A stretch of 64,000 nucleotides of DNA from Synergistaceae bacterium (GTDB taxonomy: Bacteria > Synergistota > Synergistia > Synergistales > Aminobacteriaceae). Numbering within the stretch: position 1 is the first letter of the stretch; the number at the start of each line of letters is the position of its first letter. The position numbers and the translations under genes are program-made. The notes beneath the pieces are model-generated. The model saw only the letters and a program-made list of their open reading frames with translations, had not been told where the DNA came from and made no database searches. Positions 1-64,000 of this stretch are shown one piece after another. The DNA is taken from positions 1 to 64,000 of the forward strand of contig JAIRYN010000017.1 in assembly GCA_031267575.1 (NCBI GenBank). The letters are read 5' to 3'.

Positions 1-354
1 CAAAAACCGCGGAACAAGTTGGAACGTTGGATGACATATTTTGCCGGGACAGGAGGATCGGAAATGGAACAAATAGCCCAACAAGAACCAAGAATATCTG
101 ACGCGCTGGCAGCGGAAAGGTTTTTTTCGATGGATAAGGAAAAACGATACGCTTATTTTCTCGAATGGAAACAAATCATCGACGAAGAATCACGTGAAGC
201 TATAGCGGAAGCTAGAGGCAAAGCCAAAAGTAAATTTCAAATCGCGAAGAATATGTTAGATGATGGCGCGAGCGTAGAGTTCGCAGTCCGGTATACAGGT
301 CTTTCTCTCGAAGAAGTACAAAATCTACAAAACAAAACCGTCCCACGCGTGTAA
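1..354 (+). CDS. Rpn-family PD-(D/E)XK nuclease/transposase, C-terminal part
   Basis: The frame is open from the first base, so the 5' part lies outside the window. The visible 117 or so residues are charged and helical and end in a segment (IAKNMLDDGASVEFA, then a tyrosine-glycine-leucine turn) typical of the C-terminus of Rpn/YhgA-like recombination-promoting nucleases. The family has an N-terminal PD-(D/E)XK nuclease core that promotes RecA-independent DNA exchange; that core is not in the window. The in-frame TTG at 19 and ATG at 31 are probably internal codons. The stop lies inside a hairpin. Family call from the C-terminal tail only. Confidence 0.7.
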   Translation, partial: QKPRNKLERWMTYFAGTGGSEMEQIAQQEPRISDALAAERFFSMDKEKRYAYFLEWKQIIDEESREAIAEARGKAKSKFQIAKNMLDDGASVEFAVRYTGLSLEEVQNLQNKTVPRV

Positions 355-368
355 GAAGCGTGGGTTTT
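342..368 (+). terminator. Hairpin with T-run after the Rpn-type gene
   Basis: A 7-bp stem (CCCACGC 342-348 with GCGTGGG 358-364) is followed by TTTT. The stop codon of the preceding gene sits in the loop. It fits a Rho-independent terminator. A subterminal palindrome of a transposon is an alternative, since IS200/IS605 ends often carry similar CCCAC/GTGGG hairpins. Confidence 0.55.
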
Positions 369-419
369 AGGATCGAGTAGCGGAGGTCTCGAAGTAGCCG
401 ATTACATCCTTTGCCGCAA

Positions 420-1790
420 TCAATCGCTTCCCGGCGAGGATGTTCTCAATTCGGGTATGACCGTGATCCACAAAGTGATGGAGCAGGCCAGTCCGCTCAG
501 AATATTGGAAACGGGTTCAGCCCAAAAAACCCCATCGATCCCAAGGTCCCACAGTTTCGGTAAGATGAGGGTCAAGGGAACCACGACGATGACTTTGCGG
601 AACAAAGAAAAGAAAATCGCCTGCCTGGACCGCCCCAAGGCCACGAAGGTGTTTTGCCCCGCGACGTGCAGCGACATCAAGAGAAAACCCCAAAAGTAAA
701 TGCGCAAAGCCGGGATTCCGGCGGCGATTAGAGCGGGATCCTCCGAAAAAAGGCGTATGAAAATCCTGGGGAAACAAAAAATAGTCAACCACGCCAACAA
801 CGTGTAGCTGATGCCCGCGAGGAAAACAAAAGCGATGGCCTTTCTTACCCTCTCGAGCGCCTTCCCTCCATAATTGAAACTTATAATGGGGATCGCGCCA
901 TTCGTCAAACCACTGATGGGCAATTGAAAAATCTCCCGTACTGAGTTGACGACAGTCATCACCCCCACGTATAGGTCGCCGCCGTAGCTTTGGGCCGTTA
1001 CGTTACAAATCATTTGAACCAGGCTGGTGGTCATACCCATGATGAAATTGGAGAGTCCTAACGCCAATATTTTCTTCAGGCGGAACCAGCGAACTTTCAT
1101 GTTCTTGAATCGGAGCTTGAGAGTCGCTTGGCTCCCCGTGAGAAACCCCAGCACCCATACGGTGGACAAGAACTGAGAAAGGACCGTGGCGATGGCCGCT
1201 CCGCGAATATTCATATGGAAGGTGAAAATAAAAATGGGGTCGAGGATGATGTTGGCGACAGCCCCGAAGAGCACCGTCATCATTCCGGTTTGCCCAAATC
1301 CCTGGCTATTGATGAAAGGATTCATGCCCAGCGCGATCATGACGAAGAGATTTCCCCACAGGTAAATTCGGATGTACTCACCCGCGAAAGGGAAGGTTTC
1401 GTCGCTGGCTCCCAACAGGTAAAGGACAGGCTTGTAAAAAAGTAAGCCTAGCACCGTGAGAAGAATACCCGTGTAGCACAACATGCTGAAGGATGTGCCC
1501 ATGATTTTCTCCGCTTCCTCGTTGTCACCTCTACCGCGCGCCATAGCGCATAAGGGCGCGCCGCCGACGCCGAAGAAGTTGGAGAAGGAGTTCACGAATG
1601 AAATGATCGGGAAGCACAACCCTACGCCTGTAAGCGCCAATGCTCCGGTGCCTGGAATGCGCCCGATATAAATTCTGTCGACGATGTTGTAAAGCAGATG
1701 CAAGATCTGCGCGATTGTCATAGGCAATGCTACTTCTAAAATACCGCGAGAAACGCTACCCGTTGAAAAATCCGTTTGATGTGTGTTCAT
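420..1790 (-). CDS. MATE family efflux transporter
   Basis: About 456 residues with roughly twelve hydrophobic segments in two repeated halves, as in multidrug and toxic compound extrusion transporters, which export cationic drugs or metabolites by Na+ or H+ antiport across the inner membrane. The opening (SRGILEVALPMTIAQIL) and the early loop IVDRIYIGRIPGTGALAL match the NorM/DinF-like pattern. Length is normal. ATG at 1790 is preferred over the overlapping GTG at 1793; neither has a strong ribosome binding site. It lies 79 bp downstream of the OmpH-like gene on the same strand and may be co-transcribed. The substrate cannot be told from sequence. Confidence 0.93.
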   Translation of the reverse strand: MNTHQTDFSTGSVSRGILEVALPMTIAQILHLLYNIVDRIYIGRIPGTGALALTGVGLCFPIISFVNSFSNFFGVGGAPLCAMARGRGDNEEAEKIMGTSFSMLCYTGILLTVLGLLFYKPVLYLLGASDETFPFAGEYIRIYLWGNLFVMIALGMNPFINSQGFGQTGMMTVLFGAVANIILDPIFIFTFHMNIRGAAIATVLSQFLSTVWVLGFLTGSQATLKLRFKNMKVRWFRLKKILALGLSNFIMGMTTSLVQMICNVTAQSYGGDLYVGVMTVVNSVREIFQLPISGLTNGAIPIISFNYGGKALERVRKAIAFVFLAGISYTLLAWLTIFCFPRIFIRLFSEDPALIAAGIPALRIYFWGFLLMSLHVAGQNTFVALGRSRQAIFFSLFRKVIVVVPLTLILPKLWDLGIDGVFWAEPVSNILSGLACSITLWITVIPELRTSSPGSD

Positions 1791-1869
1791 CACGCGATGC
1801 TCAACTTCTTACCCGCTTGGTTGATGGCTGTTTTTTTCATGATGTGAAGTTTCCGGGTTGTTGCCAAAA

Positions 1870-2427
1870 TTATTTTTTTGTGCCTTTCAGTCTGGCAATG
1901 ACGTCTTCCGTGATGTCTGTACCACCGAGATACACGGAGTCGGCTTCCAAAATAACCGTCATTTTCTTCTGAGTCATGATGGACCGAAGGGCTTTGTTGC
2001 AATCTTCCAGGATGGGAGCCATTCGCCGCTGTCTTTCTTCGCTCAACCGGGCCTGTCTTGCGATCACTGCCCGCTGTTTTCCCCCCGTGTCTTTTTCCGT
2101 GGTTAGGTTACGGTCCAGTTCCGCGAATTCCTTGATCAGATTAAGGGATTGTGTCAGCAAGCGTTTCATCTCCGGGTCTTTTTCGTCGCTCACGATACGG
2201 GCAGGGTCATCTGTAATAGGTCTGCTCAAAAACAGAAGCAACCGCGTCGTCTGATCGAATTGTGGATGCTGGAATAGAATTTTTTGTGAATTGACAATCC
2301 CCACAGTATCCGCCGCTCCAGCGGAGGTTTCCGCGAAAATCACCAGAACGGCCGCCACAAGAAACCAAATGCAATATTTTTTAAGCTTCGAATATATGTC
2401 GGGGTCCAGTTTTAAATACAATGTCAC
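1870..2427 (-). CDS. OmpH/Skp-like periplasmic chaperone
   Basis: 185 residues: a signal or anchor segment at about 18-37 ending near SAGA, then VGIVNSQKILFQHPQF, the typical opening of mature OmpH/Skp proteins, a charged helical middle that would form the coiled-coil tentacles, and a C-terminal strand (MTVILEADSVYLGGTDIT) that is strongly OmpH-like. Skp-type proteins hold outer-membrane proteins in the periplasm for assembly, so this supports a diderm envelope. The GTG start at 2427 has a near-perfect AAAGGAGG eight bases upstream. The N-terminus before the hydrophobic stretch is longer than usual. Confidence 0.85.
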   Translation of the reverse strand: MTLYLKLDPDIYSKLKKYCIWFLVAAVLVIFAETSAGAADTVGIVNSQKILFQHPQFDQTTRLLLFLSRPITDDPARIVSDEKDPEMKRLLTQSLNLIKEFAELDRNLTTEKDTGGKQRAVIARQARLSEERQRRMAPILEDCNKALRSIMTQKKMTVILEADSVYLGGTDITEDVIARLKGTKK

Positions 2428-2492
2428 TGCGATAACCTCCTTTAAAACTTACGCTACGTGGGAGATTTTAACACAAAAGACGCTGAATACGA

Positions 2493-2521
2493 CACAAAAA
2501 TCCCCTGCCTTGTGGCAGGGG
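2493..2521 (-). terminator. Rho-independent terminator of the aminotransferase gene
   Basis: A perfect 8-bp GC-rich stem (CCCCTGCC 2502-2509, GGCAGGGG 2514-2521, 4-base loop) is followed on the minus strand by ATTTTTGTG. It sits about 50 bp after the stop of the gene at 2571-3791 and upstream of the OmpH-like gene, so it separates the two units. Confidence 0.85.
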
Positions 2522-2570
2522 AAACGGTGAGCCTGTGATGTTTCTTTTCCTGAAATTTCTTTACCCACCT

Positions 2571-3791
2571 TTACCTCGTCGAAATTTTCATTTCTTGGAT
2601 AGCTTGGGCAAGGCGGGCCACACCTTCTTCGATAACGTCGGGCTGACTGTAAGTATAGTTGATCCTGGCGGCATGGATGCCGGCCTTGGAGTTCACGCAG
2701 AAAGACGCTCCCGGAAGAATGGCGACCTTTTTGTCGAGAGCGCGTTTGGCTAGATCGTTGCTATTGATAGCGCCTGTATTCAGCCAGTAAAAAAATCCGC
2801 CTTCTGGTTTCACCCAAGAAACTCCCAGAGGCGCCAGATGCTTCTGAAAACTTTTCTCCATGGCGTCTCGTTTGACGCGATAATTGGAGATGATGTTGGG
2901 CAGGTGTGAGTCCAGATATCCTTTACGGCAATACTCGTGGGTAAGCACCTGAGTGATGGGACTCGAACAAAGATCTGTAGTCTGTTTGAAGATGACCATC
3001 TGGCGGATGATCTCTTTAGCACCGCTGACCCAGCCAATGCGAACTCCCGGAGATAGGATTTTGGAGAAGGATCCGGCGTAGATCGTGTTTCCCGCCTTGT
3101 CGAAGGAGAAGATTGAGGGCAGGTGCTCTCCGTCAAACCGGACGTATCCATAGGGGTCGTCCTCGAAAATGGTCAGGCCATAACGCTCCGCTATGGAGGT
3201 CAGTTCTTTGCGACGTTCCGTGGATAAGGTGGAGCCAGCAGGGTTCTGAAAGTTCACGATGGTGTAGATAAATTTGAGTTTTCTGCCCTGCTTCCTCAGT
3301 TCTTCGATCAAGGGAGGCAGTTCCGAGACCCTCATGCCCTCCTGGTCTACCCGAACGGACGCGAACTCCGCGCCGTGATTGGAGAAAGTGTTGAGAGCAG
3401 CCATGTAGGTGGGATCTTCCGTGATCACCACGTCTCCCGGATCGAGCATAGCCCAGGCAAAGAGGTCCAGCGCCTGTTGCGATCCGGTGGTCAGGAAAAT
3501 TTCGTCCAGCTCCGGCTCCCGGCCCAAACGAGGGGCCGTCCACTTGGCCAGGAACTCACGCAGGGGATTGTACCCTTCTGTTGTACCGTACTGCAGCAGA
3601 AATGTTCCGTTGTTCCTGAGCTGTTCCGCTCCCTCGGCGAACTGCTCGATGGGGAAGACCTCAGGGGCGGGCATACCTCCGGCGAAAGAAATCATTCCGG
3701 GCTGGCCGATCACCTTGAGCAGCTCACGTACCGGAGACGGTCTCGATTTGCGGGCGGTTGCGCTGAAATTTTCTTTCCAGTTATTACTCAC
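2571..3791 (-). CDS. PLP-dependent aminotransferase (2-aminoadipate/MocR-like, class I/II)
   Basis: 406 residues, the full length for the LysN/ARO8-like class I/II aminotransferases. The opening SFAGGMPAPEVFP and the middle DDPYGYVRFDGE are characteristic, and SFSKILSPGVRIGW carries the Schiff-base lysine. No N-terminal GntR DNA-binding domain is present, so it is an enzyme, not a MocR regulator. Likely transfers an amino group between an aromatic, branched or aminoadipate-type amino acid and 2-oxoglutarate in the cytoplasm. The GTG start at 3791 is preceded by GGATCGGAG, bases supplied by the end of a transposon relic lying directly upstream. Confidence 0.9.
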   Translation of the reverse strand: MSNNWKENFSATARKSRPSPVRELLKVIGQPGMISFAGGMPAPEVFPIEQFAEGAEQLRNNGTFLLQYGTTEGYNPLREFLAKWTAPRLGREPELDEIFLTTGSQQALDLFAWAMLDPGDVVITEDPTYMAALNTFSNHGAEFASVRVDQEGMRVSELPPLIEELRKQGRKLKFIYTIVNFQNPAGSTLSTERRKELTSIAERYGLTIFEDDPYGYVRFDGEHLPSIFSFDKAGNTIYAGSFSKILSPGVRIGWVSGAKEIIRQMVIFKQTTDLCSSPITQVLTHEYCRKGYLDSHLPNIISNYRVKRDAMEKSFQKHLAPLGVSWVKPEGGFFYWLNTGAINSNDLAKRALDKKVAILPGASFCVNSKAGIHAARINYTYSQPDVIEEGVARLAQAIQEMKISTR

Positions 3792-3799
3792 GTTGCACT

Positions 3800-4050
3800 C
3801 CGATCCTTTCAGCGTACTAATACCTAATCATAGCTAATAGATACGTTTCGCATAATATTTCTTCGACTATAGAGCCAAAGAAAAAGCTGAATCTCGCAAA
3901 GCCCGAAAAAATGTTCCACTATTCCACGAGCGCCGTTGTAGTCCCGATCTACAACAATACTTCTATCTTTACTTCTACCTTTACTTTTATCTTTACTTCT
4001 ATCCTTACTTTTATCTTTGATAAACTTCGAGCTTCCAAACCTTCTTAATT
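3800..4050 (-). mobile_element. Relic A: internally deleted IS200/IS605-type tnpB with conserved right end
   Basis: Read on the minus strand, this stretch has the coding trace SIVVDRDYNGARGI, the RuvC-III motif of TnpB, and upstream of it LEARSLSK, shared with relic B (32652-33060), where it follows the TnpB N-terminal helix. Between them only 12-bp-type tandem repeats (KDKSKDRS-like) remain, so the catalytic middle is gone. After the motif come about 150 bp closely similar to relics B and C, including the hairpin 3862-3881 and the terminal bases CCGATCCTTTCAGCGTACTAA read on the plus strand. The element abuts the start of the aminotransferase gene. No other gene lies in 3792-4127. Confidence 0.7.
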
Positions 4051-4127
4051 ATTCTTCTTTTCGATAGAAATATACCGCGAAATATACCATAAATATATCT
4101 CTGCATTTCGCGCAATTTTTGTATCCG

Positions 4128-4787
4128 TTATTTGGGACGGGATGTGTTCGGAGCTATTCTCTGGGCGCGTTCCTGGAGGTGTTGGAGGCGGCGGTCCGTG
4201 GGCGGGTGAGAGTTGAAACCGCTGGGCTCTGTCTTAAAACCGTTATCTTTGAAGCTCTTCATAGCATAATAAAGGCCCCAAGGACTGTATCCAGCTTTGA
4301 CAGCCAAGTCCATGCCATAGTCGTCGGCTTCCACCTCTTGCTCACGGCTGAAGCCGCTCTCTGCCAAGTTCATGCCCACAGCTCCCGCAACTTCAGCGAC
4401 GCCACCCGCCTGACCCAGGAGCGACCCCAAAATACTCCAACCCACGTTGCGCTGCACGCTTTTGTTGTAGTGACCTCTCTGAACGTGGCCTACCTCGTGG
4501 CCCAAAACTCCCGCGATTTCGTCGGCTGACTTCAAGATCTGCATCAACCCCTGGGTTACGTGAACAGAAAAATTATCCGAGGACTGGAAATTGACCCACG
4601 CGTTAGGCGCCTTGTCTTCTTCATAGGTGATCGAAATAACCTTCATGCCTGCCGCGGTGGCGACGCGGGTCCAAGCGCTTTGCACGATGTTCTTGCCGAT
4701 CTCGGCGTAAAGCGATGTCGCCGAAAAAACGACGACCAGCAAAACGGCCAACGCCGGAACCGCGAACTTTTTTCTTATTTTTCTCAT
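4128..4787 (-). CDS. M48 family zinc metalloprotease
   Basis: 219 residues. An N-terminal signal peptide (about 1-28, ending SLYA) suggests export to the periplasm. The zinc site is HEVGH with the downstream glutamate in REQEVEADDYG, the standard M48 HExxH plus E arrangement. A C-terminal SHPPTDRRLQHL segment is also typical of the family (compare YfgC/BepA and Oma1-like peptidases). It lacks the membrane segments of HtpX. A role in envelope protein quality control is likely but not proven. Divergent from the amidohydrolase gene; a TATAAT at 4829-4834 (minus strand) could be its -10 box. Confidence 0.9.
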   Translation of the reverse strand: MRKIRKKFAVPALAVLLVVVFSATSLYAEIGKNIVQSAWTRVATAAGMKVISITYEEDKAPNAWVNFQSSDNFSVHVTQGLMQILKSADEIAGVLGHEVGHVQRGHYNKSVQRNVGWSILGSLLGQAGGVAEVAGAVGMNLAESGFSREQEVEADDYGMDLAVKAGYSPWGLYYAMKSFKDNGFKTEPSGFNSHPPTDRRLQHLQERAQRIAPNTSRPK

Positions 4788-4914
4788 TGCCTTCGCCCCC
4801 TTTTACTTATATTTTTAGTACAAAGATTATTATACCGCCTATCGGTCTCGCGCCACACCGGCGTCATCGCGCCTTGTTACCTGAAGAAAAACGGGAGTTA
4901 CTCGTATTGTATTG

Positions 4915-4923
4915 TGCTATACT
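4915..4923 (+). promoter_or_regulatory. Candidate extended -10 promoter for the amidohydrolase gene
   Basis: TGC followed by TATACT forms an extended -10 element about 90 bp before the ATG at 5013. No convincing -35 hexamer is seen 17 bp upstream. The divergent M48 gene has its own TATAAT on the other strand at 4829-4834. Confidence 0.4.
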
Positions 4924-5012
4924 TCCTTGAAATCCGCCATTTTATTTCGACAAGACGGATTTTTTTGAGAAGAGGTTGTCGTATAGGATCGGCAAGAAAG
5001 CAAGGGAATTTT

Positions 5013-6209
5013 ATGGACATCACCAGGATTAAAAACAGAGCGTACTCACTGGCCGGGGAAATGACAAGCCTACGGCGCTATTTTCACGAAAACCCGGAGC
5101 TTTCGTGGCAGGAGTTTGAAACGAGCCGCACTATCGCCTCCAAACTTCAAGAACTAGGGTTTGAAAAACCGATAGTGGGAACCGGCGATCAGCCTGTAGG
5201 AGTCGTGGCAGACCTGGCGGGGAGTTCGGCGGGGCCCTGCGTAGCCTTGAGGGCGGAGATCGATGCCATCGCGATTATGGAGGACACGGGAGTCTCTTAT
5301 AAATCTAGCAACCCAGGGGTCATGCACGCTTGCGCTCACGATGCCCACATCGCTATTTTACTTACCGTCGCGAAAATGCTTCTGGAGATGCGAGAGGAGC
5401 TTGCTGGAAAGGTGAGGTTCATTTTTCAGCCCGCGGAGGAACACGGTTACCGATCCGGGGCTCAGGCCATGATTAACGACGGCGTTCTGGAGGGAGTCTC
5501 CGCCATCGCGGGAATGCACCTATGGCCCGACGTTCCCATCGGAAAGACGCAGTGGAGGACGGGACCCGTAATGGCCTCCGTAGACGGATGGAAAGTTGTC
5601 TTCAGGGGAAAGGGTGGGCATGGGGCTGTACCTCAGGGTTCCGTCGACCCGACTCTCGCCGCGGCGGCTTTCATCTCCGCGCTCCAGACCATTGTGAGCC
5701 GGGAGATTGACCCTCTGGAAACGGCCGTCGTTAGCGTGGGAAAGCTGGCGTCCGGTTCCGCGTTCAACGTTATTCCAGACTTTGCGGAACTGGCCGGTAA
5801 CGTGCGGACCTTTAACCGGACGGTACGCGACGGCGTCGAAGAACGGCTTCGACGCATCGCTGAGGGAGTCGGAATGACCTATCGCTGTAAAGCGGAAACC
5901 CGCTACGAGGACCTCTACCCCAACCCTGTAGTCAACGACGATATTTTGACACTTCTGTTTCGCGACACCGCGATGCAAGTCGTAGGGGCTGAGAACGTGG
6001 AAAGAACATCGCCGAAGATGACTTCCGAGGATTTCAGCTTTTATCAGGCAGAGATTCCGGGATGTCTCTTTTTCGTGGGTTCCGGTGGTGAGACTAAAAG
6101 AAGCACGGCGGCGCACCACTCACCTCACTTTGATGTGGACGACAACGCGTTGCCCATAGGAGCCGCTCTCACAACCTCGTTCGTCTGCGCCATGCTCGAA
6201 CGCGCTTAA
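5013..6209 (+). CDS. M20 family amidohydrolase (N-acyl amino acid/aminobenzoyl-peptide hydrolase type)
   Basis: 398 residues from the ATG at 5013, which has AGGGA seven bases upstream; the frame is open further upstream but that part is not protein-like. Metal and catalytic motifs are clear: HACAHDAHIAILL and FQPAEEHGYRSGA, with a later GMHLWPD and a C-terminal SPKMTSEDFSFY. This is the IAA-amino acid hydrolase/hippurate hydrolase (AmhX/HipO) branch of M20D, hydrolysing an N-acylated amino acid or dipeptide in the cytoplasm using two metal ions. With the threonine aldolase, LIV transporter and gamma-glutamyltransferase it fits amino-acid and peptide use as an energy source. Confidence 0.93.
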   Translation: MDITRIKNRAYSLAGEMTSLRRYFHENPELSWQEFETSRTIASKLQELGFEKPIVGTGDQPVGVVADLAGSSAGPCVALRAEIDAIAIMEDTGVSYKSSNPGVMHACAHDAHIAILLTVAKMLLEMREELAGKVRFIFQPAEEHGYRSGAQAMINDGVLEGVSAIAGMHLWPDVPIGKTQWRTGPVMASVDGWKVVFRGKGGHGAVPQGSVDPTLAAAAFISALQTIVSREIDPLETAVVSVGKLASGSAFNVIPDFAELAGNVRTFNRTVRDGVEERLRRIAEGVGMTYRCKAETRYEDLYPNPVVNDDILTLLFRDTAMQVVGAENVERTSPKMTSEDFSFYQAEIPGCLFFVGSGGETKRSTAAHHSPHFDVDDNALPIGAALTTSFVCAMLERA

Positions 6210-6276
6210 AAAAGAAATAAAAAAGAAATAAAGAGATTAAAAAAGAAATAAAAAGATTAAGGAGGAAATCCCGTCC

Positions 6277-7296
6277 ATGTACAGTTTCAAAAATGACTAC
6301 TCCGAAACGGCACACCCGCAGATACTGAAAGCGATTCTCGACACGAACATGGAACAAGACGAGGGGTACGGGCTGGACCGCCACTCGGAAAACGCGAGAA
6401 GTAGCATCGCGAAACGGCTGGGAAAGTTCGCCGATAAGGTGGAGATTCATTTCATCTGCGGGGGAACCCAAGCGAATTTGACGGCGATTTCCGCGTTTCT
6501 GCGGCCTCACGAGGCCGTAGTAGCCCCCGAAACCGCTCATATTTGTATCCACGAGGCGGGCGCGATTGAGGCAACCGGCCACAAAATTCTCACGACCCTG
6601 GCAGCGGACGGCAAGCTCTTGCCGGAGCGGGTGGAGGAGATTTTGGAACTACACTCGGACGAGCACATGGTCAAGCCGCGTTTGGTGAAGATCTCCAACT
6701 CCACAGAGGTGGGGCCGGTCTATAGACTAAAGGAACTGGAGAGGATCAGTGATCTGTGCCGGAAAAAAGATCTTTTACTTTACATGGACGGCGCGCGCGT
6801 GGGATCGGCTTTGGTTTCGGAGGGAAACGACGTGACGCTGGAGGATCTCTGCCGCCTGACGGACGCGTTTTACATTGGAGGAACCAAAAACGGGGCCATG
6901 ATCGGCGAGGCGATAGTGCTTTCTAACGAGGAACTTAAGCGGGATTTTCGCTATAACATCAAACAAAAGGGCGGACTTTTGGCCAAGGGAAAGATCATAG
7001 GCGTTCAATTTGAGGAATTGTTCCGAGACGAGCTTTTCTTTGATCTAGCGAGACACGCCAACGTCATGGCGCAAACCATCGCGACCGCTCTGAAAAAGAA
7101 GGGTTACGAGTTTTTGACGGACTCTCCCTCCAATCAGATTTTCCCGATCCTGCCCAATGCTTTGATCGAGAAATTGCAAAAAAACTGGGCTTTTTACGTG
7201 TGGCAAAAGATGGATGGGGATCGCTCCTCCATCCGAATTGTCACGTCCTGGGCGACGACGGAGAACGCCGTGGAGAATTTCATAAAAGCGTTCTGA
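6277..7296 (+). CDS. ltaE: Low-specificity L-threonine aldolase (beta-eliminating lyase fold)
   Basis: 339 residues, normal length. It cleaves L-threonine or L-allo-threonine to glycine and acetaldehyde with PLP. Motifs: SFKNDYSETAHPQIL at the start, an HICIHEAGAIEATG region that stacks on the cofactor, DGARVGSAL, and YIGGTKNGAM with the PLP lysine. A strong AAGGAGG lies before the ATG. It follows the amidohydrolase by 67 bp; that gap is filled with A-rich direct repeats (AAAAAAGAAATA-like, 6210-6262). Substrate preference within the family cannot be settled from sequence. Confidence 0.92.
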   Translation: MYSFKNDYSETAHPQILKAILDTNMEQDEGYGLDRHSENARSSIAKRLGKFADKVEIHFICGGTQANLTAISAFLRPHEAVVAPETAHICIHEAGAIEATGHKILTTLAADGKLLPERVEEILELHSDEHMVKPRLVKISNSTEVGPVYRLKELERISDLCRKKDLLLYMDGARVGSALVSEGNDVTLEDLCRLTDAFYIGGTKNGAMIGEAIVLSNEELKRDFRYNIKQKGGLLAKGKIIGVQFEELFRDELFFDLARHANVMAQTIATALKKKGYEFLTDSPSNQIFPILPNALIEKLQKNWAFYVWQKMDGDRSSIRIVTSWATTENAVENFIKAF

Positions 7297-7325
7297 GATG
7301 CCCAAATTAGCAAGATGAATTAGGA

Positions 7326-7331
7326 TATAAT
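7326..7331 (+). promoter_or_regulatory. Candidate -10 box (TATAAT) upstream of livH
   Basis: A perfect TATAAT lies 59 bp before the livH ATG and 30 bp after the threonine aldolase stop. No good -35 match is visible. It would start the livHMGF unit. Confidence 0.35.
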
Positions 7332-7390
7332 AAATTATTGAGATTTTGTAAACGTTTAAACTCAAGGGGTGGTGTTTTTTGGGGAGCGGT

Positions 7391-8389
7391 ATGCAGTTTT
7401 CTACCTTGTTCCAACAAATCATCAACGGCCTTTCGTTGGGGTCGGTTTACGCGCTTATCGCGGTGGGATATTCTCTGGTCTACTCCATTCTCTCGTTTTC
7501 GAATTTCGCCCACGGCGGGTTTCTGGTGATAGGGGGCTATATTTGTTACGGCCTATTGAGCGGTTTCGAAGTGGTAACCTCCACACAACAACACATTTTC
7601 ACCATGCCAGCCTTTAACATCTGGATCGCCAGCCTCAGTGCACTGGTGGGCGCGGGAGTCGTCGCCATCCTGACGGAGCGTTTCGCCTACAAGCCCATAC
7701 GCGAACGCACCTCCATGACCCTTTATCTGCTGATCGCGTCTATGGGGGTAAGCATTGTCATCGAAAACATCTTCGTCATCGCGGTAGGAGGTCGCTTCCG
7801 AGCTTTGCCACCAGACAGTTTTCAGGACATTTTCGCCGTGTTGGAGAAAGTTTTGGGCTATTTGGGCATGAATCGCGTTCCGGGAAGTTCCAGCCAGCTC
7901 TTCGATCTGGGCGGAGGTGTCACGGTCAGCATGTTCGATATCCTGTCCTTGATCGTTGCTGTTTTTTTTCTTGGAGGACTACAACTCTTCTTGACACGGA
8001 CGCGCTGGGGACTCTCGATTCGCGCCGCGGCCTACGACTTACGGACTGCGGGTTTGATGGGGGTCAACGTGGCCTTCCTGATCGGCATCGTCTTTTTCGT
8101 CGCGGGGATGCTTGCCGCTATCGGGGGCATTTTCCTTTCGTTCCGCTACACGCTCTATCCTCAACTAGGAGGCATCACCACCAAGGCCTTCGTCGCCGCG
8201 GTTATCGGGGGACTGGGAAGCCTGCCCGGCGCCGTGGTGGGCAGCCTGATCTTGGGACTGGCGGAGATGCTCACCGCCGGCTTTATCAGTAGCCAGATGC
8301 GGGACTTGGTCGTGTTTTCGATGCTGGTCGTCATGCTTCTGGTGAAACCTGCCGGCTTTTTTGGCAAACAGATCAACGACAAGATCTAG
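7391..8389 (+). CDS. livH: Branched-chain amino-acid ABC transporter permease LivH
   Basis: 332 residues and about eight membrane segments. The start FNGLSLGSVYALIA-like stretch (INGLSLGSVYALIAVGY) and NFAHGGFLVIGG are hallmarks of LivH permeases; a late TKAFVAAVIGGLGSLPGA is the coupling loop that contacts the ATPase. ATG at 7391 is chosen because GGGGAG lies five bases upstream; the frame also has a TTG at 7379. First gene of a four-gene unit with livM, livG, livF. No substrate-binding protein gene lies within the window. Confidence 0.95.
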   Translation: MQFSTLFQQIINGLSLGSVYALIAVGYSLVYSILSFSNFAHGGFLVIGGYICYGLLSGFEVVTSTQQHIFTMPAFNIWIASLSALVGAGVVAILTERFAYKPIRERTSMTLYLLIASMGVSIVIENIFVIAVGGRFRALPPDSFQDIFAVLEKVLGYLGMNRVPGSSSQLFDLGGGVTVSMFDILSLIVAVFFLGGLQLFLTRTRWGLSIRAAAYDLRTAGLMGVNVAFLIGIVFFVAGMLAAIGGIFLSFRYTLYPQLGGITTKAFVAAVIGGLGSLPGAVVGSLILGLAEMLTAGFISSQMRDLVVFSMLVVMLLVKPAGFFGKQINDKI

Positions 8390-8404
8390 AAGGGGCGGGA
8401 AAAC

Positions 8405-9334
8405 ATGAAAAAAAGCCTTTTGGGCAACGCTACCTTCGTCGTTTTGGGGCTGATTTTGGCTTTCCTTCCTATTTCGGGTTACCAGGAGGGAATCGTGGTT
8501 CTACTGTGCATCAACTGCGTCGCCGCCATGGGCGTTTCGCTCTTGACCGGCTTCACGGGTATCTTCACTCTGGGGCACGCGGCCTACATGGCCCTTGGAG
8601 CCTACACCACCGCCATCATGACCGTGCGTTATCACGTTCATTGGCTACCTGCCATTGTCGCGGGGGGTGTGGTGGCCGTTTTGGTCGCCTGGTTGATCGG
8701 TATCCCGACTCTGCGCCTGACGGGAGACTACTACGCCATTGCCTCCATCGGATTGGGTGAGGCCATTCGCCTGATTCTCGAAAACTGGCAATCCTTTACG
8801 AGGGGCGCGCGCGGATTTCCTGGTATCGGTTCCTACGCCAGCCGCGGAGTGGCGGTCACCTTTTTCACCGTTTTGGGCATTCTCATGTTCAACTTGCTTT
8901 CTAGCCGCCTGGGGCGCGAGCTCAAGGCCTCCCGAGATGACCGCGTCGCGGCATCCCTGATGGGTTTCAACACACCGGCGTCCCGCATGAAGGCGCTCCT
9001 CATCTCCGCGTTCTACTGCGGCATAGCGGGCGCGCTCTTGGGCGGATACATGAACTTTATCCAGCCCTCCATGTTCGACATGATGAAGTCCACGGAGTTG
9101 ACGGCAGTGGTGGTCTTTGGAGGTCTGGGTTCCATGAGTGGAACGCTTTTGGGATCCGCTATCGTGACTTTGGTGATGGAAGTTTTCCGGAACATTTCTC
9201 AATATAGAATGTTGATTTACGGTGGACTACTGGTGGTCATCATGGTGTTACGCCCGGAGGGCTTGCTAGGCAACCGGGAGATTTGGTCTTTCTTATCCTT
9301 TTTACCTGGCTTCGGGCCCAAAAGGAGAGGATGA
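8405..9334 (+). CDS. livM: Branched-chain amino-acid ABC transporter permease LivM
   Basis: 309 residues, polytopic. Typical LivM features are GVSLLTGFTGIFTLGHAA near the N-terminus, TLRLTGDYYAIASIGLGE in the middle, and VVFGGLGSMSGTLLGSA near the end as the ATPase-coupling loop. Pairs with LivH to form the pore in the inner membrane. A GGGGCGGG stretch acts as its ribosome binding site. Its stop overlaps the livG start (ATGA at 9331-9334), so translation is coupled. Confidence 0.95.
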   Translation: MKKSLLGNATFVVLGLILAFLPISGYQEGIVVLLCINCVAAMGVSLLTGFTGIFTLGHAAYMALGAYTTAIMTVRYHVHWLPAIVAGGVVAVLVAWLIGIPTLRLTGDYYAIASIGLGEAIRLILENWQSFTRGARGFPGIGSYASRGVAVTFFTVLGILMFNLLSSRLGRELKASRDDRVAASLMGFNTPASRMKALLISAFYCGIAGALLGGYMNFIQPSMFDMMKSTELTAVVVFGGLGSMSGTLLGSAIVTLVMEVFRNISQYRMLIYGGLLVVIMVLRPEGLLGNREIWSFLSFLPGFGPKRRG

Positions 9335-10209
9335 AAGTGGATAACACGCGCGTTCTTCTCGAACTCGACGGCATCGATATGTTTTTCGGTGGCGTGCAGG
9401 CCGTGCAGAACATGAGCTTCACTATCATGGACAACGAATTGGCAGGAATCATCGGCCCCAACGGCGCGGGCAAAACCACGGTGTTCAACATTATCTCAGG
9501 CGTTTATAGTCCCACGACAGGCAGCATCTGGTTTCGGGAGCAGGACATCACCCCGCTCCGAGTCTACCAGGTCAACCGGCTGGGTATCGCTCGCACATTC
9601 CAGAACCTACGTCTTTTCGACCGGTCCTCCGCCCTCGAAAACGTTATGACGGCCACTCAGAACCGCTATCGCTACTCCTTTCGCAAAAACCTGCAAGGGC
9701 ATCTATCCCCGGCTTATCGCCCAGATCCGAGCTATTACTACAGTTTTGCCGAATCTCTGTTGCATTTAGGGCGATGGGTGAAGATGGAAAAACGTATTCG
9801 CGACAAAAGCATGGAGCTACTGGACCGAGTGGGGTTGGCCGACCGGGCCCATCAAGCGGCTGGAACTCTGCCTTATGGTATGCAGAGGCGGTTGGAAATC
9901 GCCCGCGCCCTGGCGCTGGACCCCAAGCTCCTGTTGTTGGATGAGCCGGCAGCGGGAATGAACCCTGAAGAAGTCTTCGCGTTGAACGACCTCATCACCG
10001 GCATACACCGCGAGTTCAAGTTGACGACCCTGGTCATCGAGCACCACATGGACGTCATCATGGAAATCTGCCCTCATATCATCTGTATGAACTTCGGGGC
10101 CAAGATCGCGGAGGGAACGCCCGAAGAAATCCAGAACAATCCTGGGGTTTTGAGCGCGTATCTGGGCGATGAGATAGAGACGCCTGAAGAAAAGGCGGTG
10201 GACGCATGA
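9331..10209 (+). CDS. livG: Branched-chain amino-acid ABC transporter ATPase LivG
   Basis: 292 residues. Walker A GPNGAGKTT, Q-loop region RTFQNLRLF typical of LivG, signature YGMQRRLEIARAL (the usual LSGGQ is replaced, which is common in LivG), Walker B LLLLDEPAAGMNP and switch histidine in VIEHHMDVIM. The ATG at 9331 overlaps the livM stop and has AGGAGAGG directly upstream; an in-frame extension back to 9283 is rejected. Its stop overlaps the livF start by four bases. Confidence 0.95.
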   Translation: MKVDNTRVLLELDGIDMFFGGVQAVQNMSFTIMDNELAGIIGPNGAGKTTVFNIISGVYSPTTGSIWFREQDITPLRVYQVNRLGIARTFQNLRLFDRSSALENVMTATQNRYRYSFRKNLQGHLSPAYRPDPSYYYSFAESLLHLGRWVKMEKRIRDKSMELLDRVGLADRAHQAAGTLPYGMQRRLEIARALALDPKLLLLDEPAAGMNPEEVFALNDLITGIHREFKLTTLVIEHHMDVIMEICPHIICMNFGAKIAEGTPEEIQNNPGVLSAYLGDEIETPEEKAVDA

Positions 10210-10925
10210 GTGTGTTGCTGGAAGCAAAAGATTTTTATGTCAACTATGGCGCTATCAAGGCACTTCAAGGTTTTTCCCTTTCGTTGAATGACCAGGAGAT
10301 CGTCTCTGTCATTGGCTCCAACGGGGCAGGCAAGTCTACGTTCATGAACGCGATCATGGGCATGGTGAAGCGGGATCGGGGCGAGGTTTTTCTGAACGGA
10401 AACAAACTACCGAACAAAAGTTTCCAGGTCGTCAGGAACGGGTTGGCTTTTGTGCCAGAGGGACGCAAGATTTTCGCGCCTTTGACCGTGCTTGAAAACC
10501 TCCAGATCGGGGCCTTCTCCAGAGCTGGGAAGGGCAACGTCAAAAAAGATATGGAGTGGGTTTTCTCCCTTTTTCCTCGTTTGGAGGAACGCGTTCAGCA
10601 ACACGCGGGAACCTTGTCCGGGGGAGAACAGCAGATGTTGGCCATCGCTCGGGCGCTCATGGCCCGTCCTCGCGTATTGCTCCTGGATGAGCCCTCCCTG
10701 GGGCTTGCTCCGATCATTATCCGCGATATTTTCAATGAGCTGCGGCGCATTAACGAAGAGGGAGTCAGTATCCTCCTTGTTGAGCAGAACGCCAGGCAGG
10801 CGTTATTACTTTCTCACAGGGCTTACGTTCTACAAACGGGGCGCCTGTTGAAAGAGGGCATGTCTAAAGAACTCCTGAATGATTCGGAGATCACGGCGGC
10901 GTACCTGGGCACGAAAGGACGATAA
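10206..10925 (+). CDS. livF: Branched-chain amino-acid ABC transporter ATPase LivF
   Basis: 239 residues, the shorter LivF type. Walker A GSNGAGKST, the LivF mark GLAFVPEGRKIF, signature LSGGEQQMLAIARAL, Walker B VLLLDEPSLGLAP and LLVEQNARQAL. Forms the ATPase heterodimer with LivG to drive uptake of leucine, isoleucine, valine or related amino acids or amides. The start codon overlaps the livG stop (ATGA). Confidence 0.95.
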   Translation: MSVLLEAKDFYVNYGAIKALQGFSLSLNDQEIVSVIGSNGAGKSTFMNAIMGMVKRDRGEVFLNGNKLPNKSFQVVRNGLAFVPEGRKIFAPLTVLENLQIGAFSRAGKGNVKKDMEWVFSLFPRLEERVQQHAGTLSGGEQQMLAIARALMARPRVLLLDEPSLGLAPIIIRDIFNELRRINEEGVSILLVEQNARQALLLSHRAYVLQTGRLLKEGMSKELLNDSEITAAYLGTKGR

Positions 10926-10959
10926 CGCAGAGGAAATTCATATCGAGGAATTAATATCG

Positions 10960-11625
10960 ATGGAAGGAATGAAAATGGGAACGGAAACAGAAATGTCACT
11001 GGTGGAGATGACGGTGAGAGACTTTACGGGAAAATTGGAATCGGCCGCTCCCGCGCCGGGAGGCGGAAGCGCGGCGGCTCTGTCCGGGGCGTTGGGTGCC
11101 GCGTTGGTTTCAATGGTATGTAAATTGACGATGGGCAAATCGAAATACGCGGAGTACGAAATCTTCGTTCAGGGGGTTCTGGCGCGGTCGGAAAAGCTAA
11201 CGAAAAAACTTTTGGACACGATTCAAACGGACTCGGATGCATTCGATTCCGTTATAACCGCTTTCGCTATGCCTAAAGAGACGGAGGAGCAGAAAATCGC
11301 TCGTAGCGTTGCCGTCCAATCTGCCTACAAGACGGCGGTCGCCTCGCCGGAAATGATGGCGGAAGATTGCTTGGCCGTTGTCGAGTTGGCTGAGTCCCTA
11401 TTTGGAAAAAGCAACGCCAATGCCGTCAGCGACCTCGCTGTAGGGGCGATGCAGGCCCATGCGGGTCTCAAGGGCGCTTTGGCTAACGTGCAGATCAACC
11501 TTCCGCTCATCAAGGACACCGTTTACGTAGCCGAGAAAAGGGCTTGGATGGAGCGGGTGGCAAAAGAGTCCGCCCGACGCCTTCAAATTCTAGAAGCCGA
11601 GATAGCCCGGCAACTGGGTTTATGA
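10960..11625 (+). CDS. Formiminotransferase-cyclodeaminase family protein
   Basis: 221 residues, matching the free-standing cyclodeaminase domain (FTCD_C). The glycine-rich opening APAPGGGSAAALSGALGA and the long helices that follow are diagnostic. In full enzymes this domain converts 5-formimino-THF to 5,10-methenyl-THF and ammonia in histidine breakdown; stand-alone versions are common in anaerobic amino-acid fermenters and may also act in one-carbon metabolism. ATG at 10960 is chosen (GAGGA ten bases upstream); ATGs at 10969 and 10975 are possible. It overlaps acpS by four bases. Confidence 0.88.
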   Translation: MEGMKMGTETEMSLVEMTVRDFTGKLESAAPAPGGGSAAALSGALGAALVSMVCKLTMGKSKYAEYEIFVQGVLARSEKLTKKLLDTIQTDSDAFDSVITAFAMPKETEEQKIARSVAVQSAYKTAVASPEMMAEDCLAVVELAESLFGKSNANAVSDLAVGAMQAHAGLKGALANVQINLPLIKDTVYVAEKRAWMERVAKESARRLQILEAEIARQLGL

Positions 11626-11996
11626 TCCTTGGTTTAGGCGTGGACCTATGTAGTATTCCACGCATGGAAAAAGCCGCTCGGTCTAGCTATTTCGTGAAAC
11701 GCCTTTTTCGCCCCGCGGAAATTGCCTATGCCGACGGAAAAGGAAAGGATCGGGTGGCCAGTTTTGCCGCGGCTTTCGCGGCCCGTGAGGCTTTTGCCAA
11801 AGCTAGCGGCATTTCCCTGTTTACGTTGACCCTTTCTTCCCACTTCTGCTTGGAACGAAGGTCAGGCGTCCCTCATCTTGTGATTCCGTCCGACCTGGAC
11901 GCCGACTTCTCCGCGGGGAAAAAGCGGGCATGGGTCTCCCTCAGCCATGAAGGAGACTATGTAGTGGCTGTTGTGGCAATCGAGGCTATGCTGTGA
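11622..11996 (+). CDS. acpS: Holo-[acyl-carrier-protein] synthase
   Basis: 124 residues. Moves the 4'-phosphopantetheine arm from CoA to a serine of ACP, needed for fatty acid synthesis. The three AcpS motifs are present: GLGVDLCSIPRME with the Mg-binding Asp, FAAREAFAKASG with the catalytic Glu, and VSLSHEGDYVVAVV at the C-terminus. The ATG overlaps the stop of the upstream gene (ATGA) and its own stop overlaps the next GTG, so it lies in a tightly coupled run. An in-frame start at 11544 lies inside the upstream gene and is rejected. Confidence 0.93.
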   Translation: MILGLGVDLCSIPRMEKAARSSYFVKRLFRPAEIAYADGKGKDRVASFAAAFAAREAFAKASGISLFTLTLSSHFCLERRSGVPHLVIPSDLDADFSAGKKRAWVSLSHEGDYVVAVVAIEAML

Positions 11997-12352
11997 GTTA
12001 TAGAAAAAGGCGGCGTGTCGATTGGGACGAGGAGTTGCGCAAAACTGAACATATACGTCGAAAGGGGCTTTTCACTTCCGCCCTGGGGTTCGGGGTCGCG
12101 ATGATCTTTATCATGGGCGCGCACTATATGAGTCCTGGCGGAGTGGAGATCAGCCGCAAGATCATTTTCACGTTCTGTTTTGTGATCGCCATGTTTCTTC
12201 TGCGAGGGATTTTGGGACGCCGGGAACGCCTGCGTCAAGAGCGGGAGGAAAGAGAGTACGTGCTGGCGCTGAATCATCTGAGGCAGGGTCAGGACGCCGA
12301 TAAAGTAAATAAAGTAGATAAAGTAGACAAAGTGAACAAAAAAGCGCTATGA
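11993..12352 (+). CDS. Small membrane protein of unknown function
   Basis: 119 residues, not recognised. A basic N-terminus (RKRRRVDWDEELR), two hydrophobic segments at about 27-44 and 53-70, then a charged cytoplasmic tail. The tail ends in a slippage-type repeat (DKVNKVDKVDKVNK) coded by about four 9-bp units at 12299-12336. The GTG start overlaps the acpS stop, and its own stop overlaps the tsaE ATG. Conserved coupling between acpS and the tsaE-tsaB pair would suggest a housekeeping role, but no function can be assigned. Confidence 0.75.
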   Translation: MSYRKRRRVDWDEELRKTEHIRRKGLFTSALGFGVAMIFIMGAHYMSPGGVEISRKIIFTFCFVIAMFLLRGILGRRERLRQEREEREYVLALNHLRQGQDADKVNKVDKVDKVNKKAL

Positions 12353-12855
12353 ACTGTTATTTTCGCACTTTTTCCGAAGAAGGCACTTTATCCTTGGGAC
12401 GGGCGTTGGGACGGGCGTTGACGCCAGGAATGACGATTTTACTCTCAGGGGACTTAGGCACGGGCAAAACTGTTCTTGCTCGCGGAATAGGAGATACATT
12501 AGGGGTGAGCCGGGTGCGCAGCCCTTCTTTTACGTTGGTGAATGAGTACGTCACTCGGAAGTGTACCGTCGTACACGCCGATCTTTATCGACTAGAGCCC
12601 GGCGAGACTGCGGAATTGGGGCTCGAAGATTACCTCGACGAGGGTGGAAGTGGCAAAAAATGTTTATTATTGGTAGAGTGGCCGGAGCGGTGGGCGACAC
12701 CACCGGAAGAGGATGTTTTGAGGGTCGCCATCGAGGCGGAGGACGAGACGAAACGGGGCTTTCTATTCTCCTCCCAAGGAGAAAGAGCTGACGCGGCTCT
12801 TCGTGCTTTGCGCGTCTCATTGGCGGATGACCCGATGACGGAGAAGCCACTATGA
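12349..12855 (+). CDS. tsaE: tRNA threonylcarbamoyladenosine biosynthesis ATPase TsaE
   Basis: 168 residues. P-loop LSGDLGTGKTVLARGIG, switch-like RSPSFTLVNEY, and HADLYRLEPGE are all standard TsaE motifs. TsaE works with TsaB and TsaD to make t6A37 in tRNAs reading ANN codons. Near the N-terminus the residues LGRALGRAL come from a perfect 12-bp tandem duplication at 12394-12417, adding four residues just before the P-loop strand. Start overlaps the upstream stop (ATGA); stop overlaps the tsaB start. Confidence 0.95.
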   Translation: MNCYFRTFSEEGTLSLGRALGRALTPGMTILLSGDLGTGKTVLARGIGDTLGVSRVRSPSFTLVNEYVTRKCTVVHADLYRLEPGETAELGLEDYLDEGGSGKKCLLLVEWPERWATPPEEDVLRVAIEAEDETKRGFLFSSQGERADAALRALRVSLADDPMTEKPL

Positions 12856-13544
12856 TTTTGGCGGTGGATTGTAGTTTACGCTGGACAAACGTAGCTCTTT
12901 TCTCGGAGGGCAGAGTGTCCGCGTCAGAGCGTCTGAACATCGGGCGTCGCCAGGCGACGGAGCTTCCGCTGATGGTGGAGCGTCTTCTCGTCAACGCGAA
13001 CTATTCTTTCGACGATATCGCTCTAGTGGCTGTAACAAACGGTCCCGGCTATTTTACGGGGATACGAGTAGGAGCCGCTTACGCGACGGGTCTGGCTTAC
13101 GGTTTAGGAGTGAAAATCGTTCCGGTTTCTACGCTTTATATGTTGGCCTACCCCTTTCTAGCTTCCCGAACGGTTCTCGTCGTTGTCTATGCGGGACGGG
13201 AACGCCTCTATGCCGCTTCCTTTGGACACAGACAAAAAAACGCCCAAGAAAACGCGCTTCCAACGGGAGAATACGGAAGCGAAATTTTGGAGGCTTGGTT
13301 GTCACGTCAAGAAAAGGGATTCTCTTCCCAAGATGTTCTCATTGTGTCCGACGATCCCGAAAAAGTGTCATCGGCTTTTAGACTGCCCCAAGAAGCCCAA
13401 AAAGAAATGCGCCGCGTTCCTCCCGACGCGGCTATTGTGGCTCGAATCGCCGCTCAGGCCGCAAACCGTGGAGAATCAATTTCCCCTATGGACCTAAGAA
13501 TATCCTACCACCGATCTCCCAAAACTGGCGGCGTTCTTCACTGA
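12852..13544 (+). CDS. tsaB: tRNA threonylcarbamoyladenosine biosynthesis protein TsaB
   Basis: 230 residues. The ASKHA-fold opening MILAVDCSLRWTNVAL and NGPGYFTGIRVGAAYATGLA are diagnostic for TsaB, the inactive paralogue that pairs with TsaD in t6A synthesis. It overlaps tsaE by four bases. The C-terminal half is less conserved, as usual. The stop codon lies inside a 14-bp tandem duplication (13540-13553 and 13554-13567). Confidence 0.94.
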   Translation: MILAVDCSLRWTNVALFSEGRVSASERLNIGRRQATELPLMVERLLVNANYSFDDIALVAVTNGPGYFTGIRVGAAYATGLAYGLGVKIVPVSTLYMLAYPFLASRTVLVVVYAGRERLYAASFGHRQKNAQENALPTGEYGSEILEAWLSRQEKGFSSQDVLIVSDDPEKVSSAFRLPQEAQKEMRRVPPDAAIVARIAAQAANRGESISPMDLRISYHRSPKTGGVLH

Positions 13545-13574
13545 ATCATCAATACTGAATCATCAATATCAATT

Positions 13575-13610
13575 TGACACACTCCCACGACTAAAGCTGT
13601 GGGAGTGTAA
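13575..13610. repeat. IS200/IS605-type subterminal hairpin (copy 1)
   Basis: A perfect 10-bp inverted repeat, ACACTCCCAC (13579-13588) with GTGGGAGTGT (13599-13608), loop GACTAAAGCT. The core TTGACAyACTCCCACGACT recurs at 35014-35032. Such CCCAC-GACTAAAG-GTGGG palindromes are typical of IS200/IS605 ends, and a tnpB remnant lies 50 bp away. It may also stop transcription from the tsaB operon. Confidence 0.6.
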
Positions 13611-13655
13611 GATCGACAAAGACAGCCGACTGAAACCGGTCTTACGTCTTCTCCT

Positions 13656-13790
13656 TTAAGAGTGGTTAAGAGTGGATGCCCCCACTCTGAGAATATTTAC
13701 AGCCGCCTTGATATCCCGATTGATATCCCGGTCGTGTTCCGCCCCGCACCCGCATCTCACACCCGTATCTCACATTGATAAGCCATAAAA
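13656..13790 (-). pseudogene. tnpB: tnpB relic, C-terminal zinc finger and RuvC-III remnant
   Basis: On the minus strand one frame reads CGCGAEHDRDINRDIKAAV followed by NILRVGAST and a stop: the end of a TnpB protein with the zinc-finger cysteines and the RuvC-III aspartate. The normal DRDIN-AA spacing is broken by a 12-bp in-frame duplication (INRDI), and a 13-bp duplication just upstream (ACCCGCATCTCAC/ACCCGTATCTCAC) puts it out of frame. The rest of the gene is missing. Nothing else is coded in 13545-13934 except two hairpins. Confidence 0.8.
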
Positions 13791-13839
13791 GGAGTTTAAC
13801 ATGAAAGTAGACATATGGCAATAAACTAAATACAAAACA

Positions 13840-13890
13840 AACGCCGCCAGTGGCGGCGTTACGATTCTTGTCCAACGGCTGAAGCCGTTG
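13840..13890. repeat. Two adjacent perfect hairpins
   Basis: AACGCCGCC-AGT-GGCGGCGTT (13840-13860, 9-bp stem) and CAACGGCT-GA-AGCCGTTG (13873-13890, 8-bp stem). They lie between the tnpB relic and the end of the glycosyltransferase gene. They could be transposon ends or a terminator for the leftward glycan operon, but neither has a T-run. Confidence 0.5.
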
Positions 13891-13934
13891 ACTTTCTCAT
13901 CGCTTTATCGTAAGGCCATACACCCATTTTCAGC

Positions 13935-15173
13935 TTATAGTTTTTGCGCATATGCAAGCAATTCTTTGTCACCCGGCAATAATTCGAGTAATTCATCGAT
14001 CTTTGACTTCGCTTCGGTGGTACGCGCGTTGTCAATCAAATACTTGACCAAGAGCTTTTTGTAGAACAGCCAGCCCTCCACATTCTCGCTGACGGCGCAC
14101 AGATATTCGACGAGCTTGCAGTAGTTTTCAGCCTGCTCGTCCGAGATTTCTTTGAGTGACAGCAGCCATTGCGCCGCTGTCGCGTATAGTTCCTTGCGCC
14201 GTGCCGTTTGTGTCGCGACGTCGCCAAGGTGCGCACCGAGGTTCTCACGCGCCGCAAGTCTCTTTGCGTGGCCACACAGGAACATCTCGCACAGACCGTC
14301 GATTTTCTCCGATTGTGACAGTTGTGCGTTCAACAGTACGCGCAGCGTGTCGTGCAGCGCTTCCATATACACAAGCAACAGAAATTCGTCGTTGCGGGGG
14401 GAAACGGCGCCGGTCTTGGAGATGAGAAAGTCACAGGCTTGTTCGTAGAGTATATGATCAGAATGTATACGCTTTTCGTCCCAAACGTATGATACTGATT
14501 TCTCGCTTACATAATACTTGTAGAGAGATTCTTTGACAATTCCTACTTTTGAAGCAAGGCTCAAAGTATAAAACACACAGTAGGTATCGCTTCCGTATGT
14601 CAGGTTATCATTACGAACATAACCCTTTAGCGTGGTTGCTTTATATAATTTCCCCCACATGGGACGCATAAGAGCGTGATAGTTAACAAAATACTTATCA
14701 TAATCCGATTGAGAGTACAGCACTAAATCGCGATTTAATGTTCTGATACCCATTGTTTCATTTGTTACGGCATTGATGAAATCACTACCCGCAGCCACAA
14801 CGTCAAGATCGTTTTCAACACAGAAGCTGTGCAGTTTCTCAATATATTCAGGTTTATACTCGTCATCGCTGTCTAATGTGCAGTAGTAATCCTCATCTGT
14901 GAGGTCTAAATTGATTCTTCGGACAAATTGATTCCACAGTTTGTTTTCCTCGATGGTATGTGGCTTGCGGTTTTCATCAATGTGAAATATGCTGATAAAC
15001 TTATACTGATCGGCATACTGATTTAGCAATCGTAATGTATCGTCTGTGCTGCCGTTATCTAATATGTGCCATTCAAGCTCGCCTTTATAAGTTTGGTTTA
15101 CAACACTATCCACACAACGACGAATAGTTTTCGATGCATTGTAAGCCAATGTTTGAATCAGAACCTTACTCAT
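13935..15173 (-). CDS. Glycosyltransferase family 2 with helical C-terminal domain
   Basis: 412 residues. The N-terminal GT-A domain opens LIQTLAYNASKTIRRCVDSV, with DNGSTDDTLRLL and the metal-binding CTLDSDDEYK (DxD-like). From about residue 250 it is helical and repeat-like, perhaps TPR. It would transfer a sugar from a nucleotide donor onto a surface glycan. ATG at 15173 with AGGAGG ten bases upstream. It is the last gene of a leftward glycan operon (19948 to 13935) that is visibly more AT-rich than its surroundings. Donor and acceptor unknown. Confidence 0.85.
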   Translation of the reverse strand: MSKVLIQTLAYNASKTIRRCVDSVVNQTYKGELEWHILDNGSTDDTLRLLNQYADQYKFISIFHIDENRKPHTIEENKLWNQFVRRINLDLTDEDYYCTLDSDDEYKPEYIEKLHSFCVENDLDVVAAGSDFINAVTNETMGIRTLNRDLVLYSQSDYDKYFVNYHALMRPMWGKLYKATTLKGYVRNDNLTYGSDTYCVFYTLSLASKVGIVKESLYKYYVSEKSVSYVWDEKRIHSDHILYEQACDFLISKTGAVSPRNDEFLLLVYMEALHDTLRVLLNAQLSQSEKIDGLCEMFLCGHAKRLAARENLGAHLGDVATQTARRKELYATAAQWLLSLKEISDEQAENYCKLVEYLCAVSENVEGWLFYKKLLVKYLIDNARTTEAKSKIDELLELLPGDKELLAYAQKL

Positions 15174-15187
15174 GATAAGCCTCCTAT

Positions 15188-16300
15188 TTAGTATTGAAAC
15201 ATTACTTGGTTTGTTGCACTTTTAATATAATGCGGCATTACTCGCACAAGCTGTTGTTTAATATTGTCCTCATTTTGAATTAGGGTGCGGAATCTATTCG
15301 CTATATCGTAATCATCAACCAAATCCATAACAGGCAGTACATAGTCCAAAACACCGAGGTCTTGTGCTATCCCCTGCGATTTTGAAGAATACCCAACAAC
15401 CAGAGTTGGAACGCAGGACGAGTAAGCCGCGATTGATGCGTGAGTTCTCAATGTCACGCAAAAACGTGCATTACCAATAATGTGTTTGAGTTGGGACGCT
15501 GAGTAACGCTCTGTGATTATTCTCACACGGCTCTTGTCAGCGATGATCAACTGCGACATCGTTTCAATGTCGTTATCAGTCGGACAAATAACGTGTGGAA
15601 CGAGCGCGATATTCATATTCGTTTCGGATAGGATAACATCCACTAATTTCTGAAAGTTCCGTATTGCAATTCCGTCAACACGTTCTTTTCGTGAAGCAAG
15701 CGGTCCAAATGTAATGCTGACATAGTTGTTAAAATCAAACGCAACAGGTACTGGCTTTAATAGGAACGCAACATCAGAAACCTTAATGACATTCTTAATT
15801 CCGAGTTTCGTAAGCGCGGCATAAGTTAGACACTCTCGCGCGGCAATAAGGTGTTTTGTGTTTAGTGCATCAAACATCTCCTTGTCAATTGTGTTCGGAT
15901 CGACGGAACAACTCCAAAGTATACTTTTTGCCCCTTTTTCCAAAGCGCGATAGTGAATGTTGGCGTATCTTTTCCAATTATTATAGCAATAATTGTCACC
16001 ACCGAGATGTATGCACACCGTTTCCGGTGTTATTCTATCAATAGTCGAGCGATATATATTGTCATTATTCTCGATTGAAAAATTTGTGTCTCCCTCGTAT
16101 TGTATAAATGATTCATCGCGTCCGATAATTTCGTCTGCATCTATTCCAAATTCTCTGTCTTGCTCTGGATTATGCGAAGATAAGATGATATAGCAATCGT
16201 CATATCTTTCGCGCAAAACTTCGATGCCACACCGCACCAGCGCCTCGCCGCCGTGATTGTAGCAACCACCGTGACCATAAATCAAAAAGTGTTTGCTCAT
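15188..16300 (-). CDS. Polysaccharide pyruvyl transferase family protein
   Basis: 370 residues. The opening IYGHGGCYNHGGEALVRCG, the later CIHLGGDNYCYNNW and LRTHASIAAYSSCVPTLVVG are characteristic of the WcaK/CsaB family, which transfers pyruvate from PEP to form ketals on sugars of exopolysaccharide or cell-wall polymers. Some members act on other glycans, so pyruvylation is likely but not certain. It has AGGAGG before the ATG and is separated from the glycosyltransferase by 14 bp. Confidence 0.85.
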   Translation of the reverse strand: MSKHFLIYGHGGCYNHGGEALVRCGIEVLRERYDDCYIILSSHNPEQDREFGIDADEIIGRDESFIQYEGDTNFSIENNDNIYRSTIDRITPETVCIHLGGDNYCYNNWKRYANIHYRALEKGAKSILWSCSVDPNTIDKEMFDALNTKHLIAARECLTYAALTKLGIKNVIKVSDVAFLLKPVPVAFDFNNYVSITFGPLASRKERVDGIAIRNFQKLVDVILSETNMNIALVPHVICPTDNDIETMSQLIIADKSRVRIITERYSASQLKHIIGNARFCVTLRTHASIAAYSSCVPTLVVGYSSKSQGIAQDLGVLDYVLPVMDLVDDYDIANRFRTLIQNEDNIKQQLVRVMPHYIKSATNQVMFQY

Positions 16301-16314
16301 TTTATTGATGCCTC

Positions 16315-17334
16315 CTAGTGGGCGAGTATTCTCTGGTATAGTTCCCCAGCGTGGTCGTCAAGCAAATCCGATTCAAATGCGAAATCGTCACGCAACGTAC
16401 AATTATTGCATTCTGAATTTAGCCCATCGGTTTTCTCTTTCAATACTCCGAGCAGCATTTCTCTTCGTTCATCGCTATTCCATATTTTAGGAAGCGTATT
16501 ATTTTGTATCTTGAAACTCTTATGTGTTAATCCATTGTACAGTCTGCAAGCAGATACGGTACCGTCGGCTTTTACCGCAAATCGAAAGAATGGAGACGCG
16601 CAAATGTGAACCCGATTTTTACGGATATCATACCTGCTAAGAACTTCTTTATCTGCTTCGATAATTCCGTCATACGCAACCTCGTGAAACACGCGGACAG
16701 TTTTTTCAACGCTAATTGCGTCACATTTATCACCGAACATACTGAAAAAAGTATCTTCCGCATCGCCTACGCAACTGTCCATAATTTTGCAGGCGACAAC
16801 AGCACTACCTTTGTTTTTATAAAGATAGTCTATCTGTTCTAAATATTTATCGAAATCAATGGTTGCACCGCAATTTCTCATAAAATCCTCTGACGAAAGT
16901 CCGTTGACTGAGATTTTGATGTGGCATAATCCTGAGGATAGCAAAGAGTCGGTTAGTTGATGAGTGAGAGCAATGCCGTTTGTCGTAATAGTTACGCGTT
17001 CAATCCCTGCTCTGTCTTTGAACTGCTCAATCATATATGGAAGTCGTTTATGCAGAAGCGGCTCGCCCATACCTGCAAAGCCGATTTGCTTTACTTTACC
17101 TGGAAAAGCTATCGTCTGTTTCAATAACAGATCAAACACATCGTCGTTCATATGAAGGAACTTATGACCGCTATCCGAAATCTTCTGTTTTGGCAACGAA
17201 TGCAGACAATATTTGCATTGCAAATTGCAAAAGCTTGTGGGTTCAATCTCAATCACAAACGGCGTATCTAATGGTATTACCTCCCATAGCGGAACCCTGT
17301 CGCTGTTGAAAATTCGAGCAATTTGCGCCATCAT
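16315..17334 (-). CDS. Radical SAM protein with SPASM-like C-terminal domain
   Basis: 339 residues. The [4Fe-4S]-SAM motif is intact (PTSFCNLQCKYC, CxxxCxxC), followed by GMGEPLLHK and TITTNGIAL. The C-terminal part has CASPFFRFAVKADGTVSACR and ECNNC, the pattern of a SPASM or twitch domain that binds extra clusters. Members modify peptides or sugars by radical chemistry. In a glycan operon a sugar-modifying role is plausible. AAAGGAG before the ATG; 14 bp from the pyruvyl transferase gene. Confidence 0.85.
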   Translation of the reverse strand: MMAQIARIFNSDRVPLWEVIPLDTPFVIEIEPTSFCNLQCKYCLHSLPKQKISDSGHKFLHMNDDVFDLLLKQTIAFPGKVKQIGFAGMGEPLLHKRLPYMIEQFKDRAGIERVTITTNGIALTHQLTDSLLSSGLCHIKISVNGLSSEDFMRNCGATIDFDKYLEQIDYLYKNKGSAVVACKIMDSCVGDAEDTFFSMFGDKCDAISVEKTVRVFHEVAYDGIIEADKEVLSRYDIRKNRVHICASPFFRFAVKADGTVSACRLYNGLTHKSFKIQNNTLPKIWNSDERREMLLGVLKEKTDGLNSECNNCTLRDDFAFESDLLDDHAGELYQRILAH

Positions 17335-17353
17335 TGAATACTCCTTTATGGGA

Positions 17354-18184
17354 TTATGTTAGCTGTTCAGCAGGTTTATAACGTATGCTGTCATCACACA
17401 TACCATTGCAGTATTTACAGGTTTTAAGCGGATTGCCTTTGAAAAGCAGTTCATATAGCTGATTCCGCTTATATTCTATATTCAGAGTTTCATCGGCCAG
17501 ATTAACATAATCTGTGCCAAATCCTCTCTCATACAAGATCCTTGCTCTACCGCAAGGGAACAATTTGCCGTCACATATACTTGTGAAAAATCCTTGCCGA
17601 GGAACAGAACACTTCTCAAACATCCGTTTCCCGCCGAGGTCATCGTACTTCAAAGTCAAGTCACCGAAGTCTACCCACCCGCCGCAATGTAAATCGTCCG
17701 TGTAATCACGGACTTCGCTGTTTACACCGTATTGGTGCAAATAATCGGCGACTGCTTCGCTTTTGTTGGCATCAACCGGATATTTGTCAATGATTATATT
17801 AAAATCATCGTTCCATATTATTGCTGCTTGAACGAAAGAATCTCTATCTGCGGAACCCTTTAACGGCATCAGTGTACCATTCGTGATTATCCGAAGATGT
17901 CCAATTTGTTCTCTGTAAGTTTGATAAAGAAAATTCATTATATCGGGCAAATCAATCCGTAAAAAAGGTTCCCCCCCTCCTATATCGAACTTGTCGATAA
18001 AACCTACAACATCAAACAGCGCGTCGATTTGCCGTTTAATTGAGTTGAGAGTCGGGTGATACGGATTTTTGTAGTAAGGTGAATGCGCTCCGCATAGTTT
18101 GTATTTCAAATTACACCTGAGCGTAATCGGAAGGCAAAATACTTTGAGCCGGATAGCATCGTTTTTCGCTTCTGTATAATTCAT
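17354..18184 (-). CDS. Radical SAM-fold protein with a substituted cluster cysteine
   Basis: 276 residues. The fold is clearly radical SAM: FDIGGGEPFLRIDLPDIM and LRIITNGTLMP match the family. But the cluster motif reads RCNLKYKLCGAHSPYY: the middle cysteine of CxxxCxxC is tyrosine (TAC instead of TGC on the minus strand). Without three cysteines a normal SAM-binding [4Fe-4S] cluster is not expected. Four further cysteines near the C-terminus (KCSVPRQGF, ICDGKLFPCG, CKYCNGMC) could hold a SPASM-like cluster. It may be inactive, recently mutated, or unusual. GAGGG before the ATG. Confidence 0.8.
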   Translation of the reverse strand: MNYTEAKNDAIRLKVFCLPITLRCNLKYKLCGAHSPYYKNPYHPTLNSIKRQIDALFDVVGFIDKFDIGGGEPFLRIDLPDIMNFLYQTYREQIGHLRIITNGTLMPLKGSADRDSFVQAAIIWNDDFNIIIDKYPVDANKSEAVADYLHQYGVNSEVRDYTDDLHCGGWVDFGDLTLKYDDLGGKRMFEKCSVPRQGFFTSICDGKLFPCGRARILYERGFGTDYVNLADETLNIEYKRNQLYELLFKGNPLKTCKYCNGMCDDSIRYKPAEQLT

Positions 18185-18213
18185 GTTCAGCCCTCAATTT
18201 TAATGCTATGATT

Positions 18214-19029
18214 TTAAAATTGCTCAAAAAGCAAATCGGGATTAGTAAAACAGTCACGGTTCTGTTCCATTGTTTGCTCGTCCCAGTTCCACCACTGAAC
18301 TCTTTCCAATATTTCGATTTGCGCTGGGGTAAAACGGTACTTTTTCACCTTGCCCGGAACTTCAACAACGACTGCATAGGAGGGAACATTTTCAAGCACA
18401 ACCGCGCCACTTCCGATTATTGCGCCATTGCCGATTTCAGATACTTTCGCGGCGTTGATGACCACATTCGCGCCAATCCAAACATCGTGCCCGATAGTCA
18501 GTCGATTGCGCTGTAATGTAGGGGCATAGCGCATCTCTGCTGTGGTGATGTTGGATATATTATGATTCCAACAACAAATTGCCGACCGATTGACAGAAGA
18601 ATACCGGCCGATTGAAGAAACATATTCACGCATATTGATTAGTACATCAAATGAACTCGCACCCTTGCCGATGATTAAGTCTTTATACTGCAAGTCCCTA
18701 TTTGCTATGCGCGGGAGCGTTTCATAGTCAAATTCGCCGAATCCTCTGTTTTGCAAATCCTCGACAATTGAATCAATCACCTTGTAATTATGTTGAAACA
18801 CAAACGGGAAGTGTTGGTCTTTGTTAATACTGTCATACGGTAAAACTTTGAACCCGGTTTGAAATTCGAAGTATTTACGATTGATATAGTCAGAGTCGAC
18901 AAAAAACGCAATGTCGGGACAACACTCTGTCAAAAAACGCATATTCAAAGTGAGAAAAGTCCCAACACCGATGACGACTATTTGCTTGTGCTTTGCTCTG
19001 TTTTTGATTTCGCTACTTAATCGGAACAT
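18214..19029 (-). CDS. Hexapeptide-repeat acyltransferase with N-terminal nucleotide-binding-like domain
   Basis: 271 residues. The N-terminal 90 or so residues (VVIGVGTFLTLNMRFL, then FVDSDYINRKYF) look like the Rossmann-type domain found ahead of sugar O/N-acyltransferases. The C-terminal part is a left-handed beta helix of the CatB/Vat type (IGHDVWIGANVVI, IGNGAIIGSGAVV) and ends with the usual QWWNWDE. It probably acetylates a sugar of the surface glycan. The start overlaps the upstream GT2 gene by 17 bp. Confidence 0.8.
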   Translation of the reverse strand: MFRLSSEIKNRAKHKQIVVIGVGTFLTLNMRFLTECCPDIAFFVDSDYINRKYFEFQTGFKVLPYDSINKDQHFPFVFQHNYKVIDSIVEDLQNRGFGEFDYETLPRIANRDLQYKDLIIGKGASSFDVLINMREYVSSIGRYSSVNRSAICCWNHNISNITTAEMRYAPTLQRNRLTIGHDVWIGANVVINAAKVSEIGNGAIIGSGAVVLENVPSYAVVVEVPGKVKKYRFTPAQIEILERVQWWNWDEQTMEQNRDCFTNPDLLFEQF

Positions 19030-19948
19030 ATTTCACCATCCATTCCTTTTCAAAATCCAGCGACCATCTGCAATCAATGAACTCTTCCTGGTGCCCGTTT
19101 AACTCGTGTCGCATTTCCGCGAGGTGCGTTTCGCAGTCCGGCAGATTGTATTTGATAATTTTTTCGACCATAGAAATTAGAAACGACCAGTCAAAATACC
19201 ACCAATAAGCAGAGTTCTCCGGAAATCGCTCACACAGCCAAATTGTGCGTTCACGATAAACAGCGCGATAAGCGTCAAGGTACGCCGCCGTCACCATTCC
19301 GTGCTTCGTAGTCGCCGCCGAGTTATTGTTTTCGTGCCTGGCGACATTGTATTTCGGCAATCCGAATGACACGACTTTATTCGCGTTCGAGAGCATTTTG
19401 TACATTAGGTAGATATCATCATAAATGCCCGTTTCGGGGAACATAAGGTCCGCGAACACCGATCGCTTGAATAGCTTTGTTGGGAATCCGTTGTTATAGC
19501 GTTTGCGCCACAAAAGCTCGACAATCGCGGTTTCGGCGTTCATAACAATCGGTTCGTCCGCTACTCCGACGAGAGTACTTTGGCCGTTCTCCAACTTAGC
19601 TGCGCCACAAACCGCGACATCCGCGTCATATGTCTCTGCGAGATTCAGCAAAAACTCTAAAAAATCCGGTTCGCAGGTATCGTCGTCGTCAACGAACGTG
19701 ACCCACTCGCCTCGCACCGCGTCCAGCCCCGTGTTGCGACCACTGCCGATGTTACCGCGCGCTCGGTGGATAACGCGGACGCGCTCGTCTTTTGCCGCGT
19801 ACTCGTCCGCAATCGCTCCACTGCGGTCGGTGCTGCCGTTGTCCACGATGATGAACTCAAAATCGCGGAATGTCTGCGCGGATACGCTCTCAATTGCCCG
19901 CGCCACAAACGTTTCGCGGTTGTATGTGAGCATTATCACGGAAATCAT
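19013..19948 (-). CDS. Glycosyltransferase family 2
   Basis: 311 residues from ATG at 19948; GAGGGAA lies upstream. The frame is open for 28 more codons but the family opening is MISVIMLTYNRETFVARAI. DNGSTDRSGAIADEYA and TFVDDDDTCEPDF give the nucleotide-sugar and metal-binding sites. It is the first gene of the leftward glycan operon and overlaps the acyltransferase gene by 17 bp. Substrate unknown. Confidence 0.88.
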   Translation of the reverse strand: MISVIMLTYNRETFVARAIESVSAQTFRDFEFIIVDNGSTDRSGAIADEYAAKDERVRVIHRARGNIGSGRNTGLDAVRGEWVTFVDDDDTCEPDFLEFLLNLAETYDADVAVCGAAKLENGQSTLVGVADEPIVMNAETAIVELLWRKRYNNGFPTKLFKRSVFADLMFPETGIYDDIYLMYKMLSNANKVVSFGLPKYNVARHENNNSAATTKHGMVTAAYLDAYRAVYRERTIWLCERFPENSAYWWYFDWSFLISMVEKIIKYNLPDCETHLAEMRHELNGHQEEFIDCRWSLDFEKEWMVKYVPIK

Positions 19949-20021
19949 ATATCCCACACACTTCCCTCTGCACCGTGTACAGCACGGCGTCCCAATATTG
20001 CTGGCATATTCAATTCTTCCA

Positions 20022-20254
20022 GATTCACTCACCTAAACCTTTATCGTCTGTGAACTCATCCAATCGCGGCTATCAAAATGTGTACTTTTTGATAAAATCC
20101 CAGAATTGAAATTTGGACTCAAAATTTTGGAATAATTATGGTATAATACTTAGAAAAAATTTAGCTATTTTGCTGTTGCGAGCCAGTGATAGGGAGACTG
20201 TCAAAAAGTACACCTTTTGATAGTCGCGATTGGGGAAATTCACAGACGATAGAT
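20022..20254. mobile_element. MITE-like element or pair of facing IS ends with long inverted repeats
   Basis: The left arm (20022-20100) and the reverse complement of the right arm (20191-20254) match closely: both run TTCACTCA, TCGTCTGTGAA, CCAATCGCG, CTATCAAAA, TGTACTTTTTGA, TCCC, with small gaps. The AT-rich middle of about 90 bp has a TATAAT at 20149-20154 and no gene. It lies directly between the glycan operon and an ISAs1 transposase relic. It could be a 230-bp MITE, or the ends of two IS copies facing outwards. Confidence 0.65.
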
Positions 20255-20574
20255 GAGTGAACATGGTGGTGTCTTATCTAAAAAAACGTATCTGAACTTA
20301 CAGTGTGCGCCAATGATGATGGGTATGAATAAGGTCTGTTTTTTCAAAATGGCTTAGAGCAGATTTGAATGATTGTGGAAGAAAAAAAAGAGGGAATTTT
20401 ATTATGGTAGGGCAACAGCATTTACTTTTGCTTGATGAAGAGTCAGAATTAGGTAATGAATATACAAAAATTGAATTGAAAGGAACGCTAGCGTTAGTTG
20501 GCGATCCTTACCGAGCATACGGGAATCTTCGTCACAAGCTTGAGGGCATAATCATCCATAATCATCATAGGTTT

Positions 20575-20952
20575 GCTGTCAATAATTGTGCCAGAACTTC
20601 TGGACATGATTGATGCAGAGGGAAGCATAATCACAGCGGACGCTATGAGCTGTTAAAAAGCAATTACGATAAAAACAACGGAGAGCAAGGCGGATTACGT
20701 GATTGGGCTGAAGGGGAATCAGAACAGCCTTCTTGAAGATGTCAAGCTCTATCGCGAGGATTCCGCGAGAGCGCGTAAGGACAATTCACCAAAGACAATT
20801 CACCGCTGAACATGAATGTTTTACGGAAAATCGCGCTGTTTTTGACTAGGAAGGCCTGCTTCAGACGCAAACAACTCGGGGCCAGAAAAAAGACGCTCAA
20901 AGCCGCTCTCAACCAGGATGTATTGTCGAAGATTCTTTCTACTCAAAAGTAA
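20575..20952 (+). pseudogene. ISAs1-family transposase relic
   Basis: Readable pieces are IIVPELLDMIDAEGSIITAD-AMSC, a stop, KAITIKTTESKADYV, IGLKGNQNSLLEDVKLY, then after a frame change NMNVLRKIALFLTRK and ALNQDVLSKIL. They match the middle and C-terminal blocks of ISAs1 (H-repeat) DDE transposases. An in-frame stop, a frameshift next to a 13-bp duplication (GACAATTCACC repeated near 20781) and loss of most of the gene show it is dead. The 5' flank 20255-20574 has no recognisable gene. Confidence 0.8.
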
Positions 20953-21043
20953 ATGCTGTTACCCTGTATCTTATAGTCATTCCACTCAAAATTAGCAATA
21001 ATGGTATATACAATTACGCATTGTCCCGCATTGTCCAATGTAA

Positions 21044-22075
21044 TCAAGCGGCAAAATCAAAGCGAGGAGAGGTTTTTCCCTCTAAAATATTCCCCCCTGA
21101 AGCGGGCTCGAATCCACGTCCCCAAGCCCAAAGGCCATAAGGAGAGGCATAGCGCGCGTAGGCACCCTTCAAAAGGTTGAGGAGATCCTGAGAGACAAGA
21201 GCCCCTTCATCCACTTCACCTTCTGAACCGCTCTCCTCGAAACGCGGTTTTGCCTCTGCGGCGGTGGCTTGTGGTTCGATTTTTTGTGGTTCGGGTTGTG
21301 GTTCGGGTTGAGGTTCGGGGCTTTTGATGTTGGCTTTCTCGGTTTCCTGGGATGTGGCCTTCTCGCTTTCCGCGGCCGACAATTCCTGTCTCGCCTGGGC
21401 TGCCGTTGCGGCTGCCTGAGCCGCAACACTTAGATCTTGGCCCGATGGGTTGGCGGGCGCCAACGCGGCCCGTTGTACTTGCTCCATGTCGCGAATCGCC
21501 TGTTCGGGGTCATCGCTGGGCGGAACGTGAATAGGAACCTCTCCGCCGGTCACATAGCTCTTGCCATCGGGGCCTCGGGTATAAGAGTAACTCACGGCTC
21601 CAGCAAAACGTCCTCCCGCCGCTTGGTGAGCCGCCTCATGAGTGACAACCTCTTGCTCGATTTGTTGGAGTTCACGCACGGCTTCCTTTTCGGGGTCATC
21701 GAACGACGTTTCTTTTGTGTTGTTTGCGTTTTTCCCCGTCTCCTCGTCGAGCGGTTTGGGGTCGCCTCTCGTCTCTCCCGTTTTATCGCCAATCTTCTCG
21801 TGCTTGACACCGCCTCCAACGCGATCGACATCCCGCTCGTCGCCCTGAATCGTGACATCCGCCCCCGTAATGTAGCGGCGCCCGTCCGGCCCTATGGAAT
21901 AATGGTAGGTCGTAGTGACCTTCGCGTCGGCCGCGGCCGCCTTCAAAGCCCTTTCCTGGGCGAGAACCTGCTGTTCCTGCATAGGCAAAGTATTGGACTC
22001 GACTTCTCTTTCAACGTTCAGGGCTTGTCGCGCAGGCTGAAGATAACCGCTCGACAACATGGAGGCCACATTCAT
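21044..22075 (-). CDS. SprA-related putative metalloprotease (CJM1_0395 family)
   Basis: 343 residues from ATG at 22075 (GGGGAG upstream; a TTG at 22081 is rejected). The core EVVTHEAAHQAAGGRFAGAV holds an HExxH-like HEAAH, followed by SYSYTRGPDGKSYVTGGEV, the signature of this putative metallopeptidase family. An earlier related block (HYSIGPDGRRYITGADV) looks like an internal repeat of the same motif. The C-terminal part is alanine- and glutamine-rich with an EPQPEPQPEPQ tract. No signal peptide. Function of the family is not established. Confidence 0.8.
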   Translation of the reverse strand: MNVASMLSSGYLQPARQALNVEREVESNTLPMQEQQVLAQERALKAAAADAKVTTTYHYSIGPDGRRYITGADVTIQGDERDVDRVGGGVKHEKIGDKTGETRGDPKPLDEETGKNANNTKETSFDDPEKEAVRELQQIEQEVVTHEAAHQAAGGRFAGAVSYSYTRGPDGKSYVTGGEVPIHVPPSDDPEQAIRDMEQVQRAALAPANPSGQDLSVAAQAAATAAQARQELSAAESEKATSQETEKANIKSPEPQPEPQPEPQKIEPQATAAEAKPRFEESGSEGEVDEGALVSQDLLNLLKGAYARYASPYGLWAWGRGFEPASGGNILEGKTSPRFDFAA

Positions 22076-22307
22076 GTTCAATTCTCCCCTTTCCGTAGTC
22101 TTGATCGTTTTGGAGCTGGAGCATTTTAAGCTATGCCGTGTAACTTGAGAAAATTATATCTCAACTGACCATGAATTGGCCGTGAATTGATTGCGTATCA
22201 CCCTATTCACGCAATAGCGCATTTTTCGATCTGGAGGAAGCCGCGGAAAGCCCCGCGTTTTGAGACGTATGGCGAATATCCCATGGGGCCACCTCTACCA
22301 TGTGGCT

Positions 22308-23930
22308 CTACCATGTGGCAACGCTTCCGTCCGTTCGATGTTCCGTTCCTCCGGCTAAAGAACCGTGGGGGGTTTTGACGATGATCTCGCCCCTCCCGAA
22401 AGATGTCGCGTCGGGTAACATTTGGATATCATGCCCTCTCGCCGCGAGAGAAAGAGCGATGGCGTTAGGAACACCCTGTTCCAACAGGATAGTTTTACCT
22501 TTCGTCCACTGCCAGCGGGGAGCGTCCAAGGCTTCTTGAGGGTTCATTCCGAAATCCACCATATTGGTGATCACTTGGACATGACCTTGGGGCTGCATAA
22601 ACCCCCCCATCACTCCGAAAGGTCCGACGGCTTTTCCGTTCTTGCTCAGAAAACCCGGAATAATGGTGTGATAGGGCTTCTTAGAGGGTGCCAATATGTT
22701 GGAGGAAGCGGGATCCAGGCTGAAGTTGTTGCCCCGGTTATGCAGCGCGATGCCCGTGCCGGGCACGACCAACCCTGAACCAAACCCCATGTAGTTGCTC
22801 TGGATCATGGAGATCATGTTACCCTCCCCGTCCGCTGCGGCCAGGTAAACGGTGCCTCCTTTGGGAGGTGTTCCCGGCGCGGGGTCGATGGCCTCGTTCC
22901 CCATCAGCTTGCGCCGCTCGTCGGCGTAGGCTTTGGACAGAAGTTCCTCCGCCGTGTGTTTCATGAACCGAGGATCGGCCACATGATGTTGGGCGTCCAC
23001 AAAGGCCAGCTTCAATGCCTCGATCATCCGGTGATACGTTTCCTCTCGTTCCCTGGAGCCTGAAAAATCATAGGCCTCCAGGATATTTAAAGCCATAAGC
23101 GCCGTGATGCCGTGCCCATTGGGAGGAATTTCCCACACGTCATAGCCCCTGTAGTTCACGCCGATGGGCTCTACCCACTGAGGCCAATATTCTGCCAAGT
23201 CACTCGCTCGCAACCATCCGTCGTATTGTTTGGAATAAGCGTCGATTTTTTCAGCTAAGAGTCCACGATAAAAGGCCTCGGCGTTTGTGTTGGCGATCAG
23301 CGCCAGGGTCTCGGCGTGTCCTTTGGAGGACCATGTTTCCCCGACCTCGGGCGCTTTGCCGTCGGGGCAGAACGTCTCGAACCAAGATCGGTATTCCTCC
23401 CCTTTGAGCTCTTTCGCGTAATCGGCCAGGGCCTTTTTCCACAATTTGCTTACGGTGGGAGAGACGGGGTATCCGTCGGCGGCGTAAGTGATCGCCGGTC
23501 TCAAGGCTTCCGTCAAAGACAGCCGCCCGAATTTTTGGGAAAGCGCCGCCCAACCGGAAGGCGCCCCCGGAACAGTAACGGAGTGCCATCCGTGCTTCGG
23601 CATCTCCTTCAACCCCGCACTGGTAAGAACCGAGGGAGTCACCGCCTTCGGGGAAAATCCGCTGGCATTCAATCCATAGAGCCGGTCTTTCACCCACACC
23701 AGAGAAAAGGAGTCTCCGCCGATACCGTTGGCCGTCGGCTCCACCACCGTCAGGCAGGCCGCGGTCGCCACCGCCGCGTCAATAGCATTGCCGCCTTTTT
23801 TGAGCATTTCCAAGCCAGCCTGAGCCGCCAGAGGTTGTCCCGTGGCCACCATCCCTCGCGAGCCGTAAACCACGGTCCGTCTCGAAGGATACAGATAACG
23901 TCCTCCATCGAAAGCCAATCCCTCGCTCAT
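22308..23930 (-). CDS. Gamma-glutamyltransferase family protein (Ntn hydrolase)
   Basis: 540 residues. N-terminal GMVATGQPLAAQAGLEMLKK and GNAIDAAVATAACLTVVEP are family marks; the self-processing threonine is in PKGGTVYLAAADGEGN, and the small-subunit motif PFGVMGGFMQPQGHVQ is present. No signal peptide, so it resembles cytoplasmic YwrD-type enzymes more than the secreted ones. It would hydrolyse or transfer gamma-glutamyl groups in glutathione-like or peptide metabolism. The stop codon is inside a perfect 13-bp tandem duplication (22293-22305, 22306-22318), so the 3' end may have changed recently. Weak ribosome binding site. Confidence 0.92.
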   Translation of the reverse strand: MSEGLAFDGGRYLYPSRRTVVYGSRGMVATGQPLAAQAGLEMLKKGGNAIDAAVATAACLTVVEPTANGIGGDSFSLVWVKDRLYGLNASGFSPKAVTPSVLTSAGLKEMPKHGWHSVTVPGAPSGWAALSQKFGRLSLTEALRPAITYAADGYPVSPTVSKLWKKALADYAKELKGEEYRSWFETFCPDGKAPEVGETWSSKGHAETLALIANTNAEAFYRGLLAEKIDAYSKQYDGWLRASDLAEYWPQWVEPIGVNYRGYDVWEIPPNGHGITALMALNILEAYDFSGSREREETYHRMIEALKLAFVDAQHHVADPRFMKHTAEELLSKAYADERRKLMGNEAIDPAPGTPPKGGTVYLAAADGEGNMISMIQSNYMGFGSGLVVPGTGIALHNRGNNFSLDPASSNILAPSKKPYHTIIPGFLSKNGKAVGPFGVMGGFMQPQGHVQVITNMVDFGMNPQEALDAPRWQWTKGKTILLEQGVPNAIALSLAARGHDIQMLPDATSFGRGEIIVKTPHGSLAGGTEHRTDGSVATW

Positions 23931-24039
23931 TGAGCAACACTGCTACTGAAAACCTACACAAATGTGTATGTGTAATAGTCCAGATTTTTCCTTCTTCATC
24001 CTTCCCTCTTTCGTCAAAGCTACTCAAGTTTGTACGGAA

Positions 24040-24472
24040 GTCCAAAGGCTTAAATTCCCGTGAATATTAAGGTCCTCGACGTGATATAGGCTGGCTTGGT
24101 CATCACCAGCGCACAGACTATTTTGTTGATATAGTCTTTTCTTACACAATCAAGTCTGTAGTAGGCTTTCTGGACTTTAATACGCTGTTTATCTAGGTTT
24201 GCAAATTTTACAGTAGCAGCTTTCACCTTCTTTCTATAATTAATTTTTCGAGAAAATTTACGTGCTCTCGTTTAAGCCCGCGTTTTAATTCCTAAATCAA
24301 CACCTATTCCATCAGATAGATCAACAGGTATATACCCATACTCTTTCAGCTTTACCCAGCCTAGGGTGGGGATCTTGATTTGATGCCGCCGCGCTTCCGT
24401 GTCCTGAGTTCGGTGTATCTTCTAAATCCGCTCAGGCGCTGGATCTATTTTTGTCTTGTAAGCTAGAATCAT
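24040..24472 (-). pseudogene. tnpB: IS607-type tnpB relic
   Basis: On the minus strand, starting at ATG 24472: MILAYKTKIDPAPERI, a stop, then IPTLGWVKLKEYGYIP, IGVDLGIKT (the RuvC-I aspartate), a stop, KKVKAATVKFANL, VRKDYINKIVCALV and, after a frame change, VEDLNIHGN (RuvC-II glutamate). These are TnpB blocks in the right order. The RuvC-III and zinc-finger end is missing. Two stops and at least one frameshift show it is dead. It overlaps the tnpA relic by 41 bp as in intact IS607 elements. Confidence 0.85.
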
Positions 24473-24753
24473 GTTCCAGCGCCTCTCTCAAAGATTTTTT
24501 GTAGTTTCGTAACCCATATAACCTTGAGCCAAAACAATGAACTATCATCATTAAATCCTGGATCATTTCTTGCTCTGGACTCAATTCCTTGCTATCCAAA
24601 ATTTTTAGCTCACAAAAATGATCTTTAATAAAGCGCTCAAACCACTCGAAACCGACTCGAAACCGAAACGTACTAGCCTATCTTTGTGAGCGATAATCAG
24701 CAGGCGTATTTGCTGTTTTTCTACAATCTCTCCCAGGCGACTCTCCCAGGCGA
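24432..24753 (-). pseudogene. tnpA: IS607-type serine recombinase (tnpA) relic
   Basis: The minus strand reads LGEIVEKQQIRLLIIAHKDR, then LVRFGFE, then after a frameshift WFERFIKDHFCELKIL and LSPEQEMIQDLMMIVHCFGS, ending with the RLYGLRNYKKSLREAL tail. This is the C-terminal half of IS607-family TnpA. The frameshift is made by a perfect 11-bp tandem duplication at 24644-24665. The upstream edge is a 13-bp duplication (24728-24753) just before the DJ-1 gene end. Confidence 0.87.
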
Positions 24754-24764
24754 AATGGTGCTTA

Positions 24765-25427
24765 TCAGTCCTTTAAAGCGAAGGGATCGTTTTCTTTGTC
24801 CTCGTTCCACACGTACTCCATTTGACGCGCCGCTTCGGCGGCCGTCGCTTTGCCGCGCAGGTCGGCGATAAACCCCAACGTCATGTCAATTCCGGCGGAA
24901 ACGCCTGAAGAAGTGTAGTATTTTCCATCCGCGACCCACCGGGCGCTTTTCAGCCATCGAGTGTTTTTGCCTTGGGACGAGGCCCACTCGAAAGCGATTT
25001 TGTTCGTGGTCGCCTGGCGTCCGTCGAGCAGGCCGGTCTTTGCCAGCAACATGGAGCCGGTGCATACCGTCAAAACATACAGGGCATCTTCGCACAATTT
25101 TTTCAAAGCGGCGATGTACCTCACGTCCTCCACTAAAGACCTCGTTCCCATGCCTCCCGGAATCAACAAGACATTTTCCGCGCCCGCGGCGGGATCGGGC
25201 ACGGAACCATTGGAGGCGCCACCAGAGACACTACCAGAGACACTATCAAAGACACTATCAAAGAAAGAAGCCGTGACGAAACCGATTTTTTGACTGCTGG
25301 TCACGACTCCGCCAGCGAGAGACCGGCACGATATCCGATAAAGTTCCGGAAACCTGCTGAAAACCTCGGCGGGTCCCATCGCGTCCAAGGTCTCGAAATT
25401 TTCGAAAAGCAAAATGTCGATGTTCAA
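24765..25427 (-). CDS. DJ-1/PfpI family protein
   Basis: 220 residues. The fold marks are LFENFETLDAMGPAEVF at the start, the nucleophile elbow VLTVCTGSMLLAKTGLL with the reactive cysteine, and TSSGVSAGIDMTLGF. It resembles the isonitrile hydratase/ThiJ subgroup. A linker at about 55-75 (FFDSVFDSVSGSVSGG) is coded by roughly four 12-bp tandem units at 25221-25268 and is probably a slippage insertion. TTG start at 25427 with AAAGGGG upstream. Exact substrate unknown. Confidence 0.87.
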   Translation of the reverse strand: MNIDILLFENFETLDAMGPAEVFSRFPELYRISCRSLAGGVVTSSQKIGFVTASFFDSVFDSVSGSVSGGASNGSVPDPAAGAENVLLIPGGMGTRSLVEDVRYIAALKKLCEDALYVLTVCTGSMLLAKTGLLDGRQATTNKIAFEWASSQGKNTRWLKSARWVADGKYYTSSGVSAGIDMTLGFIADLRGKATAAEAARQMEYVWNEDKENDPFALKD

Positions 25428-25454
25428 TGTTCGAAACCCCTTTCCACCCTATGT

Positions 25455-26585
25455 TTACGCTTGAATAAGCAGTTTTCGGTAGAGTTTCGCATGTTCGGAC
25501 AAAAGATGATCAATACTCCAGAGAGGATCCGGCGTGGGTTTCGTCTCACAGGGCTCCTCCACCGCCAGAATCATGGCCGCGGCCAAAGCGGCCGGACGCC
25601 CCACAGAAAAAAGGGCCCCTCGCTCCGGCGTCGTCACCAAGTCCCGGATACCTCGGACGTCGGCCCCCAAGACGGGAATACCGAGACAGATCGACTCCAT
25701 AACGCTACGGTTCAGCCCCTCCCGTTCGGAGGGGAGAATCGTGGATCGGGAGGAAAGCATCAAAAGAGGCACGTCCGTCCTTTGGCCCAAAAAATGCACG
25801 CGGGAACTCAACCCCAGCTTGGAGGCTAGCCTCCTCATCGCGTTTTCCAGAGGGCCTGTTCCGGCGAAAGCCAAGTGAAAATTTCCCCTGCCTGTTCCCA
25901 CCAAGGCGTGAAGCGCGTCCCGATGGCGTTTTGCCGCGTTAAACTCCGCCGCCATGAGGAACAGTTCGTCACCTTTCGCGAGGTTCAAGCTCTCGTGCAA
26001 TTGTTTGATGGCGGAGATCTGAATCGCGTTAGGGGAATAGGCGTTGAAATCCAAACCGACTCCGGGCAAAAGCGACAAATGTTCCGCGTCGGCGATTTTA
26101 TAGCACAAAGCCGCGTTGTAGTCCTCGCGGTTGATTGTGATCGTGTGGTCGGTCCACTTGCCCGCCACTTGCTCCAGCGCGACGAACAGCGCATTCCCTG
26201 CGGGATTCCCGCCTTTATGAAAGTGGAAGCCATGGGCGGTGTAAACGACTTTCGGGCGCGGCGTGGCCGAAGGGAGCTTGTGCAACGCCAGGCGTGTTAC
26301 AAAGGACGCGACCGGAGTGTGGACGTGGACAATGTCGTATTTGCCTTCCGCGACAATTTCATGTATCGTGGAGCTGGTTCCCTTGAAGTTTTTGAGACTC
26401 AAAGGGTTACGGCTGAAGGGTATTTCATGGCAATGGCTGAAAACTTTTTCACATTCTTTACACGTCGAAACATTCTTCGCCATAGCGTCCACCGTCCAGC
26501 CCATTTTCCTGAAGTGCCGCGCATAGGGCAACAAGAAGGCGCGAAGTGTCGATTCTACCGTCGTAACGATCAAGAGTTTAGGCAT
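25455..26585 (-). CDS. Glycosyltransferase family 4
   Basis: 376 residues. Two Rossmann domains of the GT-B fold: N-terminal VTTVESTLRAFLLPYARHF and YDIVHVHTPVASF, C-terminal LAFAGTGPLENAMRRLA and LPSEREGLNRSVMESICLG, where the EREGLNRSVME glutamates bind the donor. Similar to CapM/EpsD-type enzymes that build capsule or O-antigen units. GGAGG eight bases before the ATG. Its start overlaps the end of the FkbH-like gene by 16 bp, so the two are coupled. Confidence 0.9.
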   Translation of the reverse strand: MPKLLIVTTVESTLRAFLLPYARHFRKMGWTVDAMAKNVSTCKECEKVFSHCHEIPFSRNPLSLKNFKGTSSTIHEIVAEGKYDIVHVHTPVASFVTRLALHKLPSATPRPKVVYTAHGFHFHKGGNPAGNALFVALEQVAGKWTDHTITINREDYNAALCYKIADAEHLSLLPGVGLDFNAYSPNAIQISAIKQLHESLNLAKGDELFLMAAEFNAAKRHRDALHALVGTGRGNFHLAFAGTGPLENAMRRLASKLGLSSRVHFLGQRTDVPLLMLSSRSTILPSEREGLNRSVMESICLGIPVLGADVRGIRDLVTTPERGALFSVGRPAALAAAMILAVEEPCETKPTPDPLWSIDHLLSEHAKLYRKLLIQA

Positions 26586-28234
26586 ATCTGTGTCCTCCTT
26601 TCAGGAAACGGAGAACGCAAAACCCAAACATGTGAGGCGTCCTCCGCAAGAACGCCTTCTTTTGGCGCTTCCCGCATATAACCCATTTTATCCCAAAAGT
26701 CCCGAACTGGCTCATTTTTGGCCGTAGTCCGATACTCGCCCCGCACCATTGCCACACCCTCATCGGCCAGTGCCCGCTCCACGCCCCACAACACGGCCTC
26801 CTCCACGCCTCGTCCTATCACTCGGCAGCTCATCAGAAAAGTATCGATGATCGCGGTGGTCACGGCCTGAGAGGCATTTACGCGAGCGATCACGAGACAA
26901 ATTCTGCCATAATCTCCAAAACGGTCTCGCAACCCGGCCATCCAGACGCGGACGCGATCATCGTTCAGCATGGCGGTCATGTCCGCCTCAGTGTAGCGCC
27001 GGGTCGTCAGATTGAACTGGTTTGTTTTCTGGGTCAATTGGGCGGCGCGGGAAATCTCGTTTTCCCGAAGGCGATGCAGGTCCAGCTCCATATCGAGGGA
27101 CACTAGGTAGTCGTCCAGGGACAGACGCGTTTTTCGTTCTTCTTCTCTTCTGGAGTCCGCCCGGTACATCTCCGTTTTCTCTCGGTCCTCGTCACCGACG
27201 CGCAGAGCCGTGAAGTACGTTCGGGCGACCTTGGCCATGAACGTGGGCAGTTGTGACGTATCCTTCGGAAACTCTGGAACCATCACCTCTGGCAAGACCG
27301 CTTTGACGGCTTCCCGTTCCATGGGGTTGTCGTCGATGAAAACAAGAGAGTCCAAACCTAAGTTCAATTCTCGCGCAATCGCCGCGATATTGTCGGACTT
27401 GGGGCTCCAATCGACTTTGATCTTGACGAAATCCTTTTCCCTCAAAAGCATGTGGGGATGTTCTCTGAGTGGGAGCAGCGCGTCCTCCGCGTCGTTTTTG
27501 GAGGCGATGGCCAGAAGAATGCCTTGTTCGGAGAGTTCTTTGGCGATACGTTGCAGATCTCTATGCGGGGCCCCCACGCCGAAGGGAGAGAGGGAGATTC
27601 CTTCCAAGCCATCCTCGCTGATGACTCCGCCCCATAAGGTATTGTCCAGATCCAGAACGAGGCATTTTTTGCGACTCCTCCGCAGCGCGTTCTCGAAGCG
27701 CAGGATCTCCCGGACAAGAAGAAGCTCTCCTTGCCTGGAAAACGGGAGAGAAGCGAAATACCACGTTTTGGCGCTATAAAAACGTTCCCTTCCTGTTTCC
27801 GTCACGAGTTCCGAGAGATCGAGAATCGGAATGTCCATTTTTTCCAGCTCGTTTCTCCAATAGGCGGCCGCCTGGGTGGGGAAATTTTTCCCCGTCAGGA
27901 GAAGGGTGGGAGAAGAAGGGAGGTCCAGTGTGGAAACGACAAAAATTTTGTCTTTGTGCTGGTTCCGTGTTTGACAAAGGATATTCAGCGGTTCCGCAAG
28001 GGTTTCGGCGAAACGAGCGTCCACTCCGCTGGGGAAAAGCGCGGGGCCGTGCAGGAGAACGTAGATCGTTGTCACGTCATTCCCCAAAACCACGGAGGAC
28101 GAGTTTAGCAACTCGGTCCGCCAGGCGTCGAAGCCGGAAGGAGTCAAGACCTTCGAGTCCTCGGCTTCTTTTTCGATCCGCAGGGCAAGACTTTCAATGG
28201 TTACGTTGGATAAAAGGGCGATAGTTTTGTTCAT
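26570..28234 (-). CDS. HAD-IIIC phosphatase, FkbH-like, with GNAT-like C-terminal domain
   Basis: 554 residues. An N-terminal SGNH-like part (about 1-180), a HAD domain with LDLDNTLWGGVISEDG as motif I and VFIDDNPMEREAVKAVLPEV as the late motif, then a C-terminal acyltransferase-like domain (TRRYTEADM onward). FkbH proteins take a glyceryl unit from 1,3-bisphosphoglycerate and load it on an ACP; related proteins act in capsule and lipid-linked glycan paths. No ACP gene is nearby. With the overlapping GT4 gene a glycan-modifying role is likely. A decayed second copy of its C-terminus lies at 29583-29745. Confidence 0.88.
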   Translation of the reverse strand: MNKTIALLSNVTIESLALRIEKEAEDSKVLTPSGFDAWRTELLNSSSVVLGNDVTTIYVLLHGPALFPSGVDARFAETLAEPLNILCQTRNQHKDKIFVVSTLDLPSSPTLLLTGKNFPTQAAAYWRNELEKMDIPILDLSELVTETGRERFYSAKTWYFASLPFSRQGELLLVREILRFENALRRSRKKCLVLDLDNTLWGGVISEDGLEGISLSPFGVGAPHRDLQRIAKELSEQGILLAIASKNDAEDALLPLREHPHMLLREKDFVKIKVDWSPKSDNIAAIARELNLGLDSLVFIDDNPMEREAVKAVLPEVMVPEFPKDTSQLPTFMAKVARTYFTALRVGDEDREKTEMYRADSRREEERKTRLSLDDYLVSLDMELDLHRLRENEISRAAQLTQKTNQFNLTTRRYTEADMTAMLNDDRVRVWMAGLRDRFGDYGRICLVIARVNASQAVTTAIIDTFLMSCRVIGRGVEEAVLWGVERALADEGVAMVRGEYRTTAKNEPVRDFWDKMGYMREAPKEGVLAEDASHVWVLRSPFPERRTQICLNS

Positions 28235-28446
28235 ATTGTTATCCCTACTCTTGAGACATTAGTGTTTAGTCGCGTAAGTGAATGTTATTTGCCGTTTTTT
28301 CGCTGTGGCTAAAAGTTAATCTCTATATGAGAGATAATACGGTACACACGCCCATGGATATGTTTGCCGCACTCTTTCGCACTTTGATATATTTTTTCTT
28401 GATGTAAGGACAAAGCTGTTCTGAAGCAATTTGCTTCTAGTCAATG

Positions 28447-29541
28447 TCATTTCGCTTGGCATACTGACCAAAGAACTCCTTGACCTTGCTCATTTGTTCC
28501 AATCCTTTCTTTCGCGTAGTCAAGGTACGATTGCGAAATGTCTATACCGATTGATTTTCGACCATTTTCGCAAGCTACAATCATGGTAGTCCCTGTTCCG
28601 CAGAAAGGATCTAATACAATGCCCTCCGATGGGCAGGTGGTCAAAATAGGGATTCTACATAGATCTGCCGGGTAAGGAGCAAAGTGCAATTTTCTTCCTT
28701 ATGTATCTTCGGGAATAATATCCCAAACATCACTGAGTTTCGCTCCGTCAGGATGATATTTGAGAAAATAAAAGCCCTTTGTTTCCAATTCTTTTGCTCG
28801 ACCAGAGATTTTTGTTGAATCTGAATGAGTAGTACGCTGCTGTCCTTTTATAATCATACGAAAATCGGCGATTTCTCCATTTTTTATCTGCTCCAATATC
28901 CCATTCAACTCGGCGAACGCGGATTCTTTTTGCTCATCAGTCAAGACTGTAGATAATTCTATCTGTCGTTTGTATCTAACTCCAGTAATGCCAGTTGCTG
29001 AAATCACAGCTCCATTCCGAACCTTAGCCTTTAAGGGCGCTTTCCTTGCCATGGCAACATCGTAGTAATACTTCTTCGATTTCACGAAATGGAACAAGTT
29101 CTCATGGACATTGCGGAGCTTATCCAAAGAATTGTCGGGCGCGCCTTTGACTTTATTCCAGATTATGCTATTTCTAAGAATCCACCCTTGTTTATCGCAC
29201 ATCCGAATCGCTACTCTCCAAGGCAAACCTAAAAGGCTTTTACACACATAAGAATCTCCAATATTGAGCCAAAAACTACCCGTAGGCTTTAAAACTCTGT
29301 GCAATTCGCAAAAGATTGACATTAGATTGGCAATATACTCATGTGGGTCTTTTTCCAAGCCAATGCTCTCCACGTTTTCGTACTCCCGCTTACCCCAATA
29401 AGGAGGACTCGTCATAACCATATCAATACAACCATCAGGTAGTGTCTTGAGAATTTTACAGGAATCGCCACATAGAAAAAGAGGCTCTAATATATCAGAG
29501 TTGAGGTATTGCTCAAGCACTAAAATCACCTCGGTGACCAT
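28447..29541 (-). pseudogene. Site-specific DNA methyltransferase interrupted by one in-frame stop
   Basis: Motif IV TSPPYWGKREYENVES and, far downstream, motif I DPFCGTGTTMIVACENGRKS are both present in one frame (beta-class order; SPPY is common in N4-cytosine enzymes). A single TAA at 28699-28701 splits it: DIIPEDT, stop, GRKLHFAPYPADL. The homologous position is often glutamine (CAA), so one C-to-T change would explain it. Both halves otherwise keep full coding quality. It is either a very recent pseudogene or read through. The start is uncertain (29541 or a GTG a few codons on). No restriction enzyme gene is nearby. Confidence 0.85.
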
Positions 29542-29582
29542 CTTATTTATAATATATAATATCCGAAATTCTGTTAAATTAC

Positions 29583-29745
29583 CTCTATCCGCGTTTTCTT
29601 AAGAGCGTCAAAAAAATGATGAATGTCATTAAACGTTTCCCGCACAGAATCCATTTTATCCCAAAAACCTCGAATCGGTCCGTTTTTGCGCATAGGCCGA
29701 TACTCGTCCCACATCGCCGCCATCCCTTCATCATTCCCCGGTCTG
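29583..29745 (-). pseudogene. Decayed fragment of an FkbH-like C-terminus
   Basis: The minus strand reads DEGMAAMWDEYRPMRKNGPI then RGFWDKMDSVRET. The intact FkbH-like protein at 26570-28234 has DEGVAMVRGEYRTTAKNEPV then RDFWDKMGYMREA in the same place. No start codon and no other domain is present. It looks like a leftover of a duplicate copy, now separated from the intact gene by the methyltransferase. Confidence 0.7.
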
Positions 29746-29776
29746 CCGTTTCCAGCTATAATGTCATCTAGCTCAA

Positions 29777-30250
29777 ATGACTATCGTAAAGGGAGTGGAC
29801 GAGCTGTTGAACTCGACAAGTCGAGAGGATGGCGTGAGGTGGTGGGCCTCAGGCCTACGTTTTGAGTGCGTGGGATGTGGTCGGTGTTGTCGGGGGGAAC
29901 CGGGTGCCATTTTTTTCACCCCGGAGGAGGGCGAACAGATCAGAGCGAGCCTGGGGCTTCGAGAGGACGAGTTCCTGAAGACCTACGTCACGGGCAAATG
30001 GGGTAGACCCAGCTTCGTCGAGCGTCGGAATGGAGATTGTGTTTTTTACAACGCGGAGAGATCCCGCTGCGCTATCTACTCTATACGTCCCGCCCAATGC
30101 GCGCTTTTTCCTTTCTGGCCCTCCGTGTTGGAGTCCGGGGCGGAATGGCATTGGCACACGAAGAACTGCCCCGGCATGGATAGAGGACACCTCTACAACT
30201 CCGAGGAGGTTCGGGAACTTCTAAAACGCAGTCCTTTCCAGGACCTATAA
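29777..30250 (+). CDS. YkgJ family cysteine-cluster protein
   Basis: 157 residues. Cysteines CVGCGRCCRG near residue 33, then DCVFYN, RCAIYSIRPAQC and KNCPGM form the UPF0153/YkgJ metal-binding pattern (zinc or iron chelating). The FFTPEEGEQI stretch is also typical. Function of the family is unknown. The ATG at 29777 lacks a clear ribosome binding site; a GTG at 29795 after AAAGGGA is an alternative. Isolated on the plus strand between leftward genes. The spacer 30251-30457 has an 11-bp duplication (CATGTGGGTTG) and nothing else. Confidence 0.85.
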   Translation: MTIVKGVDELLNSTSREDGVRWWASGLRFECVGCGRCCRGEPGAIFFTPEEGEQIRASLGLREDEFLKTYVTGKWGRPSFVERRNGDCVFYNAERSRCAIYSIRPAQCALFPFWPSVLESGAEWHWHTKNCPGMDRGHLYNSEEVRELLKRSPFQDL

Positions 30251-30457
30251 ATCTGCGGTACAAGCTTGACCGCAATTGAACAATTAAACAATTGAACAGT
30301 GGTAAATCCGGAATCGGGTCTTTAGGATGGACACGCGGAGAACATCGAATCCCATGTGGGTTGCATGTGGGTTGTTTGAATGTTTATGTCCATTTTTCCT
30401 GTGTCCATTCCTAAAGTTCAATTACAATGATGGCTTGAAGAGGAAGCTTTATAACGA

Positions 30458-30835
30458 TCAAGCGGATTCGGAATTTACTGATCTAGGGAGTCTGTCGCCC
30501 TCAAGTCCATCGGTTTGCCTCAGGTCCGCCGCCACGTTCACGATCATCTGATCGTAAAGTACCTTCCAGAGCCCGGCCCCCCCGCTTTTGGCGATCTCCT
30601 CCGAGGCCATTTCGATAGAGAGATCCTCCAACTGTTTCCAGGGCTTCGCTTTCTCGGCGCCGCCGAACTTGCGGGCGTTATCCTTCGATTCCTTCCAGAT
30701 CTGGGCCCACAAAATAGACTCGAACTGTTGACAGGACTCTTTGAGCTTGCGGGCCTCCGCCGTGTCGTGAACTTCCGCCGGAACATCGAAGCTTTTAGCC
30801 CTCACGTTGTATATTTGTAGTGAGTTCATGATCAC
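30458..30835 (-). CDS. flgJ: Flagellar rod-binding protein FlgJ (rod-capping domain only)
   Basis: 125 residues with only the N-terminal rod-binding domain: KLKESCQQFESILWAQIW, then MASEEIAKSGGAGLWKVLYD are typical. The muramidase domain of enterobacterial FlgJ is absent, as in many non-enteric bacteria, so another enzyme must open the peptidoglycan for the rod. GTG start at 30835 overlaps the flgI stop; an ATG at 30829 is an alternative. Last gene of the leftward flgF-G-A-H-I-J run. Confidence 0.88.
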   Translation of the reverse strand: MIMNSLQIYNVRAKSFDVPAEVHDTAEARKLKESCQQFESILWAQIWKESKDNARKFGGAEKAKPWKQLEDLSIEMASEEIAKSGGAGLWKVLYDQMIVNVAADLRQTDGLEGDRLPRSVNSESA

Positions 30836-31989
30836 ATGTTGATGAGCTGGCCGTGGAGGGCGCCAGCCTCATTAATGGCCTGCAAGATCTCGATGATGTC
30901 CCGAGGAGACGCCCCGATGGAGTTGATGGCCCTCACCAAATCGCGCACCGTGGTTGTGGCCGGCAGGGCGACCAGACTCGCGCCGCTTTCGTTGGCCGCG
31001 ATATTCGTCTGGTTCTCAACCGCCGTTTGCCCACCTCCCAGGGGGTTAGGCTGAACCACGTTGGGGTTTTCCGCTACGGAGACGGTAAGGTTCCCATGAG
31101 CCACGGCCACGGAGCTGATCTTAACATCCCCCCCCATGACAACGGTTCCGGTACGCTCGTTTACCGCTACCCGAGCCCCTACATCGGGCTGAACCTCCAG
31201 CTTTTCCATCTTGGCCAAAAACGCCGCAGGAGCCCCCAGGTACTGTCCCGGTAAGTCCACCGTCACCCGACCCGCGTCCGTGGGATAGGACACAGCCCCA
31301 AAGATCGAATTGATCGCGTCTGAAATCCTTTGAGCCGTGGTGAAATCAGGAACGCGCAAAAGAAGCGCCATTTGCCCACCTCCCACGTAGTCCGACGGAA
31401 CATCACGCTCAACGATAGCCCCGTTGGGAATACGAGCTACCGTCGGAACGTTTTTCGTAGCCGTGGCAGCCGCACCCGATGCCGTGTACCCCCCTACCAG
31501 TAATGGACCTTGGGCTACGGCGTAAACGTTGCCGTCCGCGGCCCTCAAAGGAGCTTGGAGCAACATTCCACCTTGAAGGCTTTTGGCGTCGCCCATAGTG
31601 CTGACATTCAGGTCGATGGTCTGACCAGGGCGCACGTAGGGCGGAAGTTCCGCAGTCAGCGAGACCACGGCAACGTTTTTGCTGCGAACCGACCGTTCAT
31701 CTACAGTTACCCCGTACTGTTGCAGCATATTCTTCATCATCTGCATGGCCATAGGGGACTTGTCGCCCGTCCCGGCCAGCCCCATCACGATGCCGATGCC
31801 CGAAAGTTGGTTGGAACGCACGCCCTCGATATCCACCACATCTTTGATGCGCACCTGGGGATGCACCCGGCTGAAGTCCATATCGTCAAGGTTATCAGCT
31901 CCCCACGCCGCCAAAGTCCCTAAAACGCAGGTAAAAGCCCAAAGGGAAAGAGAGAGAGAAAGTTTCGAGAAGAATGTTTTTATATTCAT
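30832..31989 (-). CDS. flgI: Flagellar P-ring protein FlgI
   Basis: 385 residues with a signal peptide (to about 28). RIKDVVDIEGVRSNQLSGIG is the classic start of mature FlgI, with GLAGTGDKSPMAMQMMKN and the C-terminal GASPRDIIEILQAINEAGAL. It forms the periplasmic ring around the rod in peptidoglycan, which implies a diderm flagellum. Ends by overlapping flgJ. Lies 16 bp downstream of flgH. Confidence 0.96.
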   Translation of the reverse strand: MNIKTFFSKLSLSLSLWAFTCVLGTLAAWGADNLDDMDFSRVHPQVRIKDVVDIEGVRSNQLSGIGIVMGLAGTGDKSPMAMQMMKNMLQQYGVTVDERSVRSKNVAVVSLTAELPPYVRPGQTIDLNVSTMGDAKSLQGGMLLQAPLRAADGNVYAVAQGPLLVGGYTASGAAATATKNVPTVARIPNGAIVERDVPSDYVGGGQMALLLRVPDFTTAQRISDAINSIFGAVSYPTDAGRVTVDLPGQYLGAPAAFLAKMEKLEVQPDVGARVAVNERTGTVVMGGDVKISSVAVAHGNLTVSVAENPNVVQPNPLGGGQTAVENQTNIAANESGASLVALPATTTVRDLVRAINSIGASPRDIIEILQAINEAGALHGQLINM

Positions 31990-32005
31990 GTTCGTTTTTC
32001 CGTGT

Positions 32006-32641
32006 CTAGAAAATAGCCTGAAGAACCTGGGTGAGAACTCCCGGGTTCTGGGTCCGGCTCAAAGCGCCCTTGCCCTTGATGGCCAGCTCCGCGTTGGCGA
32101 TCAAATTGCTGGGGATCTGGTTGTTGTTGTTTACGTCCTGGGGTCGGATCACACCCACCAATTGCAACTGCAACGTTTCCTCGCTCGTCCGCACGTCCCG
32201 CGTCCCTTCGATAACCAAATTCCCGTTAGGCAACATGTCCGTCACCAGGCAGGCAATCGTCGTCCTACCGTAGTGGTTGCGCTCCACAGAGCTATCCCCC
32301 TTGGCGTCGTTGGTGGAGGTAAGCCCCAACTGCCGGATGAAACCCAAAATCCCCGTTCCGTTGCTAACCGCGTTGCTGGAGCTTTTCTTGAGATCCATGA
32401 CCGCTTGGTCTTTCGTGCTCGTTCGCTCGTCCACCGTAACCGTCACAATATCCCCAATCCGACTGGGGCGCTGATCCGCCACCCAGTTGACTCTGTCGTT
32501 CCAAAGCGAAACAGCCTCGGCCGGATTTACCCCCAATGCCAAAAATTCCCCAAGGGTCACCACGACTCCTACAACAACGAGACTTCTCAGGATCTTTCTG
32601 GCCCCCGACATTACCTTCAATTTTACTTGCAATGATTTCAC
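32006..32641 (-). CDS. flgH: Flagellar L-ring protein FlgH, lacking a lipobox
   Basis: 211 residues. SLWNDRVNWVADQRPSRIGD then IVTVTVDERTS and DMLPNGNLVIEGTRDV mark FlgH, the outer-membrane ring subunit. Known FlgH proteins are usually lipoproteins with a cysteine after the signal peptide; here the signal region ends LGVNPAEAVSLW with no cysteine. So the protein is probably cleaved by signal peptidase I and not lipidated. GTG start at 32641; the upstream GAAAGGA comes from the end of a transposon relic that lies between flgA and flgH. Confidence 0.92.
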   Translation of the reverse strand: MKSLQVKLKVMSGARKILRSLVVVGVVVTLGEFLALGVNPAEAVSLWNDRVNWVADQRPSRIGDIVTVTVDERTSTKDQAVMDLKKSSSNAVSNGTGILGFIRQLGLTSTNDAKGDSSVERNHYGRTTIACLVTDMLPNGNLVIEGTRDVRTSEETLQLQLVGVIRPQDVNNNNQIPSNLIANAELAIKGKGALSRTQNPGVLTQVLQAIF

Positions 32642-32651
32642 GGTACTGTCA

Positions 32652-33060
32652 CCGATCCTTTCAGCGTACTAATATCTACTTATAACTAGCAAACACATTT
32701 CGCATAGTATTTCTTTGACTATAAAGTCAAAGAAAAAGCTAAATCTCGCCAAGCTCATAGAAAGATTCCACGAGCACCGTTGTAGTCCCAATCTACAACA
32801 ATACTTCCCTCTTTGATAAACTTTAATAAACTTTGATAAACTTCGATAAACTTCGCGCTTCCAATCTTATCGTTTGGTTGTAAACATACCTCGACGCTCC
32901 CATCCATTGCCTCAGCGTCTGTTGCGATGTCTCGATTATTTTCTGTGGGTTTCGGTAGCGGGTACTCGGATACATCAACTCGCCCGTGACCTCCTTTTGT
33001 CCGAACACTTCCGAACACTATAGATCCTGCCTTCATCCGCCCACCTCCTAAGAGTTCCAA
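32652..33060 (-). mobile_element. tnpB: Relic B: internally deleted IS200/IS605-type tnpB inserted in the flagellar operon
   Basis: On the minus strand one frame has QQTLRQWMGASRYVYNQTIR, the N-terminal helix-turn-helix of TnpB, then LEARSLSK, short repeats, and in the next frame GSIVVDWDYNGARGIFL, the RuvC-III motif with DRD changed to DWD. The roughly 250-residue middle is missing at the same place as in relic A (3800-4050). Downstream is the conserved end with hairpin CTTTGACT-ATAA-AGTCAAAG (32713-32732) and terminal CCGATCCTTTCAGCGTACTAA (plus strand). It fills the flgA-flgH gap. Confidence 0.78.
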
Positions 33061-33119
33061 TACTCAAACCTGTTTCCTCAGTGGCTATATTATAGTATAT
33101 ATAGGAATGAATATTTTAA

Positions 33120-34118
33120 TTATCTACTATATACAACCTCCACCATATCCTCCGCCACAACCACCGCGCTCACGACAATCTTGCTGGCGATGTTACGCAC
33201 CCGGATAGAGTCGCCCAAAACCCCGTTTTCGAGGGCTTCTCCCTTGGCCTCCACCCTTAAACCCGCGTCGTTTGCCATAATAGTGACGGTTTTTCCTTTA
33301 TTTATTATCGACACGTCGGCAACAGAGTTGAGGGGAATCGTCTCTCCCTGAGAAAGATTTTTCTTGAGAGAACGACCTAACACCTCCGACGCCCGTGAGG
33401 CGTATACCCCGGCCCGGCTCACCCGTATCTGTCGGACAACGAAATCCGACTCCCTCAAAATTTCACCCCTTTTAACGGAACGGGACAATATCAAAGCGGG
33501 TTGGGTCCAGATAAGGCGCACCGCCAGAGATCGCTCCCGCCCCGCCGCGTCTTTGAACCTTAATGTCGCGGCTGAAGCTCCGGGAACCAAAGACCCAGGA
33601 GACACCAGGCGCCCCTTAGGAAGCGAGCCTCGGTATTCCACCTGAACGTCTCCCTTCCAACCCGCCAAAGATTTGACCAGCTCTTTCAGGTCCTCCTGTC
33701 TCCGTTCCGATCCCTGTTCCTCCTGTTCTCGTTCCGAAGAGGAAGAGGAAGAGGAGGAAGAGGAAGAAGTTCCGACCTGAGGAAATTCCACCGTAATCAT
33801 CGAGGGCATCTTCAACTCGATGCGCACGCCCTCCAACCCGCTAACCCTCAGAGCGTTGACCACCTGCTCCCTGGAAATAACTCCATCCTCCACCAACAAA
33901 AGCAACATTCCTATCCGCTCCGTCAGATCCTTGGGTCCTTCGAGGGTGGCGATGTCGGAAAGCACACAAGCCTGCTCCGACAACTGAAGGACGGACGGAA
34001 TGGAAATCCGCAAGGTCTCCGCCGCCTGAAGAGGATCGGCGTTCCCAAAACACAAATAGAAAAACACCCATGCGAAAAAACGGCGGAAAAACTTCCGCCG
34101 TTCGATTCGCCTGCCCAT
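33120..34118 (-). CDS. flgA: Flagella basal body P-ring formation chaperone FlgA
   Basis: 332 residues, signal peptide to about 33. The C-terminal SAF domain is clear: SRSVKRGEILRESDFVVRQI, LGRSLKKNLSQGETIPLNSV and VTIMANDAGLRVEAKGEALE. FlgA helps FlgI assemble the P-ring in the periplasm. A tract of ten or so serines followed by an E/Q-rich stretch (about 118-140) is a simple-repeat insertion. The ATG lies 2 bp after the flgG stop. Confidence 0.9.
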   Translation of the reverse strand: MGRRIERRKFFRRFFAWVFFYLCFGNADPLQAAETLRISIPSVLQLSEQACVLSDIATLEGPKDLTERIGMLLLLVEDGVISREQVVNALRVSGLEGVRIELKMPSMITVEFPQVGTSSSSSSSSSSSEREQEEQGSERRQEDLKELVKSLAGWKGDVQVEYRGSLPKGRLVSPGSLVPGASAATLRFKDAAGRERSLAVRLIWTQPALILSRSVKRGEILRESDFVVRQIRVSRAGVYASRASEVLGRSLKKNLSQGETIPLNSVADVSIINKGKTVTIMANDAGLRVEAKGEALENGVLGDSIRVRNIASKIVVSAVVVAEDMVEVVYSR

Positions 34119-34120
34119 CT

Positions 34121-34912
34121 CTATCGCTTCAAGCCGTTGGCTATTCGAAGAAGGTCGTCCGCCGTCTGGACGCCTTTGGAGTTGGCTTCGTAGGCCCTTT
34201 GGGCGACGATCATACCTACCATCTCGTCCACCACCTGAACGTTGGACATCTCCAATAAGCCTTGGCGTACCTCGGACATGCCATCCACACCTGGCGCCGC
34301 CAACACGGGAGCTCCGCTAGCGTCCGTCTCTAAGAAGAGATTACTGCCCACAGACAAGAGCCCCGCTGGGTTGATGAAGCGCGCCAACTCCAGTTGTCCC
34401 ACTTCTTGGGTCGCCGTCTGCCCCGCCAGCTTCACGGAAATCATGCCGTCATTGCTGAGCATAACTTCGACCGCGTCCTCCGGAATGATAATAGCGGGCT
34501 CCAACAACAGCCCCTCATGACTCACGACCTGCCCCTCACCGTCTACCTGCCAGGCTCCAGCGCGAGTGTAACCGATGTTGCCATCCTGCATAATGACCTG
34601 AAAATACCCTTGGCTTCCCGCGACGGTCCAATCCAGTGGGTTGTCCGTTACTTGTAGGTTCCCCTCCGTCATGAAGGTGGGAGTCCCGACCACCCGGGTT
34701 CCCAAACCCACCTGAACCCCCGTGGGAATCGTGGAGTTCGGGTCCACCGGCGTACCCGGCTGACGGTCTATTTGATAAAGCAGATCTTCAAAATCCGCGC
34801 GCTTTTTCTTGTATCCCGTGGTATTGACGTTAGCCAAGTTGTGGGCTACAACATCGAGGTTCGTCTGCTGCGCGATCATACCCGACGCGCTGGACCAAAG
34901 CGATCTCAACAT
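34121..34912 (-). CDS. flgG: Flagellar distal rod protein FlgG
   Basis: 263 residues. MLRSLWSSASGMIAQQTNLD, then VVAHNLANVNTTGYKKKRAD is the canonical FlgG N-terminus; the C-terminus SNVQVVDEMVGMIVAQRAYE, then ANSKGVQTADDLL is the rod/hook helix that pairs with it. Length is standard. ATG at 34912 is used; a TTG at 34921 is closer to GGAGG but gives an unusual start. 159 bp from flgF, a gap that holds an IS605-type hairpin. Confidence 0.95.
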   Translation of the reverse strand: MLRSLWSSASGMIAQQTNLDVVAHNLANVNTTGYKKKRADFEDLLYQIDRQPGTPVDPNSTIPTGVQVGLGTRVVGTPTFMTEGNLQVTDNPLDWTVAGSQGYFQVIMQDGNIGYTRAGAWQVDGEGQVVSHEGLLLEPAIIIPEDAVEVMLSNDGMISVKLAGQTATQEVGQLELARFINPAGLLSVGSNLFLETDASGAPVLAAPGVDGMSEVRQGLLEMSNVQVVDEMVGMIVAQRAYEANSKGVQTADDLLRIANGLKR

Positions 34913-35013
34913 AATTATCAAAAACCTCCCGAAGTTCTCAAAATGGGGTCAAGGGACAAATCCCCTGCGAGTTTTTTTAGTTAAGGGACGGTGCTTCAAG
35001 ACTTTTACTTGCA

Positions 35014-35050
35014 TTGACATACTCCCACGACTAAAGTCATGGGATTGTAA
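35014..35050. repeat. IS200/IS605-type subterminal hairpin (copy 2)
   Basis: TTGACATACTCCCACGACT is the same as the hairpin at 13575 but for one base. The stem is CCCACGACT (35024-35032) with AGTCATGGG (35035-35043) with one mismatch. No TnpB coding trace is seen beside it, so it is probably a solo transposon end in the flgF-flgG gap. Confidence 0.6.
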
Positions 35051-35071
35051 AATTATTCAATTTGAATAATT

Positions 35072-35878
35072 TTACTGCCTGCCGTATGAGGTAATCAGCT
35101 TGCCATTTTGCTCGTCGTGGGTCATCAGGGCTTTCGAAGCGCCCTCGTAAGCGCGCTGGGCCTCGATCATCCGCACCATTTCCTCCACCACACTGACGTT
35201 GGACATCTCAACAGCCCCTGTCATGAGCCTCACGTTCTCCACACCCACTGGCCCCCCAGAGTTGTCGTTGACCGCCAGGGTATTCCGGCCCACCTGCTGA
35301 AGGTATGTGGGATTTTCAAAGGTGAATAGGGCCAACTGCCCTACTATTTCTCCATCAGCGAGAACTTGGCCATCGCTCAGAATCTGAGCTGCGGCGGCGT
35401 CTCCGATTGCAATAGGGCCTCCGTCACCCTGAACACTCATCCCATCTAAAGTGACTAGCGTCCCATCCTGCCCCACCAGAAAATTACCCTGCCGCGTGTA
35501 ATAGGTGTTGCCTTGGTTGTCCTGGACGGAAAAAAAACCGGGTCCGTCGATAGCCACGTCAAAAGGCGCGTCCGTGGTGCGGACCACGCCGGGACGGATA
35601 TCCATGTTGCTCTCGGAGTAAATATTGGCCAGGGCCATTCCCCCGATGCCCTGCTTGCCCTTCCAGTTCATCGTGAAAGGCGGAGCAGTCATGAGCTTAA
35701 TTTCCCCGTCCTCCGAGACTTTCTCGACACGATCCATCAAAGCGCTGAACTCCGCGTTGACTGGAACTCGTCGGCGGAACCCCACCGTATCAACGTTAGC
35801 AAGGTTATTCGTCACTACGTCCAAATGTGTTTCCTGTATCAACATGGCCGAACAGGCCGAATAAAGTCCTCGATTCAC
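35072..35878 (-). CDS. flgF: Flagellar hook-basal body protein FlgF-like
   Basis: 268 residues. MNRGLYSACSAMLIQETHLD, then VVTNNLANVDTVGFRRR and the C-terminal SNVSVVEEMVRMIEAQRAYE place it in the FlgF/FlgG rod family. It stands first, ahead of flgG, and matches the FlhO/FlgF type next to an mbl-like gene as in Bacillus (mbl-flhO-flhP). Forms the proximal rod. GTG start at 35878 after a G-rich stretch. Confidence 0.9.
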   Translation of the reverse strand: MNRGLYSACSAMLIQETHLDVVTNNLANVDTVGFRRRVPVNAEFSALMDRVEKVSEDGEIKLMTAPPFTMNWKGKQGIGGMALANIYSESNMDIRPGVVRTTDAPFDVAIDGPGFFSVQDNQGNTYYTRQGNFLVGQDGTLVTLDGMSVQGDGGPIAIGDAAAAQILSDGQVLADGEIVGQLALFTFENPTYLQQVGRNTLAVNDNSGGPVGVENVRLMTGAVEMSNVSVVEEMVRMIEAQRAYEGASKALMTHDEQNGKLITSYGRQ

Positions 35879-35900
35879 GACGCGCCCCCAGTGTTTCTTA

Positions 35901-35971
35901 ATTTAAACATTTCAATATCTCATAATTTCATATTTAAACATTTCAATATTTCATATTTAAACATTTCAATA
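35901..35971. repeat. Three spaced copies of a 17-bp AT-rich repeat
   Basis: ATTTAAACATTTCAATA occurs at 35901-35917, 35932-35948 and 35955-35971, with CATAATTTCAT-like spacers. The last copy runs into the 3' end of the mreB-like gene. It fills the gap to flgF. Confidence 0.9.
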
Positions 35972-37012
35972 CCTGCGCTTTCGACCTCGCTTCACGTTCA
36001 CCAACAGCCCGCTGCGCCCTGTGTGTTTGAGCCGGTCAATTTCGGCCATCGCTTTACCCGTTCCCAAAGCAACACATTCCATCGGGTTCTCCGCGACAAA
36101 ACAGTTGATACCCGTCTGCTGGGTGATAAGTTCGGTCAACCCCTTTAGCAGGGAGCCTCCGCCCGTAAGCACGATCCCTCTATCGATAATATCGGCCGAA
36201 AGTTCGGGGGGCGTTAATTCTAAAACGTTACGAACTCCATCCACCAATGTCTGAACCATCTCCCCGATGGCCATGTTCACCGCGGAGCTGGAGACCTCAA
36301 TCTGACGAGGTAGCCCCTGAACCAGGTCGCGCCCTTTGATGATCATGCGAAGGTCCTCTTCCAGGGGGATGCAGGTTCCGATCATGATCTTCAGATTTTC
36401 CGCTGTTTGCTCGCCGATGGCCAAGTTGTACTGGCGGCGCAGGTAGCGCATAATGCCCTCGTCGAACTTGTCGCCGCCGATCCGCAGGGATTTAGAGACC
36501 ACCACCCCCCCTAGGGAGATGACGGCGATGTCGGTGGTTCCTCCGCCGATGTCCACCAGCATCTTGCCCCGGGCCTCCTCCACGTTGAGGTTGGCTCCAA
36601 TGGCGGCAGCCATAGGCTCCTCGATCAAATAAGCCTCTTTGGCCCCTACCTCCAGGGCCGCTTCCAGCACAGCGCGTCGTTCCACGTCCGTAGCCCCCGA
36701 CGGCACGCAGATCATCGCCCGGTTTTTGAAAAAGCGATCCCATCCCTTGGTCACACGCCTCATGAAGTGCTGAAGCATGGCCTCCGTCATGGAGTAGTCA
36801 GCAATGACTCCGTCCCGCAGGGGGCGCACCGAAACGATGCTTCCCGGCGTTCTGCCCACCATGTTTTTGGCCTCGTAGCCCACGGCCAGGATGTTGCCGT
36901 TGTCGAGATCCACGGCGACTACTGATGGTTCCCGCAGGACTACACCGCGTCGTTTTTCGTAAATGAGGATCGTAGCCGTACCGAGGTCTATCCCAATATC
37001 CGTTCCGAACAT
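35966..37012 (-). CDS. Rod shape-determining protein, MreB/Mbl family
   Basis: 348 residues. Actin-fold marks: TDIGIDLGTATILIYEKRRG (phosphate 1), LVDIGGGTTDIAVISLGGVV (phosphate 2) and GIVLTGGGSLLKGLTELI (adenosine). MreB filaments guide side-wall synthesis. The neighbouring flgF/flgG genes suggest the Mbl-like paralogue. A very good AGGAGGAG precedes the ATG. The C-terminus GRKRRY is basic. Confidence 0.94.
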   Translation of the reverse strand: MFGTDIGIDLGTATILIYEKRRGVVLREPSVVAVDLDNGNILAVGYEAKNMVGRTPGSIVSVRPLRDGVIADYSMTEAMLQHFMRRVTKGWDRFFKNRAMICVPSGATDVERRAVLEAALEVGAKEAYLIEEPMAAAIGANLNVEEARGKMLVDIGGGTTDIAVISLGGVVVSKSLRIGGDKFDEGIMRYLRRQYNLAIGEQTAENLKIMIGTCIPLEEDLRMIIKGRDLVQGLPRQIEVSSSAVNMAIGEMVQTLVDGVRNVLELTPPELSADIIDRGIVLTGGGSLLKGLTELITQQTGINCFVAENPMECVALGTGKAMAEIDRLKHTGRSGLLVNVKRGRKRRY

Positions 37013-37024
37013 CCGCTACTCCTC

Positions 37025-37798
37025 CTAAGGGAACGCGTTCCCCGATCGGCCGACAAAAGTAAATTCATCATAGGCGGCGCGCCAGAAATAAAGCCCGCTC
37101 GCCGGAGCCGTCATCGCCGAAGCGTCACGCCCGCTCCCGCTCAAAAGCCCTTCGAGCCAGGTCGGCGGCTTCTCTCCACGTCCGACTTTATCGATATTTC
37201 CCACCATGATACGCACCATATTCATCAAAAAAGACGGCGCGCGTACCAGAATCAAAGACAGATCGCCCCTTTTTTTATAACGAACGCGGGACAATGTGCG
37301 CACGCTATTCTCCGGACACTCCCCTGTCTTGCAGAAGGCTCGGAAATCATGATCCCCCTCTAGGATCCGGCAGGCTTCCCTCACCTTTTCCGAGTCCCAA
37401 CAATATTTCCGCCACCAGACCAAATTTCGGAGGTGGGGCCAACAACTCTCGTCGTGCCAGACAAAATAACGATATTCCCTCCAAAGGGCACTGTGTCTGG
37501 CGTGAAAATCCTGAGACACTTCCCGAACTCGCATTAAAGACACGTCGGATGGCAGGTAAAAATTCGCGGCCTTCATCAGCCTACAAGGATCCCAGACTTT
37601 ACCTAGGTCGAAAGACACCACCTGCCCCACTGCGTGAACTCCGCTGTCCGTACGCCCCGCCCCCGTCACCTTCACCGGCTCGGAGGAAAGGTGCCCAAGG
37701 GCCTCCTCTATCACCTGCTGAACCCCCAGGGCCTTGGGCTGACGCTGCCATCCCGCGTAATTCGTTCCCACGTAAGCCACCTGCGCCGCATACCTCAA
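37025..37798 (-). CDS. truA: tRNA pseudouridine(38-40) synthase TruA
   Basis: 257 residues from a TTG at 37798 that overlaps the ecfT stop (TTGA) with AAGGAG eight bases upstream. The frame is open to 38401, but that part only shadows ecfT. Marks: AYVGTNYAGWQRQP, the catalytic aspartate in GAGRTDSGVHAVGQV, and FHARHSALWREYRY. Modifies U38-40 of the tRNA anticodon arm. Confidence 0.93.
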   Translation of the reverse strand: MRYAAQVAYVGTNYAGWQRQPKALGVQQVIEEALGHLSSEPVKVTGAGRTDSGVHAVGQVVSFDLGKVWDPCRLMKAANFYLPSDVSLMRVREVSQDFHARHSALWREYRYFVWHDESCWPHLRNLVWWRKYCWDSEKVREACRILEGDHDFRAFCKTGECPENSVRTLSRVRYKKRGDLSLILVRAPSFLMNMVRIMVGNIDKVGRGEKPPTWLEGLLSGSGRDASAMTAPASGLYFWRAAYDEFTFVGRSGNAFP

Positions 37799-38610
37799 AA
37801 AAGCGCTCCTTGGATCCCCGCGGCGTGGAGAAAAGCAAAAAACGCCGCCAGAAGCACGACAAAAATTGTAGCGCCAGTGTCTGTTTTTTTCCAGATCAAG
37901 GGACGCCTTCGCGTGCGCCCCTCTCCTCCTCGGTAGCCCCGAGCCTCCATAGCCAGAGCCAGTTCCTCCGCGCGCTTGAAGATGATGACGAAGAGAGGAA
38001 TGATCACGGGAAAGAAGGCTATCATTCGCCGCGCCGCGTTGCCTTGGTCCAGCTGAGCACCCCGAGAAAGCTGCGCCTTTACAATGCGGTCGGTCTCCTC
38101 CATCAAAAGAGGAATGAAACGCAGGGCGACGTTCATCATCATTGCGAACTCGTGGGCGGGAAAGCCGAATCTCTGGAAAGGCGACAGAAGGGACTCCATA
38201 CCGTCTGCCAGTTCCATTGGCGCCGTGGTCAGAGGCAGCAAAACAGTGAAGATAACCAGGAGCAAAAGACGCGCGGCCGCGATAAAACCCGTCTGGAGCG
38301 CGCCCAAGACGTCGGAGGTTTCCCATAGCCCTAAGTCCCATAAACCAGCCGCCAAGTTGAAAACAAAGGAAAAAAACACCAGAAAAAAGACGGGACGGCA
38401 CGACCTAAGGACCATCTTCAGTGATAACCTGGCCAACCTCGCTGCGCCCCAAAAGGCCAGCCCCCAGAAGAAAAGCGAGGGAAGGTCATCGGCGGGAAAT
38501 GTAGCCGCGAGTACCACCACCAGCAACAGCAACTTTGCCCTGGGGTCGAGAGAATGCACGAAAGACTTCACAGGAACATATTGTCCCATGACAATGGACG
38601 CGAAAGCCAA
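37795..38610 (-). CDS. ecfT: Energy-coupling factor transporter transmembrane protein EcfT
   Basis: About 271 residues, with several membrane segments and two coupling motifs, LSRGAQLD and MEARGYRGG, that contact the ATPases EcfA. SFVHSLDPRAKLLLL is the usual start of the family. The TTG at 38610 has AAAAGGAG ten bases upstream; ATG at 38589 is an alternative. ECF transporters take up vitamins or metals with a separate S-component. No EcfA or S-component gene lies within the window. Confidence 0.88.
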   Translation of the reverse strand: MAFASIVMGQYVPVKSFVHSLDPRAKLLLLVVVLAATFPADDLPSLFFWGLAFWGAARLARLSLKMVLRSCRPVFFLVFFSFVFNLAAGLWDLGLWETSDVLGALQTGFIAAARLLLLVIFTVLLPLTTAPMELADGMESLLSPFQRFGFPAHEFAMMMNVALRFIPLLMEETDRIVKAQLSRGAQLDQGNAARRMIAFFPVIIPLFVIIFKRAEELALAMEARGYRGGEGRTRRRPLIWKKTDTGATIFVVLLAAFFAFLHAAGIQGALF

Positions 38611-38691
38611 GAGATCGGAACTCCTTTTATGTGCGAATGCCAAAAACTTCAAAAAAGCTTCTGACTATTTTTTACTTTTTCTTACTTTTTC

Positions 38692-39039
38692 TTACTCTTT
38701 ATATTCGTAGCTCAAAATCTCCGCATCGCCCCAGAGTTTCTCCAGTTTGTAAAAATCGCGGCCCTTTCGGCTGAAGACATGGACAGCCACGTTGCCCGCG
38801 TCTAAAAGACACCAGTTGGAGCTGCCCACTCCCTCGACTCTCACCGCGTGTCCATCCCGCTCCAGAGCCTCCTGTGCCGCCTCAATCAAGGTCTTCATGT
38901 GCACCTCGGAGTTTCCCGTCACCAAAATAAACACGTCCGCGAGAGTTCCTATTTCTCCCAGGTCGAGGCCGACAATTTCCTGTCCCTTTTTGTCGGCCAA
39001 GGCATCACAAACATAGCCATACTCCGCAAGCGTACTCAT
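38692..39039 (-). CDS. rsfS: Ribosomal silencing factor RsfS
   Basis: 115 residues, the normal size. DVFILVTGNSEVHMKTLIEA, GSSNWCLLDAGNVAVHVFS and FYKLEKLWGDAEIL are diagnostic. RsfS binds L14 and blocks subunit joining in starvation. ATG at 39039 follows GGAGAA; an upstream frame extension is ignored. Sits in the usual obg-nadD-LCP-rsfS neighbourhood. A run of TTACTTTTTC repeats follows its end (38668-38696). Confidence 0.92.
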   Translation of the reverse strand: MSTLAEYGYVCDALADKKGQEIVGLDLGEIGTLADVFILVTGNSEVHMKTLIEAAQEALERDGHAVRVEGVGSSNWCLLDAGNVAVHVFSRKGRDFYKLEKLWGDAEILSYEYKE

Positions 39040-39086
39040 AGGCGGTCCATTCTCCCTTTTTTCTTTTTCTCTTTTTAAATTCAAAT

Positions 39087-40442
39087 TCAAAAACGAACAC
39101 CTTCTAGACGCTTGAAGATGGTCTCCTTATCGTGTCCCAAAATGACCGAGACCATCGACGCCGTTCGATTTTTTTGCACCAGCGATTTGTTGGAGATGCC
39201 GCAGAGCCGCGCCAATGCTTCCGCCGCCTGACGATCACTTTCCGTGGCACCTTCAGGATAGACGATGTTCGAGGTGTAATAGTCAAAGTGCCGGGCGTTA
39301 CCCGTGTAGACCACGTCAACCCCCAGCTTTTGGAAAATCTGGGAGGCCCGTTTGCCCAGCCCGTTCGCGCCGTCGCCGTTCAGAATGCCGATCTTGCCGA
39401 TCTGCCCCACCAGGTCCAAGAACGTTTCTTCGCTCAGACCGGGAGGCGTCACCGTCGTTTCATCGACAAACTGTCCTCTTACAAGCCCACCAGGGGCAAT
39501 GCCATTAGAGCCAAGGCCGCTGGGGCTTTCCTCGTTGGGGTCGGCGACCAGCAAAGGTGTCAATTGGGTGATGTCCAGAATCCAATAGCTCACATCCCCG
39601 ATGTAGGATGCCTTTCCTGGAGCCATAGCAACCTTGATCCGATCACCGGGTAACGAGTTGGCAAATTGCATAAGTTTGATGGCGTCTCTGGGGCTTAGAT
39701 CCGTGTTGACCGCGGCCACCGCCTCAGAGACCACAGACGCAATATTGGTGAGCGACCGAGACTTCAATTTCTCCAGGAGAAGGGAGATGACTCGCTGCTG
39801 GCGCTGAACGCGCCCGATGTCGCCCAGAGGGTCATGGCGAAAACGCACGTATTCCAACACTGTTTTGCCAGGCATGTGCTGCTGGCCCTTGGGGATGTTG
39901 ATGAAGAGCTTGGCGGAGTAATCCGTGTAAGCCAATTTCTTTTCGACATAGATGTCAATGCCTCCCATAAGATTGATGATGCGTGGAAAGCTGTCGTAAT
40001 TGATGATGGCGTAATAGTTGATGCCCACATTCAGAAGGTTCATCACCGTTTCTTTCAGAAGGTTGATGCCCCCGTAGACGTAGGCGTGGTTGATTTTGTC
40101 CCAGTGCCTCCCCGGAATGAAAACCCGCGAGTCCCTAGGGATGGAGATCATACGAATAGACTGGTTGTCCAGATCGAAGCAGGCCAGGGCAATGGCGTCT
40201 GAGCGGCGAACTCCGTCCACGTCGTCCAAGCCCACGACCAGAAGATTCACCGTTCCCAAGGTAGAATCAATCTTGAGAGAGGACCTTGGAGTGGCGTCGT
40301 CCGACTCTAAAGCGCCCCGCTCTGTCTCAGCCGACGGAACGATCAGCAACCGCTTGTATTCTTCCGCGATACGCCACGTGGCGCCTCCCACCGTCGCTGT
40401 CAAAACGAAGAATACGATGACGAATATCTTGAGAAAATTCAA
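39087..40442 (-). CDS. LytR-CpsA-Psr (LCP) family protein with LytR C-terminal domain
   Basis: 451 residues. One N-terminal membrane segment, then an extracytoplasmic LCP domain: VVGLDDVDGVRRSDAIALAC, ISIPRDSRVFIPG, DKINHAYVYGGI and YVRFRHDPLGDIGRVQRQQ hold the pyrophosphate-binding acidic and arginine residues. A C-terminal LytR_C-type domain follows (about 335-445, IGKIGILNGDGANGL). LCP enzymes attach undecaprenyl-linked glycopolymers to the cell wall. TTG start overlaps the nadD stop (TTGA), with GGAGG upstream. Confidence 0.92.
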   Translation of the reverse strand: MNFLKIFVIVFFVLTATVGGATWRIAEEYKRLLIVPSAETERGALESDDATPRSSLKIDSTLGTVNLLVVGLDDVDGVRRSDAIALACFDLDNQSIRMISIPRDSRVFIPGRHWDKINHAYVYGGINLLKETVMNLLNVGINYYAIINYDSFPRIINLMGGIDIYVEKKLAYTDYSAKLFINIPKGQQHMPGKTVLEYVRFRHDPLGDIGRVQRQQRVISLLLEKLKSRSLTNIASVVSEAVAAVNTDLSPRDAIKLMQFANSLPGDRIKVAMAPGKASYIGDVSYWILDITQLTPLLVADPNEESPSGLGSNGIAPGGLVRGQFVDETTVTPPGLSEETFLDLVGQIGKIGILNGDGANGLGKRASQIFQKLGVDVVYTGNARHFDYYTSNIVYPEGATESDRQAAEALARLCGISNKSLVQKNRTASMVSVILGHDKETIFKRLEGVRF

Positions 40443-41071
40443 ACCCGCGGCACCTCCGATCCTTTATAAAGTCCGCAGCTCTCGATGTAATTTTCGACCA
40501 AATGGGGAACGAGGAAACGGATGCTCCTCCCCTCACGGACGCGGGAACGAATTTCGGTGCTGGAAATGGCGAACTGTGGGATCTCCACCACCTTCAAGCC
40601 CCGGCGAATGACGTCAGGCAAAGCGCCCACCCCCGCCACGGAGTACCCCGGTCGAGTTGCCGTCACCAGCGTACAGAGAGACGGCAAACGCATGTAATCC
40701 TTCCACGTGTCGATGCTCAAAAGCGCGTCCAATCCCGTGATGAAAAAAAGTTCGAGAGGTTGAATGCTCCTTTCTAGGAACTCCTTCAACGTGTCTACCG
40801 TGTGGGACGCCAGCGCGTGAGATGAACGGTCACGATCAATTTCCGTGCGGGAAACGAAAAACTCCCGCACCCCGGCTGTGGCCAGAAGTGTCATAGCGTA
40901 ACGGTCCTCCGAGGGCGTGATAGGCCGGCTCCTTTTGTGAGGGGGCGTCCCTGTGGGAACGAACACAATCCGGTCCAGCGCCAACTCCCGCCGGCACTCC
41001 TCCGCCGCCAACAAATGGCCATAGTGAACGGGGTCGAAAGTTCCTCCCATAATTCCGATCTTCTCAGCCAA
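40439..41071 (-). CDS. nadD: Nicotinate-nucleotide adenylyltransferase NadD
   Basis: 210 residues. GIMGGTFDPVHYGHLLAA is the nucleotidyltransferase HxGH-type motif, FVPTGTPPHK and the late ISSTEIRSRVREGRSI complete the site. Makes NaAD from NaMN and ATP. TTG at 41071 is preferred (GGGAGG ten bases upstream) over ATG at 41101, which lacks a ribosome binding site. Confidence 0.93.
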   Translation of the reverse strand: MAEKIGIMGGTFDPVHYGHLLAAEECRRELALDRIVFVPTGTPPHKRSRPITPSEDRYAMTLLATAGVREFFVSRTEIDRDRSSHALASHTVDTLKEFLERSIQPLELFFITGLDALLSIDTWKDYMRLPSLCTLVTATRPGYSVAGVGALPDVIRRGLKVVEIPQFAISSTEIRSRVREGRSIRFLVPHLVENYIESCGLYKGSEVPRV

Positions 41072-41183
41072 AAGCCCCTGTCCTCCCTCTACGGGGTCCA
41101 TTACGAGGCCGAAACACTTTCACCCGGCACATCAGCTCTACTGCGCGCCGATTTTTAGATCGCCAGCCCCTAACCCGTCCCCA

Positions 41184-42605
<1,422 letters not shown>

Positions 42606-42658
42606 CTATAACTCCTCGGCAGAAAAAAGCGGGAAAAGAAAAGCGAAAAAAGAGAAAA

Positions 42659-42946
42659 CTACACCAGTTCAGCCGGTTCGATAGAGACAAACTTACGGTC
42701 GCCTCGCGTCGCGAAAGCCACCTTACCGGGCGTCAAAGCAAAAAGCGTAAAATCGCGCCCCAATCCCACGTTTTTGCCCGGGTGAACTTTCGTCCCGCAC
42801 TGCCGGACCAAAATATTGCCCGCCTTGACGAGAGTCCCCGCGTAGGTTTTAATGCCCCGGTACTTGGGGTTGCTATCGCGGCCGTTGGTAGAGCTACCCT
42901 GCCCTTTTTTGTGGGCAAAAAACTGTATATCGAACTTGAAATTCAC
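42659..42946 (-). CDS. rpmA: Ribosomal protein bL27 with cleavable N-terminal extension
   Basis: 95 residues. [20 protein letters not shown] is L27, preceded by the short extension [10 protein letters not shown]. In Firmicutes such an extension is cut between F and A by the cysteine protease Prp before L27 can work. The prp gene lies directly upstream, overlapping the rpmA start by four bases, so the same maturation is expected here. Confidence 0.96.
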
Positions 42947-43275
42947 GATCTATGCACCTCCGAAACACTCACATGTCCGGCATAGCCAGACGCTATTTCC
43001 TTCAGGGACAACGCAATAGTCCTCGTCAAAAGATCCAGTTCCCGCGCTCGGCTCTTCGCCCACTCTACACGAATAAGAGGTATGGAGTCGTTCATCTCGC
43101 AGACCACATCTCCCGACGCCTTCGCCACGTCCCGGAGCCCCACGAGAAGCGCCTGAACCAGGGTCGAAACCGCCGCGCAGACCACGTCCTCCCCTTTGGG
43201 CTTTTGCCCGGAGTGACCTCGGGATTCCAAACCCACGAGCCCCTGGTTCTCCCAAAACAAAGTAACGTGCGTCAC
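42943..43275 (-). CDS. prp: Ribosomal-processing cysteine protease Prp
   Basis: 110 residues from the GTG at 43275, where the family start ([20 protein letters not shown]) begins. The histidine in [13 protein letters not shown] and the cysteine in [18 protein letters not shown] form the catalytic pair. Cuts the N-terminal peptide from bL27. Lies between rplU and rpmA and overlaps rpmA. GTG 43287 is an alternative start; neither has a strong ribosome binding site. Confidence 0.92.
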
Positions 43276-43297
43276 TCTAATCGGCACCGAAAAGGTT

Positions 43298-43609
43298 CTA
43301 GACGTCGATGCCCTTGACACGGATTTCGGTGAAATACTGGCGATGTCCGCGTAGACGCCGTTCGTTCTTTTTGCTCTTAAACTTGAACACCAACACCTTG
43401 TCGGCGCGGGCTTGGGAAAGAATCTCTGCCTTCACACTGGCTCCCTCCACTAGAGGCGTTCCGAACTTTGTGGAGTTTTCCTCCCCCACCATGTGGACCT
43501 TGTCAAGAACTATCTCTTGCCCAACTTCGCCCTCCACGCGCTCCACGCGAAAGACATCGCCTACCTGCACACGATATTGTTTACCGCCTGTTTCTACAAC
43601 GGCATACAC
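43298..43609 (-). CDS. rplU: Ribosomal protein bL21
   Basis: 103 residues, full length: MYAVVETGGKQYRVQVGD and the C-terminal KKNERRLRGHRQYFTEIRVK are unmistakable. Component of the 50S subunit. First gene of the leftward rplU-prp-rpmA-obg run. Upstream AGGGAGGAAAA gives a good ribosome binding site. Confidence 0.97.
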   Translation of the reverse strand: MYAVVETGGKQYRVQVGDVFRVERVEGEVGQEIVLDKVHMVGEENSTKFGTPLVEGASVKAEILSQARADKVLVFKFKSKKNERRLRGHRQYFTEIRVKGIDV

Positions 43610-43797
43610 TTTCTTTTCCTCCCTCCGCTGGTCCGAGGCTCCCTCTGATTAACCCTGACTCTGAGGATATTATGCCTCACCCATGCGATACACGATGCAC
43701 ATATCTCTGCCATCACTTTACGGCTCATAAATTTTAAGCGCAGAAGCCCCTTCCGTCAACCGCACATTTCGGACAGGATGTAATTGTACGCTATATT

Positions 43798-43890
43798 TTT
43801 TCAGGCTTGAGCATTTCAATCCTCCCATTTATCCTCCCATTTGCTTAAGTCCAGTTTCCATCCCTCAATTGAAATGCTCAAGCCTGAAAA
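43798..43890. repeat. 23-bp perfect inverted repeat upstream of rplU
   Basis: The left arm 43798-43820 (TTTTCAGGCTTGAGCATTTC then AAT) is the exact reverse complement of 43868-43890. The 47-bp spacer holds CCTCCCATTTAT/CCTCCCATTT as a 13-bp direct repeat. On the minus strand it lies about 190 bp before rplU, in a gene-free stretch (43610-44150) that also has a CTCGCGC-GCGCGAG hairpin (43975-43993). It could be a small transposon, a strong RNA hairpin, or a protein-binding palindrome. Confidence 0.85.
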
Positions 43891-44150
43891 GGAATCTTAA
43901 AAAGAGAAAAATGTCTGGAAAAGACGATATTCAATCGTACCTGTCTATCCCCTGTCCATCCATCAAAGAGATTTCTCGCGCCAGTAGCGCGAGTTTCCCA
44001 TTATTCCAAGATCAAGATATTATTCCAAGATATTATTTTATTCCGAGATATCTCGCGGATATCTCGCGAAATTGGCGCATACGCCAGATGATCGAAATAG
44101 TTTTCCGCGTCGTCGCTCGACTCAACGCCGCCAGGTGGCAGAATCATCGC

Positions 44151-45635
44151 TCAACGCCGCCAGGTGGAGGGGAAGAACAGCAGAATCACCGCGTAAAGTT
44201 CCAACCGTCCGGCAAGCATACAAAAGCTAAAAATCCACTTGACGCTGTCCGGAAGCCACGCGTAATTTTCGGTCGGCCCCAGGGAGCCCAGGCTCGGTCC
44301 TACGTTGCTCAGAGAGGCCAATACCCCGGAAAGCGTCGTCAAGACATCCAACCGCTCGCCTCCCAAGGCGGTCACGACCAGACAGGCCGCAAACAAAACC
44401 CACACGTAAAGCATAAAAAAAGCGGTCATAGAGTTGAGCGAAACCTGAGAAATCACCTTGCCATTCAACTTCGTGCGCAAAATAGCGCGCGGGTGCAGGA
44501 GATTCCAAATCTCCCCGCGAACGGTCCGCACCAACGCCAAAAGCCGAACCATCTTCAATCCTCCGCTTGTGGAGCCCGCGCACCCCCCGACAAACATGAG
44601 GAGCAAGATCAAAAACTGGGCAAAATAAGGCCATAAAGCGTAATCCTCCGACGCGAAACCGGTGGTTGTCACCAGGCTCACGACTTGAAACGCCGCGGCC
44701 CGCGTCGCGTGTCCCAGACCCGAATAGCTCCCCAAAAAAACAAGAGCTATGACGATCAGAACAATCGAACCCAAAACAAAAGCTAGGTAAAAGCGAAACT
44801 CATCATCCCACCCTATTTTACGCCAGTTATGATGGCTTACCCGTAAAAACCCCGTCAAAAAAAGAAAGTGCAGCGAAAAATTGACCCCTCCCAAAAACAT
44901 GAAAAACGTAACAACCCACTCGATGTAAGGAGACCGATAATAGGCGATGGAGGCGCCGCGAGGCGAAAATCCACCTGTGGCAATGGTGGTGAAGGAGTGA
45001 CTGAGGGCGTCGAAGAAACTCATACCTCCAAACATCAAAAATACCGTTTCCACCGCCGTTAACAGAACGTAGATTCCCCACAGAAACAAGGCCGTCTGCT
45101 GCATACGCGGTGTCAGCTTTTCCGGCATGGGGCCGGGAGCTTCGAGCTTGTAGAGTTCCACTCCCCCCACACCCAGAAAAGGCAAAATGGCGAGGCTCAA
45201 AACGATGATCCCCATACCTCCCAACCATTGGGTCATGCCGCGCCAAAACAGAAGCCCCCGGGGCGCGCTCTCAATGTCGATCATGACCGTGGCACCCGTC
45301 GTCGTAAAGCCGGACATCGTTTCAAAAAAAGCGTCCGTGTAGGTGGGGAGAACGTCGGTGAGCACGTAGGGCAAAGCTCCTACCGCTGTGGCGATCACCC
45401 AGGACAACCCCACCACGGCAAGGGCCTCCCGAACTCCAAGTTCCTCGTAATCCGCTTCCCTGGCGCCCGCGTGAAAAAGCGCGAAACTGAACGCTATTCC
45501 ACAAACCAACGACAGGGCGAAGGCTTGAAAATCCTCGGTATGGTCGATTACGGCCCAAATCATGGGAAAAATCATCGATAACGAGACAATCAAAGAAATC
45601 AGCGAAAGAACCCGCGCCACAAGTTTAAATCTCAA
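44151..45635 (-). CDS. trkH: Trk-type potassium uptake channel TrkH
   Basis: 494 residues, polytopic. Pore-like repeats are seen in FFETMSGFTTTGATVM, LSHSFTTIATGGFSPRGASI, LVTTTGFASEDYALWPYF and GVLASLSNVGPSLGSLGP, each with a filter-type TTG/ATG/NVG. TTG start with AGAGGAG upstream. It lies 12 bp from trkA. The last 17 bp of the gene (44151-44167) recur at 44122-44138, a 29-bp duplication of its 3' end. Confidence 0.94.
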   Translation of the reverse strand: MRFKLVARVLSLISLIVSLSMIFPMIWAVIDHTEDFQAFALSLVCGIAFSFALFHAGAREADYEELGVREALAVVGLSWVIATAVGALPYVLTDVLPTYTDAFFETMSGFTTTGATVMIDIESAPRGLLFWRGMTQWLGGMGIIVLSLAILPFLGVGGVELYKLEAPGPMPEKLTPRMQQTALFLWGIYVLLTAVETVFLMFGGMSFFDALSHSFTTIATGGFSPRGASIAYYRSPYIEWVVTFFMFLGGVNFSLHFLFLTGFLRVSHHNWRKIGWDDEFRFYLAFVLGSIVLIVIALVFLGSYSGLGHATRAAAFQVVSLVTTTGFASEDYALWPYFAQFLILLLMFVGGCAGSTSGGLKMVRLLALVRTVRGEIWNLLHPRAILRTKLNGKVISQVSLNSMTAFFMLYVWVLFAACLVVTALGGERLDVLTTLSGVLASLSNVGPSLGSLGPTENYAWLPDSVKWIFSFCMLAGRLELYAVILLFFPSTWRR

Positions 45636-45647
45636 AGAAACTCTCCT

Positions 45648-47009
45648 CTATCCAAAAAATTCCGCTGCGACGCCCATTTGAGCAGTCGAAGCGAAAAGGA
45701 TCACGTGGTCGCCACCTTTGAGCTGCGTACCGCCGTCGGGAACGAAGACGTTCTTGCCCCTTCCTACCAGGGCCACCAACACACCCTTGGGAACCCCCAT
45801 CTGAGCCAAAGAAATACCCGCAAGTTTGTGCTTTTCCGACAGCACAACCTCCAACATCTCCGCGTCGATCTTCTCAAGGATTGACAAAGCCTTGGAACTT
45901 CCAGGATAGCGGATATAGCGCAGAATCACCGCCGCCAGGGCCTCGTTAGGATCCACCACCGCGTCGATGGGCATGATTTCAGGCATATTGAGATAGAGCC
46001 GCCTCCGGATCACCGCGATGCTCTTGTGAACCCCCAATGACTTCGCCAGGGCGCCGTAGATCAGGTTGGTCTCGTCGGATTCTGTGGCACAAACGTAGCC
46101 ATCCGCGCCGTTAATCCCCTCCTCCGTCAATAACACCTCGTCCGCGCCGTCGGCGTTCAAGACCAACGTTCTCCTTAACTCTGACGCTAATTTGTCGCAA
46201 TGCCCGCTGTCATGGTCGATGAGACGAATCTCTACGCCTCGGTAGTTCGTCTCCAGTCTTTGAGCCACCTGAAAACCCAGTTTTCCTCCCCCTACAACGA
46301 AAACACGCTTCAAAGAACGAGAGGAGTGAAGCTGAAACAGCTTTTCCAACCTCCAAACCTGTTCACGATCAGACACCACGTAACAAAGGTCGTTCTCCTT
46401 CAGCACCGTGTCGCCGTTGGGGACGAGATGCTCCTCGTCAGGTCGTTCCACGTAGACGACAATAGCGATGAGATCGGAGTTTTTCATGCGCATTTCTTTC
46501 AGGGAAAGCCCCACGAGAGGAGACTCGGCCGCGACGTGAAAGGCGTAAATGGCCGCCTGCCCCCCTAGCAGTTCTGCCGTGTGGACGGCGGTGTTGACGG
46601 ACAACAACTCCAAAATCTCCCTGGCCACGGACCGTTCAGGGGAGATCATCATGTCGATGCTCAGGTCATTGGCCCAGGCCGATGAGTCGGTAAACTCAAG
46701 CCCTCGGGCCCGGGCGATCACCCGCTTGACTCCCGCGTGCTTGGCGATCCAACAAGAGAGAATATTGGCCTCGTCGCGGTCGGTGCAAGCTACCAGAAAG
46801 TCCACGTCACAACCCTCCCGAACCCCTGCCTCGTAGAGCACCTGGGGCCTCGCGCCGTTGCCGTGCACCACCCGCACGTTTAGCTCGCTTTCCGCTTTCG
46901 CGGCCCGTTCTTGGTTTTGTTCCACCATATTCACGTCATGTCCTTCTCCGGCAAGAGTGGCAGCAACGCTGAATCCCACCTCGCCCGCACCGACGATTAC
47001 AATTTTCAC
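45648..47009 (-). CDS. trkA: Trk potassium uptake regulatory protein TrkA
   Basis: 453 residues with two RCK halves: KIVIVGAGEVGFSVAATLAG and RVFVVGGGKLGFQVAQRLE are the NAD-binding starts, each followed by a TrkA_C domain (LVGLSLKEM; LAGISLAQM). It gates TrkH. GTG start at 47009 with a weak ribosome binding site. Forms a two-gene unit with trkH. Confidence 0.95.
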   Translation of the reverse strand: MKIVIVGAGEVGFSVAATLAGEGHDVNMVEQNQERAAKAESELNVRVVHGNGARPQVLYEAGVREGCDVDFLVACTDRDEANILSCWIAKHAGVKRVIARARGLEFTDSSAWANDLSIDMMISPERSVAREILELLSVNTAVHTAELLGGQAAIYAFHVAAESPLVGLSLKEMRMKNSDLIAIVVYVERPDEEHLVPNGDTVLKENDLCYVVSDREQVWRLEKLFQLHSSRSLKRVFVVGGGKLGFQVAQRLETNYRGVEIRLIDHDSGHCDKLASELRRTLVLNADGADEVLLTEEGINGADGYVCATESDETNLIYGALAKSLGVHKSIAVIRRRLYLNMPEIMPIDAVVDPNEALAAVILRYIRYPGSSKALSILEKIDAEMLEVVLSEKHKLAGISLAQMGVPKGVLVALVGRGKNVFVPDGGTQLKGGDHVILFASTAQMGVAAEFFG

Positions 47010-47028
47010 GCAGACTCACCCATTCTCT

Positions 47029-47853
47029 TTATAGCGAATCAAAATCTAAAGGCGCCCAAACAGCGTAAAAGCGGGCCATAGAACGCTCCCGCTGGTCTTC
47101 CGCCTCCACCATGTCGTACACGAAAGAACGGCAACCCAGCCCCTTCTCCTCTTTGAGCTCTTTTACCCTCACCCAAACCGTTTCACCGAACTTGACGCTG
47201 GCTCGAAACTCCCCATGGATTTCTCGAAGGCTCCAGCTCAAAAGATCCAGAGGTGTGGCCTCGTAGACCCACTCGAAGTATACGGCGTTGTTCACGTGTC
47301 CGTTAGCGTCCAGATCGTGAAACCGCACCGGAAAAGAAGTCTCGCGCAGAATTGGCTCGTTCTTCAGCTTTGAGCCCGATATCTTCGGAATTACGACAAA
47401 ATTCGGGTCGATGGGCAGGGCGTCCGCCACGTCAGAAAAAATTTCCGGCAAGTGCTGCCCCGCTCGCACCGGCCGCCCCACGGCCAAATCAATCAACACC
47501 CAAGAGGTCTTGGCCAGTACCAAAGTCTCCACCTCATTGGCCTCATTATTAGCCTTATTATTGGCCTCATTGAAAACACGAAAGACGCGCAACGTGTGAA
47601 AACCGTCGCCCGGCGTGTGCCGCGTTTCGATCACAACAGACTCGTCCATACCCGGCAGGCGCTTCATCACTTCCAGGTCGTACTTTAAAAGCACCCAGGC
47701 GTAACCTCGTCGCATCAACTCGCCGGGGGAACCTTCCAGAGCCTCCACAGCAAGCCCAGCCGTGTCTTGAAGCCTGTTGAACAGAGCGCGTATTTTGATC
47801 TCGTTTGTGCACGCCGTCTCGGACGGCATGACGGTCAGTTTTTGCCTATACAA
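47029..47853 (-). CDS. Acyl-ACP thioesterase
   Basis: 274 residues with two hot-dog folds. The second half holds the catalytic HDLDANGHVNNAVYFEW. Releases fatty acids from acyl-ACP. TTG 47853 has GGGAGG ten bases upstream and lies inside the end of the upstream gene. A stretch NEANNKANNEANE (about 100-112) comes from short 9-12-bp repeats at 47532-47572 and looks like a slippage insertion in the loop between strands. Confidence 0.88.
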   Translation of the reverse strand: MYRQKLTVMPSETACTNEIKIRALFNRLQDTAGLAVEALEGSPGELMRRGYAWVLLKYDLEVMKRLPGMDESVVIETRHTPGDGFHTLRVFRVFNEANNKANNEANEVETLVLAKTSWVLIDLAVGRPVRAGQHLPEIFSDVADALPIDPNFVVIPKISGSKLKNEPILRETSFPVRFHDLDANGHVNNAVYFEWVYEATPLDLLSWSLREIHGEFRASVKFGETVWVRVKELKEEKGLGCRSFVYDMVEAEDQRERSMARFYAVWAPLDFDSL

Positions 47854-49103
47854 CTCCTCATGGCCTCCCAAAGAGCGTCTATCTCCTCCGGTTTATTCCC
47901 ATATCCTGGCGAAATCCTCAGACTGCCATGAGGAAAAGTTCCCAGGGTCCTATGGGCAAGAGGCGAGCAATGAAGACCCGGACGGGTTTCAAAACTCTTG
48001 TAAAATTCCGTTCCGTTCCCCTCCAGTCCCAAAAGCCGGTCTGCCAAAAGTCCGTTGTCCAGAAAACCTCCAAAGGGATCTAAAAAATTCACGGAAAACA
48101 CCGGCAAACGACCCTCCATCGTTGGTCGGCCATAGAGCAAAGCTCCTTCTGTTTCCCTTAATTCCTTCAAAAAACGCCCTCCCAGTTCGTTTTCCCGCTC
48201 CGCTATCGCGTGAATTCCTTGCTTATCCAGCCACTCCAGCGCGGCGCAGAGTCCCGCTATACCCGGAAGATTCGGGGTTCCGGCCTCGAACTTGTCCGGC
48301 ATATCCAAGGGCTGGGTCTCCACATGAGAATAACTTCCCGTTCCCCCCTCCACAAGTGGAGCCACCCGAGAGGCAAATTCGGGGTTCCAGACGATGCCCC
48401 CTATGCCTTGAGGACCCATCAATCCCTTGTGTCCTGTGAAGCAAAGGGCCCCGACGCCCAGCTCCGTGGCCGATAGGGGAAGAAGCCCTGCCGTCTGGGC
48501 TGTATCCACCACCAAAGGTAATTTAGCCCCTCGGCACAGCCTCGCGATTTTCTCTAGGGGTTGCACCGTTCCACAGACGTTGCTGGCGTGACTCAAAACC
48601 ATGAGGTCAAAGTCTCCATTTTCTCCCTTCAAGGTCTTTTCCAAAAGCTCCGAGTCCAAGGCTCCCTCCAGCCCGCACTCTAGAAAGACCACCGATACCC
48701 CTTCCCTTTCTAAAGCCCTCAGGGGGCGAACGACGGCGTTGTGTTCCATGGAGGTGGAGAGGACCCTGGGGATTCTTCCCCTTTTCCTTCTTGCTTCGTC
48801 GGCCAACAGGGGGCGCAGAAAACCCTTCAACGTCACGTTTAAAGCCTCTGTGACGCCGGAGCAAAATGTCACATACTGGGGATTCCCGTCGTCGTAACCC
48901 CCCAGGAGCTTAGAAATTGCGATTCGGCAATCCAGGACCATATTCAGAGTGGCCAGATCCCTCCGTGAGGAACTTCCACGGCCTAAATTCGCCCCCGACC
49001 GCGTCAGAAAATCCGCCATCGCAACCGCTACGCCAGGAGGTTTAGGCCACGTCGTCGCGGCGTTGTTTAAATACACATCCATGCTCCCAGCTATGATTTC
49101 CAT
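47835..49103 (-). CDS. Class V aminotransferase, cysteine-desulfurase-like
   Basis: 422 residues. VYLNNAATTWPKPPGVAVAM is the typical opening of the family of desulfurase-like enzymes; LCFTGHKGLMGPQGIGG has the PLP lysine. Near the end the region TRPGLHCSPLAHRTLG holds the possible active-site cysteine. It could supply sulfur for Fe-S clusters or thio-modifications, but no IscU/SufU lies nearby. ATG at 49103 has GGGAG nine bases upstream. Overlaps the thioesterase start. Confidence 0.9.
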   Translation of the reverse strand: MEIIAGSMDVYLNNAATTWPKPPGVAVAMADFLTRSGANLGRGSSSRRDLATLNMVLDCRIAISKLLGGYDDGNPQYVTFCSGVTEALNVTLKGFLRPLLADEARRKRGRIPRVLSTSMEHNAVVRPLRALEREGVSVVFLECGLEGALDSELLEKTLKGENGDFDLMVLSHASNVCGTVQPLEKIARLCRGAKLPLVVDTAQTAGLLPLSATELGVGALCFTGHKGLMGPQGIGGIVWNPEFASRVAPLVEGGTGSYSHVETQPLDMPDKFEAGTPNLPGIAGLCAALEWLDKQGIHAIAERENELGGRFLKELRETEGALLYGRPTMEGRLPVFSVNFLDPFGGFLDNGLLADRLLGLEGNGTEFYKSFETRPGLHCSPLAHRTLGTFPHGSLRISPGYGNKPEEIDALWEAMRSCIGKN

Positions 49104-49221
49104 GATTTTCCACTCCCACGTCAATCTCTGTGTATAATATCACCCGAACTGGGGTATTACCCCGCATTCTTTTCAAAGGTTTTGACCAGTTATTTTAGTA
49201 GAAACTCGTAAAAAAATCCAC

Positions 49222-49308
49222 TTATCCACAATAAAAACGTTCTTTGGATGTGGATAAGTGTATAATCATAACGAAAAGAGCCAACGGCGGCTTTCTGATT
49301 GTGGATAA
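49222..49308 (+). promoter_or_regulatory. dnaA upstream region: three DnaA boxes and a candidate promoter
   Basis: Perfect consensus boxes TTATCCACA (49222-49230) and TGTGGATAA (49249-49257 and 49300-49308) flank a TATAAT (49261-49266) about 100 bp before dnaA. This layout suggests autoregulation by DnaA and possibly one arm of a bipartite origin. A 13-bp duplication (TGAACTGCAATAC) lies at 49330-49355. Confidence 0.75.
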
Positions 49309-49369
49309 CTGATGCGGATATCTTTCTTTTGAACTGCAATACTGAACTGCAATACAGGAGTGAACGACA

Positions 49370-50707
49370 TTGCAAAAAAATTTGCAAGGATTGTGGCAAG
49401 ATATCATCGACAAGGCCGTTCCCCAACTTCCGGAAGGAAGCGCGGATTTATGGTTTACGACTTGTACGCCCGTGAAGATCGATAATGACGAACTCGTTGT
49501 GGACGTGGCGAATATCTTTGTCAAGGAACAACTGGCCAGCCGTTTTCTGAACGAGCTGAATAAGGCCGCAAAGAGCACGGGAGAGGTATCCAGTATACGC
49601 CTCCTGGCCAGAGAGGAGTCTGGCGAAGAAAAAAAAACGGAATGGATGGAGCGCGCCGAAAGAGCGGCTAAACAAAGCCCCAAAAATACCTTGAATCTGA
49701 ACCCCAACTACAAGTTCTCCTCTTTCGTGGTGGGAAAATCGAATCGCTTGGCCCTAGCGGCCAGCCTGGCCGTGGCGGAAACCCCTGGCGAGGCCTACAA
49801 CCCCCTTTTCATCTGGGGCGGCGTCGGTCTTGGTAAGACGCACTTGATGCACGCCATTTGTCACTATGTCCTCGAAAAAAAAAGCAACATGAACGCCGTA
49901 TACGTCAGCTCGGAGAAGTTCATCAACGAGTTCATCCAGTCCATCCAAAGCCCTAAACAAGGCCACGAGTTCAAGAACAAGTATCGCAACGTGGATCTTC
50001 TTCTCATTGACGATATTCAGTTCTTAGGGGACAAGCATTCGAGTCAAGAGGAATTTTTCCACACCTTCGACAGCCTCCGCATCGCCAATAAGCAGGTCGT
50101 CATTTGTTCCGACCGCCCTCCCGCAGAACTACGGAACATCGAGGACCGCCTAGTGAGTCGTTTCGCCTGGGGTTTGGTAACCGACATCCAGCCACCGGAC
50201 ATCGAGACCCGCATCGCCATTTTGCAAAAAAAGGCCCAGCTTCGTAACTACAATATGCCCGAAGAGGTAGTCAATTTCCTGGCTCTGCGAATCCCCAGTA
50301 ACATCCGGGAACTGGAGGGCGCTTTGAACCGTGTTATAGCCTACTCAGAACTTACGGGCGAAACAGCGAGCATCGAGACCACCTCCGTCTGGTTGAAAGA
50401 CATCTTGATAACGGACTTCAAGGGCCCCGCCAGCATTAGCAGCATACAAAGCCTGGTGGCAGAGAGCTTCGAGATGAGCCTGGAGGACCTCACCAGTGCC
50501 AAGCGCACGGCCGAGATCGCCTTGGCCCGCCAGGTGGGAATGTATCTGTGCCGGGAAATGACAGAATCCAGTCTTCAGCGCATCGGAGAGGCTTTTAAAC
50601 GGAAGGACCACACCACGGTCATCCATGCCCATAAAAAAATCAGCGCGATGCTCAAAAGCGACGGGGAAATCCAAAAAATTGTGGATAACATTATGCATAA
50701 GTTGTGA
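49370..50707 (+). CDS. dnaA: Chromosomal replication initiator DnaA
   Basis: 445 residues: domain I to about 80, a short linker, AAA+ domain with GGVGLGKTHLMHAI (Walker A) and DLLLIDDIQFLGDK (Walker B), and domain IV with IGEAFKRKDHTTVIHAHKKI as the DNA-binding signature. TTG start after CAGGAG. DnaA boxes on both sides, with the last one overlapping the gene's own 3' end (50680-50688). Confidence 0.98.
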   Translation: MQKNLQGLWQDIIDKAVPQLPEGSADLWFTTCTPVKIDNDELVVDVANIFVKEQLASRFLNELNKAAKSTGEVSSIRLLAREESGEEKKTEWMERAERAAKQSPKNTLNLNPNYKFSSFVVGKSNRLALAASLAVAETPGEAYNPLFIWGGVGLGKTHLMHAICHYVLEKKSNMNAVYVSSEKFINEFIQSIQSPKQGHEFKNKYRNVDLLLIDDIQFLGDKHSSQEEFFHTFDSLRIANKQVVICSDRPPAELRNIEDRLVSRFAWGLVTDIQPPDIETRIAILQKKAQLRNYNMPEEVVNFLALRIPSNIRELEGALNRVIAYSELTGETASIETTSVWLKDILITDFKGPASISSIQSLVAESFEMSLEDLTSAKRTAEIALARQVGMYLCREMTESSLQRIGEAFKRKDHTTVIHAHKKISAMLKSDGEIQKIVDNIMHKL

Positions 50708-50990
50708 AAAAGGTGTGGATAACCGAGAATAATCGTGGATAAATTGTGAATTCAAAGTGGATAACTAGGGCTAAAAAGAATGGTTTTCCACAATGGCTGT
50801 CGAGGGGTGTGAAAGTTATCCAGACTATCCACAAACTATCCACAGACTATCCACAAGGAATTCACACCTTATCCACATAGAAAAAACCTTTTGTACGAGG
50901 GGTTTTGGGTACTTATCCACAGAGTTTTTCTTCCCTATTACTATTACTACTCTTTTAAATAATAACTTAGAAGTAATAAAAGAAGTGGAA
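50680..50990 (+). other. Replication origin oriC (dnaA-dnaN spacer)
   Basis: At least ten DnaA boxes or near matches: TGTGGATAA at 50680 and 50714; CGTGGATAA 50734; AGTGGATAA 50756; CTATCCACA at 50825, 50836 and 50847 with 11-bp spacing; TTATCCACA at 50869-50877 and 50913-50921. The last box is followed by a short spacer, then CTATTACTATTACTACTC (50935-50952), a run of triplets like the DnaA-trio of Bacillus subtilis, and then an AT-rich stretch (50953-50990) fit for unwinding. Gene orientation also turns here. Confidence 0.88.
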
Positions 50991-51048
50991 AACAAAATGA
51001 AGGACAAAATGAAGGACGACGGACTATGAGATTGAAGGGAGCAGAGAG

Positions 51049-52341
51049 ATGAAAATCGATATCGTTCGATCAGAATTCCTCAAGACTTGGCAGATGGCCG
51101 AGAGATGCAGCAGTTCAAAGAGCACGATCAGCTCCCTAGGGGGGGTTCTACTGACGGCGGAGGATAATAAGGTGTCGCTCTCAGCGACGGACTTGAAGAC
51201 ATCAATCTGCTGCGCGGCCGAGGGAGTCTATATTTCCCGGGACGGGGCAGCCATATTGCCGGTAAAACTTTTGGGAGAGCTTTTCAAGAAGGTCTCGGAG
51301 GACAGGTTTACCGTGGAGGTCAAGGATGAAAAGGGTCTTCTCGTTGCGGGCCGAAACAAAACCCGATTCTCCACCTGGCCCATTGACGAATTTCCAAAGC
51401 TGGCCCAGAGCGATGGCGCGGAGATCATGTGCGACGTTCTCGCCGGGGATTTTTCGCGAATTCTGGCGGAGGGCTCCATCGCCAGTTCCCCCACAGACGA
51501 TTTTCCGAAATACCTGGGGGCGTGTCAGATCCAACTCAAGGGTGGGGCCCTTCATGTGATCTCCACAGATAGCCGCCGGTTGTCTTTGTCTAAGCACCTC
51601 TGCGAAGGGGAAAACAACGCGGAGTTGCTGCTTCCTATCCTGCCCCTCCGTGAGCTTCAACGTCTTCTGACCAGCGTTACTCCAGAGACTCCCGTCCGTA
51701 TTTTGTACGATGGGTCTTTGGCCTGGTTCCAGATAGGGCAAATCGAGTTTTCTATCCGGAGGGTAGAGTCCACTTTTCCCAGTTACGAGAGGATTTTAAA
51801 CCCGAACCGGACCAATATCATGACTGTGAAGCGGGACGAGCTTATTTCGGCTCTGGAGCGCATTGATATCATTGTTCGGTCCCACACCCGAGTAGTGGTG
51901 ATGCATTTTTCCCCAAGGGGACAGTTGAAATTGACGGGCAAGGCGCCGGAGTTCGGAACTGTGGTGGAGGTTTTGGATGCCGATATCAACGGAGATCCGT
52001 TGAAGGCAGGGTTCAATGTGGGCTTTTTACAGGACGGCTTGAAGGCCGTCGGCAGCGAGAAGGTTCTGATGAACCTGAACGGCGAGGCGGGGCAAATGAC
52101 TCTATGCCGGGATGGATCTGACGATTTTCTCTACATGTTGATGCCGGTGCGGATCACCGAACAGGACATGATCGACCCCGAGGAGGAAGAAGAAAGCCTT
52201 GGGGTTGAGGAACCAGTAAGGCTCTTGAGCGACGTTCCCGCCGGTAGCGCGTCCGCCGTAGCTGCCGTTATGGAGGAAAGCAGAGTTTTGGAGAGCCTAA
52301 AGGCGTTAGAGGAGATATCGAGGGCGGAAGAGGAAAAATAG
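51049..52341 (+). CDS. dnaN: DNA polymerase III beta sliding clamp with C-terminal extension
   Basis: 430 residues; typical clamps are about 370. Three clamp domains are recognisable, ending with FLYMLMPVRI, the usual last residues of beta clamps. A further 61 residues follow, starting with an acidic run (DPEEEEES) and then a probable helix rich in A, E and L. The extension is continuous with good coding sequence and no slippage repeats. AGAGAG before the ATG at 51049. An 11-bp duplication (AAAATGAAGGAC, 50994-51016) lies upstream. Confidence 0.95.
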   Translation: MKIDIVRSEFLKTWQMAERCSSSKSTISSLGGVLLTAEDNKVSLSATDLKTSICCAAEGVYISRDGAAILPVKLLGELFKKVSEDRFTVEVKDEKGLLVAGRNKTRFSTWPIDEFPKLAQSDGAEIMCDVLAGDFSRILAEGSIASSPTDDFPKYLGACQIQLKGGALHVISTDSRRLSLSKHLCEGENNAELLLPILPLRELQRLLTSVTPETPVRILYDGSLAWFQIGQIEFSIRRVESTFPSYERILNPNRTNIMTVKRDELISALERIDIIVRSHTRVVVMHFSPRGQLKLTGKAPEFGTVVEVLDADINGDPLKAGFNVGFLQDGLKAVGSEKVLMNLNGEAGQMTLCRDGSDDFLYMLMPVRITEQDMIDPEEEEESLGVEEPVRLLSDVPAGSASAVAAVMEESRVLESLKALEEISRAEEEK

Positions 52342-52368
52342 GAATTTTAGAAAGCTGGAAATTGACCT

Positions 52369-53469
52369 GTGGAATTTCTGGAGACAGCCTGGAAGAGTTT
52401 CAGAAATTTAAAGCCCCGCCGCCAGCAGTGGCGTTCGGGGCTCAATGTTCTTTTGGGGCCGAACGGGTCCGGCAAGACCAACCTCTTGGAGTCCTTCAAC
52501 GTGCTTGCTGGATGGGGCGTTTTTGCTGTGGCGGGCAACCGAACCTCCTCCCTGGTAACGTGGGGAGAGGAGCGGGCTTTTCTCATGGGCTGCACGGCGG
52601 GCGAGCGGGAACTGGAAGTGGAAGCCCAGATGGGAACCCGTATGAGCCTCAGAGTGGCAAAGGAACGAGCCACCTACTCGGAGCTGCGCTCGCTTCTTCC
52701 CTCTCTTTCTTTTTTACCGCGGGATATCGACCTTTTAGACGGCTCTCCCTCAGTTCGCCGGTTATTTCTGGACAAACTCTGCGCACTTTGTTCCCCGCTT
52801 TATGCTCGCCGTTTGTCGGAGTACAAGCAATTGGTGAGGCACAGAACCACCCTTTTAAGGCAGAACCGGGTAAAAACCGACGTTTTTCGTGCTACGGTTT
52901 TTCCCATGAGCCGTTTGGGAGGGTGGATACGAGAAACTCGCCGAGGTGCCGTGAGACTTTTATCGGAAGCCCTGAAAAATGGGACTACTTCCGAAATTGC
53001 CGGACTTCTTCCCTTCCAGGTGGAGATGGCTCTGGAGCTTCGAGGCACGACGGAGGGCAATGGGTCAGGATTGGAGAGCGCCGTGGCGGACATGGCAGCG
53101 GCTCTGGAGGCGAACTCAGAACGTGAGCAGCATGCGGGGATGGTGCTAGTGGGGCCTCACCGGGATGACTTGAATTTCTTCTGCCTTGAACGTCCCGCTG
53201 CTTTGGTTTTGAGCCGAGGACAGAAACGCAGGGTGGTGGTGGGTCTTATCTTGGCAGCCGGCCGCCTGGTGGAGTCGCGGCTAAGACTGAAGCCGATTCT
53301 ACTTTTAGACGATGTGGCCGCGGAACTGGACGCGGAGGGGCGAGCGCTGATGGGTTGCGCCTTCGCCGGCACTGGCTGGCAGGTTTTCGCCACGGGGGTA
53401 GAGGATCATTTTCAAGTACCCGGCAGCGCTCTATGGCGTGTCCAGGAGGGTGTTATTTTAGAACCTTAA
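52369..53469 (+). CDS. recF: DNA replication and repair protein RecF
   Basis: 366 residues. Walker A LLGPNGSGKTNLLESFNVLA, signature-like VLSRGQKRRVVVGLILA and Walker B ILLLDDVAAELDAEGR define RecF, which loads RecA at gaps with RecO/R. GTG start at 52369, 27 bp after dnaN. A small hairpin (AAATCC-CTAC-GGATTT, 53491-53506) followed by TT may stop transcription after it. Confidence 0.92.
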   Translation: MEFLETAWKSFRNLKPRRQQWRSGLNVLLGPNGSGKTNLLESFNVLAGWGVFAVAGNRTSSLVTWGEERAFLMGCTAGERELEVEAQMGTRMSLRVAKERATYSELRSLLPSLSFLPRDIDLLDGSPSVRRLFLDKLCALCSPLYARRLSEYKQLVRHRTTLLRQNRVKTDVFRATVFPMSRLGGWIRETRRGAVRLLSEALKNGTTSEIAGLLPFQVEMALELRGTTEGNGSGLESAVADMAAALEANSEREQHAGMVLVGPHRDDLNFFCLERPAALVLSRGQKRRVVVGLILAAGRLVESRLRLKPILLLDDVAAELDAEGRALMGCAFAGTGWQVFATGVEDHFQVPGSALWRVQEGVILEP

Positions 53470-53571
53470 CGAGGCTAAGGACCTAAGAACAAATCCCTAC
53501 GGATTTTTAGATTAGGGGAAGGAGTTCTATGGTTTTGCAATAGAATGAAAATTCATATTTCGAGGTGAATC

Positions 53572-55452
53572 ATGTTTCATGATCGTTACGATATCGTCGT
53601 CATTGGCGGCGGACACGCGGGATGCGAGGCGGCCTTAGCGGCCTCCCGGATGGGTTGCCACACCCTTTTGCTAAACCTCAACCTGGATAATACGGCGTTG
53701 ATGCCGTGCAACCCGGCCATCGGTGGGCCCGCCAAAGGTCACCTAGTACGGGAAATCAGCGCTCTGGGGGGCGAACAAGCCCGAGCTACCGACGCTTCCA
53801 CGTTGATGGTCCGATGGCTGAACACGTCGAAGGGTGTGGCGGTCCGCGCTTTGAGGGCTCAATGTGACCTTAAGGCTTACGCCGCCTATTACTTAAGACT
53901 CCTGCAAACTCAAGAGAACTTGGATATTCACCAGGACGAGGCGACGGAACTGCTACTGACCGATTTTCGAGTGGCAGGGGTGAGAACTCGCCACGGATCC
54001 ACTTATGAGGCCAAGGCGGTGATTCTCTGTTCGGGAACCTACGCCTGTGGCCACGTTCATGTTGGAGACGTGTCGTTTCCCTCGGGACCTATGGGGCAGA
54101 CGCCGGCCAACGCCTTTTTCGAGTCCTTGCCGAGCCTGGGAATACGGACAGACCGCATGAGGACGGACACTACTCCTCGCTTGAACTTCGATACTATCGA
54201 CCTTTCCCAGACGCGGCGACAGCGATCAGAGGAAATACCCTTAGCTTTTGACCTTTGGGGAGAGAAGCGCCTTTACGACACTGCCGATTTCGCTTGCTAT
54301 TTTTCCCACACCACGCCTGAGACCCACGCCATCGTCGCGGCCAATATTCACCGGTCACCCTTGGTCACGGGAGAAATAGAGACTCTTGGACCGCGTTACT
54401 GCCCCTCTGTGGAGGACAAGTTTTTGAAGTTTCCTGACCGAGATGTTCACCCCATCGTCTTCGAGCCTCTTGGAGGCCCGGGCGGCACGAAAGAGGTCTA
54501 CATCCAAAACTTCTCCACAGGTTTGCCCTATGATGTGCAGGAAGCCATGATTCGATCCCTTCCTGGGTGTCGGAACGTCAAAATTCTCAAGCCTGGTTAT
54601 GCTATTGAATATGTGTATCTTAATCCTGATCAACTTTCACCTACGCTAGAGAATAAAACAATAAAGGGTTTTTTTTGCGCCGGCCAGGTTAATGGAACTT
54701 CGGGCTATGAGGAAGCCGCAGGTCAAGGGCTATTGGCCGGGATCAACGCCGCCCTTGGAATCAAGGAAGAAGAACCGGTGGTTTTGAGTCGAAGTGATGG
54801 TTATTTAGGGGTTTTGGTGGATGACCTGACCACAAAGAGCACAAACGAGCCTTACCGTATGTTGACCAGTCGTTGTGAGCATCGGCTTTTGTTGCGATGG
54901 GATAACGCAGATCGTCGTTTGTCCCCTATCGGGCGACGCGTGGGGCTTATCGACGATGTCCAATGGGAAGAGCTGGTACGCCGCTGGGAGAGAGCGGACA
55001 GTGAGATTGAGCGTCTGAAATCCATGCGCCTGGCTCCTACAAAGGAAATAAACCGGGAATTGGAGAAGGCCGAAATCGAACCTCTGGTTGAACACACAAC
55101 CCTCGCCGCTTTACTCCGCAGAGGCAACGTCAGCTACAGTCTGATCGAATCCCTATCCCCGCCTGAGATTCTTCTCGAAGAAGAGGAAGCCTTCCACGTG
55201 GATACTGAACTGCGTTATGCCGGCTACATCGAAAAGCAGGAGCGTATGGCCTCTCGTATGAAAGACATGGACAAGGTTTTAATTCCTGATGGGTTTGACT
55301 ATGATGAAATCAAGGGAATGTTGGCGGAGAGCCGCCAAAAGCTGTCGCGCTTTCGCCCGCGCTCCTTGGGCCAGGCGTTGCGCATTTCGGGTGTGACGCC
55401 CTCGGACGTGCAACTGTTGGCTGTCTCGATTAAAACCAGGCACCGCGGGTAA
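53572..55452 (+). CDS. mnmG: tRNA uridine-5-carboxymethylaminomethyl synthesis enzyme MnmG (GidA)
   Basis: 626 residues. FAD-binding VIGGGHAGCEAALAASRMG, then PCNPAIGGPAKGHLVREISA, and GTSGYEEAAGQGLLAGINA are diagnostic, with a helical C-terminal domain binding MnmE. It modifies wobble uridine 34 of tRNAs. GAGGTG before the ATG. Downstream of its stop are three repeats of an 11-bp AAATGAGGGCG-type unit. Confidence 0.97.
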   Translation: MFHDRYDIVVIGGGHAGCEAALAASRMGCHTLLLNLNLDNTALMPCNPAIGGPAKGHLVREISALGGEQARATDASTLMVRWLNTSKGVAVRALRAQCDLKAYAAYYLRLLQTQENLDIHQDEATELLLTDFRVAGVRTRHGSTYEAKAVILCSGTYACGHVHVGDVSFPSGPMGQTPANAFFESLPSLGIRTDRMRTDTTPRLNFDTIDLSQTRRQRSEEIPLAFDLWGEKRLYDTADFACYFSHTTPETHAIVAANIHRSPLVTGEIETLGPRYCPSVEDKFLKFPDRDVHPIVFEPLGGPGGTKEVYIQNFSTGLPYDVQEAMIRSLPGCRNVKILKPGYAIEYVYLNPDQLSPTLENKTIKGFFCAGQVNGTSGYEEAAGQGLLAGINAALGIKEEEPVVLSRSDGYLGVLVDDLTTKSTNEPYRMLTSRCEHRLLLRWDNADRRLSPIGRRVGLIDDVQWEELVRRWERADSEIERLKSMRLAPTKEINRELEKAEIEPLVEHTTLAALLRRGNVSYSLIESLSPPEILLEEEEAFHVDTELRYAGYIEKQERMASRMKDMDKVLIPDGFDYDEIKGMLAESRQKLSRFRPRSLGQALRISGVTPSDVQLLAVSIKTRHRG

Positions 55453-55509
55453 CGTGGGTAAAATGAGGGCGAAATGAGGGCGAAATAAGGGCGATGGGAG
55501 GAAATAGCG

Positions 55510-56004
55510 ATGCGCGAGGAACGTAACGGGAAAACACGGTTAGTAGCGGATGTGTTGAGCCAAGTGATGCCGCCTCAGTATCCCCTTCGGGAGACGTTGA
55601 GGAAAGTTGTTATGGAATGGTGCAGTGTCGTTGGAGAGGTTCTGGGCAATCACTCCGTTCCGTTGGATATCATTGGAGAAGAGCTTCTTGTGGCGACGGA
55701 AACGCCTTTGATAGCCAGCCGTTTATCCATGATGGGAGGCAATGTAACCCGTGTCCTGGCGGAAAAATGGGGTTTAAAAGTGAAAAAGATAAAGGTCACC
55801 GTCGGGCGGCTTCCTTTAAAAAACTTGAGGACGCTTGGGAGCCGCTCCTCGCGCCCCTTTCTTGTCGAAGTTAGCGAGGATGAGGTGGCGGAGCTTGAGC
55901 GAGATTATCTACAAAGATTTCCTGATCTTCCCGAAGATGTCGCTCTATCTTTGGCGCGTCTTCAGGCCTTTTTTACGAAACGCTTCAGTAAAGGGCGTCA
56001 ATAA
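55510..56004 (+). CDS. DUF721 (DciA-like) protein
   Basis: 164 residues. LRKVVMEWCSVVGEVLGNHS and EELLVATETPLIASRLSMMG are the core of DUF721. DciA, a member of this family, loads the DnaB helicase where DnaC/DnaI are absent. Placed 57 bp after mnmG in the origin region, a replication role is plausible. GGGAGG before the ATG. Confidence 0.85.
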   Translation: MREERNGKTRLVADVLSQVMPPQYPLRETLRKVVMEWCSVVGEVLGNHSVPLDIIGEELLVATETPLIASRLSMMGGNVTRVLAEKWGLKVKKIKVTVGRLPLKNLRTLGSRSSRPFLVEVSEDEVAELERDYLQRFPDLPEDVALSLARLQAFFTKRFSKGRQ

Positions 56005-56016
56005 GGAAAGATTGGT

Positions 56017-57918
56017 ATGGGGAAAAAAAACGGATTTAAAAAGAATACCCATCGAAGTGGTTTTAAAAACATAACCGATAGTGATAGGAATATCATAACG
56101 ATAAATGACGCTTTATTTGATTATTTCGATATGGAATCTGATATGGAATCTGATTTAGAACCGGTTAAGAAAACAGAACTATATTTTAAGGAAAATCCTT
56201 CGTCTCAAAAGCAGAAACTCGGAAAGCCGAAAAAAAATCTAAACCCGGTAGCGAAAACAATACCAATTGAGAGAGATTTTTTTGGGGGGAGCTTCTCAGA
56301 AGGGCTTTTAGGGAAGGAATTCATCGCTTCCAAGGAATCCGAGGAATCCATTACGGAGGGTTTTGCCTTGGAGGATTTTATTAAAGAAACCCCTGTTCTG
56401 GAAAATTTTTTATTGGTACTGGATAAAAAGAAAATGGATAAAAAGAAATTGGATGAAAAGAAATTGGATGAAGAACATTTTGGAGAAAGCGGACCAAAAT
56501 CTGAAGAAGAAAAAGGAGAAGAAGAATCTATCGCGCTTGCGGGGGAAAAACTTGTTAGATCGGAAAAATTAAAAGAAGGGCCTTTAGATGAACTTTCAGG
56601 AAAACCCTTAGGTATTTCCGTCCTGGAGGAGATTTTCGAGAAAGGGCCTCTCTCTAACGAAGCGTCAGCACCCAGCACGGAACATGTAGAAGAACCTTCG
56701 GATACTCTCGACTTGATTGACGCTCCTGCTGAAGAGTCCGAGAGTCGTCAGGTTTTCGACACTCCACAATCGGAGAACGCGCACGCCTCCAAAGAGCTTT
56801 TTGCGGATGGGATTTACGACCCTACTGAGTTTACCTCTATAGAAGCGATGGGATCGCTAAAGGGTTTCGCGCCTCTGGGGATGCTTTTTATTCTAATGGA
56901 CATCTTTAGCGGAAAAGAGGAGGGATTGATCCGTGTCAATCGCCTCGCGAGTGCCATCAAGATTGGTAAGCCCGCGATGCTCACCCAGCTGGACCATCTG
57001 GAACAGGCAGGGCTGATTCGCACTGTGTCCAGCTCTCAAAGAGGGCGGCATGTGGAACTTTTGGTCCCAAATCCCATAACCGGCGGACAACCTGAAGAAG
57101 TTCCTCAAGAAACGGACCCGACCCAGATTTTGAATACTCTCCCCTCGGACGCGCCCAAAAATTTCAGCCTCGAAAAGCTGAAAATGCTGCAAAAATATTT
57201 GATGGTACGCGGCATCCGGCTGCTTTCCCTGCCAGACGAGTCGGCTTTGGACCCGCGCTTGTCCCAAATCGCCGCCTTTCTGGGCAGGTACTTGACTTAT
57301 GTTCAGCTCTTTTATTCCCGCCTCAAAGGAACGCTGCACACCGCTGAGGAAATCCATTTCTCCCTGCAGGGCTTTCAGGGGCGCGACGTTACCTATACCC
57401 TGACCTTCTGCAAAATGTTGAAGGAAGTCGGCTTTTTGGCGCATTTCACCTACCGACGGTCGCCTCATTACAAAATCGTCGCTCGGCTCAAGCGCACTTC
57501 GCCAGCGATTAACTTCTTGTCCGGCGGCTGGTTGGAGCATCATATCCGCGACAGAGTGGTGGCAATCCTAACTACGCACCCCTCTACCTTGGAGACGCCC
57601 TATGCTTTCATGAAAAATCCCAAGATCATCCTGCCAGGAAATGAAAATTTCGAGTTTGATTTTCTGCTGATGGTCGCCGACAAGGTCTTTTGGATCGAGG
57701 CAAAGACGGGGGAGTACATGGATTACATCGCCAAGTACGCCCGCGTCTCCAAACTGCTGGGGCTCACTCGGAACAGCTCCCTTTTGGTTCTCGTGAATAC
57801 TCCAAAACCGGACGTCAATATATCGGCGCGCTATGGACTTTCCTGTTGCAGCGTGGATGAGTTTCCAGAGGTCTTTCGCCTCGCTCTGATTCGCGAACTA
57901 GGTCGTTCAAAGCGGTAA
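56017..57918 (+). CDS. Winged-helix protein with C-terminal DUF1887-type PD-(D/E)XK nuclease domain
   Basis: 633 residues, 12 bp after the DUF721 gene. Residues 1-280 are low-complexity, rich in E, K and S, with tandem repeats (ESDMESDLE; KKKMDKKKLDEKKLDE). A MarR/GntR-like winged helix follows (about 290-348: LIRVNRLASAIKIGKPAMLT then QLDHLEQAGLIRTV), a second possible one (about 445-490), and the C-terminal nuclease part: LSGGWLEHHIRDRVVA, then FDFLLMVADKVFWIEAKTGE, where D, E and K form the active site. This C-terminal block resembles DUF1887 of Card1/Can2, but no CARF domain is seen. Function unknown. Confidence 0.72.
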   Translation: MGKKNGFKKNTHRSGFKNITDSDRNIITINDALFDYFDMESDMESDLEPVKKTELYFKENPSSQKQKLGKPKKNLNPVAKTIPIERDFFGGSFSEGLLGKEFIASKESEESITEGFALEDFIKETPVLENFLLVLDKKKMDKKKLDEKKLDEEHFGESGPKSEEEKGEEESIALAGEKLVRSEKLKEGPLDELSGKPLGISVLEEIFEKGPLSNEASAPSTEHVEEPSDTLDLIDAPAEESESRQVFDTPQSENAHASKELFADGIYDPTEFTSIEAMGSLKGFAPLGMLFILMDIFSGKEEGLIRVNRLASAIKIGKPAMLTQLDHLEQAGLIRTVSSSQRGRHVELLVPNPITGGQPEEVPQETDPTQILNTLPSDAPKNFSLEKLKMLQKYLMVRGIRLLSLPDESALDPRLSQIAAFLGRYLTYVQLFYSRLKGTLHTAEEIHFSLQGFQGRDVTYTLTFCKMLKEVGFLAHFTYRRSPHYKIVARLKRTSPAINFLSGGWLEHHIRDRVVAILTTHPSTLETPYAFMKNPKIILPGNENFEFDFLLMVADKVFWIEAKTGEYMDYIAKYARVSKLLGLTRNSSLLVLVNTPKPDVNISARYGLSCCSVDEFPEVFRLALIRELGRSKR

Positions 57919-58125
57919 TTGAACACTGGGCGGCGATCCGTCTGAATTTTGCAGCGTAAACCAATAGGTTAGTATTTATCAGTAACTATATACATATTCT
58001 GACCATTGCAAGATATTTTCCCCAATTGAAATATTTGATTTTTATCAATAATGCTGTATCCTTCAATTTCAATGATGTTATAAAAATATGATGTTATAAA
58101 AATATGTGGATGGAGAGTGAAATGG

Positions 58126-59349
58126 GTGAAAAATGTAGCCCTCATTGGATATGGAGTTGTTGGACATGGAGTGGCGGAGCTTCTATCGCAAAACGCGGAT
58201 ATTATCGCGAAACGCGCGGGAGATTCTATACAGTTGAAGCATATCCTGACGGCTCGCCCGCGTGTTGATGACCCGAGACAAAAATTGATCACGCAAAATG
58301 AGAACGACATCTTCGGCGATTACGGTGTGTCCGTTGTCGTGGAGTGCGTCAATGATCTGGAAAGCGCCTACCGTTATTGTAGGCGATCTCTTCTGGCGGG
58401 GAAACATTATGTCACATCCAACAAAAATCTGATCGCGACCTATGGCATGGAACTCACGGAACTCGCTGACCGCTGCAATGTCGCTCTGATGTTCGAGGCC
58501 AGTGTAGCCGCGGGTATTCCCGTGTTGCGTCCACTTTATAAATGCCTCAGTTCCAATTACGTCAACGAAGTGATTGGGATCGTCAATGGAACGACCAATT
58601 ACATCCTGACGCAAATGAAACGCGAGGGACGTTCCTTTGCCGAGGCATTGAAGAAAGCTCAGGAGCTGGGGTACGCGGAAACCGATCCCTCAGCGGACGT
58701 CCTTGGGTTCGATGCCTGCCGAAAACTCGCGATTATGCTCTCCATCGCCTTTGGCCGCTATATCCGTTATGGAGATATTCCAACGGAGGGCATCACATCG
58801 GTCACAGCTTCCGACATCGCGTTGGCCGAACGGCTTGGCTATTCCATAAAGCTCATCGCTCTGGGCAGGCTGACGCCCTCCGATCAAGTTTACGCGCGGG
58901 TTGCTCCGCTGCTGATTTCGCACAGTCACTTGCTGGCGTCGGTAGAGGACGTTTTCAATGCCGTGTCTCTCTCTGCCGACATGGCGGGTGACGTGTTTTT
59001 CTACGGGCGCGGCGCCGGGGCCTATCCCTCGGCAAGCTCCATTGTCGGAGATATCATCGATATTGTGACCAACGGACGCTACAACGATCCCATATGGCGT
59101 GAGGATTATCGCCCACTATTGCCCGTCGAGGCAAATACCGGGTCGCTTTTCGTGAGGGCGCCTTTGTCGGAACACGAAAAACTTCTGAAGATCTTTCCGG
59201 ATGGAATTTCGGCGAACGAGGGCGAAGAATTTGGATTCATCACGCCGTCTGGGACAGAGTCGGATCTCCGCGAAACGCTGCAAACGGCTGGGGTGAAAAT
59301 GAACGCGATTTGGCGCGTCTTTTCCCGTTCTTCCAATATTTCCAACTAG
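58126..59349 (+). CDS. hom: Homoserine dehydrogenase
   Basis: 407 residues. NADP-binding VALIGYGVVGHGVAELLSQ, then YVTSNKNLIATYG and VNGTTNYILTQMKREGRSFA with GYAETDPSADVLGFDACRKL are classical. Reduces aspartate semialdehyde to homoserine for threonine and methionine. GTG at 58126 has GGAGAG eight bases upstream; GTG at 58117 is possible. The C-terminal regulatory (ACT) part is short. A 16-bp duplication (58072-58103) lies just upstream. Confidence 0.94.
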   Translation: MKNVALIGYGVVGHGVAELLSQNADIIAKRAGDSIQLKHILTARPRVDDPRQKLITQNENDIFGDYGVSVVVECVNDLESAYRYCRRSLLAGKHYVTSNKNLIATYGMELTELADRCNVALMFEASVAAGIPVLRPLYKCLSSNYVNEVIGIVNGTTNYILTQMKREGRSFAEALKKAQELGYAETDPSADVLGFDACRKLAIMLSIAFGRYIRYGDIPTEGITSVTASDIALAERLGYSIKLIALGRLTPSDQVYARVAPLLISHSHLLASVEDVFNAVSLSADMAGDVFFYGRGAGAYPSASSIVGDIIDIVTNGRYNDPIWREDYRPLLPVEANTGSLFVRAPLSEHEKLLKIFPDGISANEGEEFGFITPSGTESDLRETLQTAGVKMNAIWRVFSRSSNISN

Positions 59350-59590
59350 CCGATTCTTTAAGCGTACTAATATCTATTCATAGCTAGTCGATACATTTCG
59401 CATAGTATTCCGAAGATCATATGATCTAAGGAAAAGCTGAACCTCGCAAAGTTTACCAAACGGATAAACGCTTTTTAAAAAATTGATTATCGATATAACC
59501 TTGGTTTTCGATTTCAATATCGATGTTTTCGTTGAATATTTTACGTTTGGAACTTCTCCAAACAACCTCTTATATTCAGTTTTCAAGGTA
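59350..59590 (-). mobile_element. Relic C: conserved right end of the TnpB-derived element
   Basis: The plus strand from 59350 (CCGATTCTTTAAGCGTACTAA) to about 59456 matches the ends of relics A and B, with a hairpin AGATCATATGATCT (59414-59427) in the same place. The minus-strand trace LCEVQLFLRSYDLRNTMRNV parallels relic A (LCEIQLFLWLYSRRNIMRNV). The TnpB RuvC-III motif is not seen. It abuts the hom stop codon. The rest of 59590-59740 has 11- and 13-bp duplications and no gene. Confidence 0.68.
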
Positions 59591-59740
59591 CGAAAGGAGC
59601 ATAAGAAGCTACTATCGTGATGTCAACGTGATGTCAATAAGAAGGAACCTGATATAAATTAATATAAATTTAATTTACGAATAGATACTTATCTCTATAC
59701 TATACGATGATACTATACGATGACCTTCTGGTTCCTTGCT

Positions 59741-60283
59741 TCAGAAGCTCCTCGTTTCGTTGTAGTTATCGGGGAGGTAACGGTACATCAATATGTAAAG
59801 GGCGCTACTGAGGCGATTCAACACTTTGACAATGTCCGGGCGTTCGAGGCCGTTGTCCGTCTCGAACGCTCTGCAGGCAGCGAGTTCCGCTTCTCGTGAT
59901 CGGGTTCTCAGCTCGTTGATTCCTGCGGCCAAGATGCCCATCGTGTAATGAAAACGAATATGCCCAAGCCCAAAGTATTTCACCGGGTTGTGGGAGCGTT
60001 CGTGGATTTCGTTGGAGTTCCATCCCCAGAGAGACAATTCTTCGCAGGGTTTTCCCGTCACATCGCAGGTGAAAATATCGTAGATTTTCGCCCCCACCTC
60101 CTCCAACTCTTCCGCCAACGAAGGGTGGCCTTCCTTTTGCCCCAGGATCTGAAGACTTACGATAGCGGCGTTTAGACTGTCGAGTTGTCCCCTGAACTCG
60201 ATACGAGGGTCCGTCTTTGCCACAACAGCCTCGGACGAGAGATGCGTCGTGTGTTCTTGTTTCCGAGTTGCCTGCTTTTCCAT
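59741..60283 (-). CDS. Cobalamin adenosyltransferase-like protein (EutT/PduO type)
   Basis: 180 residues from ATG 60283, where AAAGGAG lies ten bases upstream; the frame runs on to 60487 without family similarity. The segment DPRIEFRGQLDSLNAAIVSL, and late RPDIVKVLNRLSSALYILMY match the corrinoid adenosyltransferases, where RxDIVR..NRLSS binds ATP. Makes adenosylcobalamin for radical enzymes. No ethanolamine or propanediol genes lie nearby. Confidence 0.78.
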   Translation of the reverse strand: MEKQATRKQEHTTHLSSEAVVAKTDPRIEFRGQLDSLNAAIVSLQILGQKEGHPSLAEELEEVGAKIYDIFTCDVTGKPCEELSLWGWNSNEIHERSHNPVKYFGLGHIRFHYTMGILAAGINELRTRSREAELAACRAFETDNGLERPDIVKVLNRLSSALYILMYRYLPDNYNETRSF

Positions 60284-60624
60284 AACTATTTTTCTCCTTT
60301 CATCGCGCACTTTGAGAAAGCATTGACTGAGACTACGATTGAGACTGCGATAGTGAAAATTTTTCTTTAGCAATAGCTTAACACTGTTTTGGCAAACGGC
60401 CACTTCGAGATGTTCTTTTTTGTTTGCTATTTTTTTGTCTGCTATTTTGAGTGCTATTTTGAGAGTCATCTGCAATTTCGGCACCAAAAGCTCCAGAAAT
60501 ATGGTCAGGCTTGAACAAGCCTACCATATGTTTGTAAGTCGCTGTGTTTATAAGTCGCTTCTATTTCTAGCAAAGTTATTGTGTGGGGTATCCCAAAGAA
60601 TTTAAAAGATCCCTGGACATGTCG

Positions 60625-60720
60625 CGTTACCTTCCTTCGTTACCTTCCTTCGTTACCTTCCTTCGTCAGCTTCCTTCATTACCTTCCTTCATTACCCTCC
60701 TTCATTACCCTCCTTCATTA
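60625..60720. repeat. 13-bp tandem repeat upstream of hypF
   Basis: Seven complete 13-bp units (CGTTACCTTCCTT drifting to CATTACCCTCCTT) plus a partial one, ending 73 bp before hypF. The larger gene-free stretch 60284-60793 also holds short duplications (CTATTTTGAG, TATAAGTCGCTT) and an AGGCTT-GAAC-AAGCCT hairpin (60508-60523), but no recognisable gene. Confidence 0.95.
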
Positions 60721-60793
60721 CTCGGCGTTTCGATGATATTATGATGATATTATACGAAAGACGAGATACTTTATCGCGAGGAGGAGATCGCTT

Positions 60794-63286
60794 ATGCCCG
60801 TGCAAGTGAGAGCGGAGCTTCTGGTTACGGGGATCGTGCAGGGGGTGGGGTTTCGTCCTTTTTGTGTCAGGGTGGCGCGGGAATTGGAACTTCGCGGAAC
60901 GGTGCGCAACACGTCGGAGGGAGTGGAAGTGGTTCTGGAAGGTACAAGCGACGCCGTGGACGATTACGTACACGCCCTGTGGGAGGAGCATCCCGACGCC
61001 GCGGTGGTTACCGACATTCGGATTCGGCAAAAGCCTTTGTCGCGCCCCGTTTTCACGGATTTCTCTGTCATAGAGAGCGCTCGGTCGAAGAGCGAGGGGC
61101 GTGTTCTGATCCCGGCCGACCTGGCCGTCTGCGAGGACTGTCTGACCGAGATGAGAGATCTCCAGAATAGGCGTTACCGTTATCCTTTTATCAACTGTAC
61201 AAACTGCGGGCCCCGCTACACCATCATCCGGGCGCTCCCTTATGATCGTCCCCAAACGACTATGACCGCCTTTCCCATGTGCCCGGAGTGCCAGAGGGAG
61301 TATAACGACCCCACCGACCGGCGCTATCACGCCCAACCCAACGCTTGTCCCATTTGCGGTCCAAAGGTCCGTCTATGCGACCCCGCGGGACGAGTTCTTT
61401 TGAAGGAAGACGCGGCCATTGAGGGCCTGATTGTCGAGATCGCGGCAGGGAAGCTGGTGGCCCTTAAAGGGATCGGCGGTTTTCACATCGCGTGTCTACC
61501 TGAGGACGCACCCCTTCGGGAGCTGCGGCTTCGGAAACGCCGACCAGATAAACCCTTCGCTCTGATGCTTCGGGACCTAGACGCGGCGCGCAGGCTGGTG
61601 GACGTCTCTCCAGAGGCGGAGCGTTTGCTTACGGGGGTCCAACGTCCCATCGTGCTCTGTCCCGTGAAAAGCGTCGGCGCCAATATAAATAAGATTTCAC
61701 CCCTCGTGGCGCCTGGTCAGAGACGGCTGGGAATCCTATTGCCCTACACACCCCTCCATCACCTGATTATGGAAAAATTCGAAGTTCTCGTCATGACCAG
61801 CGCGAACATCAGCGACGCGCCCATTGTCTCCTCCGATCAGGAGGCGTTTTCCGAGCTTTCCAATATCGTGGACGTCGTTTTGAGTCACAATCGGGAGATA
61901 CACACGGCCATTGACGACTCCGTTCTCCTGCCGGAGACCGCTATCGGTCCGCGAGCGATCTTTCTGCGCCGGGCGCGGGGGTACGTGCCTAACCCGATAA
62001 CCCTGCCCCTGGACGCGCCAAACATCTTGGCGGCCGGCGCTCAGTTGAAATCCACCTATACATTGACACGGGGAAGGACTCTCTTTCCGGGCCAATATTT
62101 GGGTGACCTGGATCGGTTGGAAACGGCAACCTACTATAAAAACTCCCTGGAACACTTCTCCAGGCTCTACGACATCGCGCCAGAAATCCTGGCCTTTGAC
62201 AAGCACCCTGGCTACGCGGCGACAGAACTGGCAAAGGATTTCGTCGAGGCGCAAGGCGGTTCCGGATCCGTTCTCCTTTGTCCTGTTCAACATCACCATG
62301 CTCATCTGGCCTCGGTGCTGCTCGACAATGCCTATTTCGAGCCCGTCATCGGGGTTCTGTTCGACGGAACAGGCTATGGCGACGACGGCACGCTCTGGGG
62401 CGGAGAATTTCTGGTGGGGGACGTCCACGGTTTCACCCGCATGGGGTCCCTCCGTCCCTCTCGGTTGCCGGGGGGAGAAAAGGCCATTCATGAGCCCTGG
62501 CGTTATGCCCTGGCTCTTCTATGGGACGCCTTGGGAGCGGAAAAAACAAAGGAGATCGTCGTAACCCAAAAACTTTGGCCGGAATTTCAGACGTTGATCG
62601 ACCCCGTTCTAGCCCTTGTCGGAACGCCTGGGGCCGCGCCCGTTACGACATCCTGCGGCAGGCTTTTCGACGGGTTTTCCGCGCTTTTGGGCCTCTGCTC
62701 GGCGGTGACCTATGACGGACAAGCGGCGATGGCCCTGGAAAACGCCGCGGAAGACGAGAAGAAAGACGAGAAGAAAGAAGAAAACTTGGAGTTCGTCCTG
62801 GAGGACGAAGGTAGCGTACTTGTTCAAGCTCAGGGAGGCGGAGCTCGTTCGGCCAAAAACCACCGCGCTGATCCCTCTGAAATTCCCAATGGAAACCCTT
62901 GCCAGACGAAGATCCAGACGAAAATCGAGTGGGAGGGGTTTGAACGGTTACAAAGCGGCTTCATCCAGTTGGATTGGCGTGACGCGGTGCGGTCGGTCGT
63001 GGCGCGGAAAAAAGAAGGACGAGAAAACAGTTGGGCTTTCTCCTTTCACCGAGAGTTGGCGCGCGCCGTTTCAAAGACCTGTGTTCTCCTACGAGAGAAA
63101 ACGGGAATCGACCAAGTAGCGCTCTCGGGCGGCGTCTGGCAGAACCGGACACTGCTCCGCTTAACCTGCGAAGAACTTCAGAGTCGCGGACTCGTCCCGC
63201 TAATCCACAAAAATATTTCTCCCAATGACGAGGGGGTTTCCGTAGGACAGGCACTCATAGCGGCCTATCGGTTTCAGAAGTCTTAA
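60794..63286 (+). CDS. hypF: Carbamoyltransferase HypF (hydrogenase maturation)
   Basis: 830 residues. Acylphosphatase domain (VTGIVQGVGFRPFCVRVARE), two zinc fingers (CEDCL...CTNCG and CPEC...CPICG), a YrdC-like domain (KLVALKGIGGFHIAC) and a Kae1-like carbamoyltransferase domain (VQHHHAHLASVLLDN, FDGTGYGDDGTLWGGEF). Makes the cyanide ligands of NiFe hydrogenase with HypE. A linker DEKKDEKKEEN (62750-62782) comes from 12-bp repeats, and another duplication TKIQTKIEW lies at 62902-62927. GAGGAGGAG before the ATG. Confidence 0.96.
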   Translation: MPVQVRAELLVTGIVQGVGFRPFCVRVARELELRGTVRNTSEGVEVVLEGTSDAVDDYVHALWEEHPDAAVVTDIRIRQKPLSRPVFTDFSVIESARSKSEGRVLIPADLAVCEDCLTEMRDLQNRRYRYPFINCTNCGPRYTIIRALPYDRPQTTMTAFPMCPECQREYNDPTDRRYHAQPNACPICGPKVRLCDPAGRVLLKEDAAIEGLIVEIAAGKLVALKGIGGFHIACLPEDAPLRELRLRKRRPDKPFALMLRDLDAARRLVDVSPEAERLLTGVQRPIVLCPVKSVGANINKISPLVAPGQRRLGILLPYTPLHHLIMEKFEVLVMTSANISDAPIVSSDQEAFSELSNIVDVVLSHNREIHTAIDDSVLLPETAIGPRAIFLRRARGYVPNPITLPLDAPNILAAGAQLKSTYTLTRGRTLFPGQYLGDLDRLETATYYKNSLEHFSRLYDIAPEILAFDKHPGYAATELAKDFVEAQGGSGSVLLCPVQHHHAHLASVLLDNAYFEPVIGVLFDGTGYGDDGTLWGGEFLVGDVHGFTRMGSLRPSRLPGGEKAIHEPWRYALALLWDALGAEKTKEIVVTQKLWPEFQTLIDPVLALVGTPGAAPVTTSCGRLFDGFSALLGLCSAVTYDGQAAMALENAAEDEKKDEKKEENLEFVLEDEGSVLVQAQGGGARSAKNHRADPSEIPNGNPCQTKIQTKIEWEGFERLQSGFIQLDWRDAVRSVVARKKEGRENSWAFSFHRELARAVSKTCVLLREKTGIDQVALSGGVWQNRTLLRLTCEELQSRGLVPLIHKNISPNDEGVSVGQALIAAYRFQKS

Positions 63287-63580
63287 GTAGTGCTAATATT
63301 TTTTAGTAGTAATGTCTTTAAAGTTTTGATTTTGTCTCCTCAATATTCGTATACGTTAAGCCTACCATTCGGAAGGTGGGGTGCCTATACTGGATATGAG
63401 CTGAAACAATTCTAAAGAAAGAACCTCAATCTCTCCAAAATTTAAAGTTGTCTAAAGTCGAGACACTAGACTAAAGCACAGAAAGATGGTATCATCTGAA
63501 TCAGTAAAATTATGGAGTAAGGGTGGGGCAAATGTCATGTTTTTTACGGATGTTTTTTTATCCAATATATCGTACAATAA

Positions 63581-63636
63581 GCCAGAAGCCAGAAGCCAGA
63601 AGCCAGAAGCCAGAAGCCAGAAGCCAGAAGCCAGAA
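63581..63636. repeat. Eight perfect copies of a 7-bp unit (GCCAGAA)
   Basis: Perfect heptamer array in a gene-poor stretch (63287-63733). Seven is not a multiple of three, so any frame across it is unlikely to be coding. No flanking spacers, so not a CRISPR array. The 63287-63580 part contains a weak CCTACC-GGTGGG hairpin (63363-63382) after hypF and no gene. Confidence 0.97.
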
Positions 63637-63733
63637 TAATAATATAGTATCGTTTAAATTTTCTTTTTGCCTGTGGCAAAGAGATATTTTTATCTTTTCC
63701 ACCCACTGTCTCAGATTAAACATAGCCCACATA

Positions 63734-63898
63734 ATGCAAAAAACATGGAAATGGTATTTTAAACGTTCACGCTTAATGGAGCAGATCCCGTTGGTGAAGG
63801 AACTAATCGATCAATACGATCAATACGATTTGTGGGATCAGGGTCAATTGGTGTGCGTTGTCGCAGGAATCAGGAATATGTGTTCTTATGAAATGTGA
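63734..63898 (+). CDS. Small ORF of unknown function
   Basis: 54 residues, MQKTWKWYFKRSRLMEQIPL, then VKELIDQYDQYDLWD and a hydrophobic LVCVVAGI. The composition looks protein-like, but there is no ribosome binding site. The YDQYD comes from a 9-bp duplication (GATCAATAC at 63808-63825). It may be a real small gene or the remnant of a larger one. Confidence 0.3.
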   Translation: MQKTWKWYFKRSRLMEQIPLVKELIDQYDQYDLWDQGQLVCVVAGIRNMCSYEM

Positions 63899-63947
63899 TT
63901 TTAGTAATGATTCATGCCTATAACCAAGGGCGTAGGGAGAATCCGCT

Positions 63948-64000
63948 ATGGAATCTGAAATCGCTTTAAGGGATATCATCAATATTCTTGCCAAAAGAAA
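63948..64000 (+). CDS. Start of a gene cut by the window edge (possibly Wzz-type chain length protein)
   Basis: ATG at 63948 with GGGAGA eight bases upstream; 17 codons are visible: MESEIALRDIINILAKR. Openings of this type (E-I-x-L-R-D-x-I-x-I-L-x-K-R) are common in Wzz/polysaccharide co-polymerase proteins, just before the first membrane segment. The call rests on these few residues only. Confidence 0.45.
   Translation, partial: MESEIALRDIINILAKR

What the first reader, a model, noticed from the sequence alone, without database searches (positions are those of the whole stretch)
56017..57918. Winged-helix plus DUF1887-type nuclease protein in the replication-origin cluster
The C-terminal block (LSGGWLEHHIRDRV, then FEFDFLL with WIEAKTGEY) resembles the nuclease half of Card1/Can2, CRISPR ancillary nucleases, but the sensing CARF domain is replaced by one or two winged helices and a long disordered acidic N-terminus. 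It sits 12 bp after a DciA-like gene near oriC and there is no CRISPR locus in the window. It could be a DNA-end or replication-linked nuclease, or a defence protein. I know of no described system with this layout.
Basis: partly seen in the sequence, partly recalled or inferred. Interest (0 to 1): 0.65.

Follow-up and report, generated by a model that had tools for sequence, protein, structure and literature searches.

The report
CARF-less Can2-type nuclease with winged helix
This bacterial gene encodes a DNA-cutting enzyme related to CRISPR helper nucleases, but the part that normally senses the CRISPR alarm molecule has been swapped for a DNA-binding domain, so it probably responds to DNA sequence rather than to an alarm signal.

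Summary
The 633-aa protein at 56017-57918 ends in a PD-(D/E)XK nuclease of the VC1899/Can2/Card1 kind. A 20-member family model (pLDDT 91, pTM 0.87) matches only Cdn1, VC1899 and Can2 among PDB hits with E<1e-3, and E507, E546, D548, E561 and K563 are invariant. The second winged helix (wH2) lies where Can2/VC1899 have their own extra motif; only the first (wH1) is foreign. wH1 replaces the CARF domain and all published cA4-contact positions. The genome has no detectable Cas1 or Cas10. wH1 is homologous to a domain in rare ParA-adjacent proteins. In 12 of 14 long-form homologues the disordered N-terminal coding region carries ACCGGT palindromes, read in two different frames and enriched beyond codon-permutation controls. 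These look like DNA sites inside the gene; the window gene keeps only one. The oriC/dciA location is not conserved, so a replication link is unsupported. The family is restricted to one family of Synergistota, is under strong purifying selection (dN/dS 0.06-0.17) and is nearly as conserved as MnmG. Best reading: a CRISPR-independent, DNA-sequence-directed nuclease made by domain swapping, analogous to phage Odn. The target and biological role are inferred, not shown. New variant of a known kind.

The parts
56003..56007 (+). Shine-Dalgarno-like AAGGA overlapping the dciA stop codon; suggests co-transcription with dciA in this genome
   Evidence: sequence read directly; inference
56017..57918 (+). 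Gene of the 633-aa protein (P0001)
   Evidence: ORF; 19 genomes of the same family carry it in intact or near-intact form; dN/dS of the core 0.06-0.17
56017..56826 (+). Coding region of the disordered, charged N-terminus (about residues 1-270); in homologues this DNA carries arrays of ACCGGT palindromes
56158..56167 (.). The one perfect WACCGGTW site left in the window gene (gaACCGGTta)
   Evidence: two near-matches at 56074 and 56244 are not above chance
56869..57063 (+). wH1, MarR/CodY-like winged helix (residues about 285-349), in the place of CARF
   Evidence: AF2 model; weak Pfam MarR; hhalign 97.7% to the wH of ParA-adjacent proteins
57169..57228 (+). alpha/beta unit (residues about 385-404) before wH2; aligns to the end of the CARF region in the PADLOC profile, possible CARF stump
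   Evidence: model; PADLOC PDLC01880 alignment starts at profile 120-142; inference
57253..57489 (+). wH2 (residues about 413-491), in the position of the extra helical motif of Can2/VC1899
   Evidence: model and Foldseek; description of the motif in PMC7969007
57499..57912 (+). PD-(D/E)XK nuclease domain (residues about 495-632)
57535..57537 (+). E507 of GGWLE, invariant helix glutamate
57652..57660 (+). E546-F-D548, aligned with NELD of Can2 (published catalytic pair E276/D278)
57697..57705 (+). E561-A-K563, the ExK motif

Best explanation
The gene encodes a CRISPR-independent nuclease made by domain swapping. The wH2-PD-(D/E)XK half is of the VC1899/Can2 kind. The second-messenger sensor (CARF) has been replaced by a DNA-sequence-binding winged helix (wH1) related to one in ParA-adjacent, repeat-carrying proteins. 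Most likely wH1 dimerises on ACCGGT-type palindromes and so supplies both dimerisation and targeting that cA4-CARF supplies in Can2, and the nuclease nicks or cuts DNA near such sites. The sites inside its own 5' coding region would keep expression low or hold the enzyme in store. The likeliest targets are competing replicons or mobile elements with matching site arrays, as phage Odn does with PLE origins. Shown: nuclease fold, intact active site, wH1, absence of CARF, no detectable cas1 or cas10 in the genome, purifying selection, and palindrome enrichment in homologues. Inferred: DNA recognition of ACCGGT, dimerisation, cleavage, autoregulation and an anti-element role.
For: Nuclease: Foldseek of the 259-aa core gives Cdn1 TMq 0.68 E 9.6e-11, VC1899 0.60 E 2.1e-10, Can2 0.61 E 4.5e-8, and all 19 hits with E<1e-3 are of this family; profile search 1xmx 1.6e-4, 7bdv 2.8e-3; all 12 members scanned match CARF_PDDEXK models, best 1.9e-10; active site invariant in 20. 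CARF absent: PADLOC alignments start at profile 119-142 or later, whereas the cA4 contacts of Can2 (S19, T42, K99, Y118; PMC7969007) lie before that. No cas1 in the genome; its only Cas10-model hits are GGDEF-type, the stronger one read as a GGDEF protein. wH1 homology to ParA-adjacent proteins: hhalign 97.7%, E 2.2e-12. ACCGGT: 30 sites in 14 genes, codon permutation mean 12.4, maximum 24 in 2000; none in C-terminal halves; read as EPV (frame 2) in 7 genes and TGI (frame 0) in 5; 8 of 9 genome-wide matches to the extended motif in 26 genomes lie in this gene. Members with a different wH1 recognition helix (FolC fusions and compact forms) had no match to the extended motif in the genomes checked (G080, G089, G092, G101). 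Precedents: Odn (PMC8263062) and RepA_N Rep boxes inside their own gene, encoding a linker (PMC5703833).
Against: The window gene itself keeps one perfect site, and its near-sites are not above chance. Sites within one gene may multiply by tandem duplication, which also preserves codons; in the frame-2 group alone ACCGGT is not a top hexamer (rank 28). No viral, phage or plasmid target was found: the viral pattern scan gave 15 single hits, and protein searches of phages and plasmids gave none. Conservation near that of MnmG is high for a defence gene. A nuclease that binds its own gene risks cutting itself. No experiment exists.
Confidence: 0.5

Rival explanations
1. A chromosomal maintenance or repair nuclease: wH1 places it at a few chromosomal sites or at DNA ends, and the ACCGGT sites only autoregulate it. 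It has no anti-element role.
For: Strong purifying selection (dN/dS 0.06-0.17); conservation close to MnmG, with similarity ranking following the host genomes; single gene without defence neighbours in most genomes.
Against: Patchy: 19 of 188 genomes in the phylum, one family only; decayed copies in G036 and G115; compact members next to an Mrr-type restriction gene; extended motif almost absent elsewhere in the chromosome.
Confidence: 0.3
2. An orphan effector like VC1899 that kept its nuclease and is switched on by a partner or signal through the disordered N-terminus; the EPV/TGI repeats act as peptide motifs, not DNA sites.
For: VC1899 is an orphan Can2 relative outside CRISPR with little activity in vitro (PMC7969007); disordered tails often bind partners; EPV recurs at the protein level within one group.
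Against: The same DNA hexamer is read in two frames as different peptides; the tail is absent in compact and FolC-fused members.
Confidence: 0.13
3. A transcription factor whose nuclease domain is no longer used.
For: wH1 resembles MarR/CodY DNA-binding domains.
Against: All catalytic residues are invariant in 20 members down to 31% identity.
Confidence: 0.05

Closest known systems
Can2/Card1, Cdn1 and VC1899 (DUF1887, PF09002 Card1_endonuc)
   Same: wH2-like extra motif plus PD-(D/E)XK domain, same order, same active-site motifs
   Different: No CARF domain or cA4-contact positions; wH1 and in most members a long disordered region instead; no CRISPR in the genome
Odn, origin-directed nuclease of phage ICP1 (PMC8263062)
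   Same: Chimera of a nuclease with a DNA-binding domain shared with a maintenance/replication-type protein of another replicon (logic, not homology)
   Different: Odn is a phage GIY-YIG-type enzyme with a RepA_N domain and proven origin cleavage; here the nuclease is PD-(D/E)XK, the gene is chromosomal, and the ACCGGT sites lie in its own gene
RepA_N initiators such as pSK41 Rep (PMC5703833)
   Same: Winged-helix protein whose DNA sites lie inside its own gene, in a stretch that encodes a linker
   Different: No sequence match to RepA_N found here; no primase-binding domain; nuclease instead
MarR / CodY winged helices
   Same: Fold of wH1
   Different: Fused to a nuclease; no ligand-sensing domain

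Membership tests
Can2/Card1 (CRISPR ancillary nuclease 2) | C-terminal PD-(D/E)XK nuclease of the DUF1887 kind with intact active site | tested here: met
   Pfam PF09002 alone below its cut-off
Can2/Card1 (CRISPR ancillary nuclease 2) | N-terminal CARF domain | tested here: not met
   CARF-nuclease profiles align only from position 119 on; no CARF family in Pfam or NCBIfam hits at a meaningful score; wH1 modelled in its place
Can2/Card1 (CRISPR ancillary nuclease 2) | Residues contacting cA4 (S19, T42, K99, Y118 of SthCan2) | tested here: not met
   The region that would hold them is absent; positions from PMC7969007, alignment limits
[quoted passage not shown]
   No Cas1 in the genome; no true Cas10; neighbours unrelated
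Can2/Card1 (CRISPR ancillary nuclease 2) | cA4-activated DNase/RNase activity | not testable with these tools
   needs biochemistry
VC1899-like orphan DUF1887 proteins | CARF-wHTH-REase layout outside CRISPR | tested here: not met
   wHTH-REase part met, CARF absent
Odn-type origin-directed nucleases | DNA-binding domain shared with a replicon-maintenance protein, fused to a nuclease | tested here: inconclusive
   wH1 is shared with ParA-adjacent proteins L067-L069, hhalign 97.7% E 2.2e-12, and fused to a nuclease; that those proteins act in replication or partition is inferred from the ParA neighbour only
Odn-type origin-directed nucleases | Cleavage at the target origin iterons | not testable with these tools
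   no target replicon identified
RepA_N initiators | PF06970 RepA_N domain | tested here: not met
   no RepA_N hit among Pfam matches of P0001 or of L067-L069

The most novel reading that the evidence does not exclude
A Can2-type nuclease has been rewired from second-messenger sensing to DNA-sequence sensing by taking the winged helix (and the site-carrying 5' coding region) of a ParA-linked replicon-maintenance gene, giving a self-contained, site-directed nuclease whose recognition sites lie within its own gene.
Probability: 0.35. Interest if true: 0.8.

Novelty: new variant of a known kind. Interest (0 to 1): 0.6.

Why it matters
CARF nucleases are known as effectors that obey cyclic oligoadenylate. 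A conserved family that keeps the nuclease but exchanges the sensor for a DNA-binding domain shows that the effector half can be redirected outside CRISPR, and it offers a direct test of whether Can2-type nucleases can be targeted by sequence. Candidate DNA sites inside the coding sequence would explain why the tail looks disordered and repetitive, and they can be tested with simple binding assays.

Tried and rejected
Replication-linked gene cluster: rejected, because the gene follows dciA only here and each genus has other neighbours. Cas10 in the host genome: the hit over the cut-off is a GGDEF protein, and the second (C34) is a partial match of the sort GGDEF proteins give. PF09002 as a genome-wide probe found nothing, being too weak for this branch. 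One genome-contig scan found a single further record (L015, a Synergistaceae MAG; by length and position the same contig as G003:C177). Viral contigs, phages and plasmids hold no relative, and the ParA-adjacent protein is not in the plasmid collection. Genome-wide repeat explanation for the ACCGGT array: rejected for the extended motif; pairs of the bare 8-mer do occur elsewhere at a low rate. E<1e-3 hits of the family profile in G019, G063, G064, G103, G107 and G114 are CodY-like proteins and were not counted.

Full report
Observation. The ORF at 56017-57918 is real. It encodes 633 residues and starts 12 bp after dciA with an AAGGA ribosome-binding site overlapping the dciA stop. Homologues of the last 360 residues occur in 12 of 61 sampled genomes, the window's own included (one of the 12, G036, is a decayed copy). 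In 188 Synergistota genomes, intact or near-intact copies occur in 19, all in one family, with decayed copies in two more (read). The core evolves under strong constraint: dN/dS is 0.06-0.17, and identity to G003, G011, G012 and G013 is 57-70%, against 64-75% for MnmG of the same genomes.

Nuclease half. Pfam Card1_endonuc is sub-threshold for single sequences, but the PADLOC CARF-PDDEXK models match all 12 long members tested. A model of the 259-residue core built from 20 members has pLDDT 91.3 and pTM 0.87. Its only PDB neighbours with E<1e-3 are Cdn1, VC1899 and Can2, and the family profile also finds VC1899 and Can2 by sequence. The GGWLE, ExD and ExK motifs are invariant at their acidic and lysine positions in all 20 members; the ExD aligns with the NELD of Can2, whose E276/D278 were shown to be catalytic (PMC7969007).

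What replaced CARF. The match to CARF-nuclease profiles begins at about position 120-140, near the end of CARF. The published cA4-contact residues lie before that point and have no counterpart here. In their place are the disordered tail and wH1. The genome lacks Cas1, and its only Cas10-model hits are GGDEF-type. wH2 sits where Can2 and VC1899 carry their own extra helical motif, so it is not an addition.

Origin of wH1. Profile comparison links wH1 to the winged helix of rare proteins found in three genomes, in two of them (L067, L069) encoded directly after a ParA gene (hhalign 97.7%, E 2.2e-12). These proteins also have repeat-encoded, asparagine- and lysine-rich segments. In L069 the repeats carry a GCTAGC palindrome more often than permuted codons give (8 against 1.4). 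Whether they act in partition or replication is unknown; the ParA neighbour is the only evidence, and they do not match RepA_N.

Sites in the coding DNA. The N-terminal coding regions of 14 long homologues hold 30 ACCGGT hexamers. Codon permutation gives 12.4 on average and never more than 24 in 2000 trials; sampling codons from the C-terminal half gives 6.3, maximum 15. None lie in the C-terminal halves of the 13 genes checked. The hexamer is read as E-P-V (or a near variant) in seven genes and as T-G-I/N (or a near variant) in five, that is in different frames, which points to a constraint on DNA. The extended motif is nearly private to this gene: 8 of 9 matches in 26 genomes. Caveats: repeats within one gene can arise by tandem copying; in the frame-2 group alone the hexamer is not a top outlier; and the window gene has only one perfect site.

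Architecture varies upstream of wH1. Three members of genus g17 are 332-335 aa and start at wH1. Two others are fused in frame behind FolC. These have a different wH1 recognition helix, and the extended ACCGGT motif was not found in the genomes checked (G080, G089, G092, G101). The long tail is therefore dispensable for the nuclease as such.

Mechanism. The simplest reading is that DNA binding by wH1 replaces cA4-CARF as the input and the dimer-former of a Can2-type nuclease. The nearest functional precedent is Odn, a nuclease that borrowed a RepA_N-type DNA-binding domain and cuts the matching origin (PMC8263062). Sites inside the gene of a winged-helix protein, encoding a linker, are known from pSK41 Rep (PMC5703833). 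I rate the architecture at about 0.9, ACCGGT recognition at about 0.5, and an anti-replicon role at about 0.35. Conservation at housekeeping level keeps a chromosomal maintenance role alive as the main rival.

Location. The mnmG-dciA pair recurs in most of the 19 relative loci examined, but the downstream gene varies, and the nuclease is elsewhere or absent. The oriC neighbourhood is thus incidental to this genome.

Noticed in passing
L060:3946-6552 (+), L059:4821-6557 (-): The same wH1-wH2-nuclease is fused in frame to the C-terminus of a FolC-type Mur-ligase protein (869 aa; the L059 copy is cut by the contig end) in two genomes of genus g17. Unexplained fusion.
   Followed up: partly
L061:381-1376 (+), L063:362-1366 (-), L064:5736-6740 (+): Compact 332-335 aa members next to an Mrr_cat (type IV restriction-like) gene, with cobU, znuABC and UDP-galactopyranose mutase genes nearby; decayed copies in the same neighbourhood in G036 and G115.
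   Followed up: partly
L067:3083-4459 (-), L068:4897-6456 (-), L069:866-2323 (-): Rare 459-520 aa proteins with a related winged helix and, in L067 and L069, dense coding repeats (SENTTYSEN; IASNKNL around GCTAGC). L067 and L069 lie directly after a ParA gene. Possibly a new partition or replication adaptor with its DNA sites inside the gene.
   Followed up: partly
L072, L074, L075, L085: Card1-like PD-(D/E)XK domains near the C-terminus of large proteins (open frames of 991-1404 aa) in genus g17, in L074 and L085 followed by a gene with TIR-like repeats and in L075 by an ankyrin-repeat gene; candidate defence genes.
   Followed up: no
G000:C43:14245-14358 (-): 60-aa frame matching the C-terminal part of the ParA-adjacent protein family in the window's own genome, apparently a remnant.
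   Followed up: no
window 53572-56004: The mnmG-dciA adjacency recurs in most relatives across the order-level sample, while DciA diverges quickly (30-50% identity where MnmG has 64-76%).
   Followed up: yes
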